Assembly: GCA_017640605.1 (NCBI GenBank)
Contig: JAEPQH010000008.1
Span: 62,001 to 126,000, forward strand
Direction of reading: 5' to 3'
Length of the DNA: 64,000 nt
Origin: Balneolaceae bacterium
Lineage (GTDB): Bacteria; Bacteroidota; Rhodothermia; Balneolales; Balneolaceae
This document shows positions 1-64,000 of the stretch, in pieces. Made by a program: the position numbers and the translations under genes. Under the pieces are notes generated by a model that did no database searches, was not told the origin of the DNA, and saw nothing but the letters and a program-made list of their open reading frames with translations. Numbering within the stretch: the stretch's first letter is position 1; each line of letters opens with the position of its first letter.

Positions 1-1197
1 ATCATATTCTGATTTTTTGCGCACATCCAATAAGGTGTAGCCACCTTTTTGAAGCAACTCATCAACCTGATCAAAATTAATTGTCTCGGTTGATACCATC
101 TCAACCTTACCGTCCATCAAATCCGCAGGAGTGGCAAATCCTTTGATGTTATCCAATCCTATTCTGATCAGATCAACAACAGCTTCATCCACTTTCGACT
201 CATCGATAATGAGGTAGATATCCTGATCTTCGGTCACATACGATCCAGCAATGGTATTAAAGGTCTTGTTCATAATTGCAAGAATAGAACCTTTGAGATG
301 CCCTGACATAAATTCCGTTCGATTACGGGTATCAATCACCACAGCATTATCACTTTTTGTTGCTTCAACAATTTCGTTTACAGCTATACGCTCCGGTTTT
401 GGGAGTTCACCCAGTACTTTTGGCCCCAATTTATTGTCGCGCTTCATGCGAGCAAAGTATAATGGAGGTTCCGGCTGTCCATCCAGAATGAAATCTACAA
501 AGCTCTTCTCGTTGATGGTTGTGGCAATAGATTTATTGAATTTTTGCTCGTAACCCACCGTAGATTTTGGAACCGCTCCTAGAGCCTTTCCACATGCTGA
601 ACCTGCTCCGTGGCCGGGCCAAAGCTGTAAATACTCAGGGAGTGATTTAAATTTTTCAAGGCTTTTATATAACACTTTTGCAGAACCTTCCATGGCTCCT
701 ATTTGTCCTGCAGCTGTTTCCAGCAAATCAGGCCTGCCAACATCACCTACAAAAACGAAATCTCCTGAAAGAATTCCCATTGGTTCGTCTGTAGCTGCAC
801 CATCAGTTACCAAATAGCTCACATGCTCTGGGGTATGCCCCGGACTGTAAACGGTGGTGAATTTTATATTTCCGATATTAAACTCATCACCATCTTTGAG
901 TAACTGGTAGTCGTAGTCACTTCCGATGATGTATTCGTACTTCCAATCAGCATCACCTTCGTCAGAAACGTATACCTTAGCACCTTTTTCGGCGAATTCT
1001 CTTACTCCTGACAAATAATCTGCGTGGATGTGAGTTTCTGCTACAGCTACAATTTTTAGTCCGTTTTTAGCCGCTAATTGTTCGTAGCGCTCGATATCTC
1101 GCATCGGATCCACTACAATGGCTTGTCCATTTCGTTGGCAACCGATTACATATGCATATTGTGCTAATTTCTCTTCAAATATTTGTTCAAAAAACAT
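1..1197 (-). CDS. CstB-like persulfide dioxygenase/rhodanese fusion (3' end cut off by window)
   Basis: 399 residues are visible and the gene runs off the left edge. Residues 1-250 are a metallo-beta-lactamase fold of the ETHE1/persulfide dioxygenase type: HIHADY (H56, H58, D60), SPGHTPEH (H121), GDVGRPDL (D152) and WPGHGAGSACG (H196) are the expected iron-binding and glutathione/persulfide-pocket positions. Residues about 275-360 form a rhodanese domain whose active-site loop reads LIIDESK, with no cysteine, so it is a pseudo-rhodanese. A second rhodanese begins near residue 375 and is cut off. PDO, dead rhodanese, live rhodanese is the order known from staphylococcal CstB, which oxidises persulfides to thiosulfate. 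The ATG at 1197 lies 24 bases after the upstream transporter gene, so the three genes look like one operon. Function is inferred from architecture; activity of the second rhodanese cannot be judged here. Confidence 0.9.
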   Translation of the reverse strand, partial: MFFEQIFEEKLAQYAYVIGCQRNGQAIVVDPMRDIERYEQLAAKNGLKIVAVAETHIHADYLSGVREFAEKGAKVYVSDEGDADWKYEYIIGSDYDYQLLKDGDEFNIGNIKFTTVYSPGHTPEHVSYLVTDGAATDEPMGILSGDFVFVGDVGRPDLLETAAGQIGAMEGSAKVLYKSLEKFKSLPEYLQLWPGHGAGSACGKALGAVPKSTVGYEQKFNKSIATTINEKSFVDFILDGQPEPPLYFARMKRDNKLGPKVLGELPKPERIAVNEIVEATKSDNAVVIDTRNRTEFMSGHLKGSILAIMNKTFNTIAGSYVTEDQDIYLIIDESKVDEAVVDLIRIGLDNIKGFATPADLMDGKVEMVSTETINFDQVDELLQKGGYTLLDVRKKSEYD

Positions 1198-1221
1198 CTT
1201 CTTATCCTTATAAAATTAAAG

Positions 1222-1629
1222 TTAGTGAGGGAGTTTACTTTGCAACATCCCGTACACCCCTGCCCCAACAATGGCTGCTAACAGAGGCACAATAAAAATC
1301 AAATAACCGGTGCCGATTAACGCATACAATGGCCCGGGACATGCTCCAACAATTGCCCAGCCTAGCCCGAATAATGTACCGCCAACAATATAACGGGTTG
1401 TTAGGCTATTATCCTTTGGTTTGATGGAAATTTCGTTGCCTTCCAAATCTTTAATGTTCCATCTTTTTATGATTTGAGTTCCAATCAATCCCACCAAAAT
1501 GGCTGAACCGATTACTCCATACATGTGGAATGCATCAAATAAAAACATTTCCTGAATTCGGAACCATGATACTACTTCTGACTTGATGAGTATAAATCCG
1601 AAAACGATACCTGCGATTATAAATCTCAT
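1222..1629 (-). CDS. YeeE/YedE-type sulfur transporter, short C-terminal half
   Basis: 135 residues with four predicted membrane segments and the conserved GACPGP loop (near residue 95) typical of the C-terminal half of YeeE/YedE (TsuA) proteins, which pass thiosulfate or other sulfur species through cysteine-lined pores. In many bacteria the two halves are separate genes, as here: the partner ends 7 bases upstream. The gene is immediately followed by the persulfide dioxygenase/rhodanese gene, which supports a role in taking up or exporting sulfane sulfur. The transported species cannot be read from the sequence. Confidence 0.88.
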   Translation of the reverse strand: MRFIIAGIVFGFILIKSEVVSWFRIQEMFLFDAFHMYGVIGSAILVGLIGTQIIKRWNIKDLEGNEISIKPKDNSLTTRYIVGGTLFGLGWAIVGACPGPLYALIGTGYLIFIVPLLAAIVGAGVYGMLQSKLPH

Positions 1630-1636
1630 GTCTCTC

Positions 1637-2200
1637 TTAACTTAGAATTAGTGGTAGAATGAAATAGGTACTGATAATACCGCCTACAAAAAAACCAATT
1701 ACTGCAATCAGCGAGGCTTTTTGAAGTGTGGCAAGTCCCGTGATAGCATGGCCTGAGGTACAACCGGAAGCGTAACGAGTTCCAAATCCTATTAAAAGTC
1801 CGCCCAACACCAGCAGTACAATTCCTTGGAAGGATCCAAGAACTTCCCAATTGAAAAGCTCAGCAGGTACAAATCCGCTGAAGTTTGTGATGCCTAAATC
1901 TCGTAAGTGAGAAACAGTACTGTCCGCGATTTGGATAGTGTAACCTTCGGGCGTAAAAAACGACGCCAATACTCCACCCAGAATTATTCCAAGTGAAAGC
2001 TGTAGGTGCCATTTCCCTTTTGATTTCCAATCGTAATCGAAGTAAGGAAACTTTTTAGGCAACACCGCAGCACACATGTGCTGAAAACTCGATGAGATTC
2101 CAAAGGTTTTGTTCCCAACAATTAAAAGCAGTGGTAGAGTAAGTCCTATTAGCGGACCCGCTACATACCAAGGCATAGGTTGTGATAAATAGTCTAACAT
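1637..2200 (-). CDS. YeeE/YedE-type sulfur transporter, N-terminal half
   Basis: 187 residues, strongly hydrophobic, about five membrane helices. It carries the family signatures FGISSSFQHMCAA (near residue 35) and GTRYASGCTSGHAI (near residue 142); the conserved cysteines in these loops are the sulfur-relay positions in TsuA-type channels. It is the first gene of the leftward operon (transporter half, transporter half, CstB-like enzyme) and is divergent from a GntR regulator, with a palindromic operator 54-77 bases upstream of its start. It probably forms one functional channel with the 135-residue partner. Confidence 0.9.
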   Translation of the reverse strand: MLDYLSQPMPWYVAGPLIGLTLPLLLIVGNKTFGISSSFQHMCAAVLPKKFPYFDYDWKSKGKWHLQLSLGIILGGVLASFFTPEGYTIQIADSTVSHLRDLGITNFSGFVPAELFNWEVLGSFQGIVLLVLGGLLIGFGTRYASGCTSGHAITGLATLQKASLIAVIGFFVGGIISTYFILPLILS

Positions 2201-2253
2201 TGTTTATGCGTTATTTGATTTTATTGTTGCTCAAGGATAAGAAGATGCGTAAA

Positions 2254-2277
2254 CTTGTTACAACATGTTATAACAAG
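2254..2277. promoter_or_regulatory. 24-bp near-perfect palindrome, probable GntR operator
   Basis: Two 12-base arms of the form CTTGTTAYAACA meet at the centre CATG; 22 of 24 positions are symmetric (one mismatched pair). It lies between the divergent yeeE-like gene (start 2200) and the GntR gene (ATG 2294). Size, symmetry and position fit autoregulation and control of the sulfur operon by the GntR dimer. Its overlap with the upstream in-frame TTG at 2255 argues against that codon being the regulator's start. Confidence 0.75.
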
Positions 2278-2293
2278 AAGAATATCGAACGTT

Positions 2294-3082
2294 ATGATAG
2301 AATCGAGTATTCCACGGCATCAGCAAATAGCTGATCATTTAAGAACAGAAATTAGTGATGGAGAGTTTACACCGGGTGATAAATTACCATCAGAAAAGAG
2401 ATTATGCGATTACTTTAAAGTAAGCCGGATTACCGTTCGGCAGGCGTTAAAAGCACTTGAGAATGAAGGCTTGATCTACAAAAAGCAAGGATTAGGAGCT
2501 TTTGTTCGAGAAGAACCGACTACTCCAAATCTCGTTCAACTCACGGATTTCAACGAGGATATGCGCCGAGCCGGGCTTAGTAGTTCTTCAAAATTATTGT
2601 GGCATGGAAAAGTTGCCGGCGATGATAAAGTGAATTCCATTTTGGAAATTCCACCTGAAAAATCTTTAATGCGCTTAGATCGAATACGATTTGCCAATAA
2701 TATACCCGTTGCTTTCGACCGAACCTGGCTTCCTGTGAGCTACGGGCATCTATTGTTAGATCAGGATTTAGAGCAGCGTACTATTTATGAGATTCTTGAA
2801 GATGAGTATGACATCCCCATAAAAGCGGGGCGATATTCAATAACAGCTTCACTAGCTACCAAAGAGATTGCCGATTATCTCAGAATGAACGAACATGATC
2901 CTGTACTTGAAATCAATCGCTGCTCTAGAACCAATGGCGGGAAGAAAGTGTACTTTCAAACACGGTACAATAATCCCAAATATATTACTTACGAAATGGA
3001 GCTTTTCAGAGCTGATGGGGATGAAGGTAGTTCGCGCGATGGGTTGCCTTTAAAAGAATTCTGCCCAAAATTTAAGTTTTGA
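2294..3082 (+). CDS. GntR-family regulator, HutC subfamily (wHTH + UTRA)
   Basis: 262 residues from ATG 2294. Residues 1-75 are the GntR winged helix (IADHLRTEISDGEFTPGDKLPSE in outline, then VSRITVRQALKALENEGLI as recognition region), followed by a UTRA effector domain to the C-terminus. The open frame extends 13 codons upstream to a TTG at 2255, but that TTG sits in the palindromic operator, so the ATG is preferred; the Shine-Dalgarno is weak (AAGAAG). The gene is divergent from a sulfur-transport/persulfide operon and very likely regulates it. HutC-type UTRA domains bind small organic effectors; the effector here is unknown. CstR- or BigR-like regulators are the usual controllers of such operons, so a GntR is unusual. 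Confidence 0.9.
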   Translation: MIESSIPRHQQIADHLRTEISDGEFTPGDKLPSEKRLCDYFKVSRITVRQALKALENEGLIYKKQGLGAFVREEPTTPNLVQLTDFNEDMRRAGLSSSSKLLWHGKVAGDDKVNSILEIPPEKSLMRLDRIRFANNIPVAFDRTWLPVSYGHLLLDQDLEQRTIYEILEDEYDIPIKAGRYSITASLATKEIADYLRMNEHDPVLEINRCSRTNGGKKVYFQTRYNNPKYITYEMELFRADGDEGSSRDGLPLKEFCPKFKF

Positions 3083-3141
3083 TACTTGGCATCGAATTCT
3101 ATCTTAACAGTTGTTAGCAATCACACTTAAAGCATAATACC

Positions 3142-3672
3142 ATGGAAGTTTGGGAGAATGAATATCCAAGTTCATCAGAATATGTGAATTTTTATACCGG
3201 ATATGTTGAGTTAGTGGAAAAAGGGAATATCATCAACATTCTTAATTCCCAGATGCATGAGCTTTATACCTTAATCAATACCATTCCCGGCGATAAAGCT
3301 TTTTATGCGTATGCAACCGGAAAGTGGACCATCAAAGAAGTAATCGGCCACATGATTGAAACGGAGCGAATGTTCAGTTTTCGAATTATGGCCATCAGCC
3401 GGGGTGAGAAGCAACCTTTGCCCGGCATGGATCAGGATGAATACATGGCCAATAACAACTACAACTCACGCACCTTGGCTAACCTATCCAATGAATATCT
3501 GGCAGTTCGGGTTTCAACGATTCACTTACTAAGTACCATGACCAAAGCCATGATCAATCAAACAGGAAATGCGAGTGGTTTTGATTTTACGGTTCGAGCA
3601 CTAGCCTTTATCATTGCAGGACATGAACAGCATCATATGAATGTAATTCGTGAAAAATACTTAGCCGATTAA
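3142..3672 (+). CDS. DinB-like (DinB/YfiT) metal-binding four-helix protein
   Basis: 176 residues with DinB-superfamily layout: H70 in the helix IKEVIGHMIETE and a C-terminal HEQHH (H161, H165) supply the three metal-ligand histidines. Family members include thiol transferases and many uncharacterised proteins; the substrate is unknown. It is 60 bases downstream of the GntR gene on the same strand and could be cotranscribed. Its last 4 bases overlap the convergent glycosyltransferase gene. Confidence 0.82.
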   Translation: MEVWENEYPSSSEYVNFYTGYVELVEKGNIINILNSQMHELYTLINTIPGDKAFYAYATGKWTIKEVIGHMIETERMFSFRIMAISRGEKQPLPGMDQDEYMANNNYNSRTLANLSNEYLAVRVSTIHLLSTMTKAMINQTGNASGFDFTVRALAFIIAGHEQHHMNVIREKYLAD

Positions 3673-4679
3673 GCTGCAATTTCGGCTTCTCGTTGTAATC
3701 CTTTGTTGATAATCTTCGAAACTAATTCATTTTCATCAGTTATCTCTTCCACCGAAAGTGGTTTTCCATTCTTTAGCCAATCTGAAACTGTTTGCTTAAA
3801 ATTTTTATCGATAGAGTGGGCAATACATGCACCCATCGGTTCCAGTGCAGCGGCATTACACAACTGCTCGTATTGATTCTTGATGGGTATTGTGAGCAGC
3901 TTCTTTCCTAAAAACATGGTTTCAGAAGTAGTTTCAAATCCTGTTGAGGATACTACTCCATGACAGTCTTCTATGCTTCTTAAAAAAGTATCTTTGCCAA
4001 CCGGACGTACCCACACGTTATTTTTTTTATATGCCCGTTCGCAACCCGGCGCAAAGATGTGCCATTCGATCTCTAGATTTTGCTGGAAAATTTCACTCAA
4101 AAACTGATGATTAAATGCCGGGAGATATACCGTTACATGATCACCATCTGTAGGAAGCAAATCTTTGATCTTTTGACGAATAATCGGTGGCTCAATAAAT
4201 TCGTCGTATCGTTTATAATGTGATCCAAGTGCCTCAGTGAATGGAGCAAAATGTTTGAGTACGCCTTCCGCCACCAGTGATTTTCTTAATGGTCTTGGCG
4301 CATTGGGTGAAGCAAAAGCAGCCTGATGACTAATCGCCACGCAAGGAATACCAGCTTGTTGTGCAGCCCATGCTGTTACCGGCTCAAAATCGTTTACAAC
4401 AAAGTCGTAATCGTTGGTAGGCAGCGCATTTAAATCCCGCAAAAAAGTAAGTGGTTTTAACTGCAATGCCGTTTCTAAAAAATCCACACTGCCATTGCTA
4501 TCGTATGTTAAGCTGATGCCACGAACTTTGTATCGGATTTCGCCATCTAAATCCATGTGAAAATTGTAGCCGCTTATTAATACATCCACTTCAGCAATCT
4601 CTCTAAGTACCGGTAACACTACACGGGCACGGGTAATGTGTCCGTGTCCGGTACCTTGAACTCCATAAAGAATTCTCAT
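3669..4679 (-). CDS. MurG-like glycosyltransferase family protein
   Basis: 336 residues. The N-terminus MRILYGVQGTGHGHITRA is the glycine/histidine loop of GT-B glycosyltransferases of the MurG/GT28-like type, and the C-terminal half has VVSSTGFETTSETMFLGK, the nucleotide-sugar binding region. No signal peptide. Its ATG overlaps the TGA of the LpxH-like gene (ATGA, 4676-4679), so the two are translationally coupled. The pairing suggests an envelope-lipid or glycolipid modification step; donor and acceptor sugars cannot be deduced. Confidence 0.82.
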   Translation of the reverse strand: MRILYGVQGTGHGHITRARVVLPVLREIAEVDVLISGYNFHMDLDGEIRYKVRGISLTYDSNGSVDFLETALQLKPLTFLRDLNALPTNDYDFVVNDFEPVTAWAAQQAGIPCVAISHQAAFASPNAPRPLRKSLVAEGVLKHFAPFTEALGSHYKRYDEFIEPPIIRQKIKDLLPTDGDHVTVYLPAFNHQFLSEIFQQNLEIEWHIFAPGCERAYKKNNVWVRPVGKDTFLRSIEDCHGVVSSTGFETTSETMFLGKKLLTIPIKNQYEQLCNAAALEPMGACIAHSIDKNFKQTVSDWLKNGKPLSVEEITDENELVSKIINKGLQREAEIAA

Positions 4680-5500
4680 CCGATTACCATTTTTGCATTA
4701 GAAGGGTGCGACTGCATTAACTGGGTAATTTTTGGATTATCTTTAAGAGCAGCATCGTTTTCGTATTTATACAAATTCCATTCAAATCCATCGTACTCTA
4801 ATGCGGTAAGATTCTCCACCCAATCGCCGGAATTCATGTAGATCACGCTTCCTTCTTCATTTTCGTAGCCGCGAATTTTCGGTTGATGAATATGCCCACA
4901 CACTACATAATCGTATCCTTCATCAATCGCCAATTCCATAGCCGTTACTTCAAAATCGTCGATGAAATTAACGGCCGTTTTAACGCTGTCTTTGATCTTT
5001 TTAGAAAGCGAAATCTTACCGTAACCAAACTTTACTGATAGTTTATTTACCCATCGGTTTAGCAAAATCAAAAGTTCATAGCCTTTTCCACCGAGCTTAG
5101 CTAACCATTTCGAATACTTCATGGTGATGTCAAAAATATCGCCATGAAAAAACCATACTTTTTCGCCATTCAATTCCAGTACTAGTTTATCGCGAATAAA
5201 AAGAGGACCTAATTGCAAACTTGATACTTTTCGTAGCGTCTCGTCATGATTACCGGTGAGGTAGTAAATATCTACTCCATTGGTCATCATATTGATCAAA
5301 GTTCGGATCACGTGCATGTGCGAATCCGGCCAGTAATACTTTTTAAATTGCCACATATCCACGAAATCGCCATTTAGGATAACGCGCTTGGGATCAATCG
5401 AATTCAAGTATTGAATCAATTCAACGGCATGGCAGCCCACTGTGCCTAAATGCACATCGGAGATAACTACCGTATCGATGGGTCTTTTCATAATCTGCAA
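4676..5500 (-). CDS. LpxH-like UDP-2,3-diacylglucosamine diphosphatase family metallophosphoesterase
   Basis: 274 residues with the complete calcineurin-like set: D15-x-H17 (SDVHLG), GDFVD (D45), GNHDE (N84, H85), FFHGD and CGHIHQ. This order and length match the LpxH-like subgroup common in Bacteroidota. LpxH hydrolyses UDP-diacylglucosamine in lipid A synthesis; whether this copy is the lipid A enzyme or a paralogue acting on another diphosphate is not decidable here. First gene of a two-gene operon with the glycosyltransferase. Start could also be the fourth codon (ATG 5491). Confidence 0.8.
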   Translation of the reverse strand: MQIMKRPIDTVVISDVHLGTVGCHAVELIQYLNSIDPKRVILNGDFVDMWQFKKYYWPDSHMHVIRTLINMMTNGVDIYYLTGNHDETLRKVSSLQLGPLFIRDKLVLELNGEKVWFFHGDIFDITMKYSKWLAKLGGKGYELLILLNRWVNKLSVKFGYGKISLSKKIKDSVKTAVNFIDDFEVTAMELAIDEGYDYVVCGHIHQPKIRGYENEEGSVIYMNSGDWVENLTALEYDGFEWNLYKYENDAALKDNPKITQLMQSHPSNAKMVIG

Positions 5501-5634
5501 GATGATTTGCTCGTAAATATCTCACTACAATGTTAACCTACTATGCACTCAATGTTACGATATGGTTACATAAACCCACTTTTTTTGATCTCCACAACAA
5601 ACACTTACATTCAAAGAAACTAACCTAATTTACT

Positions 5635-6087
5635 ATGAGCGAAGAATCGGCAAAAAAGATAGTCCACATTCATTTGCCCGAGAATGAACCATTTAAAACA
5701 CACTTAACTGCAGGTGATCACCAGTTAATTGCCGATGAACCAACAACTGTAGATGGAGGTGAAGATACAGGACCTGATCCCTACGATCTTTTATTAATGG
5801 CTTTGGGATCTTGCACTGTTATGACCATGAAAATGTACGCTAACCGAAAAGGTTGGGCACTTGGCGATGCGTATGTAGAATTGCGCCATCATAAAAATCA
5901 TGTTGAAGATTGCGAAAATCCCGATAAACCGGCCTCTAAAATTGACCTGATTGAAAAAGAAATCATTCTGGAAGGCGATTTAACCGACGAACAAATAGAG
6001 AAACTCATCGATATATCGAAGAAATGTCCGGTTCATAAAACACTGCTTACCGAAACGAAAATCGAAACCATCCTTGGTTCTATTTGA
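5635..6087 (+). CDS. OsmC-family thiol peroxidase-like protein
   Basis: 150 residues. Both OsmC redox cysteines are present, C60 in MALGSCTVMT and C131 in KKCPVHKTL, so peroxidase chemistry is plausible. Length and the CPVHKTL ending fit the YhfA-like/OsmC branch. It stands alone: 134 bases from the divergent LpxH-like gene, and its last 8 bases overlap the convergent DUF1501 gene. Confidence 0.9.
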   Translation: MSEESAKKIVHIHLPENEPFKTHLTAGDHQLIADEPTTVDGGEDTGPDPYDLLLMALGSCTVMTMKMYANRKGWALGDAYVELRHHKNHVEDCENPDKPASKIDLIEKEIILEGDLTDEQIEKLIDISKKCPVHKTLLTETKIETILGSI

Positions 6088-7690
6088 TTAAGGTCATGCT
6101 TTTAGTCTCGATCTGATTTCCGGTCTGTAGTCGGTAAACATACGTTCCACTCGATAATCCAGAGGCATCAAATCGCAAACTGTGATTTCCTGCATTTATC
6201 CGTCGATCGATCATTGTTTGAATGAGTCTTCCTTGCACATCAAACACTTGTAGGCGAACCGTAGCCGATTGTTGTAGAGTAAATGAGATCGTTGTTACGG
6301 GGTTAAATGGATTCGGATAATTTTGATGCAGCTTAAAGCTTATAGGAGCGGTAGAAGATTCATTATTAACGGTATTCGGGACATCCAAAAACGGCACTTT
6401 TTCGTGATCACTTCCTAATGCCTCCTGTGCATCCTCTTTACTTATTCCAAACCAATCGCAAAGCAGAGTGAGGTAAACCTGACGGAAATCATACTCATGC
6501 TGCATGTTATCAAATTCGTCTAAATCTTCGGCATCTAATTTAGGGTCCTCACCGATTAAGCCGCCCTGAACTGTATCACCAAACACAAAAAGCGGCGCCG
6601 CAGTACCATGATCGGTGCCAGCAGCTCCATTGCTAAATACACGTCGGCCAAATTCCGAAAACGTTGCGATCAGCACTTCTTCAGATCGGCTATCTGCGGA
6701 GAGATCATTATAAAAATCGCTCACGGCTGTACTCAACTCGGTCAATAATGCGGTATGATCCCCCAATTGATTGGCATGGGTATCAAATCCATCTAAAGAA
6801 ACTAAAAATATTTTAGTGCCAAGATTTCCCTTTATCAGTCTGGAGACAATAGAAAGACTTCTCCCCAAATTTTCGGAATCAAATTCTACTCGGTTTGAGC
6901 TTTCGTCATAGGCGCTTTTGATCGACTCTGCATATCGAAATGAATTATTGGCTTGTGTTCGCATGAATCGCATTTCGTCGCCATACACGGTTTCGGGCAA
7001 ACCATCCATCGAGTAAATCACTCCATTCTCAACCAAATATTCTAGGATTCCAACATCGTTTAGCGTCATTCCCATATCCAAAGCATCACCTTTAAAAAGC
7101 AGTGATGATGCCCCGCCAATTTGTACCGCAAGTGGATTATTAGGTGGGTTTTCAACAAAATCAGGATTCTGATTTGCTAAATGTCTCCCAAGCCAACCTG
7201 TTTGCAAGTATTCGTCATGGTCGCTGGCACTTAGCCAAATATCGGTGGATCGAAAATGTGACAGATCACCATTTGGGTAACCTACACTTTGAATTATACC
7301 CATTTTTCCTTCCTCCCAAAGTGGCATCAACGACTGCATGGCAGGATTTAATCCCATCGTATCTGATAAACTTATGGCCTCATTTTTTGCTACCGAAATA
7401 TCCCCTCGATAGTTGTAGTACAAATCGTTCTCGACAGGAACTACGGTGTTTAGTCCATCATTTCCACCGTTTAATTGGATGAGCACCAAAACCCGATCGG
7501 ATTCCAATCCTGCAAGTTTTCGAAATAAAGAGGAACTTTGCAGCGCTTGTACCGGAGTATTTCCTAATACAAATGCACTTCCTGCTGTAAATAATCCCAA
7601 TCGGCGAATAAAATCTCTTCGACTACATAAATCATGATGCTCGTGGTGGTGATGCCCGTCGGCTAAGCTGCTTCCCTTAATCTTTTTCAT
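6080..7690 (-). CDS. DUF1501 exported protein with Tat-like signal and T9SS C-terminal sorting domain
   Basis: 536 residues. The N-terminus has a histidine-rich patch (HHHHEHHD), then the twin-arginine-like motif SRRDFIRRLG and a hydrophobic stretch. The body is DUF1501 (sulfatase-like fold): QLNGGNDGLNTVVP, SLDGFDTHANQ, TFSEFGRRV, GTDHGTAAPLFVFG. Residues about 450-536 are a type A T9SS sorting domain (NYPNPFNPVTTI, GLSSGTYVYRL, final KSMTLIK). It follows the DUF1800 gene by 12 bases, the usual pairing of these families in Bacteroidota and Planctomycetota, whose joint role is not established. Surface export by T9SS is a strong inference. Confidence 0.92.
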   Translation of the reverse strand: MKKIKGSSLADGHHHHEHHDLCSRRDFIRRLGLFTAGSAFVLGNTPVQALQSSSLFRKLAGLESDRVLVLIQLNGGNDGLNTVVPVENDLYYNYRGDISVAKNEAISLSDTMGLNPAMQSLMPLWEEGKMGIIQSVGYPNGDLSHFRSTDIWLSASDHDEYLQTGWLGRHLANQNPDFVENPPNNPLAVQIGGASSLLFKGDALDMGMTLNDVGILEYLVENGVIYSMDGLPETVYGDEMRFMRTQANNSFRYAESIKSAYDESSNRVEFDSENLGRSLSIVSRLIKGNLGTKIFLVSLDGFDTHANQLGDHTALLTELSTAVSDFYNDLSADSRSEEVLIATFSEFGRRVFSNGAAGTDHGTAAPLFVFGDTVQGGLIGEDPKLDAEDLDEFDNMQHEYDFRQVYLTLLCDWFGISKEDAQEALGSDHEKVPFLDVPNTVNNESSTAPISFKLHQNYPNPFNPVTTISFTLQQSATVRLQVFDVQGRLIQTMIDRRINAGNHSLRFDASGLSSGTYVYRLQTGNQIETKSMTLIK

Positions 7691-7702
7691 AATAGCTCTC
7701 CT

Positions 7703-9217
7703 CTACATTAACTGATATTCAGGAAGTTGGCGAAGGTGAGCCATCAAGCCTAAAACCCGCCAATAAGCTCCGCCGTTGTTGATGTCCCACTCATAATCCG
7801 GGATGCCGGCCAATAATATTCCGGGAAGTTGGTTTCGCTCTGTTTCGGGGATGTCTACGGCAATCATGTATTCTGCCAAATCGTAGGCTAGTTGGTAAGG
7901 ATCATTCGGGTTACTCATACCTTTTGCAATCGCAATGGGATCGATTCCATATTCGTCATCGTTGTGATACAAATTAGCCAAGGTAAAATTCCAACGTTTG
8001 GGCAGAGTGGTGGTAGAAATCCAGCTTCGATAAGCCGGCCAGCCTGCTACATTTACCGGACTTAGTAAAAACTGACCCAACTCGAATAACTGGTAGGGTT
8101 GCCAACCACGTAAATCTCCTGCTACATCTTCGCCGGTTTCAATTTGCATGCCTAACATGTAATCGACCGGACTTTTTATCATGGACCCCAGAAAGTCAGT
8201 ATCAAAGAAATGTTCACTTTTCAGCAGTTTGCGAAGTACCGGTTCCAGTTCAAATGATTCTTGAATGAACAACTGAGCTAACTCATTCACAATGGTTTCA
8301 TTTGGCGTTTCGTACACAAAATATTTATAGATTTTTGTGCAGATAAATTGAGCAATCTCTTGGGTACGCTCTTCAAAAATGATGTCGATGGTACCACTGT
8401 AATCGAATCTTCCTCGCCTCCCTAAAAACTCTTTGGTTCCGCCGTCGTGTAAATTTGAATCAAAAATTGATCGTAAGGTATTCCAGTTGAACCAATATCC
8501 CGTGAGAGCACGCGCCATTTCACGAATATCGTTTTCGGTATAATTTCCAATCCCCATGGTAAAGAGCTCCATGAGTTCGCGCGCATAATTTTCGTTGGGA
8601 TTCCCCACTCTGTTCTCAACCCCATCCAGATAAAAAAGCATGGCATCTTCCAGGCCGATATCATGTACAAAGGATTTAAAATTACCCAATGCATTTGTGC
8701 GTAGTGCTGTCACATAGCGATATGCCATGGGTGCATGTTCATATTTGCCGATTTCAGTAACAAAGTGATTATGCCAAAACAACACCATTTTCTCCCGAAA
8801 TGGATGTTCTTTCATCAATTCAGTCCATTCAGTTTGATATTCGATATACCGGTGATAATTATCATTGAAATATTGCAAAATAGCTTCATCACCCTGATTC
8901 CAAGGCGGTCGGGTATCAATCCAGTTAGGTGGTTCGGGCATGGGAGCGTTAATCGCTTCGTCGATAAGTGTGTCTATCAGGGTAGTTGGATTCTGAGATA
9001 AAAGACTTTCTATTTGTGAGTAATGAACTCCGAATCCAAGTCGGCGCATCACATGAAATACACGTTTTTTATTCCATGGCATGGATTCGCTCGGAATATA
9101 TTCTGACAAACCGGAAGATAAACCCTTCGCTCTCTTATTGGGATGGAAGGTTTTACGCTTTTCTCGAGGCTGATGAATTTGCTTTACTTTCTCGTGTGAA
9201 AGGTCGTTTTCGAACAT
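7703..9217 (-). CDS. DUF1800 family protein, partner of the DUF1501 gene
   Basis: 504 residues with DUF1800 signatures: VMRRLGFGVHYSQ, FWHNHFVTE, NENYARELMELFTMG, EMARALTGY, FLLSPVNVAGWPA. No signal peptide is recognisable; the first 45 residues are basic and polar. It is the promoter-proximal gene of a two-gene unit with the exported DUF1501 protein. How a signal-less DUF1800 protein would work with a secreted partner is unclear: it may be cytoplasmic, or exported in complex. The ATG at 9217 is preferred; conserved sequence begins near residue 48, so a shorter start is possible. Confidence 0.9.
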   Translation of the reverse strand: MFENDLSHEKVKQIHQPREKRKTFHPNKRAKGLSSGLSEYIPSESMPWNKKRVFHVMRRLGFGVHYSQIESLLSQNPTTLIDTLIDEAINAPMPEPPNWIDTRPPWNQGDEAILQYFNDNYHRYIEYQTEWTELMKEHPFREKMVLFWHNHFVTEIGKYEHAPMAYRYVTALRTNALGNFKSFVHDIGLEDAMLFYLDGVENRVGNPNENYARELMELFTMGIGNYTENDIREMARALTGYWFNWNTLRSIFDSNLHDGGTKEFLGRRGRFDYSGTIDIIFEERTQEIAQFICTKIYKYFVYETPNETIVNELAQLFIQESFELEPVLRKLLKSEHFFDTDFLGSMIKSPVDYMLGMQIETGEDVAGDLRGWQPYQLFELGQFLLSPVNVAGWPAYRSWISTTTLPKRWNFTLANLYHNDDEYGIDPIAIAKGMSNPNDPYQLAYDLAEYMIAVDIPETERNQLPGILLAGIPDYEWDINNGGAYWRVLGLMAHLRQLPEYQLM

Positions 9218-9350
9218 AAACTACTCAGTTTTTAGGCACTCCAATAATAAGAGCATTTTTCGTGCTATTTGCCACAACTTGATCATCAGTAATAATTTGG
9301 TAACCTTTAAAGCGTTTCTGAATGTGAACTTTTAAATAACATATTCGGGT

Positions 9351-9683
9351 ATGAAGTCTTCTAAAACACTATTGTTCCTCTCCATTATACTTTTTAGCTG
9401 TACCATGTTCGATGGCTTATTCGAGGAGCCCGAACGCCTCTGGATTGAGGTAGCATCTGGTGAACGACAATGTATTCCTCCGGATTATGCCTCGTTGGAT
9501 GAAGCCATCAAACAGCTCGAAGATTCGGGCATCGACGTATTTGATAAAGAAACCCTGGTAGTACCTGTATGCGAAGCTTGTTCTTGCCCAACAGGAATTT
9601 ATTATCGCGCTTATATCAATAAATCCGACCTTGATGATGCTGAAGAGTTAGGTTGGAGATACATACATGATGTCGTCAACTAA
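9351..9683 (+). CDS. Small predicted lipoprotein with cysteine cluster, unknown function
   Basis: 110 residues. A lipoprotein signal ends in LFSC (lipidated C17). The mature part is short and holds a C-x2-C-x-C group (VCEACSCPTG near residue 85) and another cysteine (RQCIPPDY). I do not recognise a family. The cysteines could bind a metal or form disulfides. It lies between the leftward DUF1800 gene and the glutamine-synthetase-like gene, 54 bases before the latter, with no clear operon link. Confidence 0.7.
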   Translation: MKSSKTLLFLSIILFSCTMFDGLFEEPERLWIEVASGERQCIPPDYASLDEAIKQLEDSGIDVFDKETLVVPVCEACSCPTGIYYRAYINKSDLDDAEELGWRYIHDVVN

Positions 9684-9737
9684 TTTATCTCTACACTTCG
9701 CACTACTCTTTTCTATATTCGGCAAAAAAAGTATTTA

Positions 9738-11090
9738 ATGACGAAGGCAGAAACGATTCGCAGGCTTCAGCAGCTTGAAGTACGATATATAAAATTTGGT
9801 GTTTTTGATATAGATGGAGTGTTGAGAGGCAAGCTCATCAGTAAAGAAAAATTTTTCTCTGCTTTAGATTCTGATGTTGGTTTTTGTAACGTGATTTTTG
9901 GCTGGGATATAAACGATCAATGTTACGATAACACCAAAGTAAGTGGATGGCACACCGGATATCCTGATGCTTTTGCCACGATCGATCCGGAAACATTCAG
10001 AACTATTCCATGGCAACATCATACTCCATTTTTTCTTGCCGATTTTGAATCAGCACCTCAGGTAAATCAAGTTTGTCCACGGTCTTTATTGAAGCGAGTG
10101 CGAAATGAAGCCAATGAAATGGGATTTATGCCGAAATTCTCTGCAGAATTCGAGTGGTTTAACTTTGCTGAAACGCCACAGTCTTTTCATGAGAAAGGTT
10201 ATCAAAATCCAACACCGCTTACTCCGGGTATGTTTGGGTATTCTGTACTACGGTTTTCTCAACAATTTGAATATGTAGACCAATTATTTAATCAACTTCA
10301 TGATTTTGGGATTCCTCTGGAAGGATTGCATACCGAAACAGGTGATGGTGTGTACGAAGCCGCCATCACTTACGACGATATTTTAATTGCAGCAGATCGA
10401 GCCGCTCTCTTTAAAACTGCGGTAAAAGAAATTGCTGCTTCTCACGAGATTATGCCGAGCTTTATGGCAAAGTGGAATCCTGAACTCCCAGGGTGTAGCG
10501 GTCATATTCATCAAAGTTTGTGGGACGAAAATGGAAGCAATCTTTTTTTTGATGAACACCAACCTGACCATATTAGTAAACTGATGCAACACTTTGTAGC
10601 CGGACAATTGCACTGTCTGCCGCACATACTCCCGATGTTTGCGCCAACAACAAATAGCTACAATCGATATGTTGAAGGCTCGTGGTCGCCAACATCTGTT
10701 AGTTGGGGTATTGAAAACAGAACTACCGCGCTGCGTGTTATCAACCATAAAGAACAATCGATGCGAGTGGAACACCGAGTATCGGGAGCGGATGTGAATC
10801 CGTATTTAAGTATGGCAGCTGCATTGGCTTCGGGATTATATGGCATCAAAAACGAACTAGAACTGAAAATTCCCTCTACGATTGGAAATCAATATGCGGT
10901 TAAAGATTCGGTACTACTCCCCGATTCTTTAGAAAAAGCTACCGAAGCTATGAAAAATTCTGATGTCGCGAACCAGCTGTTTGGGTATGAATTTGTAGAT
11001 CACTTTATTCGAACCCGTGAATGGGAAGTTCGTCAGCAAGACCATTCGCAGCCAAATTGGGAAATGAAGCGCTATTTCGAAATCATATAA
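9738..11090 (+). CDS. Glutamine synthetase family ligase (gamma-glutamyl-polyamine synthetase-like)
   Basis: 450 residues with GS catalytic landmarks: SAEFEWFNF (metal Glu), GDGVYEAAI, SGHIHQSLWD, NSYNRYVEGSW, ENRTTALRV and the C-terminal RVEHRVSGADVNPYLS. Length and motif spelling are of the GlnA-like/PuuA group that joins glutamate to amines, rather than housekeeping GlnA. GS enzymes activate the gamma-carboxylate of glutamate with ATP. The amine acceptor is unknown. It heads a tight rightward trio with an APH-like kinase (28 bases on) and a HAD-IIA protein (2 bases after that), suggesting a common pathway. Confidence 0.88.
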   Translation: MTKAETIRRLQQLEVRYIKFGVFDIDGVLRGKLISKEKFFSALDSDVGFCNVIFGWDINDQCYDNTKVSGWHTGYPDAFATIDPETFRTIPWQHHTPFFLADFESAPQVNQVCPRSLLKRVRNEANEMGFMPKFSAEFEWFNFAETPQSFHEKGYQNPTPLTPGMFGYSVLRFSQQFEYVDQLFNQLHDFGIPLEGLHTETGDGVYEAAITYDDILIAADRAALFKTAVKEIAASHEIMPSFMAKWNPELPGCSGHIHQSLWDENGSNLFFDEHQPDHISKLMQHFVAGQLHCLPHILPMFAPTTNSYNRYVEGSWSPTSVSWGIENRTTALRVINHKEQSMRVEHRVSGADVNPYLSMAAALASGLYGIKNELELKIPSTIGNQYAVKDSVLLPDSLEKATEAMKNSDVANQLFGYEFVDHFIRTREWEVRQQDHSQPNWEMKRYFEII

Positions 11091-11118
11091 TTAATTAAAT
11101 CATCATCAGAGCAGAATT

Positions 11119-12162
11119 ATGACTTTTATCGATTTCAATGCCATAGTGAGTGATGCCTGGAAAGCTTACGATAATTCTCGGCCCATCGCTCGCATCGAAG
11201 ATATAAGTGCGAAAGTATCCACCAATCATGTATATCGAATTACGCTTAAAGATGGATTTTCGGTGGTGGCAAAGTTATCGTATTTCGGACTGTTTGATCA
11301 TTTTGTGGAAGATCATGCCATCATTAACGCGATGGCTAACAACTTACCCGAACCTTTCGAAAACTTTCTAGCGCGATCACTTTTTAAAGGGAATGAATTG
11401 TTTGTTCATCGATATCAAACTGAGTTGATCGATGCATGGGTGGTGTTTTACCGCCCGGTAAAAATCCTGAATAAATTGCCTCGAAAACTTGATGAAAATC
11501 AGATTATTCGATTGGGGATGGAAACTGCCCGCTTTCATGAAGCTTGTTTAACCATAAAAAACAGCTTACCCGGTTCTTCAAAAACTATGATGGTTGATAT
11601 CGAAGGATTGGAAGCCATCCTTGAAACTGATGAAGGTCGCTTTCAATACCGAATGCATTTAGATTTTATAAAGGAACAGTGCGCGATATTTAAACAGAAT
11701 TACAGAGAACTAGAAGCCAACACGCTCGAAGACATTCCTGTTTTTGTTGATTGGAACATCGGCAATTTCTCGGTGACGGATGACCTTCAGCTCTTTTCTC
11801 GCTGGGATTACGATTGGTTTAGAGTAAGCAGCCGAATTATGGATTTCTACTTTTTCAGTCGCGTAGTTTCGGAAGCCGGCGATCAAACGATTTTCAGTTA
11901 TAATATAGATGTGCTCATGCAAGATCGTTTTCTGATGTATTTAAAAGCGTATCATCAACGAAATCCTTTAAGTGAACGAGAAATTCTGTTTTTAAAAGAA
12001 TGCTATCGTTTCTTCCTGCTAAATTATGTAGTGAAATATGGCACTTATTTCTTCCATGAAATATTTGCCACACGCTTACAAAAAGAAACACTGGAAGTGC
12101 ACTTACCTTCCATCGAGAAAAAATTTAACCCCTCAATTCTACTCAAAGCTCTGAATTTATAA
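11119..12162 (+). CDS. APH-like phosphotransferase (kinase fold)
   Basis: 347 residues. VVAKLS (K52) is the probable ATP-binding lysine; VDWNIGNF (D211, N216) is the catalytic loop, equivalent to HGDxxxxN but lacking the histidine; RWDYDW (D230/D232) is the metal-binding segment. This matches the aminoglycoside phosphotransferase/choline kinase superfamily, members of which phosphorylate hydroxyls of small molecules. Position between the GS-like ligase and a HAD protein suggests a metabolic kinase, not antibiotic resistance. Substrate unknown. Confidence 0.8.
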   Translation: MTFIDFNAIVSDAWKAYDNSRPIARIEDISAKVSTNHVYRITLKDGFSVVAKLSYFGLFDHFVEDHAIINAMANNLPEPFENFLARSLFKGNELFVHRYQTELIDAWVVFYRPVKILNKLPRKLDENQIIRLGMETARFHEACLTIKNSLPGSSKTMMVDIEGLEAILETDEGRFQYRMHLDFIKEQCAIFKQNYRELEANTLEDIPVFVDWNIGNFSVTDDLQLFSRWDYDWFRVSSRIMDFYFFSRVVSEAGDQTIFSYNIDVLMQDRFLMYLKAYHQRNPLSEREILFLKECYRFFLLNYVVKYGTYFFHEIFATRLQKETLEVHLPSIEKKFNPSILLKALNL

Positions 12163-12164
12163 CC

Positions 12165-13013
12165 ATGGATTACCCCTCATTCTTCGAAATTGCCAAAGAT
12201 TTTCGCGTCATAATGCTCGACTCCTATGGAGTGGTGAAAAATCATAAAGGTTTGATTCAGGGTGTAGAAAAAACCATCGATTGGATCAAAAGCGAAGGCA
12301 AAACCTTTCGATTGCTCACTAATGATGCTTCTCGTAGTCAGGTTCAGCAGAAAGAAAGTCTGGCAAAATTAGGGTTGAAAAACATTGAGCTGCATGAGAT
12401 TATCACTTCCGGAATGATGGCCAAACAATTTCTGGAGCAGAAAATAACGGAAGGTAAAATTGCTTACCTAGGAACCGAAAATTCAGCCGAGTATATTTTA
12501 CAATCCGGGTTAGAGCACATCGCGGTTCGAGATATCGATGTCGAAAATCTGGATGAAATCTCCTGCTTTGTTTTTCTGGATGATGAAGGCTTTGATTGGA
12601 ATAGCGACATTAATAAAACGGTAAATATCCTCCGTAAGAAAACCATGCCGGTGATTCTTGCCAATTCAGATAAATTTTATCCTGTTTCTAATAATGATGT
12701 TGCCGTTGCAACCGGAGGAATTGCAAAGCTTGTAGAGAATATGCTGAACAGAAAGTTTATCCATTTTGGCAAACCAGATTCGCAGATGTTTATGTATGCC
12801 TATGAGCAGTTGGTCGACGACATTGGCTTCATCGAAAAAAAAGACATTCTTATGGTTGGAGATACTTTGGACACCGACATTCTGGGCGGAAATAAATTTG
12901 GTGTACAAACTATGCTGGTTCTTTCAGGAAATACCCGTGGTGATAAAGCACAGCTACAAATTCAGAGTAAAGGGATAATTCCGGATTATATTTGTAAATC
13001 AGTAATCGAGTGA
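12165..13013 (+). CDS. HAD-IIA family protein with variant DxY nucleophile motif
   Basis: 282 residues of the NagD/HAD-IIA type: motif I MLDSYGVV (D19, then S20, Y21), motif II LLTND (T52), motif III HFGKPDSQMF and motif IV MVGDTLDTDILGG. In motif I the usual second aspartate (general acid/base) is tyrosine; a bulky aromatic at this place is known in one hypothetical HAD-IIA subgroup (DxWG). The enzyme may be a slow or altered phosphatase. It starts 2 bases after the kinase gene, so it is almost surely cotranscribed. Its stop codon TGA is the first three bases of the inverted repeat of the next element, so the native C-terminus may have been slightly changed. Confidence 0.85.
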   Translation: MDYPSFFEIAKDFRVIMLDSYGVVKNHKGLIQGVEKTIDWIKSEGKTFRLLTNDASRSQVQQKESLAKLGLKNIELHEIITSGMMAKQFLEQKITEGKIAYLGTENSAEYILQSGLEHIAVRDIDVENLDEISCFVFLDDEGFDWNSDINKTVNILRKKTMPVILANSDKFYPVSNNDVAVATGGIAKLVENMLNRKFIHFGKPDSQMFMYAYEQLVDDIGFIEKKDILMVGDTLDTDILGGNKFGVQTMLVLSGNTRGDKAQLQIQSKGIIPDYICKSVIE

Positions 13014-13048
13014 CCTTGATTAGAAGGATTTAGGGATTTGCTTGATTT
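13011..13048 (+). repeat. Left 38-bp inverted repeat of the GxxExxY cassette
   Basis: This 38-base arm pairs with 13464-13501 in inverted orientation at 36 of 38 positions. The core GAAGGATTTAGGGATTT is identical in both. It begins exactly at the TGA stop of the HAD gene. Confidence 0.9.
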
Positions 13049-13050
13049 TA

Positions 13051-13095
13051 TTGCATTTTCTTCCCAATAATATATGATATTTTAAGGGGTAGATT
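13051..13095 (+). promoter_or_regulatory. Putative sigma-70 promoter and RBS of the GxxExxY gene
   Basis: TTGCAT (13051-13056), 16-base spacer, TATGAT (13073-13078), then AAGGGG (13084-13089) six bases before the ATG at 13096. All lies inside the inverted-repeat cassette, so the cassette could carry its own expression signals. Assigned by eye. Confidence 0.45.
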
Positions 13096-13482
13096 ATGTT
13101 ATACAAAGAGTTAACGCATCGAATAATTGGGTGTGCAATGGAAGTCCATTCAACACTTGGAAATGGGTTTCAGGAAGTTATTTATCAACGATGTTTGGCA
13201 TTCGAACTTACAAACAGGGGATTAAACTTTCATCGGGAATTCGAAATGGATATATATTACAAATCTACACATGTTGGAAAAAGAAGAGCTGATTTTCTTA
13301 TCGAGGGAAGTATCCTTTTAGAAATTAAAGCATTGATTCAGCTTGAAGATGCACATTTAGCACAGGCTATGAATTATCTTGAAGCTTACAAGCTACCCAT
13401 TGGGTTACTTATAAATTTTGGCTCAAAAAGTTTGCAATACAAACGAATCCACAACAACAAAATAAATCAAGTAAATCCCTAA
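13096..13482 (+). CDS. GxxExxY protein (PDDEXK_3, PD-(D/E)xK nuclease superfamily)
   Basis: 128 residues. The name-giving motif is GFQEVIY (G24, E27, Y30); a nuclease-like core follows as D66 in RADFLIEG, E76-x-K78 in LEIKAL, and QAMNYL (Q90). These positions fit the PD-(D/E)xK fold assigned to the family; no reaction is proven for it. The gene lies wholly between two 38-bp inverted repeats, and its last six codons and stop are written by the right repeat. This arrangement suggests a mobile or formerly mobile unit, inserted exactly at the end of the HAD gene. Confidence 0.9.
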   Translation: MLYKELTHRIIGCAMEVHSTLGNGFQEVIYQRCLAFELTNRGLNFHREFEMDIYYKSTHVGKRRADFLIEGSILLEIKALIQLEDAHLAQAMNYLEAYKLPIGLLINFGSKSLQYKRIHNNKINQVNP

Positions 13483-13501
13483 ATCCTTCAAATCAAGGTC
13501 A
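13464..13501 (-). repeat. Right 38-bp inverted repeat of the GxxExxY cassette
   Basis: Inverted copy of 13011-13048 (36/38 match). It holds the stop codon (13480-13482) and C-terminal codons of the GxxExxY gene. I see no target-site duplication outside the two repeats. Confidence 0.9.
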
Positions 13502-13544
13502 ATAGTGCCTAGGAATTTAGTTTACCCCAACCAAAGCAAACAAA

Positions 13545-13568
13545 AAAAGCCTTCCGGAGAAGGCTTTT
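13545..13568 (-). terminator. Rho-independent terminator of the S9 peptidase gene
   Basis: A 10-base stem (AAAAGCCTTC with GAAGGCTTTT) and CGGA loop, 7 bases beyond the stop of the leftward S9 peptidase gene, followed on the minus strand by a T run. Confidence 0.85.
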
Positions 13569-13574
13569 ATAAAA

Positions 13575-16022
13575 TTAATCAACAGCTGTTTCAATCTGTT
13601 CTAGCTCTCTTGGATCGGCATCTCGCACATAACTGTTAAGCCATTCGGTTTGCTCGTACAACATGTGCAGTAAAGATTCCCTCGCCGAATAACCATGACT
13701 TTCATGCGGAAGCATCACCAATTTAACGGTGCCACCTAATCCACTTACAGCACCATACATACGTTTACTCTGGATAGGAAATGTGCCCGAATTGTTATCC
13801 ACTTCGCCATGAATAAGCAGCAACGGTTCGTTGATTTTTTCCGCATTCATAAAAGGTGACATCGTAAAATAAATCTCAGGGGCTTCCCAAAAGGTGCGTG
13901 GCTCAGCTTGGAATCCAAATGGGGTTAAAGAACGATTGTAAGCTCCACTTCGGGCAATACCTGCTCGGAAGATATCGGAATGTGCCAGTAAGTTCGCCGT
14001 CATAAATGCGCCATAGCTATGCCCACCAACACCTACACGTTCAGGATCTCCGATTCCCATTTCGTCAATTTTATCTACAATCGCTTGTCCATTTGCCACC
14101 AATTGTTCTACAAAGGTATCATTTGGCTGTTGGTCGCCTTCACCAATAATTGGCATGGCTGCGCTTTCAACAACCGCGAAACCTTCGGTTAACATAAAGT
14201 GAGGTCCCCAATAGCCAACGCTGGTAAATCTATAAGGAGAGGTTGTTACCTGACTCGCTGCTGCAGCACTTTTAAACTCTCGAGGATACGCCCAAACCAA
14301 TGTTGGAAGTCGGCCATCTCGTTCTTTATCATATCCGGGTGGCAAATAAACTGTAGCTGACAAATCTACTCCATCAGATCGTTTATAGGTGATGAATTCC
14401 TTTTTCACATCTTTAAGATCAGGAGTAGGATGCTCAAAAAATGTAAGTTGCTTCATGGATTCCGCATCTAAATCACGCATAAAATAGTTCGGCTGCTCAG
14501 TCACAGATTCCCGACGAGTTATAATCTCGTCTCCATCTTCATCTAAAACAGCAACTAGATATTCGTAATAAGGTGCTTGTGATCGCCAAAGCTCTTTCGT
14601 TTCTCCTGATTTTAAATCGAACGAAGTGAGAAATGGTTGATTTCCTTCCGGTGAGTATCCTTGTCCCGACATCAGAACTGCCGCTCCATTATCAACTGTA
14701 TGCAGAACATAGGTTCCATATTTTGATTGCTTGAACTCCGGCGTACCCGGATCGGTATATCGATCTTCGGTGCTTCTATCAAATATGAGTTCTGTGGTTT
14801 TATTAGCAGGATCAACCATCCAGGTTCGGCCTTGTCGAGAAGGTCTCCAGTATTCATTGGCTAGCGCGAATCCTTCCTCACTCCATGTAATGCCTCTATA
14901 TCGGTATTCCAGATCAATGATTTGCGTAGGATCGCCATTTAAAGGAACTTCTTGCATCAAAATACGATCTCTCTTCTCTACTTCACGATATTGATCACCT
15001 CCATCTAACGCTTCTACCCATACCAAGGTTGCCGGCTGATCTGCTCGCCAATTAATGGAACGTGGACCTTCATAAGTTGATGAAAAACCAATCGGGATTT
15101 GATCTCTAAGTGGCAAATCAGCAACTACTGATACCAACTTTCCTTTACGATCAATAACACGAGTTTGATTTGGAAATCTGAAAGCAGGAACTCGATATGA
15201 ATAAGGTGTTTTAATCTCGGTTAGTAACAAATACTCATTATTTGGGCTAAGGCTCATCCATGTAAAAATCCCACTATCACTAACCGCCTTCGCCTTTCCT
15301 TTGAGATCTACTTCCATAATCTGTGAAGTGAAATAGTAATCGAATAGCTCTTCATCGTGCTTATTTTGCAACAAATCTTGATAGGTGCGCGCCGGAGTAG
15401 CACTGCCACTACTTTCCTCAACAGTAGGTCCGAATGGGATTATGCTTTCCGTAGGAGCCTCTCCTCTGTTTTTTGGTACAACCTGAACAAATATTGATTT
15501 CGAATCACGGCTCCACGTCATGGGCGTACCATACGTATCGTTAATTTCTATATCACCAACTCGGGCAGCTTTTCCGCTGGCTACACTTGCACTCCAAAGT
15601 TCGATGCGATTACTACCGTGCAACAAAAAAGCGGCATATTTGCCATCGGGCGACCAATTTACGTCGGTAATTTTAGGATTATCCGGTAGTCCGGTTACTT
15701 CAACATCTTTACCCGAATCAATTGTACGAAAAGTAATGCCATTCATGGTTCGCGCTCTAGATGGACCAGATGTTCTGGGATTGATTCGAATCCCTGCTAA
15801 TCGTAATTCTGGTTGAGCAACTTCTTCGATGGAAGGCCTTCCGGGGCGATGTAAAAGCGCCATTTTATCACCGGCTGGTGAAATACTGATATATGGAGTC
15901 GCATCGCCATCCACTAAATCGGTCATAGCTTGCGATGGTTCCTGATAGCCATATTGGGCCAGCACATTACTGGAAAGCAGCAATGCGAACATTAAGGAAA
16001 GTACGGTACAGGTAGTTTTCAT
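13575..16022 (-). CDS. Secreted S9 family (prolyl oligopeptidase-like) serine peptidase
   Basis: 815 residues with a Sec signal peptide ending near ...NVLAQ. Residues about 40-520 form a beta-propeller rich in PDG/SPD turns; the C-terminal alpha/beta-hydrolase domain has GHSYGAF (S669), IHGEVDNN (D742) and HESHGYS (H776) as catalytic triad. This matches the glutamyl-endopeptidase/acylaminoacyl-type S9 peptidases common in Bacteroidota periplasm. It lies 83 bases after the M20 peptidase gene on the same strand and has its own terminator. Cleavage specificity cannot be read. Confidence 0.92.
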   Translation of the reverse strand: MKTTCTVLSLMFALLLSSNVLAQYGYQEPSQAMTDLVDGDATPYISISPAGDKMALLHRPGRPSIEEVAQPELRLAGIRINPRTSGPSRARTMNGITFRTIDSGKDVEVTGLPDNPKITDVNWSPDGKYAAFLLHGSNRIELWSASVASGKAARVGDIEINDTYGTPMTWSRDSKSIFVQVVPKNRGEAPTESIIPFGPTVEESSGSATPARTYQDLLQNKHDEELFDYYFTSQIMEVDLKGKAKAVSDSGIFTWMSLSPNNEYLLLTEIKTPYSYRVPAFRFPNQTRVIDRKGKLVSVVADLPLRDQIPIGFSSTYEGPRSINWRADQPATLVWVEALDGGDQYREVEKRDRILMQEVPLNGDPTQIIDLEYRYRGITWSEEGFALANEYWRPSRQGRTWMVDPANKTTELIFDRSTEDRYTDPGTPEFKQSKYGTYVLHTVDNGAAVLMSGQGYSPEGNQPFLTSFDLKSGETKELWRSQAPYYEYLVAVLDEDGDEIITRRESVTEQPNYFMRDLDAESMKQLTFFEHPTPDLKDVKKEFITYKRSDGVDLSATVYLPPGYDKERDGRLPTLVWAYPREFKSAAAASQVTTSPYRFTSVGYWGPHFMLTEGFAVVESAAMPIIGEGDQQPNDTFVEQLVANGQAIVDKIDEMGIGDPERVGVGGHSYGAFMTANLLAHSDIFRAGIARSGAYNRSLTPFGFQAEPRTFWEAPEIYFTMSPFMNAEKINEPLLLIHGEVDNNSGTFPIQSKRMYGAVSGLGGTVKLVMLPHESHGYSARESLLHMLYEQTEWLNSYVRDADPRELEQIETAVD

Positions 16023-16105
16023 GAATTATGGTATTTATTGCAATGGATGCGAAATAAATCCACATAATTCAGAACTAGCAAGCAATAATCTGTTAAAAAA
16101 TACTC

Positions 16106-17407
16106 TTAATTTAAGCTCAATCTATACAACAAGATTGCCGCTCTTTTGGCTTGCCGTGGAAATTGATTGATATATCCTAACTCATTTACTGTGTGTCCAT
16201 CGGTACCACTCATTCCTAAAGCATCAATGGCCATATCTACATAAGTAGCGGTAAACGAGACATCAGCTGCGCCGGCACGTAATGGATTAACAGCAACTAC
16301 CTCACCATATCCCAAATCTTGGCTTACTGCACTATAAATGGATAAAAGCTCACGGTTTCCATCGGTTGGTGCCATTGGAGGATAGCCTTCATCAAATACA
16401 ATTACAGCAGATGTTTGAGGGAGATTTCTATTTACAATTTCTCGCATTTTATTTTTAACCCGTTCCTCCTGCTCTGGAGATAGCGCTCTCAAATCGCCAG
16501 CTACAATCGCGGTTTCGGCAACTACATTCGTTTTACCAAACGTTGTTCCGCTACTTGAGCCATCGTCGTGAGTTACGGTAGTTCCGCCAATAATTCTACC
16601 CGGATTGAAGGTCAGAAATTCTTCGCTTCTTAGCTCTTCATAAAATGCGATAAGAATACGAGACGCCTCGAAAATTGCTCCGGCACCAATATCTTCACGA
16701 AATACCTGAGAGGAATGCGCCGGAGTTCCAGTAACTGTCAATGTCCACCCCATGGCGCCTCTGCGTGATACGTTCGCAGTTTTGGGATTTCCATCACCGT
16801 TCTCAAATCCTAACGAAATATCGGCCCATTTTGCAGCATCGATTAAGGCTTTTTTTGATAAAGACAGCGGGCGGCCACTAAGCTCTTCATCGCCCGTAAT
16901 TACAATCCTGATGTTCATATCTTCCAAGGCGCCCACTTCTTTTAATGCCCTTAGAGCTTGTAACATAATGATGTTTCCACCTTTCATGTCGGCAATTCCC
17001 GGCCCCTTTGCCGTGGTGTCGTTTATCATTTCGAATTTCTGAAATGGACTATCAGGTTCAAAAACAGTATCTAAATGTCCAATTAGCATGATTTTTGGCG
17101 CATCTTCCGATCCATAATGCTCGGCAATTAAATGCCCTGCTCGATTCCACTCAGCACCATCTTCGAAGTATGCATTGAATCCTAACTCACGGAAATGAGG
17201 CAGCATGTGCTCGGCAGTTTCCCGAATTCCATCAAAATTCATGGTTCCGCTATTGATATTCACCGATTCAATAAGCAGCTGCATGCCTTCATCGTTGATT
17301 TTATCGATATGCTCTACCATTCTCTGCTCAATATCTGATAGCTGTGCCGCTACCGAAGACATCATAAAGATGGAAACAAGAAAATTAAGTACTATCCCTT
17401 TTCGCAT
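16106..17407 (-). CDS. Exported M20 family metallopeptidase (glutamate carboxypeptidase-like)
   Basis: 433 residues from ATG 17407. A signal peptide ends in SSVAAQ. Zn-site motifs are IGHLDTVF, GPGIADMKGG, TGDEELSG and the C-terminal GTDGHTVNE; GTPAHSSQ marks the dimerisation lid domain. The start is fixed by GGAGG at 17414-17418, seven bases before this ATG and 2 bases after the gcvP stop; upstream in-frame ATGs lie inside gcvP. The family removes C-terminal glutamate or hydrolyses small peptides. Translation right behind gcvP implies cotranscription, although the two roles are not obviously linked. Confidence 0.9.
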   Translation of the reverse strand: MRKGIVLNFLVSIFMMSSVAAQLSDIEQRMVEHIDKINDEGMQLLIESVNINSGTMNFDGIRETAEHMLPHFRELGFNAYFEDGAEWNRAGHLIAEHYGSEDAPKIMLIGHLDTVFEPDSPFQKFEMINDTTAKGPGIADMKGGNIIMLQALRALKEVGALEDMNIRIVITGDEELSGRPLSLSKKALIDAAKWADISLGFENGDGNPKTANVSRRGAMGWTLTVTGTPAHSSQVFREDIGAGAIFEASRILIAFYEELRSEEFLTFNPGRIIGGTTVTHDDGSSSGTTFGKTNVVAETAIVAGDLRALSPEQEERVKNKMREIVNRNLPQTSAVIVFDEGYPPMAPTDGNRELLSIYSAVSQDLGYGEVVAVNPLRAGAADVSFTATYVDMAIDALGMSGTDGHTVNELGYINQFPRQAKRAAILLYRLSLN

Positions 17408-17408
17408 A

Positions 17409-20309
17409 TTATTCCTCCAATATTGATTCAGCATCATATTCGTTAATAGGAATGCATGAACACATTAAGTTTCGGTCGCCGTATGCATCATCAACGCGAG
17501 ATACACTTGGCCAGAATTTATTATATCGCAGATGCTCGAGTGGGAAAATTGCTTTTTCTACCGGATAAGATCGCTTCCAATTATCAGTAACTGCCGCTCG
17601 CATAGTGTGTGGTGCATTTTTCATCACATTATCCTGCCGATCCGCCGTGCCTTCTTCGATTTCACGAATTTCGTTTCTGATACCGATCATGGCATCACAG
17701 AATCGATCTAATTCCGCTTTGCTTTCACTTTCAGTAGGTTCAATCATTAGTGTGCCCGGAACCGGAAAACTCATAGTTGGTGCATGAAATCCGTAATCCA
17801 TCAAGCGTTTTGCAACATCAACCGATTCTATTCCTGCCGATTGCTTGAATGGCCGCAGATCGATGATAAACTCATGCGCCGAGCGCCCTGTTTTACCGGT
17901 ATACAAAATCGGATAATGATCATCTAACCGATCTTTGATATAGTTTGCGTTTAAAATGGCTCGCTTTGTCGCCTCAGTTAATCCGGCTTCACCCATCATT
18001 CGGATGTACGCATAGGAAATAGTTAAAATACTAGCGCTACCGAATGGCGCAGCAGAAATTGCCGAGATTGCTTGGTTTCCACCTGTTTGGATTAGTGTAT
18101 GTCCGGAAAGAAATGGAGTTAAATGTTTAGCAACGCCTATTGGTCCCATTCCAGGACCTCCACCACCATGCGGAATACAAAATGTTTTATGCAGATTTAG
18201 GTGACAAACATCGGCACCAATTTCGCCCGGACTTGTAAGCCCAACCTGAGCATTCATATTGGCGCCATCCATATAAACTTGCCCACCATGTCTATGAATA
18301 ATTTCACAAAACTCCTTAACACGATGCTCGAACACCCCATGCGTTGAGGGATATGTAATCATCAAAGCAGCTAAGCGATCGCTGTATTTTTCCGCTTTTT
18401 CTGCTAAATCTTCGCTAGAAATATTACCATGATTGTCGGTGGCAACCACGACCACTTCCATTCCGGCCATTACCGCGCTCGCAGGGTTGGTTCCGTGTGC
18501 TGAAGATGGAATTAATGCCACATTTCGATGGTGATCACCGCGACTTTGATGGTATGCACGAATTGTCATTAAACCGGCATACTCGCCTTGCGCACCAGAA
18601 TTTGGCTGAAGTGAAACAGAATCAAATCCTGTAATTTCTGATAGCCAGTCAACTAGATTTTCAAACATTTCGAAGTATCCTTTAGCCTGATCAACAGGAG
18701 CGAATGGATGAATTTGCCCAAATTCCGGCCAGGTAACAGGAATCATTTCGGTGGTTGCATTTAGCTTCATGGTACACGAACCGAGTGAAATCATCGAGTG
18801 CACCAATGACAAATCCTTATTCTCGAGCTGCTTCATGTATCGCAACATCTCATGCTCGGTTTGATACAAATGAAATACCGGATGCTCCATAAATGAACTC
18901 GTTCTCTCAAGTTCCTCTGGCAACTCTAACACCATGGCTTTAGATGCACTTTTCACATCAAAGGTACTTTCAATACCAAGAGCTTTTGCAAATACATCAA
19001 GCACAAGTTGAACGTCTTCTAGTTCCTTTGTCTCATCAAAGGCAATACCTACTCTCCCATCCTCAAAATATCTGAAGTTTATTTCGTGTTCTTCGGCAAT
19101 CTGCTTCAGATTTGAAATGTCGGTTAAAACAGTAAGCGTATCAAAAAACTGCTCGTTTTGAATAGTTAAGCCAAGTTCTTCGAGACCCGCTTTAGCTAAT
19201 TTAGTAAGTCCATGAATTTTTGAAGCAATCTTTTTCAGTCCGTTCGGCCCGTGATAGACTCCATACATTCCGGCCATTACTGCCAGTAAAACCTGAGCAG
19301 TACAAATATTGGATGTAGCTTTTTCCCGACGGATATGTTGCTCCCTCGTTTGTAATGCCATTCGATATGCAGGCTTTCCTTCGGCATCTTGCGTTACCCC
19401 AATTATTCTGCCCGGAATTTGTCGCTTAAAAGCTTCTTTGGTTGCAAAATAAGCAGCATGCGGACCTCCATAACCCATAGGAACTCCAAATCTTTGGGTG
19501 GTCCCAACAACGGCGTCTGCCCCCATCTCTCCTGGAGGTGTTAAAATCGTTAAGCTCAATAAATCAGTCGCAACCACAGCATATACCTGATGCTCGTGAG
19601 CCGCAGCAATCAGGTCGGAATAATTTTCTACTGAACCATCCGTGGCGGGATATTGCAACAGCATTCCAAAAAGTGAAGGATCAGTAACATCCAGCGTTTT
19701 ATGATCACCCACTACGATTTCAACACCAATTGGCGTTGCTCGTGTTTTTAGGATATCGATAGTTTGAGGATGGCACAATTCACTCACAAAAAAGGTATTC
19801 GCATCTTTTCTTTTTGCACCTTTTCGCTGTCCAAGAAACATACTCATAGCTTCAGCAGCAGCGGTTCCCTCATCCAGAAGTGAAGCATTTGCCAATTCCA
19901 TTCCGGTAAGATCACTCACCATAGTTTGAAAGTTGATGAGAGCCTCCAGCCTACCCTGCGCAATCTCTGCCTGATATGGCGTATACGCGGTATACCAAGC
20001 AGGATTTTCCAGAATATTCCTCAGAATTACTTTTGGCACATGCGTGTCATAGTAACCCATTCCAATGAATGATTTAAAGATCTTATTTTTAGAAGCCAGT
20101 TTCTTGAACTCAACCAGAAAATCAAATTCACTTACAGCCTCCGGAAGATTTAACTTTTCCGACAATCTGATACCATCAGGGATGGTCTCATTAATTAATT
20201 GTTCAATTGAATCGGCGCCTATGGTGGCTAACATTTCTTGGGTGGCAGTAGCATCGTTTCCGTGGTGTCGGTGGGCGAATTGCTCTTTCTCAAAGTTGAT
20301 GTTCATCAA
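17409..20309 (-). CDS. gcvP: Glycine dehydrogenase (decarboxylating), P-protein of glycine cleavage system
   Basis: 966 residues, full length for the fused homodimeric P-protein. The PLP lysine is K708 in [15 protein letters not shown], followed by the glycine-rich [12 protein letters not shown]. It decarboxylates glycine and passes aminomethyl to the lipoyl H-protein. The other glycine cleavage genes are not in the window. The 247-base gap upstream shows no glycine-riboswitch-like tandem structure that I can recognise. The initiator could be either of the first two ATGs (20309 or 20306). Confidence 0.97.
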
Positions 20310-20556
20310 GATTGAATCCTAATTTTAAATGCTGATTTGGTAGGTTTTATAGTATGTAGGCAGGCTAACAATTTTGTGAAAATACAGTTCCTGCAGGCAG
20401 TCTTAAAAATAGGGAAAATCAGATTTAAATAAGCGTAAAATCATTTCCATTGATTGCTAAAACTCCGTTATTTAGGCGATCTATATTCAAAAACTTATCG
20501 GTGGTATTGCAACATACTGGCATGCAAGATGTAATCCGGTCTCAAATGAGGTATTT

Positions 20557-22557
20557 ATGAAACGATTTTTACTCTCGCTATTTCTTTTTCTAGCGTTTTT
20601 TAGTGTTCCCAAAAACACATCGGCGCAGCAAGCGCATATTGTGGTTGAGCCAACAGCACTAACTCTTAATGTTGGTGATGAAGTGCAGCTCACCGCAAAC
20701 GCCATAAGCGCAAACAACGAGGTAATGCCAGATACGGTGCTATTTTTTCTACAAAGCCGGCGAAATCGACGAGCAGTTGGTGTTACACGCGATGGATTTA
20801 TCACTGCATATAAACCCGGTACTTATAGCATAACCGCACGTACTTTTGGAGATACACCGCTACGTGAGGATTTCGAAATAACTATTGCATATCCACCGGT
20901 AACTTCTGTTGGTATCGAAGGAATTCCTGAAAACTTGTATGCCAATACCTCATTGAATGTAACTCCAAAAATTGTTGACGCAACCGAAGTGGTTCGTGAC
21001 AATGTGGATTACACGATATTGTCTTCAAATCCTGAGGTAGCTTTTGTGGACGATTTTGATCAACTAAAACTACTCAAGAAAGGAAAAACCACACTCACTT
21101 TATCTTCTGAGAATATTTCGCAATCATACGAAATTGAAGTAGAAGAAAATCCGGTTACTTCTTTAGAACTTTCGCACAATTATGCTGGGAAAACAGTGCG
21201 AACTGGAGATGTGATAAGTTTTACGGCTACTCCAAAAGATCGCAGAGGTAGAACGGTAAATGATATCCCCGTAACCTACTCGTATATCGTTCAGCCCGAT
21301 GATGATTTAGGTCAGGGTGCATCGGCGCTTATCGAACAGGATGGAAAATTCGTAGCCAATCATACCGGTGTGTATACAGTTATGGCTCGCTCAGGAAGTC
21401 AAATTTCAGAAACAACTTTTCGAGTGGAATCCCGAAATGTTCGACGCCCTCTACAGGTAGTTGGCAAAGGAATCGTACCTGATGTTAAAACTTCCGACTT
21501 GTGGGTTTGGGAAGGCGTTGATGGCCGCGATTATGCCGTGACAGGAACCTGGGGTGCTCGCGGAGAAGCTTTCTTCTGGGATGTAACCGATCCCACAAAT
21601 ATCCACACCATTGATACGGTACAGGTTGATGCGCGTACTGTAAATGATGTGAAAGTTTCGGAAGATGGAACCATTGCTGTAATCACACGTGAAGGTGCAT
21701 CGAATCGAAAAAATGGGATTATTATTCTGGACGTTACTTATCCAAGTGACGTTAAAATTCTGAGCGAGTACACCGAGGGACTAACCGGTGGTGTTCACAA
21801 TGCGTTTATTTACGAAGAACACGTTTATGCGGTAAATAACGGCCGGAAGTACGACATCATTAATATAGAAGATCCAACTAATCCTTATACAGTTAGCGTT
21901 GTAGAATTGGATACTCCGGGTCATGCCATTCATGATGTTTGGATTCAGGATGGAATCGCGTATTCTTCTAACTGGGGCGACGGAGTGGTTGCGATGGATA
22001 TAGGAAGCAACAGTAGTGCAGATATGCCCGGCGCCGGCGGATCTCCCGAAAATCCCAAATATTTAGGAAGCTATACGTACCCAAGTGGCTGGAATCACGC
22101 TGCATTTCCTTTTAAAAGTAAATCTACCGGTGATTTTTATATTGCTGCTGGTGATGAAGCTTTCCCATATGGACTCGATACAAATGGTCCAAATCGTGCT
22201 GCCGGTTGGGTTCACTTTGTGAAATTTGATGGGTGGGACAATCCCGAAGAAGTTGCACGCTATCAAGTGCCCGAAGCAGGCTCTCACAACTATTGGATTG
22301 AAGACGATATTCTTTATGCAGCTTTCTACAACGGAGGCTTACGTGTAGTTGATATTTCTGGTGAGTTAATGGGTGATTTGTACGAGCAGGATCGTGAAAT
22401 TGCCTTATTTTTACCAACCGATCCTAATGCTGCAATTCCGAATTCTCCGTTTACCTGGGGTCCTCAACCTTACAAAGGTCATATATTTTTAAGCGACTGG
22501 AATTCAGGAATCTGGGCCGTTAAACTTGGCGAAGCGACAGATGCAGGAGCAGAATAA
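20557..22557 (+). CDS. Secreted Ig-like (BIG2) + LVIVD-repeat beta-propeller protein
   Basis: 666 residues with a signal peptide ending NTSAQQ. Residues about 27-300 hold three bacterial Ig-like modules (for example LTLNVGDEVQLTANA, GVYTVMARSG); residues about 305-640 hold LVIVD-type repeats, with WDVTDPTNIHTID, IILDVTYPSDVK and DIINIEDPTNPYTV as clear units. LVIVD proteins are surface propellers of unknown ligand. The next gene starts 1 base after its stop, so the two secreted propellers form an operon. Confidence 0.88.
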   Translation: MKRFLLSLFLFLAFFSVPKNTSAQQAHIVVEPTALTLNVGDEVQLTANAISANNEVMPDTVLFFLQSRRNRRAVGVTRDGFITAYKPGTYSITARTFGDTPLREDFEITIAYPPVTSVGIEGIPENLYANTSLNVTPKIVDATEVVRDNVDYTILSSNPEVAFVDDFDQLKLLKKGKTTLTLSSENISQSYEIEVEENPVTSLELSHNYAGKTVRTGDVISFTATPKDRRGRTVNDIPVTYSYIVQPDDDLGQGASALIEQDGKFVANHTGVYTVMARSGSQISETTFRVESRNVRRPLQVVGKGIVPDVKTSDLWVWEGVDGRDYAVTGTWGARGEAFFWDVTDPTNIHTIDTVQVDARTVNDVKVSEDGTIAVITREGASNRKNGIIILDVTYPSDVKILSEYTEGLTGGVHNAFIYEEHVYAVNNGRKYDIINIEDPTNPYTVSVVELDTPGHAIHDVWIQDGIAYSSNWGDGVVAMDIGSNSSADMPGAGGSPENPKYLGSYTYPSGWNHAAFPFKSKSTGDFYIAAGDEAFPYGLDTNGPNRAAGWVHFVKFDGWDNPEEVARYQVPEAGSHNYWIEDDILYAAFYNGGLRVVDISGELMGDLYEQDREIALFLPTDPNAAIPNSPFTWGPQPYKGHIFLSDWNSGIWAVKLGEATDAGAE

Positions 22558-22558
22558 G

Positions 22559-23686
22559 ATGAAAAAGTGGGCGCTATTGTTCGGATTTCTAATTTGTTGC
22601 TCGGGTATACTTTCAGCACAGGAATACTTCGTATATGTAGCTGCAGAATCAGAAGATGAAGTACACCTTGTTCGATTTGATGCAGCTTCTGAATCCGCTG
22701 AAATTGCTGAAACAATTACGGTTGGTAGATTTCCAACTGAGATCGATGGCCCACATGGAATCTCGGTAGCACCGGATGGGAAACATTGGTTTGTATCTAT
22801 TGCTCATGGAAATCCTTTCGGATTATTGGCAAAATATGAAACTGAAACCAATAAGCTAGTTGGCACTACCGAATTGGGAATGTTTCCTGCAACAATGGAA
22901 ATATCCCCAAAAACAGGTTTGCTGTATGTAGTGAATTTTGATTTACACGGACCAATGCGACCAAGTAATTTGATGGTAGTTGATCCAAATGATATGGAAG
23001 TTTTGGACGTAATTGACACCGGTGTGATGCCTCACGGATCAAGAATTTCACCGGACGGTGCCTATAATTATCATGTTTCGATGATGAGCGATGAATTAAT
23101 TGAAATTAGTGCAGTTACAATGGAAGTAACGCGCAAATTAAAACTAACCAAAGGTATGGAAACCATGGCCTCTGGTGATGAACATGCTATGCATCATACG
23201 GCAATGAATAATACCGGAATGAATCATAGCGAAATGATGCATAATCCGGTCGAAAAACCAACTTGGGTCGATCCGCATCCTACAAAACCATTGGTTTATG
23301 TAGCAGCCAATGGTTCTGATGAAATCATTGAAGTAGATATACAAAAGTGGACTATAACGCGACGATTTAATACCGGAAAAGCACCTTACAATCTTGAAAT
23401 ATCAGAAAATGGAAGGTGGTTGGTTGCAACTTATAAAGGTGAAGGCTCGACCGGTATTTGGGATCTCGAATCCGGGAAGGAAGTGGCTAAAATCGCAAAT
23501 ACACGAAGAGTTTCGCATGGTGTTACTATAAGTCCGGATAGCAAATACGCCTTTGTTTCGGTTGAAGGAATTGGTGGAGAACCCGGCTCGGTTGAAGTAA
23601 TCGATATTGAAGCTAGAGAATTAGTGGATTATGTAGAAACCGGAAAACAGGCCGGTGGAATCTACTTCTGGAAAATGAGCAATTAA
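22559..23686 (+). CDS. Secreted YncE-like (YVTN/cytochrome D1-type) beta-propeller with Met/His-rich loop
   Basis: 375 residues from ATG 22559; a longer frame begins inside the preceding gene, but the signal peptide (MKKWALLFGF...ILSAQ) starts here. Propeller blades repeat V-x-D-P / ISPDGKY / VxxxGxxP patterns, as in YncE. Residues about 198-232 interrupt the propeller with methionine and histidine: the pieces EHAMHHTAM and MNHSEMMHN resemble Cu/Ag-binding Met/His motifs. Function unknown; metal binding is an inference. It ends 1 base before the convergent hypothetical gene. Confidence 0.85.
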   Translation: MKKWALLFGFLICCSGILSAQEYFVYVAAESEDEVHLVRFDAASESAEIAETITVGRFPTEIDGPHGISVAPDGKHWFVSIAHGNPFGLLAKYETETNKLVGTTELGMFPATMEISPKTGLLYVVNFDLHGPMRPSNLMVVDPNDMEVLDVIDTGVMPHGSRISPDGAYNYHVSMMSDELIEISAVTMEVTRKLKLTKGMETMASGDEHAMHHTAMNNTGMNHSEMMHNPVEKPTWVDPHPTKPLVYVAANGSDEIIEVDIQKWTITRRFNTGKAPYNLEISENGRWLVATYKGEGSTGIWDLESGKEVAKIANTRRVSHGVTISPDSKYAFVSVEGIGGEPGSVEVIDIEARELVDYVETGKQAGGIYFWKMSN

Positions 23687-23687
23687 G

Positions 23688-24422
23688 TTAAGTCTGCTTT
23701 AAGTAGATTGCATGACTTACATTCTTCCCTTCCCTGTCTAATTCGGCAATTGTTTCTTTATCCAATGGATCAATCACATATCCAAGTTTATCGGCAATTC
23801 CGATAATTAGTGGTTCAAGTCGACCTTTATCAGTATTAAATTTAACGTGAGCGCCCCCTGTTCGAAGATCAATTTTTCGAACAGAACGCCCTATCATATC
23901 AGCACAGCGAATCACTTCGACCGACGAGAACATCTCTTTTCCGGTAATTTTCGGTGGCTTGAACTTCTTCGTAGAGATACTCATACTCTTGATCTCACCA
24001 CTTCGTAATTCCGGCTGTAACCACTCCAATTGATGATCAAGCTTTGTTATATAGTAAGCTAAATATCGGCTGTGTTTATTTTCGATCCGGAAACTCAAAT
24101 CTGCAATCCAGATATCGGTAACCTGCTCTACATCAATATCAAACCAAATAGATTCGTCTACAGGCTTCAGTATCACCCCTTTTCCGTCAGGATTATTGCG
24201 AATAAATTTTACAGGAAAGGATTGCTCTAATTCGTCAATTGATACGTCAACTTCATTGGATGGCTGAACGCTTAGAAATAATTCATCATCCTCTACCGAA
24301 ATAAAATCAGGCGCGCTGTTTTCAACTTCGCATTCTATGGTTTGGAACCGCAATAAAATGCGTGCTCTGCCGTCTGCAATAGGTTTTGTAAAAGCTTCTT
24401 CGACGATCGTATTAATACTCAT
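23688..24422 (-). CDS. Conserved-looking hypothetical protein, cytoplasmic
   Basis: 244 residues, no signal peptide or membrane segment, rich in acidic residues and isoleucine. The middle (SFRIENKHSRYLAYY) and the later DLRTGGAHVKF faintly recall PilZ-type (R-x-x-x-R ... D-x-S-x-x-G) spacing, but the match is too poor to name it. It lies 70 bases downstream of arsC on the same strand. Function unknown. Confidence 0.7.
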   Translation of the reverse strand: MSINTIVEEAFTKPIADGRARILLRFQTIECEVENSAPDFISVEDDELFLSVQPSNEVDVSIDELEQSFPVKFIRNNPDGKGVILKPVDESIWFDIDVEQVTDIWIADLSFRIENKHSRYLAYYITKLDHQLEWLQPELRSGEIKSMSISTKKFKPPKITGKEMFSSVEVIRCADMIGRSVRKIDLRTGGAHVKFNTDKGRLEPLIIGIADKLGYVIDPLDKETIAELDREGKNVSHAIYLKQT

Positions 24423-24492
24423 GAAGGAATTTACTTCAATCGAAGCAAAATTCTTTCCCTCTAATATTAATATTCTTTAACAAACTTAATGT

Positions 24493-24906
24493 TTAAACCA
24501 ATCGGTCCGATAGCAGCTTCTTAGAGAACTCTTTGATTTCATCCCGCACTAATCTAAAGGCCGTTAATACTTCTTCTTCTGTCCCCTCTGCTTTTGCAGG
24601 ATCGCTGAAATTATGATGAATTTGTTCCGTTGAACTAGGAAAAACCGGACAGCTTTCTCGGGCGTTATCGCACACAGTAAGAATTAAATCAAATTCCTCA
24701 GCAAGATATTCATCAATATGGTTTGAAGTATGCGCACTGATATCCACATCAGCTTCTGCCATTACTTTTATGGCGGTAGGATTTACTCCATGAGTTTCAA
24801 TTCCTGCGCTTCTAACTTGTACTTGTGACCCACCAAAATGCTCCAACCAACCATGCATCATTTGGCTGCGACAACTATTGCCGGTACACAACACTAATAT
24901 TTTCAT
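24493..24906 (-). CDS. arsC: Arsenate reductase, LMW-phosphatase/thioredoxin-coupled type
   Basis: 137 residues. The P-loop is LCTGNSCRSQ (nucleophile C7, C12); C79 and C86 in TVCDNARESCPVF are at the same +72 and +79 spacing as the C10/C82/C89 relay of the Staphylococcus enzyme. It therefore should reduce As(V) to As(III) with thioredoxin. It is separated from arsR/arsN2 by the rightward pseudo-receiver gene, whose start is 70 bases away, head to head. Confidence 0.93.
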   Translation of the reverse strand: MKILVLCTGNSCRSQMMHGWLEHFGGSQVQVRSAGIETHGVNPTAIKVMAEADVDISAHTSNHIDEYLAEEFDLILTVCDNARESCPVFPSSTEQIHHNFSDPAKAEGTEEEVLTAFRLVRDEIKEFSKKLLSDRLV

Positions 24907-24976
24907 TCTTTCTCCAATCCGATTTCAATTATCATTCGTAATCAAGGTAAACAACCTCTATTATTTTAAAATTAAC

Positions 24977-25369
24977 ATGTCGACCTCTGCCTTAATATTT
25001 ACCGACAATTTTATCACCAATGCCACACTTAGCGATATTCTTTCGAAAGTTGGTGTGGATGTAATATCCGTAACCAGCGATTGGAATAAGGCTAAAGATG
25101 TGCTCGTCAAGTACTCTCCCTCTCATGTTTTTATCGATTATCAATCGCTAAAAAACTCAGAGGAAGCGTTAAAGATTAGTCGGTTTTTTCATTCTATTTC
25201 AGACTCTGAACTAACATTTATGATGCCGCAAAACCACAAAGAAGTGAAGCAAAAGCACTTATTAAATATTTTTAGTGCCAATATTTTACCAACTCCTTTT
25301 AATTCGCAGGATGTTCGTAACGTAATTTCGAAAGAAGCCATCCATTACTTTTACGGCGTCGATTATTAA
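24977..25369 (+). CDS. Receiver-like (pseudo-receiver) single-domain protein
   Basis: 130 residues from ATG 24977, the first ATG outside the arsC gene. The layout is that of a CheY-like receiver: ALIFTDN (D10 acid pocket), HVFIDYQ (D54 at the phospho-acceptor place) and a NILPTPF loop where active receivers have K-P-F. The missing lysine (T106) suggests a degenerate receiver that may not be phosphorylated normally. No output domain. It lies between arsC and DUF6428, transcribed against both; the sense of this placement is unknown. Confidence 0.65.
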   Translation: MSTSALIFTDNFITNATLSDILSKVGVDVISVTSDWNKAKDVLVKYSPSHVFIDYQSLKNSEEALKISRFFHSISDSELTFMMPQNHKEVKQKHLLNIFSANILPTPFNSQDVRNVISKEAIHYFYGVDY

Positions 25370-25382
25370 TCGCCAAAAGCCC

Positions 25383-25814
25383 TTAACAACATGCTAGTTT
25401 TGTTAGGGATGCAGGTTTGCATTGCGTGTATATTGGCTGCAATTCTAACGTGATCGATTGATCCGTTTCTTTCCAATTCACCCGATGCACCGAAGTTCGG
25501 TAATTCGAGTTCCCAAATTCGATATACAATTCTGTTTCCCCATTTATCTTCATTTTCTTCTGAACAACTTCTAAAATGTCGCTAACCTTTTTTGTATTCC
25601 AGCTTGCGAGTTTTTTAGATCGCTCGTTTTGCCACAGTTGAACTACTGTTTCTTTGTATGAGTGTTGATTTCCACCGCAATCAGTTGAATCAACTTGTAC
25701 ATTTTTGATTTCTGTGATGTGTAAATCACCCCCAATTGTTCCTGCATCCATGAGTACAAAATGTAATTCTTTATTGGTATTTGTGATGCGTGATATAAAA
25801 TCTGATGTATACAT
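25383..25814 (-). CDS. DUF6428 family protein of ars operons
   Basis: 143 residues; it matches my memory of DUF6428 proteins that accompany arsR and arsN2 in Bacteroidota. It has DCGG in the middle and ends LTKLACC, cysteines that could bind arsenic or metal. It begins 34 bases after arsR, and a 16-base ArsR-like palindrome abuts its start codon. Function unknown; an arsenic role is inferred from context. Confidence 0.75.
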   Translation of the reverse strand: MYTSDFISRITNTNKELHFVLMDAGTIGGDLHITEIKNVQVDSTDCGGNQHSYKETVVQLWQNERSKKLASWNTKKVSDILEVVQKKMKINGETELYIEFGNSNYRTSVHRVNWKETDQSITLELQPIYTQCKPASLTKLACC

Positions 25815-25815
25815 T

Positions 25816-25831
25816 ATCGTATTATTGCGAT
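25816..25831. promoter_or_regulatory. ArsR-type operator copy in front of DUF6428
   Basis: ATCGTATTATTGCGAT differs at 2 of 16 places from the perfect palindrome in front of arsR and sits at nearly the same place, one base before the ATG. It probably gives the DUF6428 gene its own ArsR control. Confidence 0.6.
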
Positions 25832-25848
25832 TAATTGATTAAAAAAAA

Positions 25849-26175
25849 TCAGCAACAGTTCTCGTTTGCTGGGGCAGATAAAAAGTTTTGTAATTGCTTA
25901 GTTAGCGTTTGCCATGCATCGGTATCAATGCAATAGCACACTGCACTTCCTTCAATTTCACCTTTTATTAATCCAACCTCTTTTAATGCTTTCAAATGCT
26001 GGCTGACTGTTGATTGAGAAAGTGGAAGTTCATCAACAATATCACCGCAAACGCAGCTTTTCTTAGCAGCAAGATATTGTAGAATAGCAATTCGAGCAGG
26101 ATGCCCAAGCGCTTTTGCCGTAGCAGCTAATCTGTTTTGTGTGGTAGTAAAAGCAAATGACTTCGATTTTCCCAT
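25849..26175 (-). CDS. arsR: ArsR-family repressor
   Basis: 108 residues with a winged helix ([22 protein letters not shown]). C41 and C43 in [10 protein letters not shown] are the As(III)-binding cysteines of the alpha3 site in classic ArsR; the C-terminus NENCC adds two more cysteines. It should release DNA on binding arsenite. A perfect 16-base palindrome touches its start codon, so it represses itself. It lies 36 bases after arsN2. Confidence 0.92.
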
Positions 26176-26191
26176 ATCGTAATATTACGAT
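26176..26191. promoter_or_regulatory. ArsR operator: perfect 16-bp palindrome
   Basis: ATCGTAATATTACGAT, fully symmetric, directly upstream of the arsR ATG (26175). It covers the -10 element proposed for the arsR promoter. Confidence 0.8.
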
Positions 26192-26210
26192 GATATATCT
26201 TTAACACCAA
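26182..26210 (-). promoter_or_regulatory. Putative arsR promoter, possibly leaderless
   Basis: On the minus strand: TTGGTG (26210-26205), 17-base spacer, TAATAT (26187-26182). The predicted start site falls near the arsR start codon, so the mRNA could be leaderless. The -35 lies just before the end of arsN2. Confidence 0.45.
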
Positions 26211-26211
26211 A

Positions 26212-26637
26212 CTAAAATTCTAACTTCATCAGCAGCGAAGCATCTGCACATAATTCGGAGAATTGTTTTGTGTTTCGAATGCTTTCAGGTGCGTTCGATC
26301 GTTCGCATTGTTTGTACCCAATCCGGGAAAAGAACCCATCGGCCGAATCGGTGAGTAAGTAAATGGGTTTTTTGTCCTGTTGATATGCATATCGACCAAT
26401 AAATTCTGTCAACTTAGTACCAATACCGCAGGTTGCTTGTTGGTTTTTCACAGCCAAAGATCGCAGGAGAATCGCATCATCGAACTCTTCTAAGCCAACA
26501 CATGCCAAAAAATTATCATTATCGAAGTAACCGTATAGCCGAACGTTTTCTGAGAAAATATCATCGGTTGGCAGATGGTATTCGCTCAACAATTCTTTTG
26601 CAAAAACTCTTTCTTCTGGTGTGAGCTCCTTAATCAT
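26212..26637 (-). CDS. arsN2: ArsN2-type GNAT acetyltransferase
   Basis: 141 residues from ATG 26637. A short GNAT core (LRSLAVKNQQATCGIGTKLTE is the acetyl-CoA region) and the C-terminal SIRNTKQFSELCADAS segment are typical of ArsN2, the acetyltransferase found in ars operons. ArsN1 detoxifies arsinothricin or methylarsenite analogues; the ArsN2 substrate is less certain. Its ATG overlaps the stop of the PH-domain gene (ATGA), so translation is coupled to an apparently unrelated membrane operon. A longer in-frame start exists inside that gene but is less likely. Confidence 0.8.
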   Translation of the reverse strand: MIKELTPEERVFAKELLSEYHLPTDDIFSENVRLYGYFDNDNFLACVGLEEFDDAILLRSLAVKNQQATCGIGTKLTEFIGRYAYQQDKKPIYLLTDSADGFFSRIGYKQCERSNAPESIRNTKQFSELCADASLLMKLEF

Positions 26638-28085
26638 GATGCACGTGCTATGGGCCATTTTAGCAATCGCTCGGCATCATTTGCATCCAAATCATCTACA
26701 GTAAAAGATTTGCCACCAGCCCCGGATGCTGCCGTTATACTTACGGTTGCTAGATGTTTACGACGTTGAAAAGGATTCATCGAAATCTCTGAAACTTGCG
26801 CTCTATTTATTTTTACGATAGCAGTGGTTCGTGCCAGATTTCTAAACTGCATGAGCACCGTGTTTTCAGCCACTTCAATTTTTGCATCTTTATATTCGAG
26901 CCAGCCAAATAAAGAAAATGGAATTACTAAGGCACTTAGCATCCAGGCCCAATCAAAGAATATCCAAAGAACTGGAATCACAATTAGGAGTAGATAATTT
27001 GGTTGGCGGATATAACGAAACAGCGATCTTTTTGGCGGAACGATGCATGTACTTTCATCCGGCGCTTCATCCATAAATTCCTCGAGAAATGAAGATAGTT
27101 TGGCGCGTTTCACAAAAGGGAGCACAACGATTGAGCGATCGTTTTCTTTCTGTTCAAATCCTGCACTCTCTACATACAGCATCCCGTATCCAAAAGGTTG
27201 GCGAAGCACTCCTTCAACAAAGCGAAACGCTTGAACTCTGTCAAAAGGCACGGTTAATTGCTTTCGCTCCAGAAGTCCACTTGTAATTTGAAGTTCTTTC
27301 TCTTTCTTCTCGATTTTGAAATCGCCATAGCGAAGTATTACCCCTATAAATGACAACAGATAAGAGATCAATAAAATGAAAAGAATGCTCCAAAGAATAA
27401 CTGTAAGCTGACTAAATCCCGGTAATAAACCGAAAATATAATCCATGTTTTCTTCCGTAATAAACTGATCTAGCTGCCCCGAAAGAGCACCTAAAATGGA
27501 AGCGATTACCCCAAAATTTCCCGAGGTTAACGCGGCATAAAACAAGTCTCTGTTTGAGAGTACCCATATTTTATTACTCTCATTTGAAACAACAGTGTTC
27601 TCTAATTCACCCGAGATCTCAGTTAAGGATTCAGATTCCGCAGGACGTTGCACCTCTTTTTCTCTTAACAATGTACGAAGTTGAACGGCGTCGCTTCGGG
27701 TGATGGCACTAATAGTGGCTTTTTCGGTACCTCCGCCTGCTGTTTTAATTTCGACTTTCACCAGGCCAAACATACGCTGTATCAATCCCTCGGTAATATC
27801 TATCACCTGTATGCGATCTTTGGATAAGTACAGTTTTTTTCGAACGAAAATACCCTTGTTTATTTGTAGTTCATCTTCACGAACTCTAAAGGTAAAACGA
27901 AACCAACCAACTACACCGAGTACAAAAGTTACGATAATCCCCAGAAGAACAATCAACCAAAAATATTCGCCGGAATTTCGTGAACCCAACACCACAAAAA
28001 TGATGAAGGGCACTATATTTTGCCTTATCACCACAAATAACTGTGTTACAGCTGCAATTGGATGTTGACGCCGAAATTCAGACAT
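26634..28085 (-). CDS. YdbT-like membrane protein with bacterial PH domains
   Basis: 483 residues with about six membrane segments (for example near 20-60, 185-205, 230-255, 365-395) and three bPH_2-like regions, each marked by a sequence like FRVREDELQINKGIFVRKK, LYLSKDRIQVIDI or TVPFDRVQAF. The fold matches the YdbT family (PF03703). In Bacillus the ydbS-ydbT pair affects resistance to antimicrobial peptides; here the role is unknown. It overlaps the YdbS-like gene by 8 bases and arsN2 by 4. Confidence 0.85.
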   Translation of the reverse strand: MSEFRRQHPIAAVTQLFVVIRQNIVPFIIFVVLGSRNSGEYFWLIVLLGIIVTFVLGVVGWFRFTFRVREDELQINKGIFVRKKLYLSKDRIQVIDITEGLIQRMFGLVKVEIKTAGGGTEKATISAITRSDAVQLRTLLREKEVQRPAESESLTEISGELENTVVSNESNKIWVLSNRDLFYAALTSGNFGVIASILGALSGQLDQFITEENMDYIFGLLPGFSQLTVILWSILFILLISYLLSFIGVILRYGDFKIEKKEKELQITSGLLERKQLTVPFDRVQAFRFVEGVLRQPFGYGMLYVESAGFEQKENDRSIVVLPFVKRAKLSSFLEEFMDEAPDESTCIVPPKRSLFRYIRQPNYLLLIVIPVLWIFFDWAWMLSALVIPFSLFGWLEYKDAKIEVAENTVLMQFRNLARTTAIVKINRAQVSEISMNPFQRRKHLATVSITAASGAGGKSFTVDDLDANDAERLLKWPIARAS

Positions 28086-28590
28086 CTTCTTTAACTTTTC
28101 TTACCAAGTCGGAGATAATCTCTCGTAATTCTGAAGCCGTATTTTCATCCAAAGCGGGGATTTCGTGAGTGGTAGCAGCGGTACTTAAACTTATGGATGA
28201 CAAACCATATTTCCGGTAGATGGGACCTTGCCGCGTATCAACATGCTGAATTCTATTGATGGGAACCATTGTGCGTTTGGTGATAATGATTCCGCGTTGC
28301 ATATCAATCCCTTTATCGTCGACCTCATATTTCCAGCGCTTCCATCGAATTTTGGGTAAAACAAAAATGAAAAAACAGTGAATAATTACCGCACTTGGAG
28401 CCGAAATAATCGGGTATAGCATACTCATATCACCATCTAAGGTGAATATCAAATACAATAATCCTGGGATTACATATACAAACGAACCAAATAATAGTGC
28501 ACTCAATCGCCACGCTTTAATTGCATTCTGATTGATTCTACTAGCAGGTTCAGTTAGTGATTTTTGAACTGTTAATTCAGGCTCGTTCAT
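28078..28590 (-). CDS. YdbS-like membrane protein with bacterial PH domain
   Basis: 170 residues with two membrane helices (about 30-75) and one bPH_2 domain (GIDMQRGIIITKRTMVPI, then RIQHVDTRQG). It is the small partner of the YdbT-like protein, with which it overlaps by 8 bases; it overlaps the MFS gene by 14 bases. The two are expected to form a membrane complex, by analogy with ydbST. Confidence 0.87.
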   Translation of the reverse strand: MNEPELTVQKSLTEPASRINQNAIKAWRLSALLFGSFVYVIPGLLYLIFTLDGDMSMLYPIISAPSAVIIHCFFIFVLPKIRWKRWKYEVDDKGIDMQRGIIITKRTMVPINRIQHVDTRQGPIYRKYGLSSISLSTAATTHEIPALDENTASELREIISDLVRKVKEDV

Positions 28591-29830
28591 GATGAATAGT
28601 TCGCTTTTCAGTTACTCCAAACATAAGTATCAATCCGATGAGAAGCATAATCAGAATCACGCCCATACCCCATCGCTGATCGCTCATCATTAGAGTAACC
28701 CAGCCAAAGAGCATAGGTCCGGCAAAAGAAGTTACCTTCCCTGAAAGTGCAAAAAGTCCATACATTTGGTTCCTTTTTTCCACCGGAGCCATTCGCCCCA
28801 TAAAGGTTCGACTTGCAGCTTGTACCGGGCCAACAAAAACGCCTAATAACAATCCCCAAATCCAGAACCATAACACAGATTGCACAAAAATTACAGCTAC
28901 CACAGGAATGATAAGTCCTATTAGCGACCAAAGAATCGTTTTCTTACTTCCTGATTTATCATCGAGCCAAGCGAACCCATACGAGCCTAAACCGGCAGTT
29001 ACATTAAGAGCTATCCCAAAGTAAAAAATGTCGGCTGTCTCAAAGCCAAAGGCACCAGCAGCGTACACACCGCCCATTGCAAAAATGGTAACCAACGCAT
29101 CATTATAGAATAAACGAGCAATTAGAAAACGAAGAATATTCGATTCGTTTTTTAGTGATTTTAGCCCTTCCCAAAGTGTAGAAACTCCGTTTTGAATGGC
29201 TTTTTTATACCCCATTTTTCGGGATGGCATATCCGGAGTTTTTAGAATAAATGGAATCATAAATACAGCAAACCAAATTCCTGTAAACAGAAAAGTACTT
29301 CTGGTGTGTTCTGCTTGTGCTTCATCAAGGCCGAGTAGGTTCGACCCATTTAAAAACAACACAAAATATCCAATCACTAAGCAAACAATTCCGCCTGCAA
29401 AACCAAGACTCCACCCCCAACCGCTCCAGCGTCCCATTTTAGAAGGTGGCGCTAAATCCGGAAGCATTGCATTGTAAAAAATCAGCGAAAGTTCAGCGCC
29501 TACTGTTCCCAGAAAAGCCAGCACAAGAGAATATTGAATAAAATCGTTGCTGGGCTCGGCAAACCAAAGCAAGCTAGTACTTATTATCGATAAACCTGCT
29601 AATGCATACACCCAAGGTTTTCGCGGTCCGCCAACATCCGCAATGGAGCCTAACAATGGTGCAAAAATTGCGATTACAAACCCCGCCAAGCCGATAGTAA
29701 AACCCCACTGTGCTGCACCGGTAGTTTCATTTTCTGCAATCGATGAAGCAAAATAGGCTGCAAAAATGAATGTTTGGATCATTACAAAAAAAGCACTGTT
29801 GGCCCAATCGTAAAAAGCCCAAGCCAACAA
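28577..29830 (-). CDS. UMF1/ATG22-type MFS transporter
   Basis: 417 residues, 12 predicted helices. WAFYDWANSAF at the start and PLLGSIADVGGPRKPW are hallmarks of the UMF1 (ATG22-like) MFS group, whose substrates are mostly unknown, with amino acid efflux in yeast. No ATG or GTG is available at the N-terminus: the frame opens after a TAA upstream and offers TTG (29830) or rare ATT/ATC codons (29866-29860). Family-like sequence (NKRPKG) continues upstream of the TTG, so a non-standard start is possible. First gene of the leftward MFS/PH/PH/arsN2 chain. Confidence 0.85.
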   Translation of the reverse strand: MLAWAFYDWANSAFFVMIQTFIFAAYFASSIAENETTGAAQWGFTIGLAGFVIAIFAPLLGSIADVGGPRKPWVYALAGLSIISTSLLWFAEPSNDFIQYSLVLAFLGTVGAELSLIFYNAMLPDLAPPSKMGRWSGWGWSLGFAGGIVCLVIGYFVLFLNGSNLLGLDEAQAEHTRSTFLFTGIWFAVFMIPFILKTPDMPSRKMGYKKAIQNGVSTLWEGLKSLKNESNILRFLIARLFYNDALVTIFAMGGVYAAGAFGFETADIFYFGIALNVTAGLGSYGFAWLDDKSGSKKTILWSLIGLIIPVVAVIFVQSVLWFWIWGLLLGVFVGPVQAASRTFMGRMAPVEKRNQMYGLFALSGKVTSFAGPMLFGWVTLMMSDQRWGMGVILIMLLIGLILMFGVTEKRTIHHERA

Positions 29831-30029
29831 ACCTTTGGGGCGCTTATTCTTCGCTTCGATAATGATAGAATTTTAAATTTGAGACGACACTTATTTAGAT
29901 TGCCAATTCTACCATATTAACACCACCTTTCAAAACCAAAAATGCAGGTGTAATTAAACTTGATAAATAGCTTAGGGTAAACGATTATGCTTAAGCAAAA
30001 AAAATGCCTTCCCACATTAATAGAGATGT

Positions 30030-33000
30030 ATGAGCAGTTCGGGAATAGATCACAGTACTATTGAATCAATCGTTGGTGATTTTCTGTTACACAGCACCCA
30101 CTTTGGATGCCTGGTTGTAGACAGATCTGGCCGGATTGTGTTAGCCAACGACACCTTTTTTTCCATATTCCCGGTTTTAACTAAGGAGCAAACCGGGAAA
30201 CCACTTCATGAAGTAGTGCATGAGCAGGAAAAGGATCGTGTTCAAGAAGCGGTAGAGTATTTATTTGAACATGGCAAACTCTCTCAAACGGAATGGAGAC
30301 TGTTATCACTAAAGGATGAATTTCTGTATGTAGATATTGAAGCGAGTCTCTTTGAATCTAACGGGCAAGAATTTGCATTGGGAATTTTTATTGATCGAAC
30401 TAGTAAGAAAAGCTTAGAAGCCGATATAAAGGAGCAATCTGAATCCCTGCAAAGTGTTAACGAACAGTACGAATTGGCGATTAAAACTGCCCAATTAGGA
30501 ATTTGGGTGTATGATATTCAGGCAGACGAACTCATCTGGAATCCTGAAATCATGAAGATGTATGGGGTTGAAGATGAAAATGCAGCAATTGGCATTGAAG
30601 ATTGGCGGGAATTTATTCACGAAGAAGATCTTAAGGCTACCGACAATGAATTAGCCAAAGCTTATGCCGGTGAGACTGTTTTTAATGTTCGATTTAGAAT
30701 TAATGCAGGCGATGGTACTACGAAGCATATTTCGGCATCGGCGGCACCGGTTTTTAATGCTGATGGCGAAGTAGTAAAAATTCATGGTGTAAACTATGAC
30801 ATCACCGATCTGATTGAAGCCGAATTTGAAATTACCGAACGGGAGCAGTTATTAAGAAATATTACCAATCAGTTTCCTGGTTTTGTAGTACGATCTCAGG
30901 TAGACAAAGATGGAAAGGAAGAGCTACAATACTTAAGCGATGGAATACGTGATATTTTAGGGATTGATCCGGAGCATGCTAAAAGTAACTTCAATGTTCT
31001 ATGGGATAGTGTTTGTGAGGATGATCTGCCTCGGCTTAAAAAAGAAATGGCTGAAGCTATTGAGAAATCGGAATCGCTTACCACAGAAATTTGTGCACTC
31101 AACAATGTAGGCAGGAAACGTTATTTACGGATTTTTGCTACCCCACAGACTGATGAAAATGGCACTATTACATGGGATACTTTAGGAATTGACATCACCG
31201 ATCAAAAAATAAAAGACAGAGCCATTTATGAAAGTCAACGAATGCTCGATCGACTTACAAATCAAGTTCCGGGCATGGTTTATATTTACGAGCTTCTTCC
31301 CGATGGCACCGATCGTTTCGAGTATTTAAGTAAAGGCATTGAATCACTTTTTGGGATTGATAAAAATGAAGCCCTCAAAAATTCCCAATTGATATGGAAT
31401 CAGATTCACCCTGACGATGTACCTAAATTGAGTGATTCTGTTCTGGAATCTGCCAACGAACTGAAACCATGGGTTTCTACATTTAGGATTTTTGATACTG
31501 ATGGTAATGTAAAACACATTCAAGGAACGGGTACACCAACTAAATTGAAAAACGGAACCATTAAGTGGTATTCAATTGGCTTGGATATTTCCGAACAGGT
31601 TAAGCAACAAGAGAAAATTCTTGAGAACAAAAAACACCTTAGTGTCATCTCCGACAATTTCCCTGGCGTGATATATACCTATGTTCGTCACCCCGACGGA
31701 ACGGACGAAATCACCTATTTAAGCAAAGGAATCGAACACATCCATGGTGTTAAAACCGAAGATGCTTTAAACGATATAAGTAAGGTTTGGGAGTTAATGC
31801 ACCCCGATGATGTGGAAGATTTTATGAACTCGATTCTGGAATCCTCAAAAAACAATACGCCTTGGGAAACCCAATTCCGTAGTAGAGTAAAAGACGGTTC
31901 TTACCGATATTTTCAAGGATTTGGGAAGCCCACCGAACTATCGAATGGCTCGGTATTATGGAGTAGTATTTCCTTTGATATTCACGATCAGGTAGTTGCC
32001 CGTATACAATTAAACGAGCAGAAAGAACAACTTCAAAGCATAACTGATCAGATAAGCGGCGTGGTACTAAAATACCAATACTTGCCGGATGGTTCTGATC
32101 GAATAACGTACATCAGTAAGCGGGTTAAGGAATATTGGGGAGTTGAAGCGGAAGAGGTAATCGAAGACATAAATGTTGGATGGGCACGGGTAGTTCCAGA
32201 AGATATTGAGCCGATTCGGGAAAGTATTTATGAATCCGTTCAGGATTTATCCGTATGGAATAATCTGATGCGATTTATTTCAAAAACCGGCGAAATAAAA
32301 TATTTACAAGGGGTTGGAACACCCAAAAAACTTGAGAATGGCATTGTTGAATTCGACGTAGTATTCATCGATATCACCGATGAATATTTAGCAAGAAAAG
32401 ACCTGGAAACGAAACAACACCAACTGGAAGTGATTGGTGAACAGCTACCCGGCGTTGTATTTACCTACTTCAGAAAACCTGATGGAACAGATGGTTTCTC
32501 AAACATTAGTGATGGATTTGAAGAGGTGTATGGGTTCGATAAAGACAAAGCGTTATCAAATCCGCAGCATATTTGGGATCGCATCCACCCAGAAGATTTA
32601 CCAAAATTAATCGATAAGATTATCGAATCAGCTCATAAACTCACAAAGTTTGATATTCAATTCAGAATCATTCATCCTGACGGAACTTTGAAGTATGTAC
32701 ATGGTTTTGCTGCCCCAACCAAAGGAGATAACGAAACCATAATCTGGAATGTGATAAATCTGGATATTACCGACCGCAAACAAGCCGAAACCGAAATCGT
32801 TGAAAAGCAAAATCAATTACAAGGAATAACCAATCAAATTCCAGGTGTGGTGCTACGCTATCAGTTGTATCCCGACCAATCAGAGGAACTACTTTATATT
32901 TCAGATAGAGTAGTAGAAGTATTTGGTGTAACAAAAGAGCAGGCTTACGAAGATATACAAACTATTTGGGATGTAATTGTACCAGAAGATGTAGAATTAG

Positions 33001-34208
33001 TTAAAAAATCTATTGCTGATTCGGCAGAAAATCTAACCAAATGGAATCACGTGTATCGATACAAAACACCAGACGGTTCTATTGGATACTTACAAGGCTT
33101 TGCTACTCCAACTAAACAACCTGACGGCTCTGTAATTTGGGATAGCGTAATTATGGATAGCACCCAACGTGTTATGGCTGAAATGGATGCCGTTAGATCC
33201 AGCGAAAAATTGCGTTCGTTTATTAAAGCATCTCCACTGGCTATCTATCAGATAAATGCGGATGGAATCGTTACTGATTTCTGGAATCCGGCGGCAGAAA
33301 ATATTTTTGGCTGGCTTCGAAAAGACGTGATTGGTAAAGAACTTCCACAAGTAGATATGGAAAATGATTCTGAGTTTGCTTCCATCATTAAATCCATCGA
33401 AAAAGAACACTCGCCGCGACAGCTTATCGTAAAACGAAACAATAAATTTGGCGAAGAACTTACTCTTGAGGTAACCGTAGGACCGTTTTTTAATGAATAT
33501 GGTGAACTAACCGATTTACTAATTATTGCAAACGATATCACCGAGCTGCAAGAATATCGAAAAACCTTAGAGGCAGCATTAAAAGAAAAAGACATTTTGT
33601 TGCAGGAAATTCACCATCGTGTTAAAAATAATCTGGCTATTGTAAGTGGGTTACTGGAACTGCAAGCCATGCGCAACGACACCGATCATGACATTAGCAT
33701 GATTATAGAAGCTCGTAATCGTATCCACTCTATAGCAATGGTGCACGAACAGCTTTATCAGGATATGGATTTCAGCCATATTGATCCGCGCGAATACTAT
33801 CGTAAACTGCTTAAAAAATTACAGGCTAACACAATTTCCGATCCCCGTGATATCGAGTATGATTTAAAATTCGATATCGACCGAATCAACATAAATCGCG
33901 CAGTTCCGCTTGGACTTTTAATTAACGAGCTTTTCACAAATTCCATCAAACATGCATTTAAGGATGGCACCGGTAAACTAACCCTGCATTTTACCCAAAC
34001 CGACGATCGAATCAATGTTTACTACGAGGATGATGGCCCCGGATTTGTGATCGATGAGATTAAACATAAAAACACCATCGGGTGGCAGTTGATCGAAACT
34101 CTACTTGTTCAACTAGATTCGGATTATACGATGGATACGAATGGGCGTTTTATGCTTGATTTTGTGTTTACAGAAGCATTGCATGGCTCGCAGGCACATT
34201 TCCATTAG
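30030..34208 (+). CDS. Multi-PAS HisKA_2 sensor histidine kinase with six 131-residue PAS repeats
   Basis: 1392 residues, no membrane segments. Nine PAS domains: two diverged ones (about 15-125, 140-265), six that repeat with an exact period of 131 residues (the P-G or S-G pair at 283, 414, 545, 676, 807, 938), and one more (1055-1175). Then HisKA_2 with EIHHRVKNNL (H1195/H1196) and a HATPase with PLGLLINELFTNS and DDGPGF. HisKA_2 kinases usually phosphorylate single-domain or output-free receivers. No receiver is encoded next to it; the neighbouring regulator has its own kinase. The repeat domains probably form a long signalling rod; ligands unknown. Confidence 0.92.
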   Translation: MSSSGIDHSTIESIVGDFLLHSTHFGCLVVDRSGRIVLANDTFFSIFPVLTKEQTGKPLHEVVHEQEKDRVQEAVEYLFEHGKLSQTEWRLLSLKDEFLYVDIEASLFESNGQEFALGIFIDRTSKKSLEADIKEQSESLQSVNEQYELAIKTAQLGIWVYDIQADELIWNPEIMKMYGVEDENAAIGIEDWREFIHEEDLKATDNELAKAYAGETVFNVRFRINAGDGTTKHISASAAPVFNADGEVVKIHGVNYDITDLIEAEFEITEREQLLRNITNQFPGFVVRSQVDKDGKEELQYLSDGIRDILGIDPEHAKSNFNVLWDSVCEDDLPRLKKEMAEAIEKSESLTTEICALNNVGRKRYLRIFATPQTDENGTITWDTLGIDITDQKIKDRAIYESQRMLDRLTNQVPGMVYIYELLPDGTDRFEYLSKGIESLFGIDKNEALKNSQLIWNQIHPDDVPKLSDSVLESANELKPWVSTFRIFDTDGNVKHIQGTGTPTKLKNGTIKWYSIGLDISEQVKQQEKILENKKHLSVISDNFPGVIYTYVRHPDGTDEITYLSKGIEHIHGVKTEDALNDISKVWELMHPDDVEDFMNSILESSKNNTPWETQFRSRVKDGSYRYFQGFGKPTELSNGSVLWSSISFDIHDQVVARIQLNEQKEQLQSITDQISGVVLKYQYLPDGSDRITYISKRVKEYWGVEAEEVIEDINVGWARVVPEDIEPIRESIYESVQDLSVWNNLMRFISKTGEIKYLQGVGTPKKLENGIVEFDVVFIDITDEYLARKDLETKQHQLEVIGEQLPGVVFTYFRKPDGTDGFSNISDGFEEVYGFDKDKALSNPQHIWDRIHPEDLPKLIDKIIESAHKLTKFDIQFRIIHPDGTLKYVHGFAAPTKGDNETIIWNVINLDITDRKQAETEIVEKQNQLQGITNQIPGVVLRYQLYPDQSEELLYISDRVVEVFGVTKEQAYEDIQTIWDVIVPEDVELVKKSIADSAENLTKWNHVYRYKTPDGSIGYLQGFATPTKQPDGSVIWDSVIMDSTQRVMAEMDAVRSSEKLRSFIKASPLAIYQINADGIVTDFWNPAAENIFGWLRKDVIGKELPQVDMENDSEFASIIKSIEKEHSPRQLIVKRNNKFGEELTLEVTVGPFFNEYGELTDLLIIANDITELQEYRKTLEAALKEKDILLQEIHHRVKNNLAIVSGLLELQAMRNDTDHDISMIIEARNRIHSIAMVHEQLYQDMDFSHIDPREYYRKLLKKLQANTISDPRDIEYDLKFDIDRININRAVPLGLLINELFTNSIKHAFKDGTGKLTLHFTQTDDRINVYYEDDGPGFVIDEIKHKNTIGWQLIETLLVQLDSDYTMDTNGRFMLDFVFTEALHGSQAHFH

Positions 34209-34213
34209 TGTGC

Positions 34214-34912
34214 CTAATCGCTAACAAATTTATAGCCAAATCCATGTACGGTTACAATATGTTTAGGGAAACGATTATCCGATTCCAGTTTTTGCCGTAA
34301 CCAGGCAATGTGCACATCCACAGTGCGGGTAGAAGGCAAGGCATCATAGCCCCACACTTCGTTCAATAATTGATCACGGCTCAGAATCATATCGGCATGT
34401 TCTACCAAAAATCGTAGTAACTGAAATTCTTTTGCCGATAACATAAGTTCCTCTCCGTTCTTCAAAACCCTCATCCTTTTAAAATCGATTTCAACATCCG
34501 AAAAAGAAAACGTATCGGGTTTTTGGTGAGCTTCGATTGCCTTTCGTTTTCGAAGTTGTACTTCAATTCGAGCCAGTAACTCCATCATATCAAAGGGTTT
34601 CTGCATGTAATCGTCAGCTCCCAGCTTTAAACCCAGTACTTTATCTATTACTTGTCCTTTTGCCGTTAGCATGATGATAGGCGTCTGAACATTCTGCTGC
34701 CTCAAATCTTTACAAATATCCAGTCCATCTTTCTTGGGAAGCATCAAATCCAAAATGATTACATCATAATCTCCATTCAAAGCTTTTTCGAAGCCAAGAG
34801 CTCCATCAGAGGCACTATCAACGGTATATCGCTCTTCGATAAGGCGATCCTGAATAGTCATGATCAACCCTTGTTCATCTTCAACCAGTAAAATTTTTCC
34901 TTTGCTTTCCAT
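34214..34912 (-). CDS. OmpR/PhoB-family response regulator
   Basis: 232 residues: receiver with acid pair E11-D12, phospho-acceptor D55 (IILDLML) and K105 (QKPFD), then a winged helix with DVHIAWLRQKLE and VHGFGYKF. Both halves look intact. It lies 13 bases after the sensor kinase gene (same strand), its evident partner. The divergent PDZ/ABC operon beyond the kinase is a candidate target. Confidence 0.95.
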   Translation of the reverse strand: MESKGKILLVEDEQGLIMTIQDRLIEERYTVDSASDGALGFEKALNGDYDVIILDLMLPKKDGLDICKDLRQQNVQTPIIMLTAKGQVIDKVLGLKLGADDYMQKPFDMMELLARIEVQLRKRKAIEAHQKPDTFSFSDVEIDFKRMRVLKNGEELMLSAKEFQLLRFLVEHADMILSRDQLLNEVWGYDALPSTRTVDVHIAWLRQKLESDNRFPKHIVTVHGFGYKFVSD

Positions 34913-34925
34913 ACGCTGTATTCGG

Positions 34926-36833
34926 CTAACTTACCGGGATAATTAGGGTGAACGTACTTCCAACTCCGGGCGAACTTTTAACGGTTATTGTTCCATTATG
35001 TGCCTTTGCCACCCGTTCTACTAAACTCAGCCCAATGCCATTTCCTTTTATCTGCTCAGAAACAACGTGTTCGGCTCTGTAAAAAGGTTGGAATATTTTT
35101 TTCTGTTCTTCTTCAGAAATACCGATCCCCTCATCTTTGATTTGCATCCGCAACCCCAATTCAGATTTATACGTTACTTCATCAACTCTGAAAATAACCC
35201 GACTTCCGGCATCACTAAATTTAATGGCATTACGAATAAGATTAGTCAATGCTAAAAAAATGGCATCTCTATCTGCCCTGAAAGTTGGCAACTTTGAAAT
35301 GTTTGAATACTGAATTTCAATATTTTTTTGTTCAGCCATAGATTCCATTTCTCTCAAAACATCCTGCATTAAAGGATCGATGGCTACATCTGTAATACTG
35401 TATATTCGTTTACCGGATTGAATACCAGAGAATTCCATAATCTGATCTACCATTTCGCTAAGCCGTTTACTTTCGGCAAGCATTAAGTTGGCATACTCCT
35501 TTTTTCGATCTTCATTTTGAACCACTCCCTCACTAAGGTTTTCAGCAGCAGATCGGATTACAGTGATGGGTGTCCTTAGTTCGTGAGAAACGCCTGCCAC
35601 AAATAACATTTGTTGCTCGGCAAGTTCGCGAGATCGTTGTGCAAATATTAAAATCATACAGCCACTAATCCCTAAAACAAGTAAGATTCCGAAGCTAATA
35701 GTGAGATTTCTGTTTCTGGTTTTGGAAACAAATTCATCTAACGATCCGGCTTTAAATGATAACCATAGTTGCCATGCAGAGGGCGATAAATTCCCAACAA
35801 AAGCAGTAGTTATGCTGGTATCATGAGTACTTGATTCAACATTAAGTGATTGCAGTTGAGTGGTAGCATCTACATCAATATTCGAGTTTAGTTGTTCCTG
35901 CTCTTCTTCCACATTCTCAGAAGATCGCTCTCTTGTAATTATGCGTTCGCTATGCGAGCTGAAAAAACTGAATACCACACTATCCCCTTCCATATCCACA
36001 GGATTCCGGTCGTTCTCTATCATCATCAAGCTGGAGAAGTTTAATCGATCCAGATTTTTAGAAAACTCTGGGTTTTCCTGCGCACCACCTATCGTAACAT
36101 ATCGACTTCCATTTTCAGTATTAACAATCGAAATTTGATATTGATCCTGATAGGAATCACCAAAGTAACGCGAAGCAATATCCGGAATTAGTTCGTTTTG
36201 AATAACCTCATCATTTAAACGAATGAGCACAAAGTCATCCAGTTGATCGATGCTTAAGCGAACCTCTAAATTTTGAGATTGATCACTTCGATTTAACGTA
36301 ACAAAATCCAGCACTTGAACCGGGATTTTCAAAAAGCTTGGATCCCCAAGATCGGGAAGGCTCCGTAATGGTGTACTCCTTTCCTCCTTTACAGAATCAA
36401 CATGATCTTCCAGCCAGGATTGAAGCGATGAGTCTGGGTTTATCTGCTCAAGTGAGTTGGTTTCAGAATTATAGCGGTTGATTTCAGAAACGTTTTCCCG
36501 GTTTTTAATCAAATAAATCTCACTGGTTAATGCATAGGGTTGATTACTCGCATACCACGTATCACTGCTTTCTAATACATTAAGTTCTAGCTCTTCCGCT
36601 GAGTTATCATTATTGGTGACTTGTATTCGAAATGCACGATGCAATCGAGAAAAAGACTCATTGAAATCGCTGATAAAATTCTCGGTGGAAGCCTCAACAC
36701 TTTCTTCTAAGCGTTGGCGTTCGGCATCGCTTACACTGCCAAGCCAGTGATATTGTAGGATGGCAAGTGTCAATAATGCGCCTACCAGCACTACTAAAAA
36801 ACTATATGTAAACCATCGGTTTTGCATGCCCAA
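34926..36833 (-). CDS. Membrane sensor histidine kinase (HisKA), partner of the OmpR-type regulator
   Basis: 635 residues. TM1 about 11-31 and TM2 about 383-403 bracket a 350-residue periplasmic sensor region with no domain I know. The cytoplasmic part has HELRTPI (H417), an N-box NLIRNAIKF, DEGIGI and GNGIGLSLV. All catalytic boxes are present. The ATG at 36833 or 36827 could start it. The kinase is encoded before its regulator, opposite to many operons. Confidence 0.93.
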   Translation of the reverse strand: MGMQNRWFTYSFLVVLVGALLTLAILQYHWLGSVSDAERQRLEESVEASTENFISDFNESFSRLHRAFRIQVTNNDNSAEELELNVLESSDTWYASNQPYALTSEIYLIKNRENVSEINRYNSETNSLEQINPDSSLQSWLEDHVDSVKEERSTPLRSLPDLGDPSFLKIPVQVLDFVTLNRSDQSQNLEVRLSIDQLDDFVLIRLNDEVIQNELIPDIASRYFGDSYQDQYQISIVNTENGSRYVTIGGAQENPEFSKNLDRLNFSSLMMIENDRNPVDMEGDSVVFSFFSSHSERIITRERSSENVEEEQEQLNSNIDVDATTQLQSLNVESSTHDTSITTAFVGNLSPSAWQLWLSFKAGSLDEFVSKTRNRNLTISFGILLVLGISGCMILIFAQRSRELAEQQMLFVAGVSHELRTPITVIRSAAENLSEGVVQNEDRKKEYANLMLAESKRLSEMVDQIMEFSGIQSGKRIYSITDVAIDPLMQDVLREMESMAEQKNIEIQYSNISKLPTFRADRDAIFLALTNLIRNAIKFSDAGSRVIFRVDEVTYKSELGLRMQIKDEGIGISEEEQKKIFQPFYRAEHVVSEQIKGNGIGLSLVERVAKAHNGTITVKSSPGVGSTFTLIIPVS

Positions 36834-36876
36834 AAGTAGGTGCTTTATGCACTAAGTGAAAAGATTTAGCATCGAT

Positions 36877-36920
36877 TTAACATCCTTAACAAACATTTTG
36901 CGAGGCCTTAACAACTCGCA
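36877..36920. promoter_or_regulatory. TTAACA repeats and hairpin between kinase and PDZ genes
   Basis: TTAACA occurs at 36877, 36886 and 36908 (steps 9 and 22), and TGCGAG/CTCGCA (36899-36920) forms an inverted pair around the third copy. Direct repeats near 11-base steps are typical of OmpR-family sites. Placement between the two-component genes and the divergent PDZ/ABC operon makes them candidate regulator sites. Confidence 0.35.
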
Positions 36921-36969
36921 TTAATGGCTTTCGAATATTGGCGCCGAACCAATAACTAAATCGAAATCT

Positions 36970-37701
36970 ATGAAATTCCTCCACCACATCCTGATTGTAA
37001 CCATAGGGATATCACTTGCCCAACCGCTCCATGCTCAGATGCAACGAACTATGACTTTCGATGCATCCACCAGTTTTATGCTAAGAGAGTTAAATGCAAT
37101 GATCGTTCAAAACGAAGAGGGTTTGCACGTTGAAATGATTATGGGGCAACCTTCAGGAGATTCGAATCCTATAACAGATGAACTACAGCGCGGTGATTTA
37201 ATTCTGATGATGAACGGCAAACGTGCTTCGGAGGTGTCGGTGCTTCGGGAAACATACGAGAAGCTAAACAAAGGGGATGAAGTTAAAATTGGTGTTCGTC
37301 GCGGGGAATCTCGCTTCATTGTACGAGCCATTAAAGGAGACATCCCCGAAAATGTACCAGGACGGATGGTCCTCTCTATTGATACCGACGATGAAAACGC
37401 GCCTACTTTATTAGCAGAACTTGGTGTTTTGGTTTCTGATAATAATTCCGGTATTCAAATAATGTCGGTTCTTGAGCCAATGCTTCCAGAAGAACTCCAA
37501 GACCAAGAAATAGCGGATTTCAAGATTGTATCCATTAATGAAAAAACATTTGAGCAAGCTCAAAGTGTGCAGGCATATTTGAATTCGCTGGACGTTGGGG
37601 CGGCCATCGAGCTTGAAATAGAAAAAAATGGCTTGGCTAAGACTTTTGAGTTAACAAAACAAGAATCTCGCGGCAATGTTCGCATGAACATCGACAATTG
37701 A
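36970..37701 (+). CDS. Exported PDZ-domain protein
   Basis: 243 residues with a signal peptide ending PLHAQ. A PDZ module (about 65-115: ITDELQRGDLILMMNGKRA) is followed by a second PDZ-like region (about 145-230: LGVLVSDNNSGIQIMSV, KIVSINEKTF). No protease domain. It probably binds C-terminal peptides in the periplasm. First gene of a rightward unit with a NEW3-like protein and an ABC exporter, divergent from the two-component system. Confidence 0.82.
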   Translation: MKFLHHILIVTIGISLAQPLHAQMQRTMTFDASTSFMLRELNAMIVQNEEGLHVEMIMGQPSGDSNPITDELQRGDLILMMNGKRASEVSVLRETYEKLNKGDEVKIGVRRGESRFIVRAIKGDIPENVPGRMVLSIDTDDENAPTLLAELGVLVSDNNSGIQIMSVLEPMLPEELQDQEIADFKIVSINEKTFEQAQSVQAYLNSLDVGAAIELEIEKNGLAKTFELTKQESRGNVRMNIDN

Positions 37702-37709
37702 AAGCAAAC

Positions 37710-39206
37710 ATGAATAGACTATTCCACATTTCGCTATTTGCTCTGGCCTTTCTTGTACTTGTGCCGGATGCTTCCCAAGCTCAAAGCCCTTTTCCTAATG
37801 CAAGAGACGATTCTTATCCATTATTAGGATTAAAGAGAGCAAAGAGTACGTATGATCGCGCTTCCAATGAACTAGATCGAAAAAAAGAGTTATGGAAAAA
37901 AGAGCTGATCAGTGCCGAAGAATATGAAAACGCCATAAATACCTATCAGGATGCTGAGGTAAATTATCAGCAGTCGCTTTTGGTGTTGCTGTTCGAACAG
38001 CAATTTGTGAGCATCAGAAAAGCGCTGAAAACTCAAGACGACGACAATGTAAAACGCGTACTTGTCACGCTGGAAAACACCACTAGTGCTACCGAAGAGT
38101 TTTCTCAAATTGTGAATATGGAAGATCAGCTCTTTCGATCGCTGCAACCGGATGTGATTCACAATGTGTATGTATCGCTTAGCAATGATGATGGTGCTAT
38201 CATCAGCTCGCCATATGAAATCAAAATTGATCGCCTTAAAAGTGGCGAACCTGTTACGGTAGATTTTGATCTGCTTCAGGATCTCGATGAAGTAACGGTA
38301 AATATTATCTACGGAAATGGGGCCTCACGCAATCCTAAAGTATTCCTCGAAAAAGATGCTTCTGCGAATAAAGTATTAATTCAATCGGAACGCTTTTCGC
38401 AGGAAGTAGAGCTAGGTAATTCTGCCACTTATGGATTAGGATTAGAGTTGTTCAGCGGATTAGATGACACCTACAAACTTGAAGTAGTTAATCTACCCGC
38501 TTCCGTTACCCGATATTTTAACGAACAGGGTGAGCAAGGGCGCATCAGCCAAATAAAATTTACGGAATCAAAAAATACAATTCGGGCTAATTTACAAGTC
38601 TCCTTACCCGATCGGCCCACCGCCGATGTACCTATGGATCAACCCATCGACTTTTATGTGATGGCTGTACCAGTTACAAAACTCGATAAATTTGCCAGTC
38701 ATCAAGGAATGTGGACGGAAGAAGACATTCGAGCACTTGATGTAGGATTTGTACGACTGGAAATGATTCCACGAGGCGTGGGCAGGCTCGTAATCAAAGC
38801 GCCACAATTATATAACGAACTGGAATCAGAAGGTCCGGTTGAGTTCACTTTTGAAGTAGTGAATGAAGGTACGCGCCGACTAGACAATATTGAATTCGAA
38901 GTAAATGCTCCGTTTCAGTGGGAAAAACGCATCGAACCCAATGTAATTCCCGAATTGGGAATTCGTGAAGAAATAACGGTTAGAATGTTTCTTTATCCAC
39001 CCACGGACATCAGCGTTGGCCGATATGAAACACGACTTCGATCTACTTCATTGTCAGATAATCAACCCATTAACGCCGAAGATAAAACATTCACCGTTCA
39101 GGTTGCTGCACAAGCCAATGTTTTCGGCACCGCCTTTATCCTATTACTCATCATCGGGTTGGTAAGCGGCTTGGTAGTTTTTGGAATTAAGCTTTCAAGA
39201 AAGTGA
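37710..39206 (+). CDS. Exported membrane-anchored protein with NEW3-like beta domain
   Basis: 498 residues from ATG 37710 (a TTG at 37698 overlapping the previous stop is the alternative). Signal peptide to DASQAQ; a helical, coiled-coil-prone stretch about 30-90; beta-rich middle; a NEW3/CARDB-like domain about 370-460 (VEFTFEVVNEGTRRLDNIE); one C-terminal helix (FILLLIIGLVSGLVVFG) ending in RK. This suggests a periplasmic protein anchored at its C-terminus, perhaps a part of the ABC exporter that follows. Function unknown. Confidence 0.78.
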   Translation: MNRLFHISLFALAFLVLVPDASQAQSPFPNARDDSYPLLGLKRAKSTYDRASNELDRKKELWKKELISAEEYENAINTYQDAEVNYQQSLLVLLFEQQFVSIRKALKTQDDDNVKRVLVTLENTTSATEEFSQIVNMEDQLFRSLQPDVIHNVYVSLSNDDGAIISSPYEIKIDRLKSGEPVTVDFDLLQDLDEVTVNIIYGNGASRNPKVFLEKDASANKVLIQSERFSQEVELGNSATYGLGLELFSGLDDTYKLEVVNLPASVTRYFNEQGEQGRISQIKFTESKNTIRANLQVSLPDRPTADVPMDQPIDFYVMAVPVTKLDKFASHQGMWTEEDIRALDVGFVRLEMIPRGVGRLVIKAPQLYNELESEGPVEFTFEVVNEGTRRLDNIEFEVNAPFQWEKRIEPNVIPELGIREEITVRMFLYPPTDISVGRYETRLRSTSLSDNQPINAEDKTFTVQVAAQANVFGTAFILLLIIGLVSGLVVFGIKLSRK

Positions 39207-39339
39207 TGTGAGACTAAAATATGACCAACAAAATTTCATTGCTCGATTTGAAAAAAATGAACATCGGAAACCCACTTAACAGGCTCGAATCGAAGAGAGC
39301 TTAAACCATTTTGAAATTGAAACCCAAAATCAACAAACC

Positions 39340-40125
39340 ATGCAAAACTCAACCATACAAGCAGCTCCATTACTCGAAGCAGTAGAACTCACAAAAGTGT
39401 ACGAAGATGGTGTTAAAGCACTCAACAACCTGAATCTTGTTGTGCGAGAAGGAGAAATCTACGCCATGCTGGGCGGAAATGGCGCCGGAAAAACTACAAC
39501 CATCAATGCATTTTTGGATTTCATTCAACCCACTTCAGGCAAAGCATTGATTAATGGTATTGATGCCAACGCGCTGCCATTAGAGGCAAAAAAACATGTG
39601 GCCTTTGTCTCCGAAAATGTGCAGTTATATCCAAATTTTACCGCTATGCAGAACCTCGATTTCTTTGTCCGATTGGGAGGTAAAAGTCACTATGAACGTT
39701 TGGATTATGAGCGTGCGCTTCACCGAGTAGGTTTACAATCGGAGGCTTTCGACAGAAAGTTGAAAGATTTCTCGAAAGGAATGCGGCAAAAATGCGGTAT
39801 CGCTATTGCTATTCTGAAGGATGCACCAGCCATCCTCCTCGACGAACCAACCTCAGGACTTGACCCTAAAGCTGGCAAAGAATTCACACGGTTGGTTGCA
39901 GAATTACGTGATGAAGGCAAGGCCATTTTGATGAGTACGCACGATATCTTCCGAGCGAAAGAAATTGCGGATTACGTAGGCATCCTAAACAATGGAGAAC
40001 TGGTTGCTGAAAAAACCAAAGCCGAACTGGAAGGAGTAAATCTGGAAGAATTGTACGTGGAATATATGGCCGGATATATGGATGAAGCACCCGTTTCGGG
40101 TTCACTGAGCAATAATCTCTCCTAA
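39340..40125 (+). CDS. ABC exporter ATP-binding protein
   Basis: 261 residues: Walker A GGNGAGKTTT, a variant signature FSKGMRQK in place of LSGGQ, Walker B ILLDEPTSGLD and switch histidine in MSTHD. It matches the CcmA/NatA-like group serving ABC-2 permeases, two of which follow. The 133-base gap before it may carry a 27-codon reading frame (39221-39304) of doubtful reality. Confidence 0.92.
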   Translation: MQNSTIQAAPLLEAVELTKVYEDGVKALNNLNLVVREGEIYAMLGGNGAGKTTTINAFLDFIQPTSGKALINGIDANALPLEAKKHVAFVSENVQLYPNFTAMQNLDFFVRLGGKSHYERLDYERALHRVGLQSEAFDRKLKDFSKGMRQKCGIAIAILKDAPAILLDEPTSGLDPKAGKEFTRLVAELRDEGKAILMSTHDIFRAKEIADYVGILNNGELVAEKTKAELEGVNLEELYVEYMAGYMDEAPVSGSLSNNLS

Positions 40126-40183
40126 TTTTAAACCCTTATTTGTGAAGGATTTAATCCTGAATAAATAATCAATCAACAAAATC

Positions 40184-41599
40184 ATGTTCAAATTTATTTT
40201 CATAAAAGAACTACGTGATATCATCCAAAGTAGCAGGTTTACCATCAGCTTTGCGGTATGTTCTGTGCTTATCATTCTTGCTTTTGTGATGGGAGCCCAA
40301 AATTATCTATCAAGTAAAGCTCAATATGATGCGGCCATTCAGGAAAACCGAAATCAAATTGCTGCTCATACCGAATGGATGATGGTAGAACACTCCATAA
40401 CTTTACCGCCCCAGCCGCTGATGACTTTAGTTACCGGTGTTTCGAACGACATTGGCAGAAATATCGCAATGAGTGGGCGTGGTGAGCTTCGCGCTGAAAA
40501 TACCCGCTTCAATGACGAACCCATTTTTGCGGTATTCCGCTTTATGGATCTCGAATTTATTTTTGGGATTGTATTATCGCTGTTCGCAAAAATTTTTGCC
40601 TATGATGCTATCAATGGGGAAAAAAATCGGGGAACGCTAAAACTATGTTTTGCCAATCCGCTTTCTCGGGCAAATTTTATTGCCGGTAAATTAGTAGGCT
40701 CGTTTGTAGGGTTAAGTGTGGCTTTACTCATTCCTATTTTAATCGGATGTGCATTGTTGCCGGTGTTGGGAGTTCAACTAACCACCGACGAATGGCTTAA
40801 ACTGAGCTTAATTCTCATCGCAGGAATCCTTTATTTCGGGGTGTTTTTGGCCATAACAATTGCAATTTCTGCATCTACGGTAAAGCCTTCAAATGCTTTT
40901 TTAATTGGCCTGGTGGTTTGGATTTTTGCAGTGCTCATTATTCCAAGAACATCAGTTCTCATTTCGGGCAGAATTGTAGATGTGCCAAATATTGATGAAA
41001 TCACCGCCCAGAAAAACCGGTACAGAACTCAATTATTCGACGAAGACCGCCCTAAAATGTCGAACTTTCAATTGCCTGAGGGTACAGAGATTGAAAATGC
41101 AATGACCGCCTTTCAATCCTTTATGAGTGATTTAGCCTCTGCTCGCCAAGAAAAAATCGATGTATTTAATGCCCGTTTGAATGAAGAGTATTCGAATAAA
41201 AAACGAGCACAAGAACAACTCGCATTGTCATTGTCGCGAATATCTCCAACATCTGTATTCACCTTAGTAACCACGCAATTAGCGGGCACATCCTTAAATC
41301 TGCAACACAATTTTATGGATGAAGCTTATACCTATCAAAACGCTTATGCTGACTTCATGCAGGAAAAAACAGGCTCGAACAGAAGCAGTGGTTTTAGAAT
41401 GATTATGATTACAACCGGTGGCGATGAAGAGGAACCTGAGCCCCTCGATCCGGATGAACTCCCTCAATTCATATTTAGCGGTCAAAGTTTTAGTGAAGCC
41501 GCACAAGCCGGGATGATCGATCTAAGTCTGCTCATTTTATTTAATCTGATCTTTTTTGGAGGTGCGTTTCGTGCATTTCTGAACTACGATCTTCGATAA
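40184..41599 (+). CDS. ABC-2 type permease (first of a paralogous pair)
   Basis: 471 residues. TM1 at 20-40, a roughly 110-residue external loop, then TM2-TM5 in 125-265 and a last helix near 440-460. The signature AYDAINGEKNRGTLKLCFANPLSRA recurs, in slightly changed form, in the next gene; the two proteins align throughout and arose by duplication. A charged cytoplasmic/periplasmic insert (about 275-375) looks coiled-coil. They likely form a heterodimeric exporter with the ATPase upstream. Confidence 0.87.
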   Translation: MFKFIFIKELRDIIQSSRFTISFAVCSVLIILAFVMGAQNYLSSKAQYDAAIQENRNQIAAHTEWMMVEHSITLPPQPLMTLVTGVSNDIGRNIAMSGRGELRAENTRFNDEPIFAVFRFMDLEFIFGIVLSLFAKIFAYDAINGEKNRGTLKLCFANPLSRANFIAGKLVGSFVGLSVALLIPILIGCALLPVLGVQLTTDEWLKLSLILIAGILYFGVFLAITIAISASTVKPSNAFLIGLVVWIFAVLIIPRTSVLISGRIVDVPNIDEITAQKNRYRTQLFDEDRPKMSNFQLPEGTEIENAMTAFQSFMSDLASARQEKIDVFNARLNEEYSNKKRAQEQLALSLSRISPTSVFTLVTTQLAGTSLNLQHNFMDEAYTYQNAYADFMQEKTGSNRSSGFRMIMITTGGDEEEPEPLDPDELPQFIFSGQSFSEAAQAGMIDLSLLILFNLIFFGGAFRAFLNYDLR

Positions 41600-41637
41600 T
41601 TCTCCCCAAGAATCTTAACTAGACCTCAGGTTATACC

Positions 41638-43104
41638 ATGTTTTCTTTATTACTTCAAAAAGAGCTGAAGAACATCATCACCAGCCCGAAATTTACAGCC
41701 ACTTTTTTGGTGTGCTCACTGCTAATTCTTATCAGTGTTTTTATCGGCATAAATGAATACGAAAATGCTGTTGCTCAATATCAAGCCAACCAAGAGATTG
41801 CACGACAAAATATTGCCGAAGCCACCAGCTGGGGACGCGTTCGAAATTTATTGCATCGCGAACCAAATCCGGTACAGATTTTTGTTTCCGGAGTTCATTT
41901 TGATGTGGGCCGACTCAGTAACATCTCTGATTATAACGATGTTAAATTAGTTCGAAGTCCTTACAGCGATGAAACTTTATTCGCTATTTTCAGAGTCATC
42001 GATTTTGCATTTATCGTTCAAATTGTACTCTCACTTTTTGCCATATTATTTACTTACGATGCCATCAACGGAGAAAGAGAACAAGGCACACTAAAACTGG
42101 CATTCGCAAATTCCATATCCAGAGCGAAGTATTTGATCGCAAAATTTAGCGGCATCTGGCTGGGCTTAATCGTGCCACTACTGATCCCAATTCTATTGGG
42201 AATGTTGATGCTCATCGCTTTCAAAGTTCCACTGGCGTCAACAGATTGGCTATCGATTATAAGTTTGGTTGGTTTGTCGGTGCTATACATCAGTTTATTC
42301 ATTGTTATCGGGATATTGGTTTCAGCAATCACTCGGTCTTCCTCGCTTTCCTTTTTACTGCTTCTGGTAATCTGGATCAGTGGCGTATTGATAGTGCCAC
42401 GTTTGGGAGTGATGGCAGCCGGACAAATTGTACAGGTTGAAAGTGTAGCACAAATTGAAGCCAAACAGGAAGCTTTTCAAAAAGCGCGTTGGGACGATTA
42501 TTCCGCTGAATTAACCGAAGTTTGGCAGGAAAGAGAAGCTCAAATGGAGGGTATGAGTGACGAAGAGCGAACTGCTTATCGAGATGAAATGGAATGGACG
42601 TGGCTGGAAGAAGATGATGCTTCACGTAAGCAGGTTCAATCGGATATTATCACCAATAACCGACGATTACTCGAAGAATCGCAAAACCGAAAAAAACTGC
42701 AAGAACAGCTCGCTTTTAACATTGCTCGTATCTCTCCGGTAGCTTCATTTCAATTGGCGGCCATGAAATTAGCAGGAACCGATGTAGGGTTAAAAAATCG
42801 CTATGAAACTTCGATGCGTTTATACAAAGATGACTTCAGCGAATACATTCAGCAAAAAGAAGCCGAAGAAGGTGGACATGGCGGTTTTAATATTTCCATC
42901 GATTCAGAGCAAGGTGTTCAAATTGATTTTGGCCGAAACGATCAAACTTTAGATACCAGTGAAATGCCACAATACCAATCGCCCGAACTTAGGTTGCAAG
43001 ATACAGTTGGAGCGGCATTATTTGATTTCGGTTTCCTTGGAGTTTGCATAGTGCTAGGCTTTGGTGGAAGTGTCCTCGCATTTATGAGGTATGATTTGAG
43101 ATGA
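41638..43104 (+). CDS. ABC-2 type permease (second of a paralogous pair)
   Basis: 488 residues, same layout as the preceding permease: TM1 near 20-40, TM2-TM5 about 120-275, a charged insert about 285-400 with WQEREAQMEGMSDEERTA, final helix near 460-480. TYDAINGEREQGTLKLAFA is the shared signature. It lies 38 bases after its paralogue and closes the operon before a terminator. Confidence 0.87.
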   Translation: MFSLLLQKELKNIITSPKFTATFLVCSLLILISVFIGINEYENAVAQYQANQEIARQNIAEATSWGRVRNLLHREPNPVQIFVSGVHFDVGRLSNISDYNDVKLVRSPYSDETLFAIFRVIDFAFIVQIVLSLFAILFTYDAINGEREQGTLKLAFANSISRAKYLIAKFSGIWLGLIVPLLIPILLGMLMLIAFKVPLASTDWLSIISLVGLSVLYISLFIVIGILVSAITRSSSLSFLLLLVIWISGVLIVPRLGVMAAGQIVQVESVAQIEAKQEAFQKARWDDYSAELTEVWQEREAQMEGMSDEERTAYRDEMEWTWLEEDDASRKQVQSDIITNNRRLLEESQNRKKLQEQLAFNIARISPVASFQLAAMKLAGTDVGLKNRYETSMRLYKDDFSEYIQQKEAEEGGHGGFNISIDSEQGVQIDFGRNDQTLDTSEMPQYQSPELRLQDTVGAALFDFGFLGVCIVLGFGGSVLAFMRYDLR

Positions 43105-43160
43105 ACATTAAATACTCGAATTAAATTAATTTCTAATCTGAAGCCACATTGAATAACAAA

Positions 43161-43192
43161 AAGCCCATCTTCACTTCCATAAAGATGGGCTT
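43161..43192 (-). terminator. Terminator between convergent genes
   Basis: An 11-base perfect stem (AAGCCCATCTT with AAGATGGGCTT) and 10-base loop. T-rich exit is better on the minus strand (GGGCTTTTTG), serving the GAF gene; it may also stop the rightward ABC operon. Confidence 0.78.
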
Positions 43193-43224
43193 AACCTAGA
43201 ATTAAATGTAAGAAATTGGAAATG

Positions 43225-43752
43225 TTATACGTCTCTTCCGGCTCTTCGCTCTATCCGTAAAACGGCTTCATTTGCAAGCTCTCTAAGATCGTTAAGATCT
43301 TCTTCACTAAATGATCTTTCCTCGGGTCCTACCACACAAAAGGAACCAATAGTTTGTCCCTTTGAGGTGATCATAGGGATACCGGCGTAGCATCGGATGC
43401 CTTCATTTTCTACTAAAGGAGAATCCTTTACCAGGTCATTCTCGAGTGCATTTTCAACAACAAATGGTTTGTTTTCTTTAACGGCGTACTGGCAAAACGA
43501 CCATTCCACATCCGTTCCCAACGATTCGCTCATCCAGCCTTCATCAATACCAAATTTTGAGGCCCAGAATTGTGCTTCATCCAAAACAAGGCTAACTAAT
43601 CCTATGGGTAGGTTAAATCGCTCAGCAGCTTTTTGGGTTACATCGTCCAATACATTTTTAACTTCTTCAGAAAATAAATCTAACGCTACGATTTCCTGTA
43701 ATCTTTCAGGGTCTTTGATTACGTCTTTTACTTGTGATTGAGTAATATTCAT
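43225..43752 (-). CDS. GAF-domain protein
   Basis: 175 residues from ATG 43752, which has GAAGAG upstream; a longer frame to 43800 would overlap the upstream gene. A single GAF domain fills the protein (FNLPIGLVSLVLDEAQFW, WSFCQYAVKENKPFVV, CYAGIPMITSKGQTIGSFCVV). It is of the kind that binds small ligands or senses redox, but has no output domain. The cysteine in SFCQY and FCVV is common in this GAF group. Pairs with a 103-residue protein upstream. Confidence 0.85.
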   Translation of the reverse strand: MNITQSQVKDVIKDPERLQEIVALDLFSEEVKNVLDDVTQKAAERFNLPIGLVSLVLDEAQFWASKFGIDEGWMSESLGTDVEWSFCQYAVKENKPFVVENALENDLVKDSPLVENEGIRCYAGIPMITSKGQTIGSFCVVGPEERSFSEEDLNDLRELANEAVLRIERRAGRDV

Positions 43753-43771
43753 AGTGATCTCTTCTTTTTTA

Positions 43772-44083
43772 TTATGCAGATTTCTTTGTGATTCCTTCAT
43801 ACGATCGAATTTTGATCAATAATGAAGTGGCCGGCACACTTGCTAGTGTATTTTTGCTTGATATGGCCTGTAATACATTTTTTAATTCCATCAAATTTTG
43901 AGGCGCTTTTGTAAGTCTGCATGCAGTACATGCTTGCATCCATGCTTCCTTTGCCTGTGCTTCTCCAATTATCTTCACAATGGCATTGTATGCATCTTTT
44001 GCAGTAGGTGGTGAAATATTATACATCGATGAATCAATATTTAGGTTATCGGTGGATTTGTTTATTCCATTATCGACGAACAT
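43772..44083 (-). CDS. Small hypothetical protein upstream of the GAF gene
   Basis: 103 residues, soluble, mostly helical by composition, with two cysteines in QACTACRL. No family recognised. The stop is 19 bases before the GAF start, so the two are probably cotranscribed. Possibly a partner of the GAF protein; function unknown. Confidence 0.65.
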   Translation of the reverse strand: MFVDNGINKSTDNLNIDSSMYNISPPTAKDAYNAIVKIIGEAQAKEAWMQACTACRLTKAPQNLMELKNVLQAISSKNTLASVPATSLLIKIRSYEGITKKSA

Positions 44084-44268
44084 AGTTTTTCATTAAGTTA
44101 AATTTTATTAACTGTTTATAGCGATTTTTTGCCAAATTAAAGCGCAAATCTGCCAATATCTCCCAACCTTTGAGAAACATTGGAAACTATTAGCTTTTTG
44201 CCACGAGTTTAATAGATGTGCTACGAGATTGAGTGCTCTTCCTTTGCCAAGGTTTTGAACGTTTTAAA

Positions 44269-45660
44269 TCACGTTTTCAGGATGAATCCCCGTTTTGTAA
44301 GCATTGAGGTGATGATCATTGCCAGCGTAGTATAGATTAAGCCTTTGAGCAGTCCTGTCCATTCGTTGGCGTTCAAATAATTGATCCAATCATGTATATC
44401 CAATAACCCGAATACGGGAAATAAAAAGAGTGCGGGCAGAACATAGGCAACCATTGGGTTTTGCCCAGAATCAATCAGCCAGCTTAAGTTTTTAGTGGGT
44501 ACAACTTTCAGCAAATCCATACAAAAAAGAAGCAGCGAGCCGGAGAGTCCGGCGGTTATGAATAAATAACTGATGGTGGTTGGATCTTTCTTCACTCCAC
44601 CTTCAAAAGGCTCCATTAACATTCCGATAATTAACAGTGCGGCAGATAGAATTGTGATCTCTCTTTCGGTATGATTTACTTTTTTGATTGTAAATAAGGC
44701 AATTATCAGTACACTTTGAATGACAATTGTCTCAAATCCCCATCGGGCAAAAAGTCCGATTAAGCTCATAACTACGATCAGAAAAACAATGGAAAGGCTA
44801 AGCACCGATTTACTTTTCGATTCAGATTTTAAGTGATCATTTCTTTTTTCTACGGATGACTGAAGCCAATCACCAACTATACTTCCTGCCAAAACAATAA
44901 TCAGATATTCCAGGAAACTAACTCGAAAAAGCCAGCTAATTGCATCGAAGGTCCAAAGCTCGTTGGTCCATGCATCCGGAATAGTTGCTCCAAGTTTCAA
45001 TCCTAAAACACCTATAATAATTAACACTCTATGGAGAGCATTGTCTTTGGTGATTATCCAAGCTAAAGCACCAAAAAAAGCGACATTCGCAAGAACTAAA
45101 ATGATGATATCGCTTCGGTATAAACTGAACTCGAAATTGGATTTGCTAACATGGAGTATGGCAAGAAAGAGAAGGCTCCCCATCAGAAAACTATACTGCC
45201 CGGCTATTTTTGTTTTGAAAAATTTCTGATAGCCGCCAAATGCTCCCAACAATAGGATAAAACCGAGCAGTGAAAGCCCCCAATCAATCGTTGATGGTGA
45301 AGAGGATAAATTATACGGTTTTATATGTTGCAGATAGATCGCAAAGTAGACAAGAAGAAAAAATCGAATACAAATTTTCTGAATAATTGGTCTGTTTCCA
45401 GCCGAATGATTTAGCCGTTTTAGTAGCGAAAATGGAAATGCAATCCCCATGGTAAACAAGAACATAGGAAACACAAGATCAACCCATGTTAAACCGGGTA
45501 TATCCGGATTAAACGCATGAGTTGGTGGTGGAAGTTGTGCATGATACATCCACGCCGGCATCACTCCACCAAAAGCAATATAACCGGAGAGTATCATGCC
45601 TAAAATAGCTATAGCTCGTAGTAGATCTACAGATATGAATCTTTGCGGTTTATCACTCAT
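44269..45660 (-). CDS. DUF5009/heparan-alpha-glucosaminide N-acetyltransferase-like membrane acyltransferase
   Basis: 463 residues, about 11-12 membrane helices. SVDLLRAIAILGMILSGY at the start and LTWVDLVFPMFLFTMGIAFP are the signature of the HGSNAT/YeiB-like acyltransferase group. Members transfer acyl groups to sugars across the membrane. The gene lies 40 bases after the propeller lipoprotein gene on the same strand. Acceptor unknown. Confidence 0.85.
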   Translation of the reverse strand: MSDKPQRFISVDLLRAIAILGMILSGYIAFGGVMPAWMYHAQLPPPTHAFNPDIPGLTWVDLVFPMFLFTMGIAFPFSLLKRLNHSAGNRPIIQKICIRFFLLVYFAIYLQHIKPYNLSSSPSTIDWGLSLLGFILLLGAFGGYQKFFKTKIAGQYSFLMGSLLFLAILHVSKSNFEFSLYRSDIIILVLANVAFFGALAWIITKDNALHRVLIIIGVLGLKLGATIPDAWTNELWTFDAISWLFRVSFLEYLIIVLAGSIVGDWLQSSVEKRNDHLKSESKSKSVLSLSIVFLIVVMSLIGLFARWGFETIVIQSVLIIALFTIKKVNHTEREITILSAALLIIGMLMEPFEGGVKKDPTTISYLFITAGLSGSLLLFCMDLLKVVPTKNLSWLIDSGQNPMVAYVLPALFLFPVFGLLDIHDWINYLNANEWTGLLKGLIYTTLAMIITSMLTKRGFILKT

Positions 45661-45700
45661 AGTTCATTTCCTTCTTGTAGATATTCATCTTTTTCCACTA

Positions 45701-46831
45701 CTACCATGCTACATAGAATCGAATAATTTCTTCGGCGTAGGTTCGAGGATTAAACTTTTTGGCATACAATTGATCATCACGAACAGCCAAAAGTTCGAAA
45801 TCGCGAGAGAGTTCAAAATTGCCTTTTAATTGACCATCAGCATTAAGTACATACCACGTGTAATTCTCCAGATTTTGAGTAATAGTCGCCACCCAATGGC
45901 GGTTGTTTTTATCAATAAAATAATGTGCAACTGCCGGCCAGGTGTTGGGAGCGTTATCCCCGCGAATAGCTCTTCGAACATCAGTTTCTGTGTACATATC
46001 AATAGCATCAGATTTGTTGAGTCTTCGTTTCTCAAAAGGATAATGCCACGCTTCCAGATAATTGCCGTCACGATCAAATTTACTAACCAAAAAGTCTTCC
46101 GTAAATAACGTGTATAAGTTTCCGGCTGAATCCGTTTGTAAGAGTGTTTCCCTCTCATATGGCATCATCATAATAGTGATGCCTTCGGATCCTTGTTCTA
46201 CAAAAAGCTTTTTATTGGGATAAGTAAGAAGTTGTTCTGAATAGTTTTCAGCATTGTTATCAGTGCGATAGTAATATAGTTGTCGATCGGTTGGAGAATT
46301 GACTTGCTGAAATCCTACCAAAAATTCGTTTTCTGATACTACCTGTGCTGAATATGGATTCAATTGCAATGAATCTCTGTTCAAACCTTGGCTTGAAAAA
46401 GTAACTGTAGATCTGAATTCAAATTCATTGGTGTGATACAAATTCATAGCAACTCGTTCTTCATCAAAACCAAATACCAAATCGCCTTCTACTTCTATTT
46501 CTCCCAGTTTATAAAACTCGCCGGCTCTTCCTCCGGATCTACCCATCGTAGCAATTGGAAGCCCAAAAGAATCAACTACATGAATTTTATTTTTGAAGAC
46601 ATCAGAGAAATAAACATTTCCTTGCTCATCGGTTGCAATGTCTCCGATTTTGGTAACTTCAGCATTCTGAGAACCTCTGAATGTATCATCTTGAGTTAAG
46701 CTAATTTCAGTTACATCTGAAATATCGAAATTTCGAACATTCGGGAGTTTCGAATCATTTTTTGAAGTCGTTTGCGTACATCCAATCAACCCTGCAAATA
46801 GAATTAAGAATAAGAGCTTGCGAATAATCAT
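45701..46831 (-). CDS. 6-bladed beta-propeller lipoprotein
   Basis: 376 residues from ATG 46831. The signal ends in the lipobox LIGC. The mature part has repeating blades (ATDEQGNVYFSDVFKNKI, VDSFGLPIATMG, SKFDRDGNYLEAW), as in the 6-bladed propeller family PF17170 of Bacteroidota. An ATG 9 codons upstream is in frame but would spoil the signal peptide. Function unknown; the usual location is the outer membrane or periplasmic face. Confidence 0.85.
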   Translation of the reverse strand: MIIRKLLFLILFAGLIGCTQTTSKNDSKLPNVRNFDISDVTEISLTQDDTFRGSQNAEVTKIGDIATDEQGNVYFSDVFKNKIHVVDSFGLPIATMGRSGGRAGEFYKLGEIEVEGDLVFGFDEERVAMNLYHTNEFEFRSTVTFSSQGLNRDSLQLNPYSAQVVSENEFLVGFQQVNSPTDRQLYYYRTDNNAENYSEQLLTYPNKKLFVEQGSEGITIMMMPYERETLLQTDSAGNLYTLFTEDFLVSKFDRDGNYLEAWHYPFEKRRLNKSDAIDMYTETDVRRAIRGDNAPNTWPAVAHYFIDKNNRHWVATITQNLENYTWYVLNADGQLKGNFELSRDFELLAVRDDQLYAKKFNPRTYAEEIIRFYVAW

Positions 46832-46872
46832 CTGTGAATCTAAGAAGAATTTGCGCAATTGATAGATACAAA

Positions 46873-46903
46873 AAACGGAGAGGATGTAATGTCCCCTCCG
46901 TTT
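46873..46903 (-). terminator. Terminator of the CoA-transferase gene
   Basis: An 11-base stem with one mismatch (AAACGGAGAGG with CCCCTCCGTTT) and minus-strand T run, 23 bases beyond the CoA-transferase stop. Confidence 0.78.
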
Positions 46904-46925
46904 ATAACCTATAACTAATCAAAAA

Positions 46926-48197
46926 TTATACTTTGAATCGCTCGAACACCGCTTTGTCTAGTTCTTCGCGGTGATCGGGATGCGCAATTTCTACCATTGC
47001 TTTCGCACGCTGACTTAAATTTTTACCGTATAAACTGGCAATTCCATACTCGGTTACAATGTAGTTTACGTGAGCTCGTGTTGTAACCACGCCGGCCCCT
47101 TGTTTTAGAAACGGCACAATTCTGCTGATGCCTTTATTGGTTTGAGATGGCAGTGCTATAATTGGTTTCCCGCCTTTCGATTTTGCAGCTCCGCGAATAA
47201 AATCCATTTGTCCGCCTACACCACTGTAATGATAGGTACCAATGGAATCAGCACAAACCTGTCCGGTAATGTCAATTTCTACAGCACTGTTAATGGCCGT
47301 TACTTTCGGATTTTGTTTAATCACTTTTGTGCTGTTCACATACTCGATATCGAGCATAGCAATGGAAGGATTGTCGTCGATGTACTCGTACACTCTTTTT
47401 GATCCCATCACAAATCCCGAAACTACTTTACCTGGGAATTTTACTTTTTTCCGTCCGTTTATTACTCCTTTTTCAACCAGGTCAATCACACCATCGGCAA
47501 ACATTTCGGTGTGAATTCCAAGATCTTTATGATTCACCAAACTCTTGAGTACTGCATTAGGAATGGCTCCAATTCCCATTTGTAGTGTGGCGCCATCTTC
47601 CACTAACTCGGTACAAAAGCGCCCAATCCGCATTTCAATATCATTTGGTTCGGGTAGAATTTGCTCCGGAAGAGGATCGTTATTTTCAACCATCACATCT
47701 ATATCATTCACATGAATGAAACCTGCACCGTGTGTACGCGGCATATTGGGATTGATTTGGGCTATCACAAACTTCGCCGTTTCCGCAGCTGGAAGTGCTC
47801 CAACCACAGAAACACCCATCGAGCAATATCCGTGTTTATCAGGAGGTGAAAGGTTTAAGAGTGCAACATCGATGGGCAATATTCCTTTCCGCATTAATCC
47901 GGGCACATCACTTAGAAAAACCGGTATATAATCTGCTCTGCCTTCGTTTACAGCCTTTCGCATATTTGCCCCAACGAAAAACACATTAGCCCGAAAATTT
48001 TCGGCATACTCGGGTTTTGCGTACAGTGCTTCGCCCTCGGTATGAATATGAACTACTTCTACATTTCGCAATTCCGATGCACGCCCTACCATGGCCTCTA
48101 TTAACTTGAATGGCACGGCATTTACACCATGAATAAACACTCTGTCGTTCGACTTGATGAGTTTTACAGCTTCTTCTGCTGATTTGTATACGCCCAT
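46926..48197 (-). CDS. Acetyl-CoA hydrolase/4-hydroxybutyrate CoA-transferase family enzyme
   Basis: 423 residues. E231 in GIHTEMFADGV is the catalytic glutamate that forms the acyl-CoA thioester; MGIGAIPNAVL and GVGGQMDFIRGA are further landmarks. Length and motifs fit Cat1/4-hydroxybutyrate:acetyl-CoA transferases. It would exchange CoA between carboxylic acids such as acetate and butyrate or succinate; the real pair is unknown. Single-gene unit with its own terminator. Confidence 0.92.
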   Translation of the reverse strand: MGVYKSAEEAVKLIKSNDRVFIHGVNAVPFKLIEAMVGRASELRNVEVVHIHTEGEALYAKPEYAENFRANVFFVGANMRKAVNEGRADYIPVFLSDVPGLMRKGILPIDVALLNLSPPDKHGYCSMGVSVVGALPAAETAKFVIAQINPNMPRTHGAGFIHVNDIDVMVENNDPLPEQILPEPNDIEMRIGRFCTELVEDGATLQMGIGAIPNAVLKSLVNHKDLGIHTEMFADGVIDLVEKGVINGRKKVKFPGKVVSGFVMGSKRVYEYIDDNPSIAMLDIEYVNSTKVIKQNPKVTAINSAVEIDITGQVCADSIGTYHYSGVGGQMDFIRGAAKSKGGKPIIALPSQTNKGISRIVPFLKQGAGVVTTRAHVNYIVTEYGIASLYGKNLSQRAKAMVEIAHPDHREELDKAVFERFKV

Positions 48198-48265
48198 TTC
48201 TAACGCTCCATTAATTATTTGTTTCGGGCAAAGAATATCGAAGAAATGTGAACTTCTTATAAATA

Positions 48266-48295
48266 AAAAAGCGATTCCGCCAGAAATCGCTTTTT
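48266..48295 (-). terminator. Terminator of the 564-residue lipoprotein gene
   Basis: An 11-base stem (AAAAAGCGATT with AATCGCTTTTT), 8-base loop, T-rich on both sides, 30 bases beyond the gene stop. Confidence 0.85.
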
Positions 48296-48325
48296 ATTTT
48301 TTTGATTATTAATGGTCAGTCTAGG

Positions 48326-50020
48326 TTAGTTTGACAGCGCTACATTCCATACTTCGTCGTATCCGAATCGCGATTGTTCTGCAGTCAACTCCTGCATGGT
48401 TTTTTTGATCAAATTGATGATCATATTTTTTTGCCCGATTCTATTTAACGCATTCAGATCCGTAAACTCATCCCTCGAGAACGGCACACCTGGGCCTTCA
48501 AAACTTCCCTGCATCCATGTATTCGCCATCCCGTCGAAAGCTTGGGTTTGTCCTGTTATTTGAAAGCTCACTAAAGGCAATAACACAATTTTGTCATCGC
48601 TGTTTGCAGCAACCCGATAATCAATCGAAATATTCAACAGAGCGTCCAAGTCCATATCTCGTAGTAGTGATGGCATCGGTGCGGCGTCTGCAATCATTGC
48701 GGTACTTCGATCGGAGAGAATTTCGCCTAACGATGTAGCAACCAATCGTTTAGTATCTCTGAAATTCTTCTTGATATATACTTTAGTGTTCTCGTCTTCG
48801 GGCTCATAGAATTCGTTATAAATCGGGTTCGATGTAATTGCATCCACATCTACAACACTTGCCCCAAAATCACTTTCAAGCGTTTGAACTAAGTCAGCGT
48901 ACATGTTTTCCATAAATTGATTCCAATATCGGTCATCCAATTGTGGAAATTCGAAAGTTGTGGTTGTGGTAGTTGTTGTAATTACCCGATAAGAACCATA
49001 ATCCGTTTCACTTTCACTAGTTTCTGTTTCTTGCTCGAACAACGTACCATTTATGGAGAGCGAGGCTAATCCAATTCTATTTATCTGTGTATTTAAAGGC
49101 CGTGCATACCATGCATTTGAACTGTACGCGTTGTACGAAAACTTTCCATTGGCTTCCTCCACACTTCCTTTTATGCGGATGTAGGCTCTACCTTCAACGT
49201 CACCTTCTAAGGTAACCGGTTGCGTATCGAAGGCTGTTGAAGTTCTCTTGAAGTAAGTAAACGGTTGATTAGCGTTTTCTCTGTTATCTTCAACAATTGA
49301 AACTTGTAGGTGATTCTCCCCGGTTGCCCAATTTGTGACATCTTTACCCGTTGGGCCGCCACCTGCAATATGTTTATGAAGGAAAGCATTCGCCGGAACC
49401 GTAATTTTATTATCAATTAAAGTGGATTGAAAGTATGCAAATCCTTTAACTCCAACGGCTTTTGTAATTAAAGCGATTCGTACTCGCTTGCCACGCGCAG
49501 CTTCGTTGAAATCGAGCTCCAGTTCCAGCTCTTCGTTCATGTTAATGGTTGCATTCTCACGCATTCCATTAATACTTCGAATGGATACCGATGGAGCAGC
49601 AGAAATCGTGAATTCAGTAACATCACCATCTACATTTTCTAACCGAACGGTTTTTGGGGATGTATCTCCTTCATCAAATTTTGCCATGTAAACGCCACCA
49701 CCATAACCGGGCGCTTCTTTTCCATCTACAGTAACCGTTCCATCCAGATTAATAAAACCAACGCTGCCATCGGGCTTTAAAAGTTGTACACCAACCAGCG
49801 TTTGTCCTTCCTGCCAATCTGCCCCTGATCCGAGAGTAATCCCCGTTTCCGGCGAATACATATTTGATTGATACAATCCTAAGGCAGCGATTTGACCAAA
49901 ATCCTTTTCTTTTTTGGTCATTAGTTTCATGGCAACTTCACCCATTTTTGTTTGGATAGTAGCACAGGAACTAAAAAGTATTAACACACTCAGTAAGCCA
50001 ACGTATTTTTTCATCATCAT
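48326..50020 (-). CDS. Large predicted lipoprotein of unknown function
   Basis: 564 residues. Lipobox FSSC (C20). Residues about 50-140 look like a beta-rich, Ig-like region (VRLENVDGDVTEFTISAA), with further beta domains to about 330, then a low-complexity run of eight threonines (near 350), and an alpha/beta C-terminal half. No family recognised. It could be an outer-membrane or periplasmic protein. Any of the first three ATG codons may start it. Confidence 0.78.
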   Translation of the reverse strand: MMMKKYVGLLSVLILFSSCATIQTKMGEVAMKLMTKKEKDFGQIAALGLYQSNMYSPETGITLGSGADWQEGQTLVGVQLLKPDGSVGFINLDGTVTVDGKEAPGYGGGVYMAKFDEGDTSPKTVRLENVDGDVTEFTISAAPSVSIRSINGMRENATINMNEELELELDFNEAARGKRVRIALITKAVGVKGFAYFQSTLIDNKITVPANAFLHKHIAGGGPTGKDVTNWATGENHLQVSIVEDNRENANQPFTYFKRTSTAFDTQPVTLEGDVEGRAYIRIKGSVEEANGKFSYNAYSSNAWYARPLNTQINRIGLASLSINGTLFEQETETSESETDYGSYRVITTTTTTTTFEFPQLDDRYWNQFMENMYADLVQTLESDFGASVVDVDAITSNPIYNEFYEPEDENTKVYIKKNFRDTKRLVATSLGEILSDRSTAMIADAAPMPSLLRDMDLDALLNISIDYRVAANSDDKIVLLPLVSFQITGQTQAFDGMANTWMQGSFEGPGVPFSRDEFTDLNALNRIGQKNMIINLIKKTMQELTAEQSRFGYDEVWNVALSN

Positions 50021-50320
50021 TCTATTCGATTAGTTTACCAAATGGTACCCTCTTGCATTGCTATTCTCTATCCCCCAAACGGAGTATTCTTGGTTGTTCA
50101 ATACTCTCTGCTTTTTCCCGATAACTTATATTTCAAACGATTAATTTTAATTCACTAGCAATTTTAGTATTTCCTCTTAATTATTAATCCACTGAATATC
50201 ATATTGTTAGCTATGCGTCCAAAAAAGTGCCCTAATTAATAAAAAAATGGGCAGAATTGTTCTATATTAAATAATTGAGGGATGATTGAAAAGATGATTT
50301 AGGTCGGTTTAAGGAGTGAC
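50021..50320. other. Intergenic region, no gene seen
   Basis: Three hundred AT-rich bases between the divergent lipoprotein and HisKA_2 kinase genes. I see no RNA gene or repeat. The only clear signal is AAGGAG (50311-50316), four bases before the kinase ATG, a strong ribosome-binding site. Promoters for both genes should lie here. Confidence 0.5.
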
Positions 50321-52108
50321 ATGGTTGACGAAAAACTTGTAGAGCAGGCGATTGGAAGTCCGCTCTACAATAGTAAAAATATACCTTTCTGTATTACAAC
50401 ACAGGGATTACACTTTGTGTTTGTAAATGACGCCTTTTGCAAAATTTCTGGGTATTCAAAAGAAGAGCTATTAAATAAAAGTATTTCCATTCTGCTTGGC
50501 CCAAAAAAAATGGCTGCTGCATTTAATGAGTTTTTCCATTTTCTCAAGTATCGAAAAAATAAGAAACTCGTTTGGCGGGTTACCGGAAAAAATGGAAAAA
50601 CACTGGTAGCAAAAATCGAGGTAATGAACCTCAAGATCGACGGAAAAAACTATACGCTAACTATTGCCTTAGATCATACCGAAATAACTGAATCTAAAGG
50701 ACTGGCAGAATCATCTGAGGAAAAATACCGCAGTTTAACCGAGAACTTACCTCATATAATCTGGACCAATGATGTAACGGGCAAACCCGTATACATGAAT
50801 AAAGTAGCACTTAAATATTTTGGCAAAACCAGTGATGATTTTGAAGCTTGGAATTGGTTAGATCATTTTGATATTGAAGAAGCACGCGAGCTGGAAAAAG
50901 AATGGGATATTGCATCATCGCTGGAAAATCCAGTTCAAAAAATCATAAGGATTAAAAACAAAAACGGTCATTATAAATGGTTTCAAGTGATTTTGTTTCC
51001 TCAATATGATGATCAGAATGAAACCACTACATGGACAGCCATTGCTACCGATATTGATGATCGAATTAAAGCAGAACGTAAACTTGAAAAGGCGAATAGC
51101 CGACTTCGATCCCTTATTAATGCTTCTCCAATTCCAATTTATTCACTAGATACGAACGGGCACGTAAAGGATTTTTGGAATCCCGCAGCTGAACGTATTC
51201 TTGGATGGAAAAAAGAAGAAGTATTAGGTAAAATAACTCCACTAGCTACGGCTAAATACTATGAAGATTTCGAAAAGAATCTCAGGCTAATCAAAGAGCA
51301 AGGGCAGTTTAAAGGTATAGCCAAACGAGAAATAAAGGATGGCTCGGAAGTAGCCATTGAAGTACATAGCGGCTGTATTTACAACGATGATCGGGAAATT
51401 GAAGAAATCATCATTCTATTATTAGACATCACCCAGCAAGAAGCTCAAAAAATTCACCTCCAAGATTCGCTGGCTGAAAAGAAAACGCTGCTACAGGAAA
51501 TTCATCATCGCGTAAAGAATAATTTATCCATTGTAGTTAGTCTGCTACAACTTCAGGTTTTTAGATCTGTGAATGAAGCAGAAAAGAGTAAGTTGATGGA
51601 TGCCCAAAATAGGGTCATGTCTATTGCAATGGTTCACGAGCTGCTGTATTCGACCGATGAATTCAGCAAAGTAGATTTGAAAGCCTATTACGATCAATTG
51701 ATTAACAGTATTGCAACCAATATGCAGATTCAAACACGCGGAGTGTTACACGAATTAGATATTACGCTTGAAAATTTGAACATCAATCAGGCTATACCAC
51801 TTGGATTATTGATCAACGAGCTTATCACGAATTCACTCAAATACGCTTTCCCAACTATTTCCGAAGAAAGCAGAATCAAACTATCCATTCATCCCGATGG
51901 CAAAAATATCCTGGTGCATTATATGGATAACGGGATTGGATTCAATGCAGATGACGATTCATTTACCACCGGTTTAGGATTCCAAATCATTAAATCTTTA
52001 CTCATTCAATTAGATGCCAAGTATGAGATGAATACAAAAGATGGATTCGAATTGGATATGTGTTTCGAAAACCATTTACAAGGCGAGAACTCTGAAGAGG
52101 TGATTTAA
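50321..52108 (+). CDS. PAS-PAS-PAS HisKA_2 sensor histidine kinase
   Basis: 595 residues, cytoplasmic. Three PAS domains (about 20-125, 130-255, 262-385), then HisKA_2 with EIHHRVKNNL (H395/H396) and a HATPase with PLGLLINELITNS and DNGIGF. Its output half is closely similar to that of the 1392-residue kinase at 30-34 kb, from which it differs mainly in the number of PAS domains. No receiver gene is adjacent. The strong AAGGAG site fixes the start. Confidence 0.92.
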   Translation: MVDEKLVEQAIGSPLYNSKNIPFCITTQGLHFVFVNDAFCKISGYSKEELLNKSISILLGPKKMAAAFNEFFHFLKYRKNKKLVWRVTGKNGKTLVAKIEVMNLKIDGKNYTLTIALDHTEITESKGLAESSEEKYRSLTENLPHIIWTNDVTGKPVYMNKVALKYFGKTSDDFEAWNWLDHFDIEEARELEKEWDIASSLENPVQKIIRIKNKNGHYKWFQVILFPQYDDQNETTTWTAIATDIDDRIKAERKLEKANSRLRSLINASPIPIYSLDTNGHVKDFWNPAAERILGWKKEEVLGKITPLATAKYYEDFEKNLRLIKEQGQFKGIAKREIKDGSEVAIEVHSGCIYNDDREIEEIIILLLDITQQEAQKIHLQDSLAEKKTLLQEIHHRVKNNLSIVVSLLQLQVFRSVNEAEKSKLMDAQNRVMSIAMVHELLYSTDEFSKVDLKAYYDQLINSIATNMQIQTRGVLHELDITLENLNINQAIPLGLLINELITNSLKYAFPTISEESRIKLSIHPDGKNILVHYMDNGIGFNADDDSFTTGLGFQIIKSLLIQLDAKYEMNTKDGFELDMCFENHLQGENSEEVI

Positions 52109-52125
52109 TCTTTTTTTCCTAATAA

Positions 52126-53796
52126 CTATCGCGTCAGTTTTTTGTAATGGATGCGATGCGGTTGATCGTCGGTGATACCAAGGCGTTGTTTTCTGTTTTC
52201 TTCATACTCTTGATAATTCCCTTCGAACCAGTAAACCTGACTATCACCCTCGAATGCCAAAATGTGGGTTGCCACACGATCTAAAAACCATCTATCGTGT
52301 GAAATTACAACCGCACAACCTGCAAAACTTAATAGCGCTTCTTCTAATGCGCGCAAAGTATTCACGTCTAAATCATTGGTTGGCTCATCCAATAACAGCA
52401 CATTAGCGCCTTCTTTCAACATTTTTGCTAAATGTACACGGTTCCGCTCACCACCGGATATCTGTCCGGTTTTCTTTTGTTGATCGGAGCCGCTGAAGTT
52501 GAATCTAGATACATATGCTCTTGAATTAACTTCACGGTTGCCCAGTTGCAGGATATCATGCCCACCGGATATTTCCTCCCAAATCGTTTTTGAAGGATCA
52601 AGCGGACGCTTTTGGTCGATATAACCAAGTTGAACCGTTTCTCCGATTTCCATTTCACCCGAATCCGGTGTTTCCTCGCCGATTATCATTTTGAACAAAG
52701 TAGTTTTACCTGCTCCGTTCGGCCCGATAACCCCTACAATTCCACCCGGAGGTAAATCGAAATTCATGTCTTCCACCAACAACCGATCATCATAACCTTT
52801 GGCAATGTGGTTAGCGTTGATCACCTTGGTTCCAAGACGAGGTCCCGGCGGAATAAAAATCTGCATTTCTTCGCTGCGCTTTTCCTGCTCTTGCGATAAC
52901 AGTTCTTCATAAGCGTTAATACGTGCTTTACTTTTTGCACGGCGACCTTTAGGATTTTGCCGAATCCATTCCAATTCCTGCTGTAATGTTTTTTGTCGAT
53001 TGGATTCCTGCTTTTCTTCCTGTTTGAGTCGCTCTGATTTCTGCTCCAACCAAGAGGTATAATTTCCTTTAAATGGAATCCCTTCTCCACGATCTAATTC
53101 CAGAATCCAACCTGCCACGTTATCCAAGAAATAGCGATCGTGCGTTACAGCGATAACAGTTCCTTCGTAGCGCGCCAAATGTTGCTCTAACCAACCCACC
53201 GACTCGGCATCCAAATGGTTGGTTGGCTCATCCAATAACAGCACATCCGGTTTTCTGAGAAGAAGTCGGCAAAGTGCAACTCTGCGAGCTTCACCACCAG
53301 ACAGCACTTTCACACTAGTATCGCCGGGCGGGCAACGTAAAGCATCCATTGCCTGATCAAGTTTACTATCGAGATCCCAGGCATCCAAATGATCAATTTT
53401 TTCCTGTAGTTTTGCTTGTTTTGCGATCAGAGCATCGAAATCGGCATCGGGATCCCCAAAAGCAGCGTTCACTGCTTCGTATTCTTTGATTAAATCTACC
53501 GTTTCTTGTACGCCTTCCTCAACGATCTCCTTTACCGTCTTATCTTGATCCAGTTCCGGCTCTTGTGGCAAATATCCAAATGTAATCCCTTTTTGCACAC
53601 TGATATCGCCGATATAATCTTTGTCCTCGCCGGCAATAATTCTAAGCAAGGTAGATTTACCTGCACCATTTAACCCAAGAACCCCGATTTTGGCGCCATA
53701 GAAAAATGATAAGTAAATGTCTTTTAGAACCGTTTTGTTGGGTTTGTGAACTTTGCTCACTCCAACCATGGAGAAAATAATCTTCTGATCGCTCAA
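52126..53796 (-). CDS. ettA: ABC-F protein, EttA-like translational throttle
   Basis: 556 residues, very near E. coli EttA (555). Two ABC domains: Walker A GLNGAGKSTLL and GPNGAGKTTLF, signatures VLSGGEARRVAL and QISGGERNRVHL, and the linker/ARM region QNPKGRRAKSKARI. EttA gates the first peptide bond according to ADP:ATP ratio. No membrane segments. It is convergent with the kinase (17 bases apart) and divergent, over a repeat island, from another ABC-F gene. Confidence 0.93.
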   Translation of the reverse strand: MSDQKIIFSMVGVSKVHKPNKTVLKDIYLSFFYGAKIGVLGLNGAGKSTLLRIIAGEDKDYIGDISVQKGITFGYLPQEPELDQDKTVKEIVEEGVQETVDLIKEYEAVNAAFGDPDADFDALIAKQAKLQEKIDHLDAWDLDSKLDQAMDALRCPPGDTSVKVLSGGEARRVALCRLLLRKPDVLLLDEPTNHLDAESVGWLEQHLARYEGTVIAVTHDRYFLDNVAGWILELDRGEGIPFKGNYTSWLEQKSERLKQEEKQESNRQKTLQQELEWIRQNPKGRRAKSKARINAYEELLSQEQEKRSEEMQIFIPPGPRLGTKVINANHIAKGYDDRLLVEDMNFDLPPGGIVGVIGPNGAGKTTLFKMIIGEETPDSGEMEIGETVQLGYIDQKRPLDPSKTIWEEISGGHDILQLGNREVNSRAYVSRFNFSGSDQQKKTGQISGGERNRVHLAKMLKEGANVLLLDEPTNDLDVNTLRALEEALLSFAGCAVVISHDRWFLDRVATHILAFEGDSQVYWFEGNYQEYEENRKQRLGITDDQPHRIHYKKLTR

Positions 53797-53892
53797 GGTA
53801 TTCTAGATTTGGAATTAGTGTTGATCGCTGTTTCGCTAAAGGTAAGGAGGGTTTCGGTGTTTTCAATGGATGAAATCTTAGAATCTTAGATG

Positions 53893-53950
53893 CTCGATTG
53901 TTCTACAATATTTCGCAGGACTGAAGTCCTTGCTTGTTTATGTTCGAGAC
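53893..53950. repeat. REP-like repeat copy 1
   Basis: First copy of a repeat centred on the palindrome AGGACTGAAGTCCT (53917-53930), with shared flanks CGATTGTTCTACAA and CTTGTTTATGTTCGAGA. The shared core is about 57 bases. Confidence 0.8.
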
Positions 53951-54025
53951 ATTTATTTAGCACAAGGCAAAAGTCATCAATTTGTAACTCGTAATTCAAT
54001 ATTCCCATATTCCTACTTCAACTGT

Positions 54026-54200
54026 TCGATTGTTCTACAACATCTCGCAGGACTAAAGTCCTTGCTTGTTTATGCTCGAGATAGATTCTGAGGTTCAAAA
54101 TCTTTACTTCTTGATCGTTATTCGATATACAGCTGATTTATTAATGGAACTTTATCAAAATCGTATGTTGAACAAGTTGTTCGGCACGAGGTGTAAGCTT
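54026..54200. repeat. REP-like repeat copy 2 with extended tail
   Basis: Palindrome AGGACTAAAGTCCT at 54049-54062. The homology with copy 3 continues beyond the core through ATTTATTAATGGAACTTTA and TTGTTCG...ACGAGGTGTAA, about 175 bases in all, with degenerate positions. Confidence 0.8.
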
Positions 54201-54294
54201 AAAGGTTATCAATTCGTAACTCGTATTTCTTAATTCCCATATTAGTACTTCAACTGTTTTCAATCAACGAAGCTTTAGCATAGTTGATCAATGT

Positions 54295-54500
54295 CCGATT
54301 ATTCTACAACATCTTGCAGGACTAAAGTCCTCACTTGTTTATGTTCGAGACTGATTCTAAGGTTCAAAACCTTTACTTCATTATTGTTATTCGAGGTACA
54401 ATATCGCAGATTTATTAATGGAACTTTACCAAAATTGTAATTTGAACCAGTGGTTCAACGAGGCATACCGAACAGGTTGTTCGTTACGAGGTGTAAAATG
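54295..54500. repeat. REP-like repeat copy 3 with extended tail
   Basis: Palindrome AGGACTAAAGTCCT at 54318-54331; a second hairpin AAGGTT-CAA-AACCTT lies at about 54359-54373. Compared with copy 2 it carries an extra stretch of roughly 25-30 bases near 54450. Confidence 0.8.
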
Positions 54501-54608
54501 AAGTGGTGAATAGAAGCCAACAATTCGTACCTCGTAAATCAAAATTCGCCTATTCGTAATTCTTCCCCGTATATTGAGTTTTCATCAAGATTCTGATTTC
54601 TCTATTCC

Positions 54609-56501
54609 ATGACCTATCTCTCGGTTGAAAACCTTTCCAAAAAATTTGGGCTAAAAACATTATTTGAAAACATAACTTTTGGTATTTCCAAAGGGGATAA
54701 AACGGCGTTGATCGCCCAAAATGGAACCGGGAAATCAACGTTATTACGAATTTTAGCCGGAGCTGAAGTACCTGATTCGGGCGAAGTGATGGTTAGAAAC
54801 GGAATCCGTGTGAGTTTATTAGAACAAGAGCCGGAACTAGACGACGCGCTCACCATCAACGAGTTTATCACTCATGGTGATAATGAGATGGTAAAAGTAG
54901 TTCGAAATTACGAACAAGCTGTGGAAGCGCAGGCAGAGAACTATTCCGAGGCCACTCAGAAAGCATTCGATAAAGCACTTGCCGAAATGGATGCAAACAA
55001 CGCATGGGATTACGAACAACGTTTACAACAGATTCTTGGTCACCTTAACATTCACGACCTCGATCAACGAATAAGCTCTCTTTCGGGTGGGCAACGAAAA
55101 CGGGTTGCTTTAGCTTTTGCCTTATTAGATGATCCGGATTTACTGATTCTGGATGAGCCAACTAATCATCTTGATGTAGAGATGATTGAATGGCTGGAGC
55201 AATATCTCAGTAAAAGTACCATGACGTTATTGATGGTCACGCACGACAGATATTTCCTGGATCGTGTATGTAATCACATTCTCGAAATTGAAGATGGAGA
55301 GCTTTATCACCATAAAGGGAATTACGAGTTGTTCCTCCGGAATAAAGAAGAACGAGAAGAGATTTATGCCACGGAAGTTGCCAAAGCCGGCAAACTAGCC
55401 AAAAAGGAACTCGAATGGATGCGACGGCAACCAAAAGCTCGAACCACAAAATCGAAGTCCAGAATAGATGCTTACTACGAAACTGAAAAGAAGGCCAACT
55501 CCGGCAAAGTTAAAAAGGAAATCAAACTGGAAGTGGGGGTTTCCAGAATGGGTGGACAGATTTTAGAATTGAAAAATGTGTCAAAGAGTTATGGGGACTT
55601 AACTATTCTTGATGGCTTCGATTACAATTTTAATAAGGGTGAAAAGATTGGCATAATTGGTAAAAACGGAGTTGGAAAAAGTACGTTTTTAAAGATTATC
55701 ATGGGTGAAGAATCGGCAGATTCGGGTGAGGTTCTTGCCGGGCAAACCATGATCTTTGGTCATTACAAGCAAAGTGGACACAAGTTTAAAGAAGATGCTC
55801 GTGTGATTGATGTAATCAAGGAAGTGGCTGAAGTTATTCAATTGGCAAATGGCGATACTATTTCTGTATCTCAGTTTCTGGAACATTTCATGTTCGATTC
55901 CAAGATGCAATACACACCTGTAGCAAAATTAAGTGGTGGAGAAAAACGTCGGTTAGGCTTAATGATGGTTCTAATAAAAAATCCGAATTTTCTAATTCTG
56001 GATGAGCCTACCAACGATTTGGACATTATTACGCTGGAAAAATTGGAGTCTTTTTTAGCTGATTTCGGTGGTTGCTTATTGATCGTTTCTCACGATCGCT
56101 ATTTCATGGATAATTTGGTTGAACATTACTTTGTGTTTGAAGGCAATGGAGTTATCAAAGACTTTAACGGCACCTACGATGAATATAAGAGCCTGAAAAC
56201 AGCTCAAGACAAAGAAGCAGAGGAAAAGAAGGCATCCTCAACAAAAAAACAGACAGAGTCGGTAGCATCTAACAAAGAGCCGGAAGTAAAGAAGCTCAGC
56301 TACAACGAACGAAAGGAATACAGCAAACTCGAATCAGAAATTGAGCAATTAGAAGCAAAGAAATCTGCTCTTCAACAAGAAATGAGTTCAGGCATCACCG
56401 ATTATGAAAAACTTCAGGAATTATCCGAAGAGTTTGAAACGACCAAAGAACTGATTGAAGAGAAGGAAATGCGTTGGTTGGAATTGGCAGAGCGCGCTTA
56501 G
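54609..56501 (+). CDS. uup: ABC-F protein, Uup-like
   Basis: 630 residues. Two ABC domains (Walker A AQNGTGKSTLL and GKNGVGKSTFL; signatures SLSGGQRKRVAL and KLSGGEKRRLGL), an interdomain arm with RRQPKARTTKSKSRI, then a charged linker and C-terminal coiled coil (about 560-630), as in Uup. Uup-type factors work on ribosomes, and in E. coli Uup lowers precise transposon excision. Convergent with the metallopeptidase gene, overlapping by 4 bases. Confidence 0.85.
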   Translation: MTYLSVENLSKKFGLKTLFENITFGISKGDKTALIAQNGTGKSTLLRILAGAEVPDSGEVMVRNGIRVSLLEQEPELDDALTINEFITHGDNEMVKVVRNYEQAVEAQAENYSEATQKAFDKALAEMDANNAWDYEQRLQQILGHLNIHDLDQRISSLSGGQRKRVALAFALLDDPDLLILDEPTNHLDVEMIEWLEQYLSKSTMTLLMVTHDRYFLDRVCNHILEIEDGELYHHKGNYELFLRNKEEREEIYATEVAKAGKLAKKELEWMRRQPKARTTKSKSRIDAYYETEKKANSGKVKKEIKLEVGVSRMGGQILELKNVSKSYGDLTILDGFDYNFNKGEKIGIIGKNGVGKSTFLKIIMGEESADSGEVLAGQTMIFGHYKQSGHKFKEDARVIDVIKEVAEVIQLANGDTISVSQFLEHFMFDSKMQYTPVAKLSGGEKRRLGLMMVLIKNPNFLILDEPTNDLDIITLEKLESFLADFGGCLLIVSHDRYFMDNLVEHYFVFEGNGVIKDFNGTYDEYKSLKTAQDKEAEEKKASSTKKQTESVASNKEPEVKKLSYNERKEYSKLESEIEQLEAKKSALQQEMSSGITDYEKLQELSEEFETTKELIEEKEMRWLELAERA

Positions 56502-57211
56502 CATACTTTACCATCCAATTCTTGTTCTAAAGCTCTGTGATTGGGTAGATATTTATCCATGAGCGCATAAAATCTTTTGCTGTGCAATCGCTCAAGTAAA
56601 TGCACCATTTCGTGTACTACCACTAATTCTATTACTTCAGGTTTTTCTTTTGCGAGATGGAGATTTATCCAAACCCGATGGTCACGAACATTGCAAGTTC
56701 CCCATCGAGTCTTCATTTTCTTGATGCCAAACTCTCGCACCTCCACTCCCATAATTGGCTCCCATTTTTTTATCAGTTCACCTACTAGTTTTTTCAACTC
56801 TTTTCTATACAACTGATCTAGTACTTTCTCTCTTTTTTCTGCGTCATAATTCTCTTTAATCCGAAGCAGTATGCCATCATTATGTAAATATGCGAATATG
56901 TTTTTATTTACATAATCGACCTTTAAAGGTATATCAACGCCAAAATACTTATGTAGCTCACCATCAACAAATTGCTGCTTTGCTCTTTGTTCTACTTTCT
57001 TTGACAGGTGATTTCTGATCCAACTACCTCGAGATTGTACAAAATCATGTACCACTTTTTTCGACGTTTTAAGAGGCGCCGACACTCTAATTTTTCCCGT
57101 AGAGCGAGAAACTTTCAGGTAGATATTCTTGATGGGCTTGAAGGTGACTTCAACCTGAAATTCTGCAATTTGAGTATGAATAATTCGTGAGGTTGGTTTC
57201 TTGAAAAACAT
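56498..57211 (-). CDS. YgjP-like (DUF45) M48-type metallopeptidase
   Basis: 237 residues. Zinc motif VVHEMVHLLERLH (H200, E201, H204 and probably H210). The family motif TRWGTCN occurs upstream, as usual in YgjP/SprT-like proteins. No signal peptide or membrane helix. Protein substrates are unknown. Start ATG 57211 lies close to the terminator of the upstream gene. Confidence 0.88.
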   Translation of the reverse strand: MFFKKPTSRIIHTQIAEFQVEVTFKPIKNIYLKVSRSTGKIRVSAPLKTSKKVVHDFVQSRGSWIRNHLSKKVEQRAKQQFVDGELHKYFGVDIPLKVDYVNKNIFAYLHNDGILLRIKENYDAEKREKVLDQLYRKELKKLVGELIKKWEPIMGVEVREFGIKKMKTRWGTCNVRDHRVWINLHLAKEKPEVIELVVVHEMVHLLERLHSKRFYALMDKYLPNHRALEQELDGKVC

Positions 57212-57218
57212 ATAAAAA

Positions 57219-57252
57219 AACCTGCTTCCTCAACGTAATGAAGAAGCAGGTT
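57219..57252 (-). terminator. Terminator of the sortilin-type propeller gene
   Basis: A 10-base perfect stem (AACCTGCTTC with GAAGCAGGTT), 14-base loop and minus-strand T run, just beyond the 1096-residue gene and before the metallopeptidase start. Confidence 0.85.
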
Positions 57253-57266
57253 CAGCTTTAATTAAA

Positions 57267-60200
57267 TTAGTAATCCAGGTCAATTATTCTGCCCGGAGTC
57301 CAAGGAGCATCAAGTCGTGTTAACTCTGCATCAATAGCCGGAATATCTTTTTCCAGAATCGATTTAAGAGAAGCTATCACTGGTCGTAATTGCTCTTCAG
57401 CAATGGCTTTTACCATAGCTGAGGTTTCGGTAGGATCTTGCGTTGTTCCTAATCCTGATCCAATTGCAGTATTAATTCTGTTATTAAGCGATGGCGCCTG
57501 ATTGATTTCAAGTGTTCGCTTGATCGGATCACCATAAATTGAAAGCCTCAATTCTTCTAGTTTATCTTCTAACTCTTCGATTTTAGAATCGAGAAGTTCA
57601 CTCTGAACCATTCGTGAAGCAGCCTGATAATACTCCAAACGATCATTGATTTCACTAAAAGCATTTCTCGCGCTATTAGCTGCTTTAGAAAGCTCCATCA
57701 GTTCTTTTTGGTAAGCAAGCACTGCATCAGGATTGGTTGCCGGTAATGTTACATTACTCAGCGATTTCACAACAAAAGACACCGGCTCTGACAACATCGA
57801 CATTTCACCGTCTTCCATTTTGGAAAGTTGAACCGTGTAAGTTCCGGGAAGTACCATAATGCCAGACTCCAGATTTTGTGTAGGATTAGCTGAATTTGTT
57901 CGTATCTGATCGGTATCAGGATAACGTAGATCCCAATGAATTCTATTGATTCCCTTTCTGCCTAAAGTTCGGAGCTCATTTACGATCTCATTATTTGCAT
58001 CACGGATCGTGAACATCAAATAATCTTTCTCATCATCAAATTCTGTTTCCATTTGTTCATAGGTAGGATAATATACCGTTTCTCCTTCATCACGCTGTTC
58101 CTTCTCCTCCTTTTTGCGTTGATCTTCCAACGACTGAAAGCTTTCTTTTAGGTAATACGTAAAGGCTGCGCCGAACTCAGGATTTTCGCCCATATAGAAA
58201 TCTTCCCCTTGAAATCCTTTTGGTCCTAACCATGAAATGGTAGCACTTGCCGCAATAGGGCTGTATGGAATGTATTGAAAAGCATCACGCACGTTAAACA
58301 AATGCGCTTCGCTTTCTTTTACTTCTTTAGTGAAGTCGCGCAATGCTGAGTAATCATCTAAAATATAGAATCCCCGACCAAAGGTGCCCAACACAAGGTC
58401 GTTTTCTCGTGTTTGAATATTGATATCACGAACAGCAATCGTTGGTACGCCATTAGCAAACTTCTTCCAATAGTCTCCACCGTCCATGGTCATGAATAAG
58501 CTGAATTCAGTACCGATAAACAGTAAATCAGCCACTTCAGGATCTTCTTCAATTGCATAAATTGAACCTCTTTCCGGAAGGTTACTCGCAATGGAAGTCC
58601 ATCTTTTACCTTGATTTGAGCTTTTCAACAAGTAAGGCTTAAAATCACCTCGCTTGTGATTATTGAACGCAGCATATACTACATTTACATCATGCGCAGA
58701 TGGAATGATTTCATTCACATAGGTCATACTAGGAACACCCTGAAACTCGTCATACTTCGCCCAGTTTTCCCCACCATCAGTAGATACATGGATGAGTCCG
58801 TCATCGGTACCTGCATAGATCAGGTTTTCATCAAGTGGTGATTCTGCCAAAGCCACAATATTTCCATACTGCGTGGTGCTCGCGTTTTTGGCAACGGCAT
58901 CCATTGGCCAAACCTTATCCATCACCTCCAAACGATTTCGATCAATCTGTCGAGTTAAATCTCCGGAAATCTCTCGCCAGCTTTGCCCTCTGTCATCGCT
59001 GCGAAGTACTCTATCGGATGCGTAATAAAGGCGTTTATTGTCATGTGAGCTCACCAAAAAAGGAGAATCCCAATTCCAATTGTACTCAGAATCGGCGCCG
59101 GCAGGTGGCTGAGGAATGATATTCTGAGTTTCTCCACTTTGGCGATCAAAACGATACAGGTTTCCGTATTGTGCCTGACTATAGATGATGTTCGGATCTT
59201 CGGGATCTACATGAGGTTCAAATCCATCACCAAGCAGCGTTACCTGCCAATCTTTGTAGGTTAAACCGGTAGGTTCAATCGAACGGGTGGGACCACCAAT
59301 TGTGAAATTATCCTGAGTTCCACCGTAAACATTGTAGAATGGATAGTCGTTATCTACCGCAACTTTATAAAATTGAGTTACCGGCAGATTGGTATAGAAA
59401 CGCCAGGTTTTCCCGCGATCGTAGCTTTCATACACCCCACCATCGTTTCCGTTTAGTAAATGATTTGGGTTATCCGGATTAATCCACTGTGCGTGATTAT
59501 CGATGTGCTTATTGAGTTCGCCAACATTCGAGAAGGTCTTCCCACCATCTTCAGAAACTCCCGAAAAGGTATTCATCACATATACAAGATCTACATCAAC
59601 CGGATCGGCCACTACTTCTTGATAATAATTTCCGCTGGATGAATAACTACTCCGTCGCTCCCAGCTTTCGCCTCGATCAGTTGATCGATAAAAACCGCTT
59701 TTGCCCGTTTGAGCTTCCACTGTGGCATAAATCACGTCATTATTAGCAGGAGAAATATCCAGACCAATTCGGCCAATATCACCCGATGGCATGCCTTTCA
59801 TAATCTTGCGGAAGTTATTCCCACCATCAGTTGATTTATAAATAGCAGATTCCGGTCCGCCACTTATGTAGGTAAATACATGTCGCCGCCGTTGATGAGC
59901 CGTTGCATAAATAACATCAGGATTGCGTGGATCAAGATGCACTTCGTTGATTCCAGTGTGTTCACTTATATCAAGAATTTTCTCCCAGTTTTCACCTCCA
60001 TCAACCGTTTTATATAGTCCGCGATCTCCACCTGGACTCCAAAGTGGCCCTGTTGCAGCAACGTAAACCACATCAGAGTCACGTGGATCAATTTCGATCA
60101 TTCCAATATGCTCAGAATTTTTTAATCCCATGTGTTTCCAGCTTTTTCCACCGTCAATGGTCTTGTAAACACCATCTCCATAAGCCACCGAACGCTGATT

Positions 60201-60557
60201 GTTATTCTCGCCGGTTCCAACCCAAACTACATTATGATTATTTGGATCCATGGCTACAAAGCCAATGGAATACGAACCCTGAGCATCAAAAACGGGCTCT
60301 AGTGTTATGCCTCGATTGGTAGTTTTCCAAACTCCACCTGATGAGGTTGCTACATAAAATTCGCTGTGATTATCCGGATTAACGGCGAAATCAGAAATCC
60401 GCCCAGAAGTAAAAGCAGGACCAATACTTCTGAATTTAAATGCTGATAGCGAAGTAGAATATCTTGAATCGCTTGGCTCATCTTGAGCCACTGCATCTAA
60501 AGAAATCGAAAAAAAGATAAAAAGTGCCAGGAAGCACCCCGAGAATAAATTCCGCAT
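57267..60557 (-). CDS. Secreted VPS10/sortilin-type (BNR-repeat) beta-propeller protein
   Basis: 1096 residues with a signal peptide ending DAVAQD. Residues about 40-750 contain many Asp-box units of the forms VYKTIDGGKSW, LYKTVDGGENW, FYRSTDRGESW and IHVSTDGGENW, i.e. the ten-bladed sortilin-like propeller; the rest is an Ig-like segment (about 850-930) and a helical C-terminal part (about 960-1080). Common in Bacteroidota and often annotated as glycosyl hydrolase, which is not supported by catalytic residues here. No T9SS sorting domain at its end. Function unknown. Confidence 0.9.
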   Translation of the reverse strand: MRNLFSGCFLALFIFFSISLDAVAQDEPSDSRYSTSLSAFKFRSIGPAFTSGRISDFAVNPDNHSEFYVATSSGGVWKTTNRGITLEPVFDAQGSYSIGFVAMDPNNHNVVWVGTGENNNQRSVAYGDGVYKTIDGGKSWKHMGLKNSEHIGMIEIDPRDSDVVYVAATGPLWSPGGDRGLYKTVDGGENWEKILDISEHTGINEVHLDPRNPDVIYATAHQRRRHVFTYISGGPESAIYKSTDGGNNFRKIMKGMPSGDIGRIGLDISPANNDVIYATVEAQTGKSGFYRSTDRGESWERRSSYSSSGNYYQEVVADPVDVDLVYVMNTFSGVSEDGGKTFSNVGELNKHIDNHAQWINPDNPNHLLNGNDGGVYESYDRGKTWRFYTNLPVTQFYKVAVDNDYPFYNVYGGTQDNFTIGGPTRSIEPTGLTYKDWQVTLLGDGFEPHVDPEDPNIIYSQAQYGNLYRFDRQSGETQNIIPQPPAGADSEYNWNWDSPFLVSSHDNKRLYYASDRVLRSDDRGQSWREISGDLTRQIDRNRLEVMDKVWPMDAVAKNASTTQYGNIVALAESPLDENLIYAGTDDGLIHVSTDGGENWAKYDEFQGVPSMTYVNEIIPSAHDVNVVYAAFNNHKRGDFKPYLLKSSNQGKRWTSIASNLPERGSIYAIEEDPEVADLLFIGTEFSLFMTMDGGDYWKKFANGVPTIAVRDINIQTRENDLVLGTFGRGFYILDDYSALRDFTKEVKESEAHLFNVRDAFQYIPYSPIAASATISWLGPKGFQGEDFYMGENPEFGAAFTYYLKESFQSLEDQRKKEEKEQRDEGETVYYPTYEQMETEFDDEKDYLMFTIRDANNEIVNELRTLGRKGINRIHWDLRYPDTDQIRTNSANPTQNLESGIMVLPGTYTVQLSKMEDGEMSMLSEPVSFVVKSLSNVTLPATNPDAVLAYQKELMELSKAANSARNAFSEINDRLEYYQAASRMVQSELLDSKIEELEDKLEELRLSIYGDPIKRTLEINQAPSLNNRINTAIGSGLGTTQDPTETSAMVKAIAEEQLRPVIASLKSILEKDIPAIDAELTRLDAPWTPGRIIDLDY

Positions 60558-60636
60558 AGTGTACCTAATTAAGTTAAAATGAACTCCGAAAATGAGAGAA
60601 CAGAGTAACTAAATATGCAGGGATATGCTGTAAAAT

Positions 60637-61143
60637 TTATCGGTTGATATATTTTGCGGGAATTGGATTTGCGGGATTTTCAGACGACCAGAATACCGAA
60701 ATGATCCACCATCGATTGCCATCGTTAAATAATTGAATACTGTTTATACCACGCATAAAAACCTCTCCTTCTTTTGTACGGCGAGAATCGTAGGTACTAA
60801 ACACGTGGGCGATATTCCCAAATTGCTCAACAACTTGCCCAATTTCAGATTCGAAAAATCCATCTCGCTCTAGGCTAGAGCCGGCACGTTCGATGTATTC
60901 TTCAGGAGTCCAGCTTAGATATCCAATATTTCCTTCGCGATCGGTGTAAGTGGGGATTAAGCGGCCATCGGGGGCAAATAAATTTTTAAATCTATCCCAA
61001 TCCCTAGCCTCTCCTGCCTCTCCCGAAATAACTTCGTACAACGCATCTATGGTTGATTGAATGGATTCGGTATCGCTTTGATATTGGCCGAATATCGATG
61101 TTGTGCAGCAGATTAGCATCACTGAAAGCAAGAAAATTTTCAT
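60637..61143 (-). CDS. Exported SnoaL/NTF2-like protein
   Basis: 168 residues with a signal peptide ending SIFGQ. The mature protein has the compact cone fold of SnoaL-like proteins (IQSTIDALYEVISG, WDRFKNLFAPDGRL, NSIQLFNDGNRWWIISVFW). The catalytic or ligand role is unknown. It lies 4 bases after the aldo/keto reductase gene and is probably cotranscribed. Confidence 0.85.
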   Translation of the reverse strand: MKIFLLSVMLICCTTSIFGQYQSDTESIQSTIDALYEVISGEAGEARDWDRFKNLFAPDGRLIPTYTDREGNIGYLSWTPEEYIERAGSSLERDGFFESEIGQVVEQFGNIAHVFSTYDSRRTKEGEVFMRGINSIQLFNDGNRWWIISVFWSSENPANPIPAKYINR

Positions 61144-61147
61144 AGAT

Positions 61148-62131
61148 TTAATTTTGAAGGATTTGTTCGATACGATGCTGTTCGTCGTCGCTTAACTCTA
61201 AGTTATCGATGGCTTCAACATTGTTTTCGAGTTGCTTAATGCTGCTTATGCCAATCAATGCAGTAGTAACTGCTTGGTGCCGTAGTATCCAAACTAAAGC
61301 AAGTTGCGCTAACGATTGCCCACGTGATTCTGCAATGGCATTCAAGTCTTTGATTTTTTGTAACAGCTCTTCCGTAAGATCTCCTTTTTGGAGAAAACCA
61401 TCTGGGTCGGCGATGCGCGAATTTTCGGGGATTCCATGCAAGTATTTATTGGTCAATAGACCTTGCGCTAATGGCGAAAATGGGATGCTACCCACACCTT
61501 CTTGCTGAATCACATCAAAAATCCCCTCACGCTCCGGCTCACGATGAAACATGTTGTATTTTGGCTGATGGATAATGATCGGAACTCCCCAAGACTTTAA
61601 CATTTGGATAGCTTCACGCGCCCGATCGGCCGGGTAATTGGAGATACCGGCATACAACGCTTTTCCTGAACGAACAATCTGTTCTAATGCACGCATACTT
61701 TCTTCTAAGGGTGTGTCATAATCCGGGCGATGATGGTAGAATATATCTACATATTCCAGCCCCATGCGTTTTAAACTCTGATCACAGCTCGAAATCAAAT
61801 ATTTTCGAGAACCTCCATCGCCATAAGGACCTTCCCACATCCCGAAGCCTGCTTTACTGCTAATAATTAACTCGTCTCTACGCCCGTGGAAAATGGTTTT
61901 TAAAGCTCGTCCAAATTGCTCTTCGGCGCTACCGGGTGGCGGACCATAATTATTGGCTAAATCAAAATGAGTAATGCCTAACTCGAAGGCTCTTGTTAAC
62001 ATTTGATCTACTTTTTCCAGGGTTTGTTGCCCTCCGAAATTGTGCCAGAGTCCTAGTGACAGTATGGGTAAATAAAGCCCCGAGTTCCCACATTTGCGAT
62101 AAGGAATTCGGTTGTAATCGGGTTTAATCAT
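61148..62131 (-). CDS. Aldo/keto reductase, YghZ-like (L-glyceraldehyde-3-phosphate reductase group)
   Basis: 327 residues from ATG 62131; a start 13 codons further up is open but lies outside family sequence. RKCGNSGLYLPILSLGLWHNFGG, FDLANNYGPP (D and catalytic Y), SSKAGFGMW (K), YHHRPD (H), and the NADPH site near LIGISSIKQLENN are all present. YghZ reduces glyceraldehyde phosphate and methylglyoxal. First gene of a leftward pair with the SnoaL-like gene. Confidence 0.92.
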   Translation of the reverse strand: MIKPDYNRIPYRKCGNSGLYLPILSLGLWHNFGGQQTLEKVDQMLTRAFELGITHFDLANNYGPPPGSAEEQFGRALKTIFHGRRDELIISSKAGFGMWEGPYGDGGSRKYLISSCDQSLKRMGLEYVDIFYHHRPDYDTPLEESMRALEQIVRSGKALYAGISNYPADRAREAIQMLKSWGVPIIIHQPKYNMFHREPEREGIFDVIQQEGVGSIPFSPLAQGLLTNKYLHGIPENSRIADPDGFLQKGDLTEELLQKIKDLNAIAESRGQSLAQLALVWILRHQAVTTALIGISSIKQLENNVEAIDNLELSDDEQHRIEQILQN

Positions 62132-62193
62132 TGAATATGAAATTATCTGTTTGCCCCGAAAATAGGGCAATCAAACGCCAATTCAATATTTAG

Positions 62194-63738
62194 TTAGAAC
62201 CGAATAATTTTCGGTCGTTCATTGCGATAAGAAGTCATCGTTAGTCCAACGGGCGCATTTACATAAGTGGGGTCGGCTACCACAAACTTTTGACCATTCG
62301 AGACGTGAAAGTCACCCGGAACTGTGTGCGAAAATTTTACCGCAGTGGCTAAATGACGGCTATAACGCAATGCAACTACCTCCAATCCTAGCAAATCCTG
62401 AACTAGTGTAGCAAAAAAGATAGCACGGTCATCACAATCGGAATACGAATAATAAAATATTTCATCCGGCAGCATATATTTTTCACGGTCAAATTGCTCC
62501 TGATCGGTTTTATACTCAAAAGATGTTTGTACGAGTCGAAGTAAAAAATTAACGGCCTGCAACTCATTCATCGATTCCAAAATCGGTTCCAATTGAGTGT
62601 ATAATTGCTTTTTTGTAGGCTCCGACATCGAAGCAGAAAAGAACACCGGCAAATCTGTTCTTGGGTAATATTCGAAATAAGAAATCAGTTCGCTGCTAAC
62701 CGTAACCGGAAACTCATATCTACGATCTTTAAACTCGAATCGCAGTGTTTTTTGAAATGATTCTGACTGATCAGTTATAGTGGGATATTCATAAATTGAA
62801 AAGTCTAGCTTGCGAACCTGAGCTTCATGTCCACCGGCATAGGTAAAAATAGATCCAGGAGATTGAAATTCGTCGTTATAGTTGAGTGGAAAATATTTTT
62901 CGCCGTCAAGGATGTAATATTTTTGATCAAAAATATTACCACTCACCGCAAATAGGTTATAAACTCCGTTTTGATCGTAACCCACTTTAGTTTCATATCC
63001 CGCCTTAGTTAGCAAAAACCAATTCATCAAGCGAACCAAATTCGGATGTTGTGCTCCAATAATATCCTTCGAAATGGAATTTATTAATAAGATGTAACCC
63101 CAATCATTTAGAGCCAGCTCTTCTTTTAAATCAAGAGTGTACTTCACAAACTCAGTATGATTCACGCTACTTACTTCTTCCCAGAACCTTGCAATCCTAT
63201 CGTTATCTAACTTTCCGTTTCGGTAATGTGATGGGTTTAATTTCCTCGAAATCATCGTGGGATAGCTGAACGGTATTGAATTAGAATAGTAGTTTAGATC
63301 GAATCTTCGAGCATCAGTTTCTCCGAATAAACTGAATGCTAGTTCTGATTCTCTTTCCCTTTCAAGTTCAATATTTGGGTTAGGTGTAGGTAGTTCGATG
63401 GGATTGGTATCCAGATCAAATCCTAAATCAATAGTAATCTTCTCATCAATCAGTACATCTTCCGGGATTTCCATTTCGGTCCTTTCCGGTGCAGTGTATA
63501 CCGGCACTTCTTCGGGCTTTACCTCGCTGTAAAATCCTGCTCCACTTGATATCCCTACTTCTTCCCAGGTATTTTTAAGCATCTTGATAAACTCTTCATC
63601 AAATTTATCTTTGTATGCCTGAAACTCTTCCTTCTGCTGTTTTTTCCATTCCTCAAATGTTTGTGCATTCAGATAAGTAGATGAACAAAATATCAAGAAG
63701 AGAATGACCAAGAACGACTTCATTTGTGCCAACATCAT
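62194..63738 (-). CDS. Exported transglutaminase-like cysteine protease-fold protein
   Basis: 514 residues with a signal peptide ending YLNAQ. Residues about 30-60 are a charged coiled-coil-like helix (EEWKKQQKEEFQAYKD). Near the C-terminus SYSDCDDRAIFFA (Cys), RHLATAVKF (His) and FVVADPTYV (Asp) make a transglutaminase-like triad. Such proteins may act as peptidases or crosslinkers of the envelope; activity unproven. The initial ATG pair (63738, 63735) is favoured by AGGT upstream; ATG 63723 is also possible. Confidence 0.85.
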   Translation of the reverse strand: MMLAQMKSFLVILFLIFCSSTYLNAQTFEEWKKQQKEEFQAYKDKFDEEFIKMLKNTWEEVGISSGAGFYSEVKPEEVPVYTAPERTEMEIPEDVLIDEKITIDLGFDLDTNPIELPTPNPNIELERERESELAFSLFGETDARRFDLNYYSNSIPFSYPTMISRKLNPSHYRNGKLDNDRIARFWEEVSSVNHTEFVKYTLDLKEELALNDWGYILLINSISKDIIGAQHPNLVRLMNWFLLTKAGYETKVGYDQNGVYNLFAVSGNIFDQKYYILDGEKYFPLNYNDEFQSPGSIFTYAGGHEAQVRKLDFSIYEYPTITDQSESFQKTLRFEFKDRRYEFPVTVSSELISYFEYYPRTDLPVFFSASMSEPTKKQLYTQLEPILESMNELQAVNFLLRLVQTSFEYKTDQEQFDREKYMLPDEIFYYSYSDCDDRAIFFATLVQDLLGLEVVALRYSRHLATAVKFSHTVPGDFHVSNGQKFVVADPTYVNAPVGLTMTSYRNERPKIIRF

Positions 63739-63835
63739 ACCATTACCTGAATAATTATTTGAAATGAGGATGCATTTAAGAGCTTCTTTAAAACCAAACG
63801 TATGGAATTGTTCCTATAATTTTAAACATAAAAAA

Positions 63836-63864
63836 AACCCATACCACAATGCGTAGTATGGGTT
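63836..63864 (-). terminator. Terminator of the flagellin gene
   Basis: A 9-base stem (AACCCATAC with GTATGGGTT), 11-base loop and minus-strand T run of eight, 21 bases beyond the flagellin stop. Confidence 0.85.
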
Positions 63865-63885
63865 GAATTTTGATGGAAATATCGA

Positions 63886-64000
63886 TTATCCGATAAATCC
63901 TAGAACAGACTGTGGTCCGTTATTCGCTTGAGCTAAGGCTGAGGTAGCCGTCTGCTGCAGAATCTGCAATCTAACTGATTCGGATTGTTCTTTCGCGAAA
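63886..64000 (-). CDS. fliC: Flagellin, C-terminal end (gene runs off the window)
   Basis: Only the last 37 codons are here: SVRLQILQQTATSALAQAN followed by NGPQSVLGFIG and stop. This is the D0 C-terminal helix of flagellin, needed for filament packing. The gene has its own terminator. It shows that the organism is or was flagellated. Confidence 0.88.
   Translation of the reverse strand, partial: FAKEQSESVRLQILQQTATSALAQANNGPQSVLGFIG

Follow-up and report, generated by a model that had tools for sequence, protein, structure and literature searches.

Do three closely packed genes for a ligase, a kinase and a HAD protein form one metabolic unit, and if so, on what do they act? The question arose from a 64,000-nt stretch of a Balneolaceae bacterium contig (the window), in which an earlier note had described a ligase of the glutamine synthetase family, an APH-like kinase and a HAD-IIA protein packed with gaps of 28 and 2 bases. 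The open reading frame coordinates agree with that description, and Pfam, NCBIfam and fold comparisons support the classes. All three genes are on the + strand and begin with ATG: the ligase gene GS at 9738..11090 (450 aa), the kinase gene KIN at 11119..12162 (347 aa), and the HAD gene at 12165..13013 (282 aa). The GS-KIN gap is 11091..11118; the KIN-HAD gap, 12163..12164, is consistent with a single transcript. A scan for promoters and terminators gave counts below the shuffle means.

The three genes are a conserved unit

The trio was followed in a phylum sample of 296 genomes and in a sample of 129 genomes from the order of one of them (G126), and 91 KIN loci were collected. The earlier note had staked its proposal on the three genes occurring together in other genomes, and they did. 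KIN and HAD were present in an identical set of 36 of the 296 phylum genomes, HAD followed KIN in all 91 loci, and GS stood immediately before KIN in 29 of these 36 genomes (in one of the 29, G099, with a small intervening gene). Cultured relatives that carry all three genes include Fodinibius salsisoli and Segetibacter aerophilus. Gaps shorter than 15 bases made up 56 of 87 between KIN and HAD and 26 of 45 between GS and KIN, several of the latter being negative. Thus, the three genes are one conserved unit, beyond chance.

The association of GS with KIN was looser than that of HAD: among the 84 KIN loci with room for an upstream gene, only 45 had GS there and 39 did not. Matches were counted as GS orthologs at ≥540 bits and as remoter GS-like ligases (GS2) at 300 to 365 bits, both cuts having been set after the scores were known; 12 remoter matches (172 to 246 bits) were left out ahead of counting. 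On this basis, 30 of the 36 KIN genomes had a close GS ortholog and 5 more had GS2, giving 35 of 36 with one or the other somewhere in the genome. The exception was G199, which has KIN-HAD and in which neither ligase was found at E ≤ 1e-40. All 10 KIN genomes beyond the window's family carried a GS ortholog or GS2, versus 17 of 260 genomes (hypergeometric p = 6e-14, relatedness ignored). The corresponding values for the order of G126 were 9 of 9 KIN genomes versus 43 of 129 genomes overall (p = 3e-5); 5 of those 9 KIN genomes were already in the first sample.

No further conserved partner emerged when the tight codirectional neighbors in the 91 KIN loci were read through, none of them recurring across families. 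Genes that by sequence reading resemble those for MenA, MenC and MenE adjoin the unit in several Balneolaceae loci, and we took these to be chance neighbors. A role in antiphage defense was considered and rejected, as GS, KIN and HAD had no PADLOC match at E ≤ 0.001.

The ligase and its relatives

GS matches Pfam Gln-synt_C (1.3e-89), and its best solved relatives are 11zs and 5dm3. Against the NCBIfam models for glutamine synthetase, it scored below the cut-offs (TIGR00653, 201.4 versus 429.15 bits; TIGR03105, 218.8 versus 469.6 bits). The residues for metal, glutamate and ATP (E137, E139, E200, E207, H256, H258, R328, R333, E345 and R347) are kept in 45 of 45 trio rows. The acidic flap residue for ammonium is missing, the position being W316 in 45 of 45 trio rows and in 5 of 5 rows from the operon-type loci described below. 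This flap residue is E327 in the Salmonella enzyme, and it is replaced by Trp in PauA7 and by Phe in GlnA4 (PMC6529630). GS therefore has the residue pattern of a gamma-glutamyl monoamine (ethanolamine) ligase, that is, the metal, glutamate and ATP residues plus an aromatic residue at the E327 position.

The earlier note called the ligase PuuA-like. Like PuuA, the gamma-glutamylputrescine synthetase, GS is a GS-family amine ligase; as PuuA itself it was rejected, scoring only 191.9 bits against the NF045547 cut-off of 650. The note's further suggestion that a small hydroxy-amine is gamma-glutamylated gained support in the case of GS, both from the lost ammonium-site Glu and from ethanolamine-permease neighborhoods. 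These neighborhoods occur where GS has no KIN beside it: in 16 of 19 such loci, GS is adjoined by a gene of the type that NCBIfam labels ethanolamine permease, and the same loci often also carry an Fe-alcohol dehydrogenase, a C26 hydrolase and an aldehyde dehydrogenase. The two permeases tested exceeded the NCBIfam cut-off (438.5 and 440.3 versus 381.75 bits), the name being the NCBIfam label only. This gene content is that of a glutamylated-ethanolamine route of the kind known from Streptomyces.

We compared 43 GS rows from beside KIN (L036 and L083 having been removed as long branches) with the 19 rows not beside KIN, 3 of which (L168, L169 and L186) have no permease within the locus. At 90% conservation in each group, there were 140 shared and 0 discriminating positions. 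In the tree, 5 permease-type GS rows nested with 12 trio rows (98/98 support), and GS2 fell outside. Because of these permease-linked kin, the absence of discriminating positions, and the Trp at the ammonium site, GS is most likely a gamma-glutamyl amino-alcohol (ethanolamine-type) ligase rather than a glutamine synthetase.

Since, with GS2 placed outside, the permease-type rows branch from within the trio GS, the permease context may be derived. The trio GS might then glutamylate another small amine (e.g., aminopropanol, alaninol or an amino sugar), the ethanolamine cluster having acquired the enzyme later with a change in specificity. The distribution of the permease would fit: there was no ethanolamine permease in the 91 KIN loci, and none of the 26 genomes of the window's family that carry KIN had a match at E ≤ 1e-60. 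Overall, only 7 of the 36 KIN genomes had a permease match at that threshold, 3 of them weaker. However, a different amine in the trio sits poorly with the lack of even one position that separates the two groups of GS, and we consider this alternative unlikely.

GS2 was present in 5 of the 6 KIN genomes without a GS ortholog. In 4 of those 5 it lies alongside SDR, ALDH and GATase genes, which is the content of the Streptomyces coelicolor glnA4 cluster (PMC6529630); no pathway genes were found beside GS2 in the KIN genomes G190 and G351. In three loci of one family (f18), a gamma-glutamyl-cyclotransferase-type gene adjoins GS, with PF06094 in both of the two tested. In the window's family, PF07722 (C26 hydrolase) had matches in 44 of 44 genomes examined; judged by the length of their frames, most of these are other GATases. 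The best match in the window's genome was 41.1 bits, in a 515-aa frame. Matches above 80 bits occurred in 21 of the 44: 9 of 19 KIN genomes, 6 of 6 known KIN-less genomes, and 6 genomes of undetermined KIN status. Thus, the C26 hydrolase has no positive link to KIN in this family.

The kinase and the HAD protein

The window's KIN matched no Pfam or NCBIfam family, including the Pfam APH model. Among 19 KIN members, that model gave a weak match in 3 (best E, 0.0091), and NCBIfam gave weak matches only (TIGR03034, best E of 0.00047, 4 members; homoserine kinase, 0.0018, 3 members; PRK11768, 0.0055, 2 members). A KIN profile searched against the PDB gave a best E of 0.49, which is not meaningful. 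The AlphaFold model built from a 19-row alignment (pLDDT, 83.6) matched APH-family kinases (best Foldseek E, 3e-7, probability 1.00; VIA-align Z of 16.6 to 19.6 among the matches listed). K52, D211, N216, D230 and D232 are present in 91 of 91 rows; from the roles in the APH superfamily, we take K52 to be the ATP-site Lys, D211 the catalytic Asp, N216 the Asn, and D230 the metal Asp. The catalytic loop is P-V-F-V/I/L/M-D-W-N-I-G-N, in which D, W, N, G and N are each invariant in the 91 rows; it lacks a His ahead of the catalytic Asp, as the earlier note had pointed out. By its modeled fold and the layout of its catalytic residues, KIN is an APH-superfamily kinase from a family unnamed in Pfam and NCBIfam.

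HAD matches Pfam Hydrolase_6 and Hydrolase_like, and the window's member passes the curated HAD-IIA cut-offs of TIGR01460 (130.3 versus 100.15 bits) and TIGR01459 (104.9 versus 103.75 bits); in the accessible part of PMC4334477, TIGR01459 appears merely in a list of changed frames. T52, K203, D233 and D238 are found in 87 of 87 rows and D19 in 86 of 86 readable rows. Motif I is D-S/A-Y/F-G. The earlier description of a DxY HAD was accurate for the window and widens to Tyr or Phe across the family, the D+2 residue being Tyr in 62 and Phe in 24 of the 86 readable rows (1 row was gapped). The second motif I Asp (DxD), expected of a phosphomonoester phosphatase, is therefore absent, whereas chronophin shows D-C-D in the corresponding position of the alignment.

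A kinase and a HAD protein that in our samples always occur together could also be a kinase/phosphatase switch: by reversibly phosphorylating a protein or a signal metabolite, they would regulate GS or other glutamine synthetases. KIN-HAD is near GSII in 19 of 91 loci, near GSIII in 7, and near Amt in 5, which a regulatory reading would explain equally, and the structural matches of KIN include YihE (1zyl, Z of 18.6), presumably a protein kinase. But most of the KIN matches, with similar Z values, are labeled small-molecule kinases, and the HAD matches are mostly labeled metabolite phosphatases (LHPP, 2x4d, is an exception). A switch thus seems to us quite unlikely.

Proposed function and comparison with known systems

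We propose that the three conserved enzymes work as a unit in the metabolism of amine nitrogen, a proposal to which we give an even chance. We infer the amine, the KIN and HAD substrates, and the direction of flow as follows. GS would spend ATP to attach glutamate, through its gamma-carboxyl, to a small amino alcohol, which is most likely ethanolamine or a compound closely resembling it; KIN would phosphorylate the hydroxyl of that amino alcohol or that of the glutamyl amide formed from it; and HAD would dephosphorylate a compound belonging to the same pool. Weighing against this, and against the cycle of phosphorylation, gamma-glutamylation and dephosphorylation suggested in the earlier note, are the missing second Asp in motif I of HAD and the presence of GS upstream in just 45 of 84 KIN loci. 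In the window's family, whose KIN genomes gave no match to the operon's permease and no close one to its Fe-alcohol dehydrogenase, the unit probably handles ethanolamine freed inside the cell, e.g., by phospholipid turnover. That GS and KIN-HAD share no metabolite and are neighbors just as two parts of nitrogen metabolism would suit the 39 loci lacking an upstream GS and the GS orthologs in KIN-less genomes (4 of 34 in the phylum sample and 29 of 35 in the order of G126, those 4 being among the 29), but it is very unlikely given the retention of GS or GS2 by nearly all KIN genomes, the short GS-KIN gaps, and the adjacency of the two genes in several families.

More speculatively, KIN and HAD might be an obligate pair that, in Bacteroidota and Balneolota, replaces the dehydrogenase route by a branch of gamma-glutamylated amino-alcohol metabolism that relies on phosphorylation. 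A substrate with a good leaving group (an acyl phosphate, a phosphoramidate or similar) could then explain how HAD is active although the second Asp is missing. This would be new chemistry on a glutamylated amine, and we put it forward tentatively, as a long shot worth stating. If glutamylated ethanolamine is indeed what KIN and HAD act on, bacteria could deal with this common lipid-derived amine by a second route in addition to oxidation. In the open-licence literature, we found no description of the trio, of a kinase/HAD pair in ethanolamine glutamylation, or of the function of 2HX1. The analysis makes a single testable unit out of three genes with vague annotations and points to a kinase family that has no name in Pfam or NCBIfam.

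A characterized counterpart of GS is GlnA4, the gamma-glutamylethanolamide synthetase of S. coelicolor, also a GS-family ligase with an aromatic residue at the ammonium-site Glu. The glnA4 cluster (PMC6529630) has a permease, alcohol and aldehyde dehydrogenases, and a glutamine-amidotransferase-like hydrolase, which are also found around relatives of the window's GS; the trio has a kinase and HAD where the permease and dehydrogenases stand, and it is the GS2 clusters, not the trio's own GS group, that match the glnA4 content. The ethanolamine gamma-glutamylase cluster of Phaeobacter sp. MED193, as far as PMC10132767 was available, is similar in its ligase, two dehydrogenases and gamma-glutamylglycine amidohydrolase and differs in having a TRAP transporter and no kinase/HAD pair in that part of the text. 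KIN shares its fold and catalytic residue layout with amicoumacin kinase, NahK, aminopropanol kinase (6ef6), choline kinase and YihE; it differs from them in lacking a meaningful PDB sequence match, a Pfam match (for the window's member), and the His before the catalytic Asp. A close relative of HAD is PDB 2HX1, a Cytophaga hutchinsonii HAD protein labeled a possible sugar phosphatase (E, 1.6e-93; ∼50% identity; TM of 0.95 for the HAD model), whose motif I is Asp-Ala-Phe-Gly. For this orphan structural-genomics structure, the trio supplies a concrete and testable hypothesis of function.

Three-gene unit and its co-occurrence

The frames and spacings (28 and 2 bases) that the earlier note gave for three plus-strand genes were confirmed: GS (9738-11090), KIN (11119-12162) and HAD (12165-13013). 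By Pfam, GS is a glutamine-synthetase-superfamily ligase; by curated NCBIfam scores, HAD is a HAD-IIA protein, with ∼50% identity to 2HX1, an orphan structure. The window's KIN matched no family in Pfam or NCBIfam, and some of 19 KIN relatives gave weak matches; structure searches with an AlphaFold model (pLDDT 83.6; 19 input rows) identified an APH kinase fold. The trio is a real, conserved unit, consisting of a ligase of known kind and a kinase/HAD partner pair, of which our searches of open-licence papers found no description.

Among 296 genomes of the phylum, KIN (E ≤ 0.001) and HAD (E ≤ 1e-40) each occurred in 36, and the two lists were identical. A close GS ortholog was present in 34 genomes, 30 of which had KIN. 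Five of the six KIN genomes without it (G119, G167, G064, G158, G190, and G199) had GS2, a remoter GS-like ligase (300 to 365 bits); G199 had neither at E ≤ 1e-40. GS lay directly 5′ of KIN in 29 of the 36 genomes, with a small gene intervening in one; in G126 the two were on separate contigs. The 10 KIN genomes that fall outside the window's family all had GS or GS2, versus 17 of the 260 genomes there overall (P = 6e-14), and in a second sample, drawn from G126's order (129 genomes), all 9 KIN genomes did, versus 43 of 129 overall (P = 3e-5); both P values ignore relatedness, and the GS/GS2 score cuts were set after the scores were seen. Five of these nine (G126, G064, G158, G178, and G292) are shared with the first sample, and G351, G384, G406, and G424 were new. 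The window's genome has one more frame above the Gln-synt_C cut-off, on a different contig.

Neighborhoods of KIN and HAD

We compared 91 KIN loci: 80 from named GTDB contigs, the best among at least 529 relatives (and thus biased to close relatives), 10 from distant genomes, and the window; L092 and L040, at least, seem to be one genome. Frame clustering placed HAD 3′ of KIN in 87 loci, and tblastn did so in the remaining 4 (2 of these are cut by contig ends). The gap was <15 bases in 56 of the 87 and at most 2225 bases (L043). GS was upstream of KIN in 45 of the 84 loci with at least 1600 bases upstream. In two Siphonobacter contigs (L131, L133) an ORF of 293 or 338 aa, which reads like a transposase-associated nuclease, sits between KIN and HAD. 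The pair also occurs on MAG contigs titled Thalassovita and Gemmatimonadetes (L126, L132), which are probably misbinned.

Directly downstream of HAD in the window is a PDDEXK_3 gene (PF13366; 13096-13482), which also adjoins the unit in L044 and L054; in L037 a relative separates GS from KIN, a distribution that would fit a mobile gene. Upstream of GS is a small lipoprotein-like gene with several Cys (9351-9683), found in 7 of the 91 loci and without a Pfam match; beyond it, two long minus-strand genes (6080-9217; 536 and 504 aa) look, from their sequences, like a DUF1501/DUF1800 pair.

GS orthologs away from KIN

In G033, G091, G150, G162, and G126 (on another contig) the gene order is permease, GS ortholog, Fe-alcohol dehydrogenase (Fe-ADH), C26 hydrolase, and aldehyde dehydrogenase; in G033 the hydrolase and the aldehyde dehydrogenase form a single fused frame. 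Members from G033, G162, and G126 were assigned by Pfam and NCBIfam, and the others by reading the sequences. The second sample added 25 KIN-less ortholog genomes; in the 14 loci viewed, the permease adjoined GS in 11 and Fe-ADH was present in 6, with neither in L168, L169, and L186. In total, the permease adjoined GS in 16 of 19 loci viewed. Its score (438.5) is above the cut-off of the NCBIfam ethanolamine-permease model (381.75), as is that of one permease beside a GS2 (440.3).

Five operon GS rows fell into one clade with 12 trio rows (support 98/98), with GS2 outside. GS beside KIN (43 rows) and not beside KIN (19 rows) shared 140 positions conserved alike, and no position discriminated them at 90% in each. 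Trp replaced the flap Glu, which serves ammonium in true glutamine synthetases, in all 45 trio rows. The permease-type clusters, the shared clade and positions, and this Trp make gamma-glutamyl amino-alcohol ligase the most likely identity of GS.

Permease matches occurred in 7 of the 36 KIN genomes of the phylum sample (3 of them weaker). None of the 26 KIN genomes of the window's family, Balneolaceae, matched the permease at E ≤ 1e-60, and 25 lacked an Fe-ADH match at E ≤ 1e-20 (positive controls, G033 and G126); the remaining one, G069, had a distant match at 4e-24. Hence the oxidative route of the operon cannot be made out in these 26 genomes, though other dehydrogenases could serve instead.

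Proposed role of the pair and known glutamylation clusters

All 91 aligned KIN rows have the Lys, Asp, Asn, and Asp expected of an APH kinase, residues to which we presumptively give their APH-kinase roles, and KIN has no His ahead of the catalytic Asp. HAD keeps D19, T52, K203, D233, and D238. At the position of the second Asp of motif I, where chronophin has Asp, each of the 86 readable HAD rows has Tyr or Phe instead. The retained last-motif acids argue for metal-dependent phosphoryl chemistry, and the lack of the second motif I Asp favors a substrate needing no general acid, as may be the case for LHPP-type enzymes. In the reading that we favor, KIN would phosphorylate the amino alcohol or its glutamyl amide, and HAD would remove the phosphoryl group within the same pool.

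Several findings count against this amine-pathway reading: GS was absent upstream of KIN in 39 of the 84 loci; G199 lacks both ligases; the GS2 loci of two KIN genomes (G190 and G351) have no SDR, ALDH, GATase, or permease; and the ethanolamine permease was in none of the 91 KIN loci (in G190 it shares a contig with KIN, ∼14 kb away). Neighborhoods with GSII (19 of 91 loci; a small glutamine synthetase, of which the two members tested match Pfam Gln-synt_N and Gln-synt_C), GSIII-like genes (7 of 91), and an Amt-like transporter (5 of 91), as in L061, L063, L065, L075, L082, and others, also fit a regulatory pair and hint at a nitrogen-assimilation setting.

As for the amino-alcohol ligase reading of GS, known clusters offer a comparison. 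Six of 10 GS2 loci viewed have SDR, ALDH, and GATase genes, 3 of these 6 have the permease as well, and 2 others have ALDH without SDR. This SDR, ALDH, and GATase content is like that of the Streptomyces coelicolor glnA4 cluster, which also includes a transporter and whose GlnA4 makes gamma-glutamylethanolamide (PMC6529630); a similar pathway is on record for Phaeobacter (PMC10132767).

Follow-up and report, generated by a model that had tools for sequence, protein, structure and literature searches.

Many receptors show regularly spaced tandem PAS domains, and the linker lengths of sensor kinases are discrete owing to coiled-coil periodicity, as reviewed in PMC6798134; the activity of YF1, for one, varies with linker length in steps of seven (PMC6798134). 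PAS domains, too, can have signalling helices between them (PMC1592074). FixL, whose tandem PAS dimer has been solved (PDB 8js5, 8js6), resembles the kinase described here in that a helical linker connects one PAS domain to the next; FixL differs, however, in its two domains against nine, in the haem bound by one of its PAS domains, and in an identity of only about 16%. The LOV-PAS-HK of Brucella abortus (6ph4, 6pps) is a comparable LOV-PAS sensory kinase, but it carries a flavin LOV domain and no array, whereas the LOV motif NCRFLQ, looked for in the sequence when flavin was considered, is absent from our kinase; a blue-light histidine kinase model of NCBIfam is among the weaker matches to the C-terminal half. 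The heptad linker rule of YF1/YHF (PMC6798134) is shared in its steps of seven, seen here as a 20/27 quantisation, and in the regular tandem PAS arrangement, although those are engineered LOV and haem PAS kinases with measured activity and our quantisation is read from sequences. A similar PAS type is also found in the Tlr1612-family c-di-GMP phosphodiesterase model (NCBIfam NF053781), which matched in seven stretches at 534 bits. Membership of that family was rejected, its curated cut-off for the full length being 1600, far above this score; a kinase forms the output here instead, and Pfam detected neither GGDEF nor EAL in it.

The stretch of DNA analysed (the window) comprises 64,000 nucleotides of the Balneolaceae bacterium assembly GCA_017640605.1 (contig JAEPQH010000008.1, positions 62,001 to 126,000), and the kinase gene lies near its middle (Table 1). 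In Pfam the protein matched HisKA_2 (PF07568) at 80.9 bits against a gathering cut-off of 22.3, HATPase_c at 27.6 bits against 26.4 (residues 1292-1345), and PAS_3 (PF08447) in 7 stretches totalling 339.7 bits against 25.6, with further PAS models at both ends. No likely transmembrane segment was found in it, the maximum 19-residue Kyte-Doolittle mean being 1.07, and there are three Cys residues in the entire protein, a count noted when haem or flavin binding was weighed. Judged from these features, it is a soluble-looking, apparently cytoplasmic HisKA_2 sensor histidine kinase, with the PAS string as its predicted input half.

Table 1. Features of the array kinase gene and its surroundings (positions in the window)
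Feature	Residues	Position	Strand	Remarks
Sensor histidine kinase ORF	1392 aa	30030..34208	+	Nine PAS + HisKA_2 + HATPase_c
PAS1	about 18-124	30081..30401	+	Pfam PAS/PAS_4
PAS2	about 140-270	30447..30839	+	PAS_3 of another subtype than the units
Unit 1	271-401	30840..31232	+	Most diverged unit; no counterpart unit in the G032 orthologue
Unit 2	402-532	31233..31625	+	Orthologue of G032 unit 1 (55% identity)
Unit 3	533-663	31626..32018	+	Orthologue of G032 unit 2 (69%)
Unit 4	664-794	32019..32411	+	SG landmark; orthologue of G032 unit 3 (69%; NG there)
Unit 5	795-925	32412..32804	+	Orthologue of G032 unit 4 (63%)
Unit 6	926-1056	32805..33197	+	Orthologue of G032 unit 5 (62%)
PAS9	about 1057-1180	33198..33569	+	PAS_9/S-box type
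HisKA_2 dimerisation/phosphoacceptor domain	1193-1265	33606..33824	+	Pfam, E 7e-23; H-box EIHHRVKNN
HATPase_c	about 1292-1380	33903..34169	+	Pfam; N-box NELFTNSIKHAF and G-box DDGPGF read from sequence
OmpR-type response regulator		34214..34912	-	Adjoins the array gene, convergent
HisKA kinase		34926..36833	-	Complete pair with the preceding regulator
Second HisKA_2 kinase	595 aa	50321..52108		Several PAS

The array itself, residues 271-1056, is made up of six PAS_3-type units of 131 residues (393 bp) each, with the landmarks PG, PG, PG, SG, PG and PG at residues 283, 414, 545, 676, 807 and 938, exactly as the original prediction had read them. Self-comparison of the protein agrees with this reading: among ungapped diagonals at offsets 50-699, the top five were 131, 262, 393, 524 and 655, and the best local BLOSUM score at offset 131 reached 1181, whereas 300 shuffled sequences gave no score above 56. 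The units had also been described as clearly diverged and free of insertions and deletions, and both statements hold, with ungapped pairwise identities among the six of 25-44% for protein and 42-56% for DNA. Compensating indels within the units were sought by thirds and by MAFFT and none was found, because every third, compared with the next unit, fitted best at offset 131 (15 of 15 comparisons) and the MAFFT alignment contains zero gaps. The phase of the linkers runs on beyond the array, upstream from PAS2 to unit 1 with an offset of 0, and downstream to the PAS9 motif 'SSEKLRSFIKASPLAIY', which begins in phase at residue 1057; the PAS9 core is too diverged from the units for ungapped alignment. 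The linker between PAS1 and PAS2 spans 35 residues from D122 to G157, against a generic PAS_3 spacing of 28, and fits one heptad extra. Unit 1 is much more diverged than the other units, possibly through relaxed constraint, and several positions that the subfamily conserves, e.g., W80 and G98, are not kept in it.

A high-stringency survey of the family and phylum recovered the array in only one other genome, a member of the same genus (G032), in which the gene has the same neighbours and encodes 1261 residues. The genus has a third genome, G033, in which no match was found, but its assembly is only 82% complete, so that this absence is uninformative; a scan of the genome collection with a consensus unit yielded only seven distant loci. 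The orthologue possesses five units instead of six, and their spacing is again exactly 131; the difference in copy number is one whole unit (393 bp). Units 2-6 of the window pair by position with units 1-5 of the orthologue (identities in Table 1), non-positional pairs between the species being 21-44% identical, and the tree groups each positional pair with a support of 0.985-1.0. This positional pairing places the divergence of the units earlier than the separation of the two species, with no homogenisation from then on. In the orthologue, unit 1 is a chimera: as far as about residue 280 it is similar to unit 1 of the window and beyond that to unit 2, the switch point falling inside the conserved ITNQ-PG motif. 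Such a junction would be the expected trace of recombination between neighbouring units, for a loss in the sister species and a gain in the window alike. Residues 1-270, which hold the two N-terminal PAS domains, are likewise gapless against the orthologue, and the absence of indels is therefore not specific to the array.

The regulator and HisKA kinase that adjoin the array gene (34214-36833) stand beside it in the sister species as well, at 82% and 70% identity. The regulator already has this HisKA kinase as its own partner, which makes it no obvious candidate for pairing with the array kinase. The genome contains some two dozen further kinase-like sequences that match the C-terminal half of the array kinase. 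One of these is the second HisKA_2 kinase of the window, about 16 kb downstream, which shares 38% identity with the C-terminal portion.

The original prediction had taken the constant period as a sign of selection on length, and its value can be judged against the same domain elsewhere. A profile built from eleven units (six of the window and five of the orthologue) was run over the ORFs of all fetched relatives, where it found 51 full-length matches in other proteins, which were 29-48% identical to the profile consensus and nearly always the only domain of this subtype in a PAS protein of otherwise different composition. No insertion or deletion was present in 39 of these, and the remainder differed in length by -1 to +3 residues; this proportion has to be read with the sample in mind, as a 131-column consensus query and the fetching of best-scoring loci favour indel-free relatives, and matches below 80 bits vary more in length (net zero in 11 of 35). 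Insertions are tolerated in the outside copies, e.g., after columns 27, 60 and 105. The linker behaves similarly: every unit is preceded by a linker of 27 residues, counted from the DIT motif one domain upstream to the glycine of PG, and outside the array the same distance is 27 in 27 of 36 cases, 20 in seven, and 19 and 31 in one each, so that 34 of the 36 have either 27 residues or exactly one heptad fewer. Where two domains of the subtype are neighbours in relatives, the spacing was 131, 131, 131 and 132, and 130 in a Rhodoferax contig (L025). The same PAS subtype also appears in very long open frames of 2715, 2360 and 2296 residues (relatives L070, L065 and L058, respectively).

The period of 131 can thus be understood as the usual core of the subtype plus a standard S-box linker, because 39 of 51 cores and 27 of 36 linkers elsewhere have the identical length, and selection on length specific to the array would not be needed. 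Of the proposed selection, the array-specific part falls away, with 76% of outside domains and 75% of outside linkers equally long, while general coiled-coil phasing stands. A rough joint chance for six standard cores and five standard linkers, treating the units as independent, is about 0.05 (0.76^6 x 0.75^5), and a modest extra length constraint within the array could still be present, though nothing requires one. That the array was selected as a rigid rod, or as a spacer whose length is fixed, beyond the normal length conservation of PAS domains, would agree with the zero indels over six window units and five orthologue units and with the insertions that the loops of the same domain accept elsewhere; yet the orthologue is one whole unit shorter, so that total length is not conserved, and single domains outside arrays are equally constant in 76%, which makes this idea highly unlikely in our estimation. 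A related proposal sees in the array a tunable rod, in which the number of units (six here, five in the sister species) sets the set-point, reach or cooperativity of the kinase and adaptation proceeds through recombination of whole units, since only whole-unit changes keep the helical phase; we hold it to be decidedly improbable.

Repeated homogenisation, offered in the original prediction as the other cause of equal lengths, was given up. The whole-unit change and the chimeric junction in the congeneric species do indicate that recombination between units occurs, and gene conversion or unequal crossing over, recent or recurrent, could equalise units in this way; but units within one protein are 25-44% alike against 55-69% for positional orthologues, each unit has a counterpart among the PAS domains of other kinases that resembles it about as much as its best-matching sibling does, and the positional orthology between species rules the process out, leaving it hardly any credence. 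Somewhat easier to entertain, although still unlikely, is a history in which the units were gathered from different kinases of the same subtype rather than duplicated within the gene, their length being simply common to the subtype. In the tree the array does not form a clade, units 4 and 6 lie near single domains of other kinases, and the best identities outside (32-45%) match the best inside (31-45%); on the other hand, the node supports are low (0.07-0.86), and adjacency together with the common subtype makes internal duplication the simpler course. As far as sequences speak to their origin, the units may have arisen by ancient internal duplication or by assembly from several sources, both being possible.

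The explanation that we consider highly probable as a whole is that of a HisKA_2 kinase with a string of PAS domains, whose period is the usual core plus a heptad-phased linker. The core, in which the PG landmark and the DIT motif lie about 105 residues apart, would be set by the fold; the linker, covering the 26-27 residues between DIT and the following PG, would be the standard S-box linker, predicted as an unbroken helix, and its length would be held by the phase of the coiled-coil, with relatives at 27 or one heptad less. Support for stacked PAS units with continuous linker helices, as originally envisaged, comes from the structure that AlphaFold predicts for units 5-6 (mean pLDDT 93.3), a monomer model whose pTM of 0.69 leaves the orientation of the domains less certain than each domain. 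In this model the linker helices span positions 2-23, 132-152 and 263-285, and one continuous helix of 21 residues, or three heptads, joins the two domains. The 3-4 hydrophobic pattern is clean in the linker, at columns 125, 129, 136, 139 and 143 (numbering past 131 belongs to the next unit), and among solved structures the two-unit model comes closest to the tandem PAS dimers of FixL (E about 1e-13, target-normalised TM 0.72-0.76). The 20/27 steps, the hydrophobic pattern and the predicted helix together point to coiled-coil linkers between the units. By recombination between units, whole units of 393 bp would be gained or lost with frame and phase preserved. The kinase would probably function as a parallel dimer, and changes that a ligand or the redox state brings about in single PAS domains may travel down its stacked helices to HisKA_2.

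Any constraint on length would come under the coiled-coil phasing that PAS kinases are already known to follow in general; the design is known, multi-PAS HisKA_2 kinases with heptad-phased linkers being no new kind of system, and the example is largely ordinary. The informative detail is the whole-unit change in copy number between sister species. The array thereby offers a natural illustration of PAS units and linkers as length-quantised modules that are added or removed whole with their register intact, and the pair of five- and six-unit orthologues provides a convenient system for studying how long PAS stacks pass signals.
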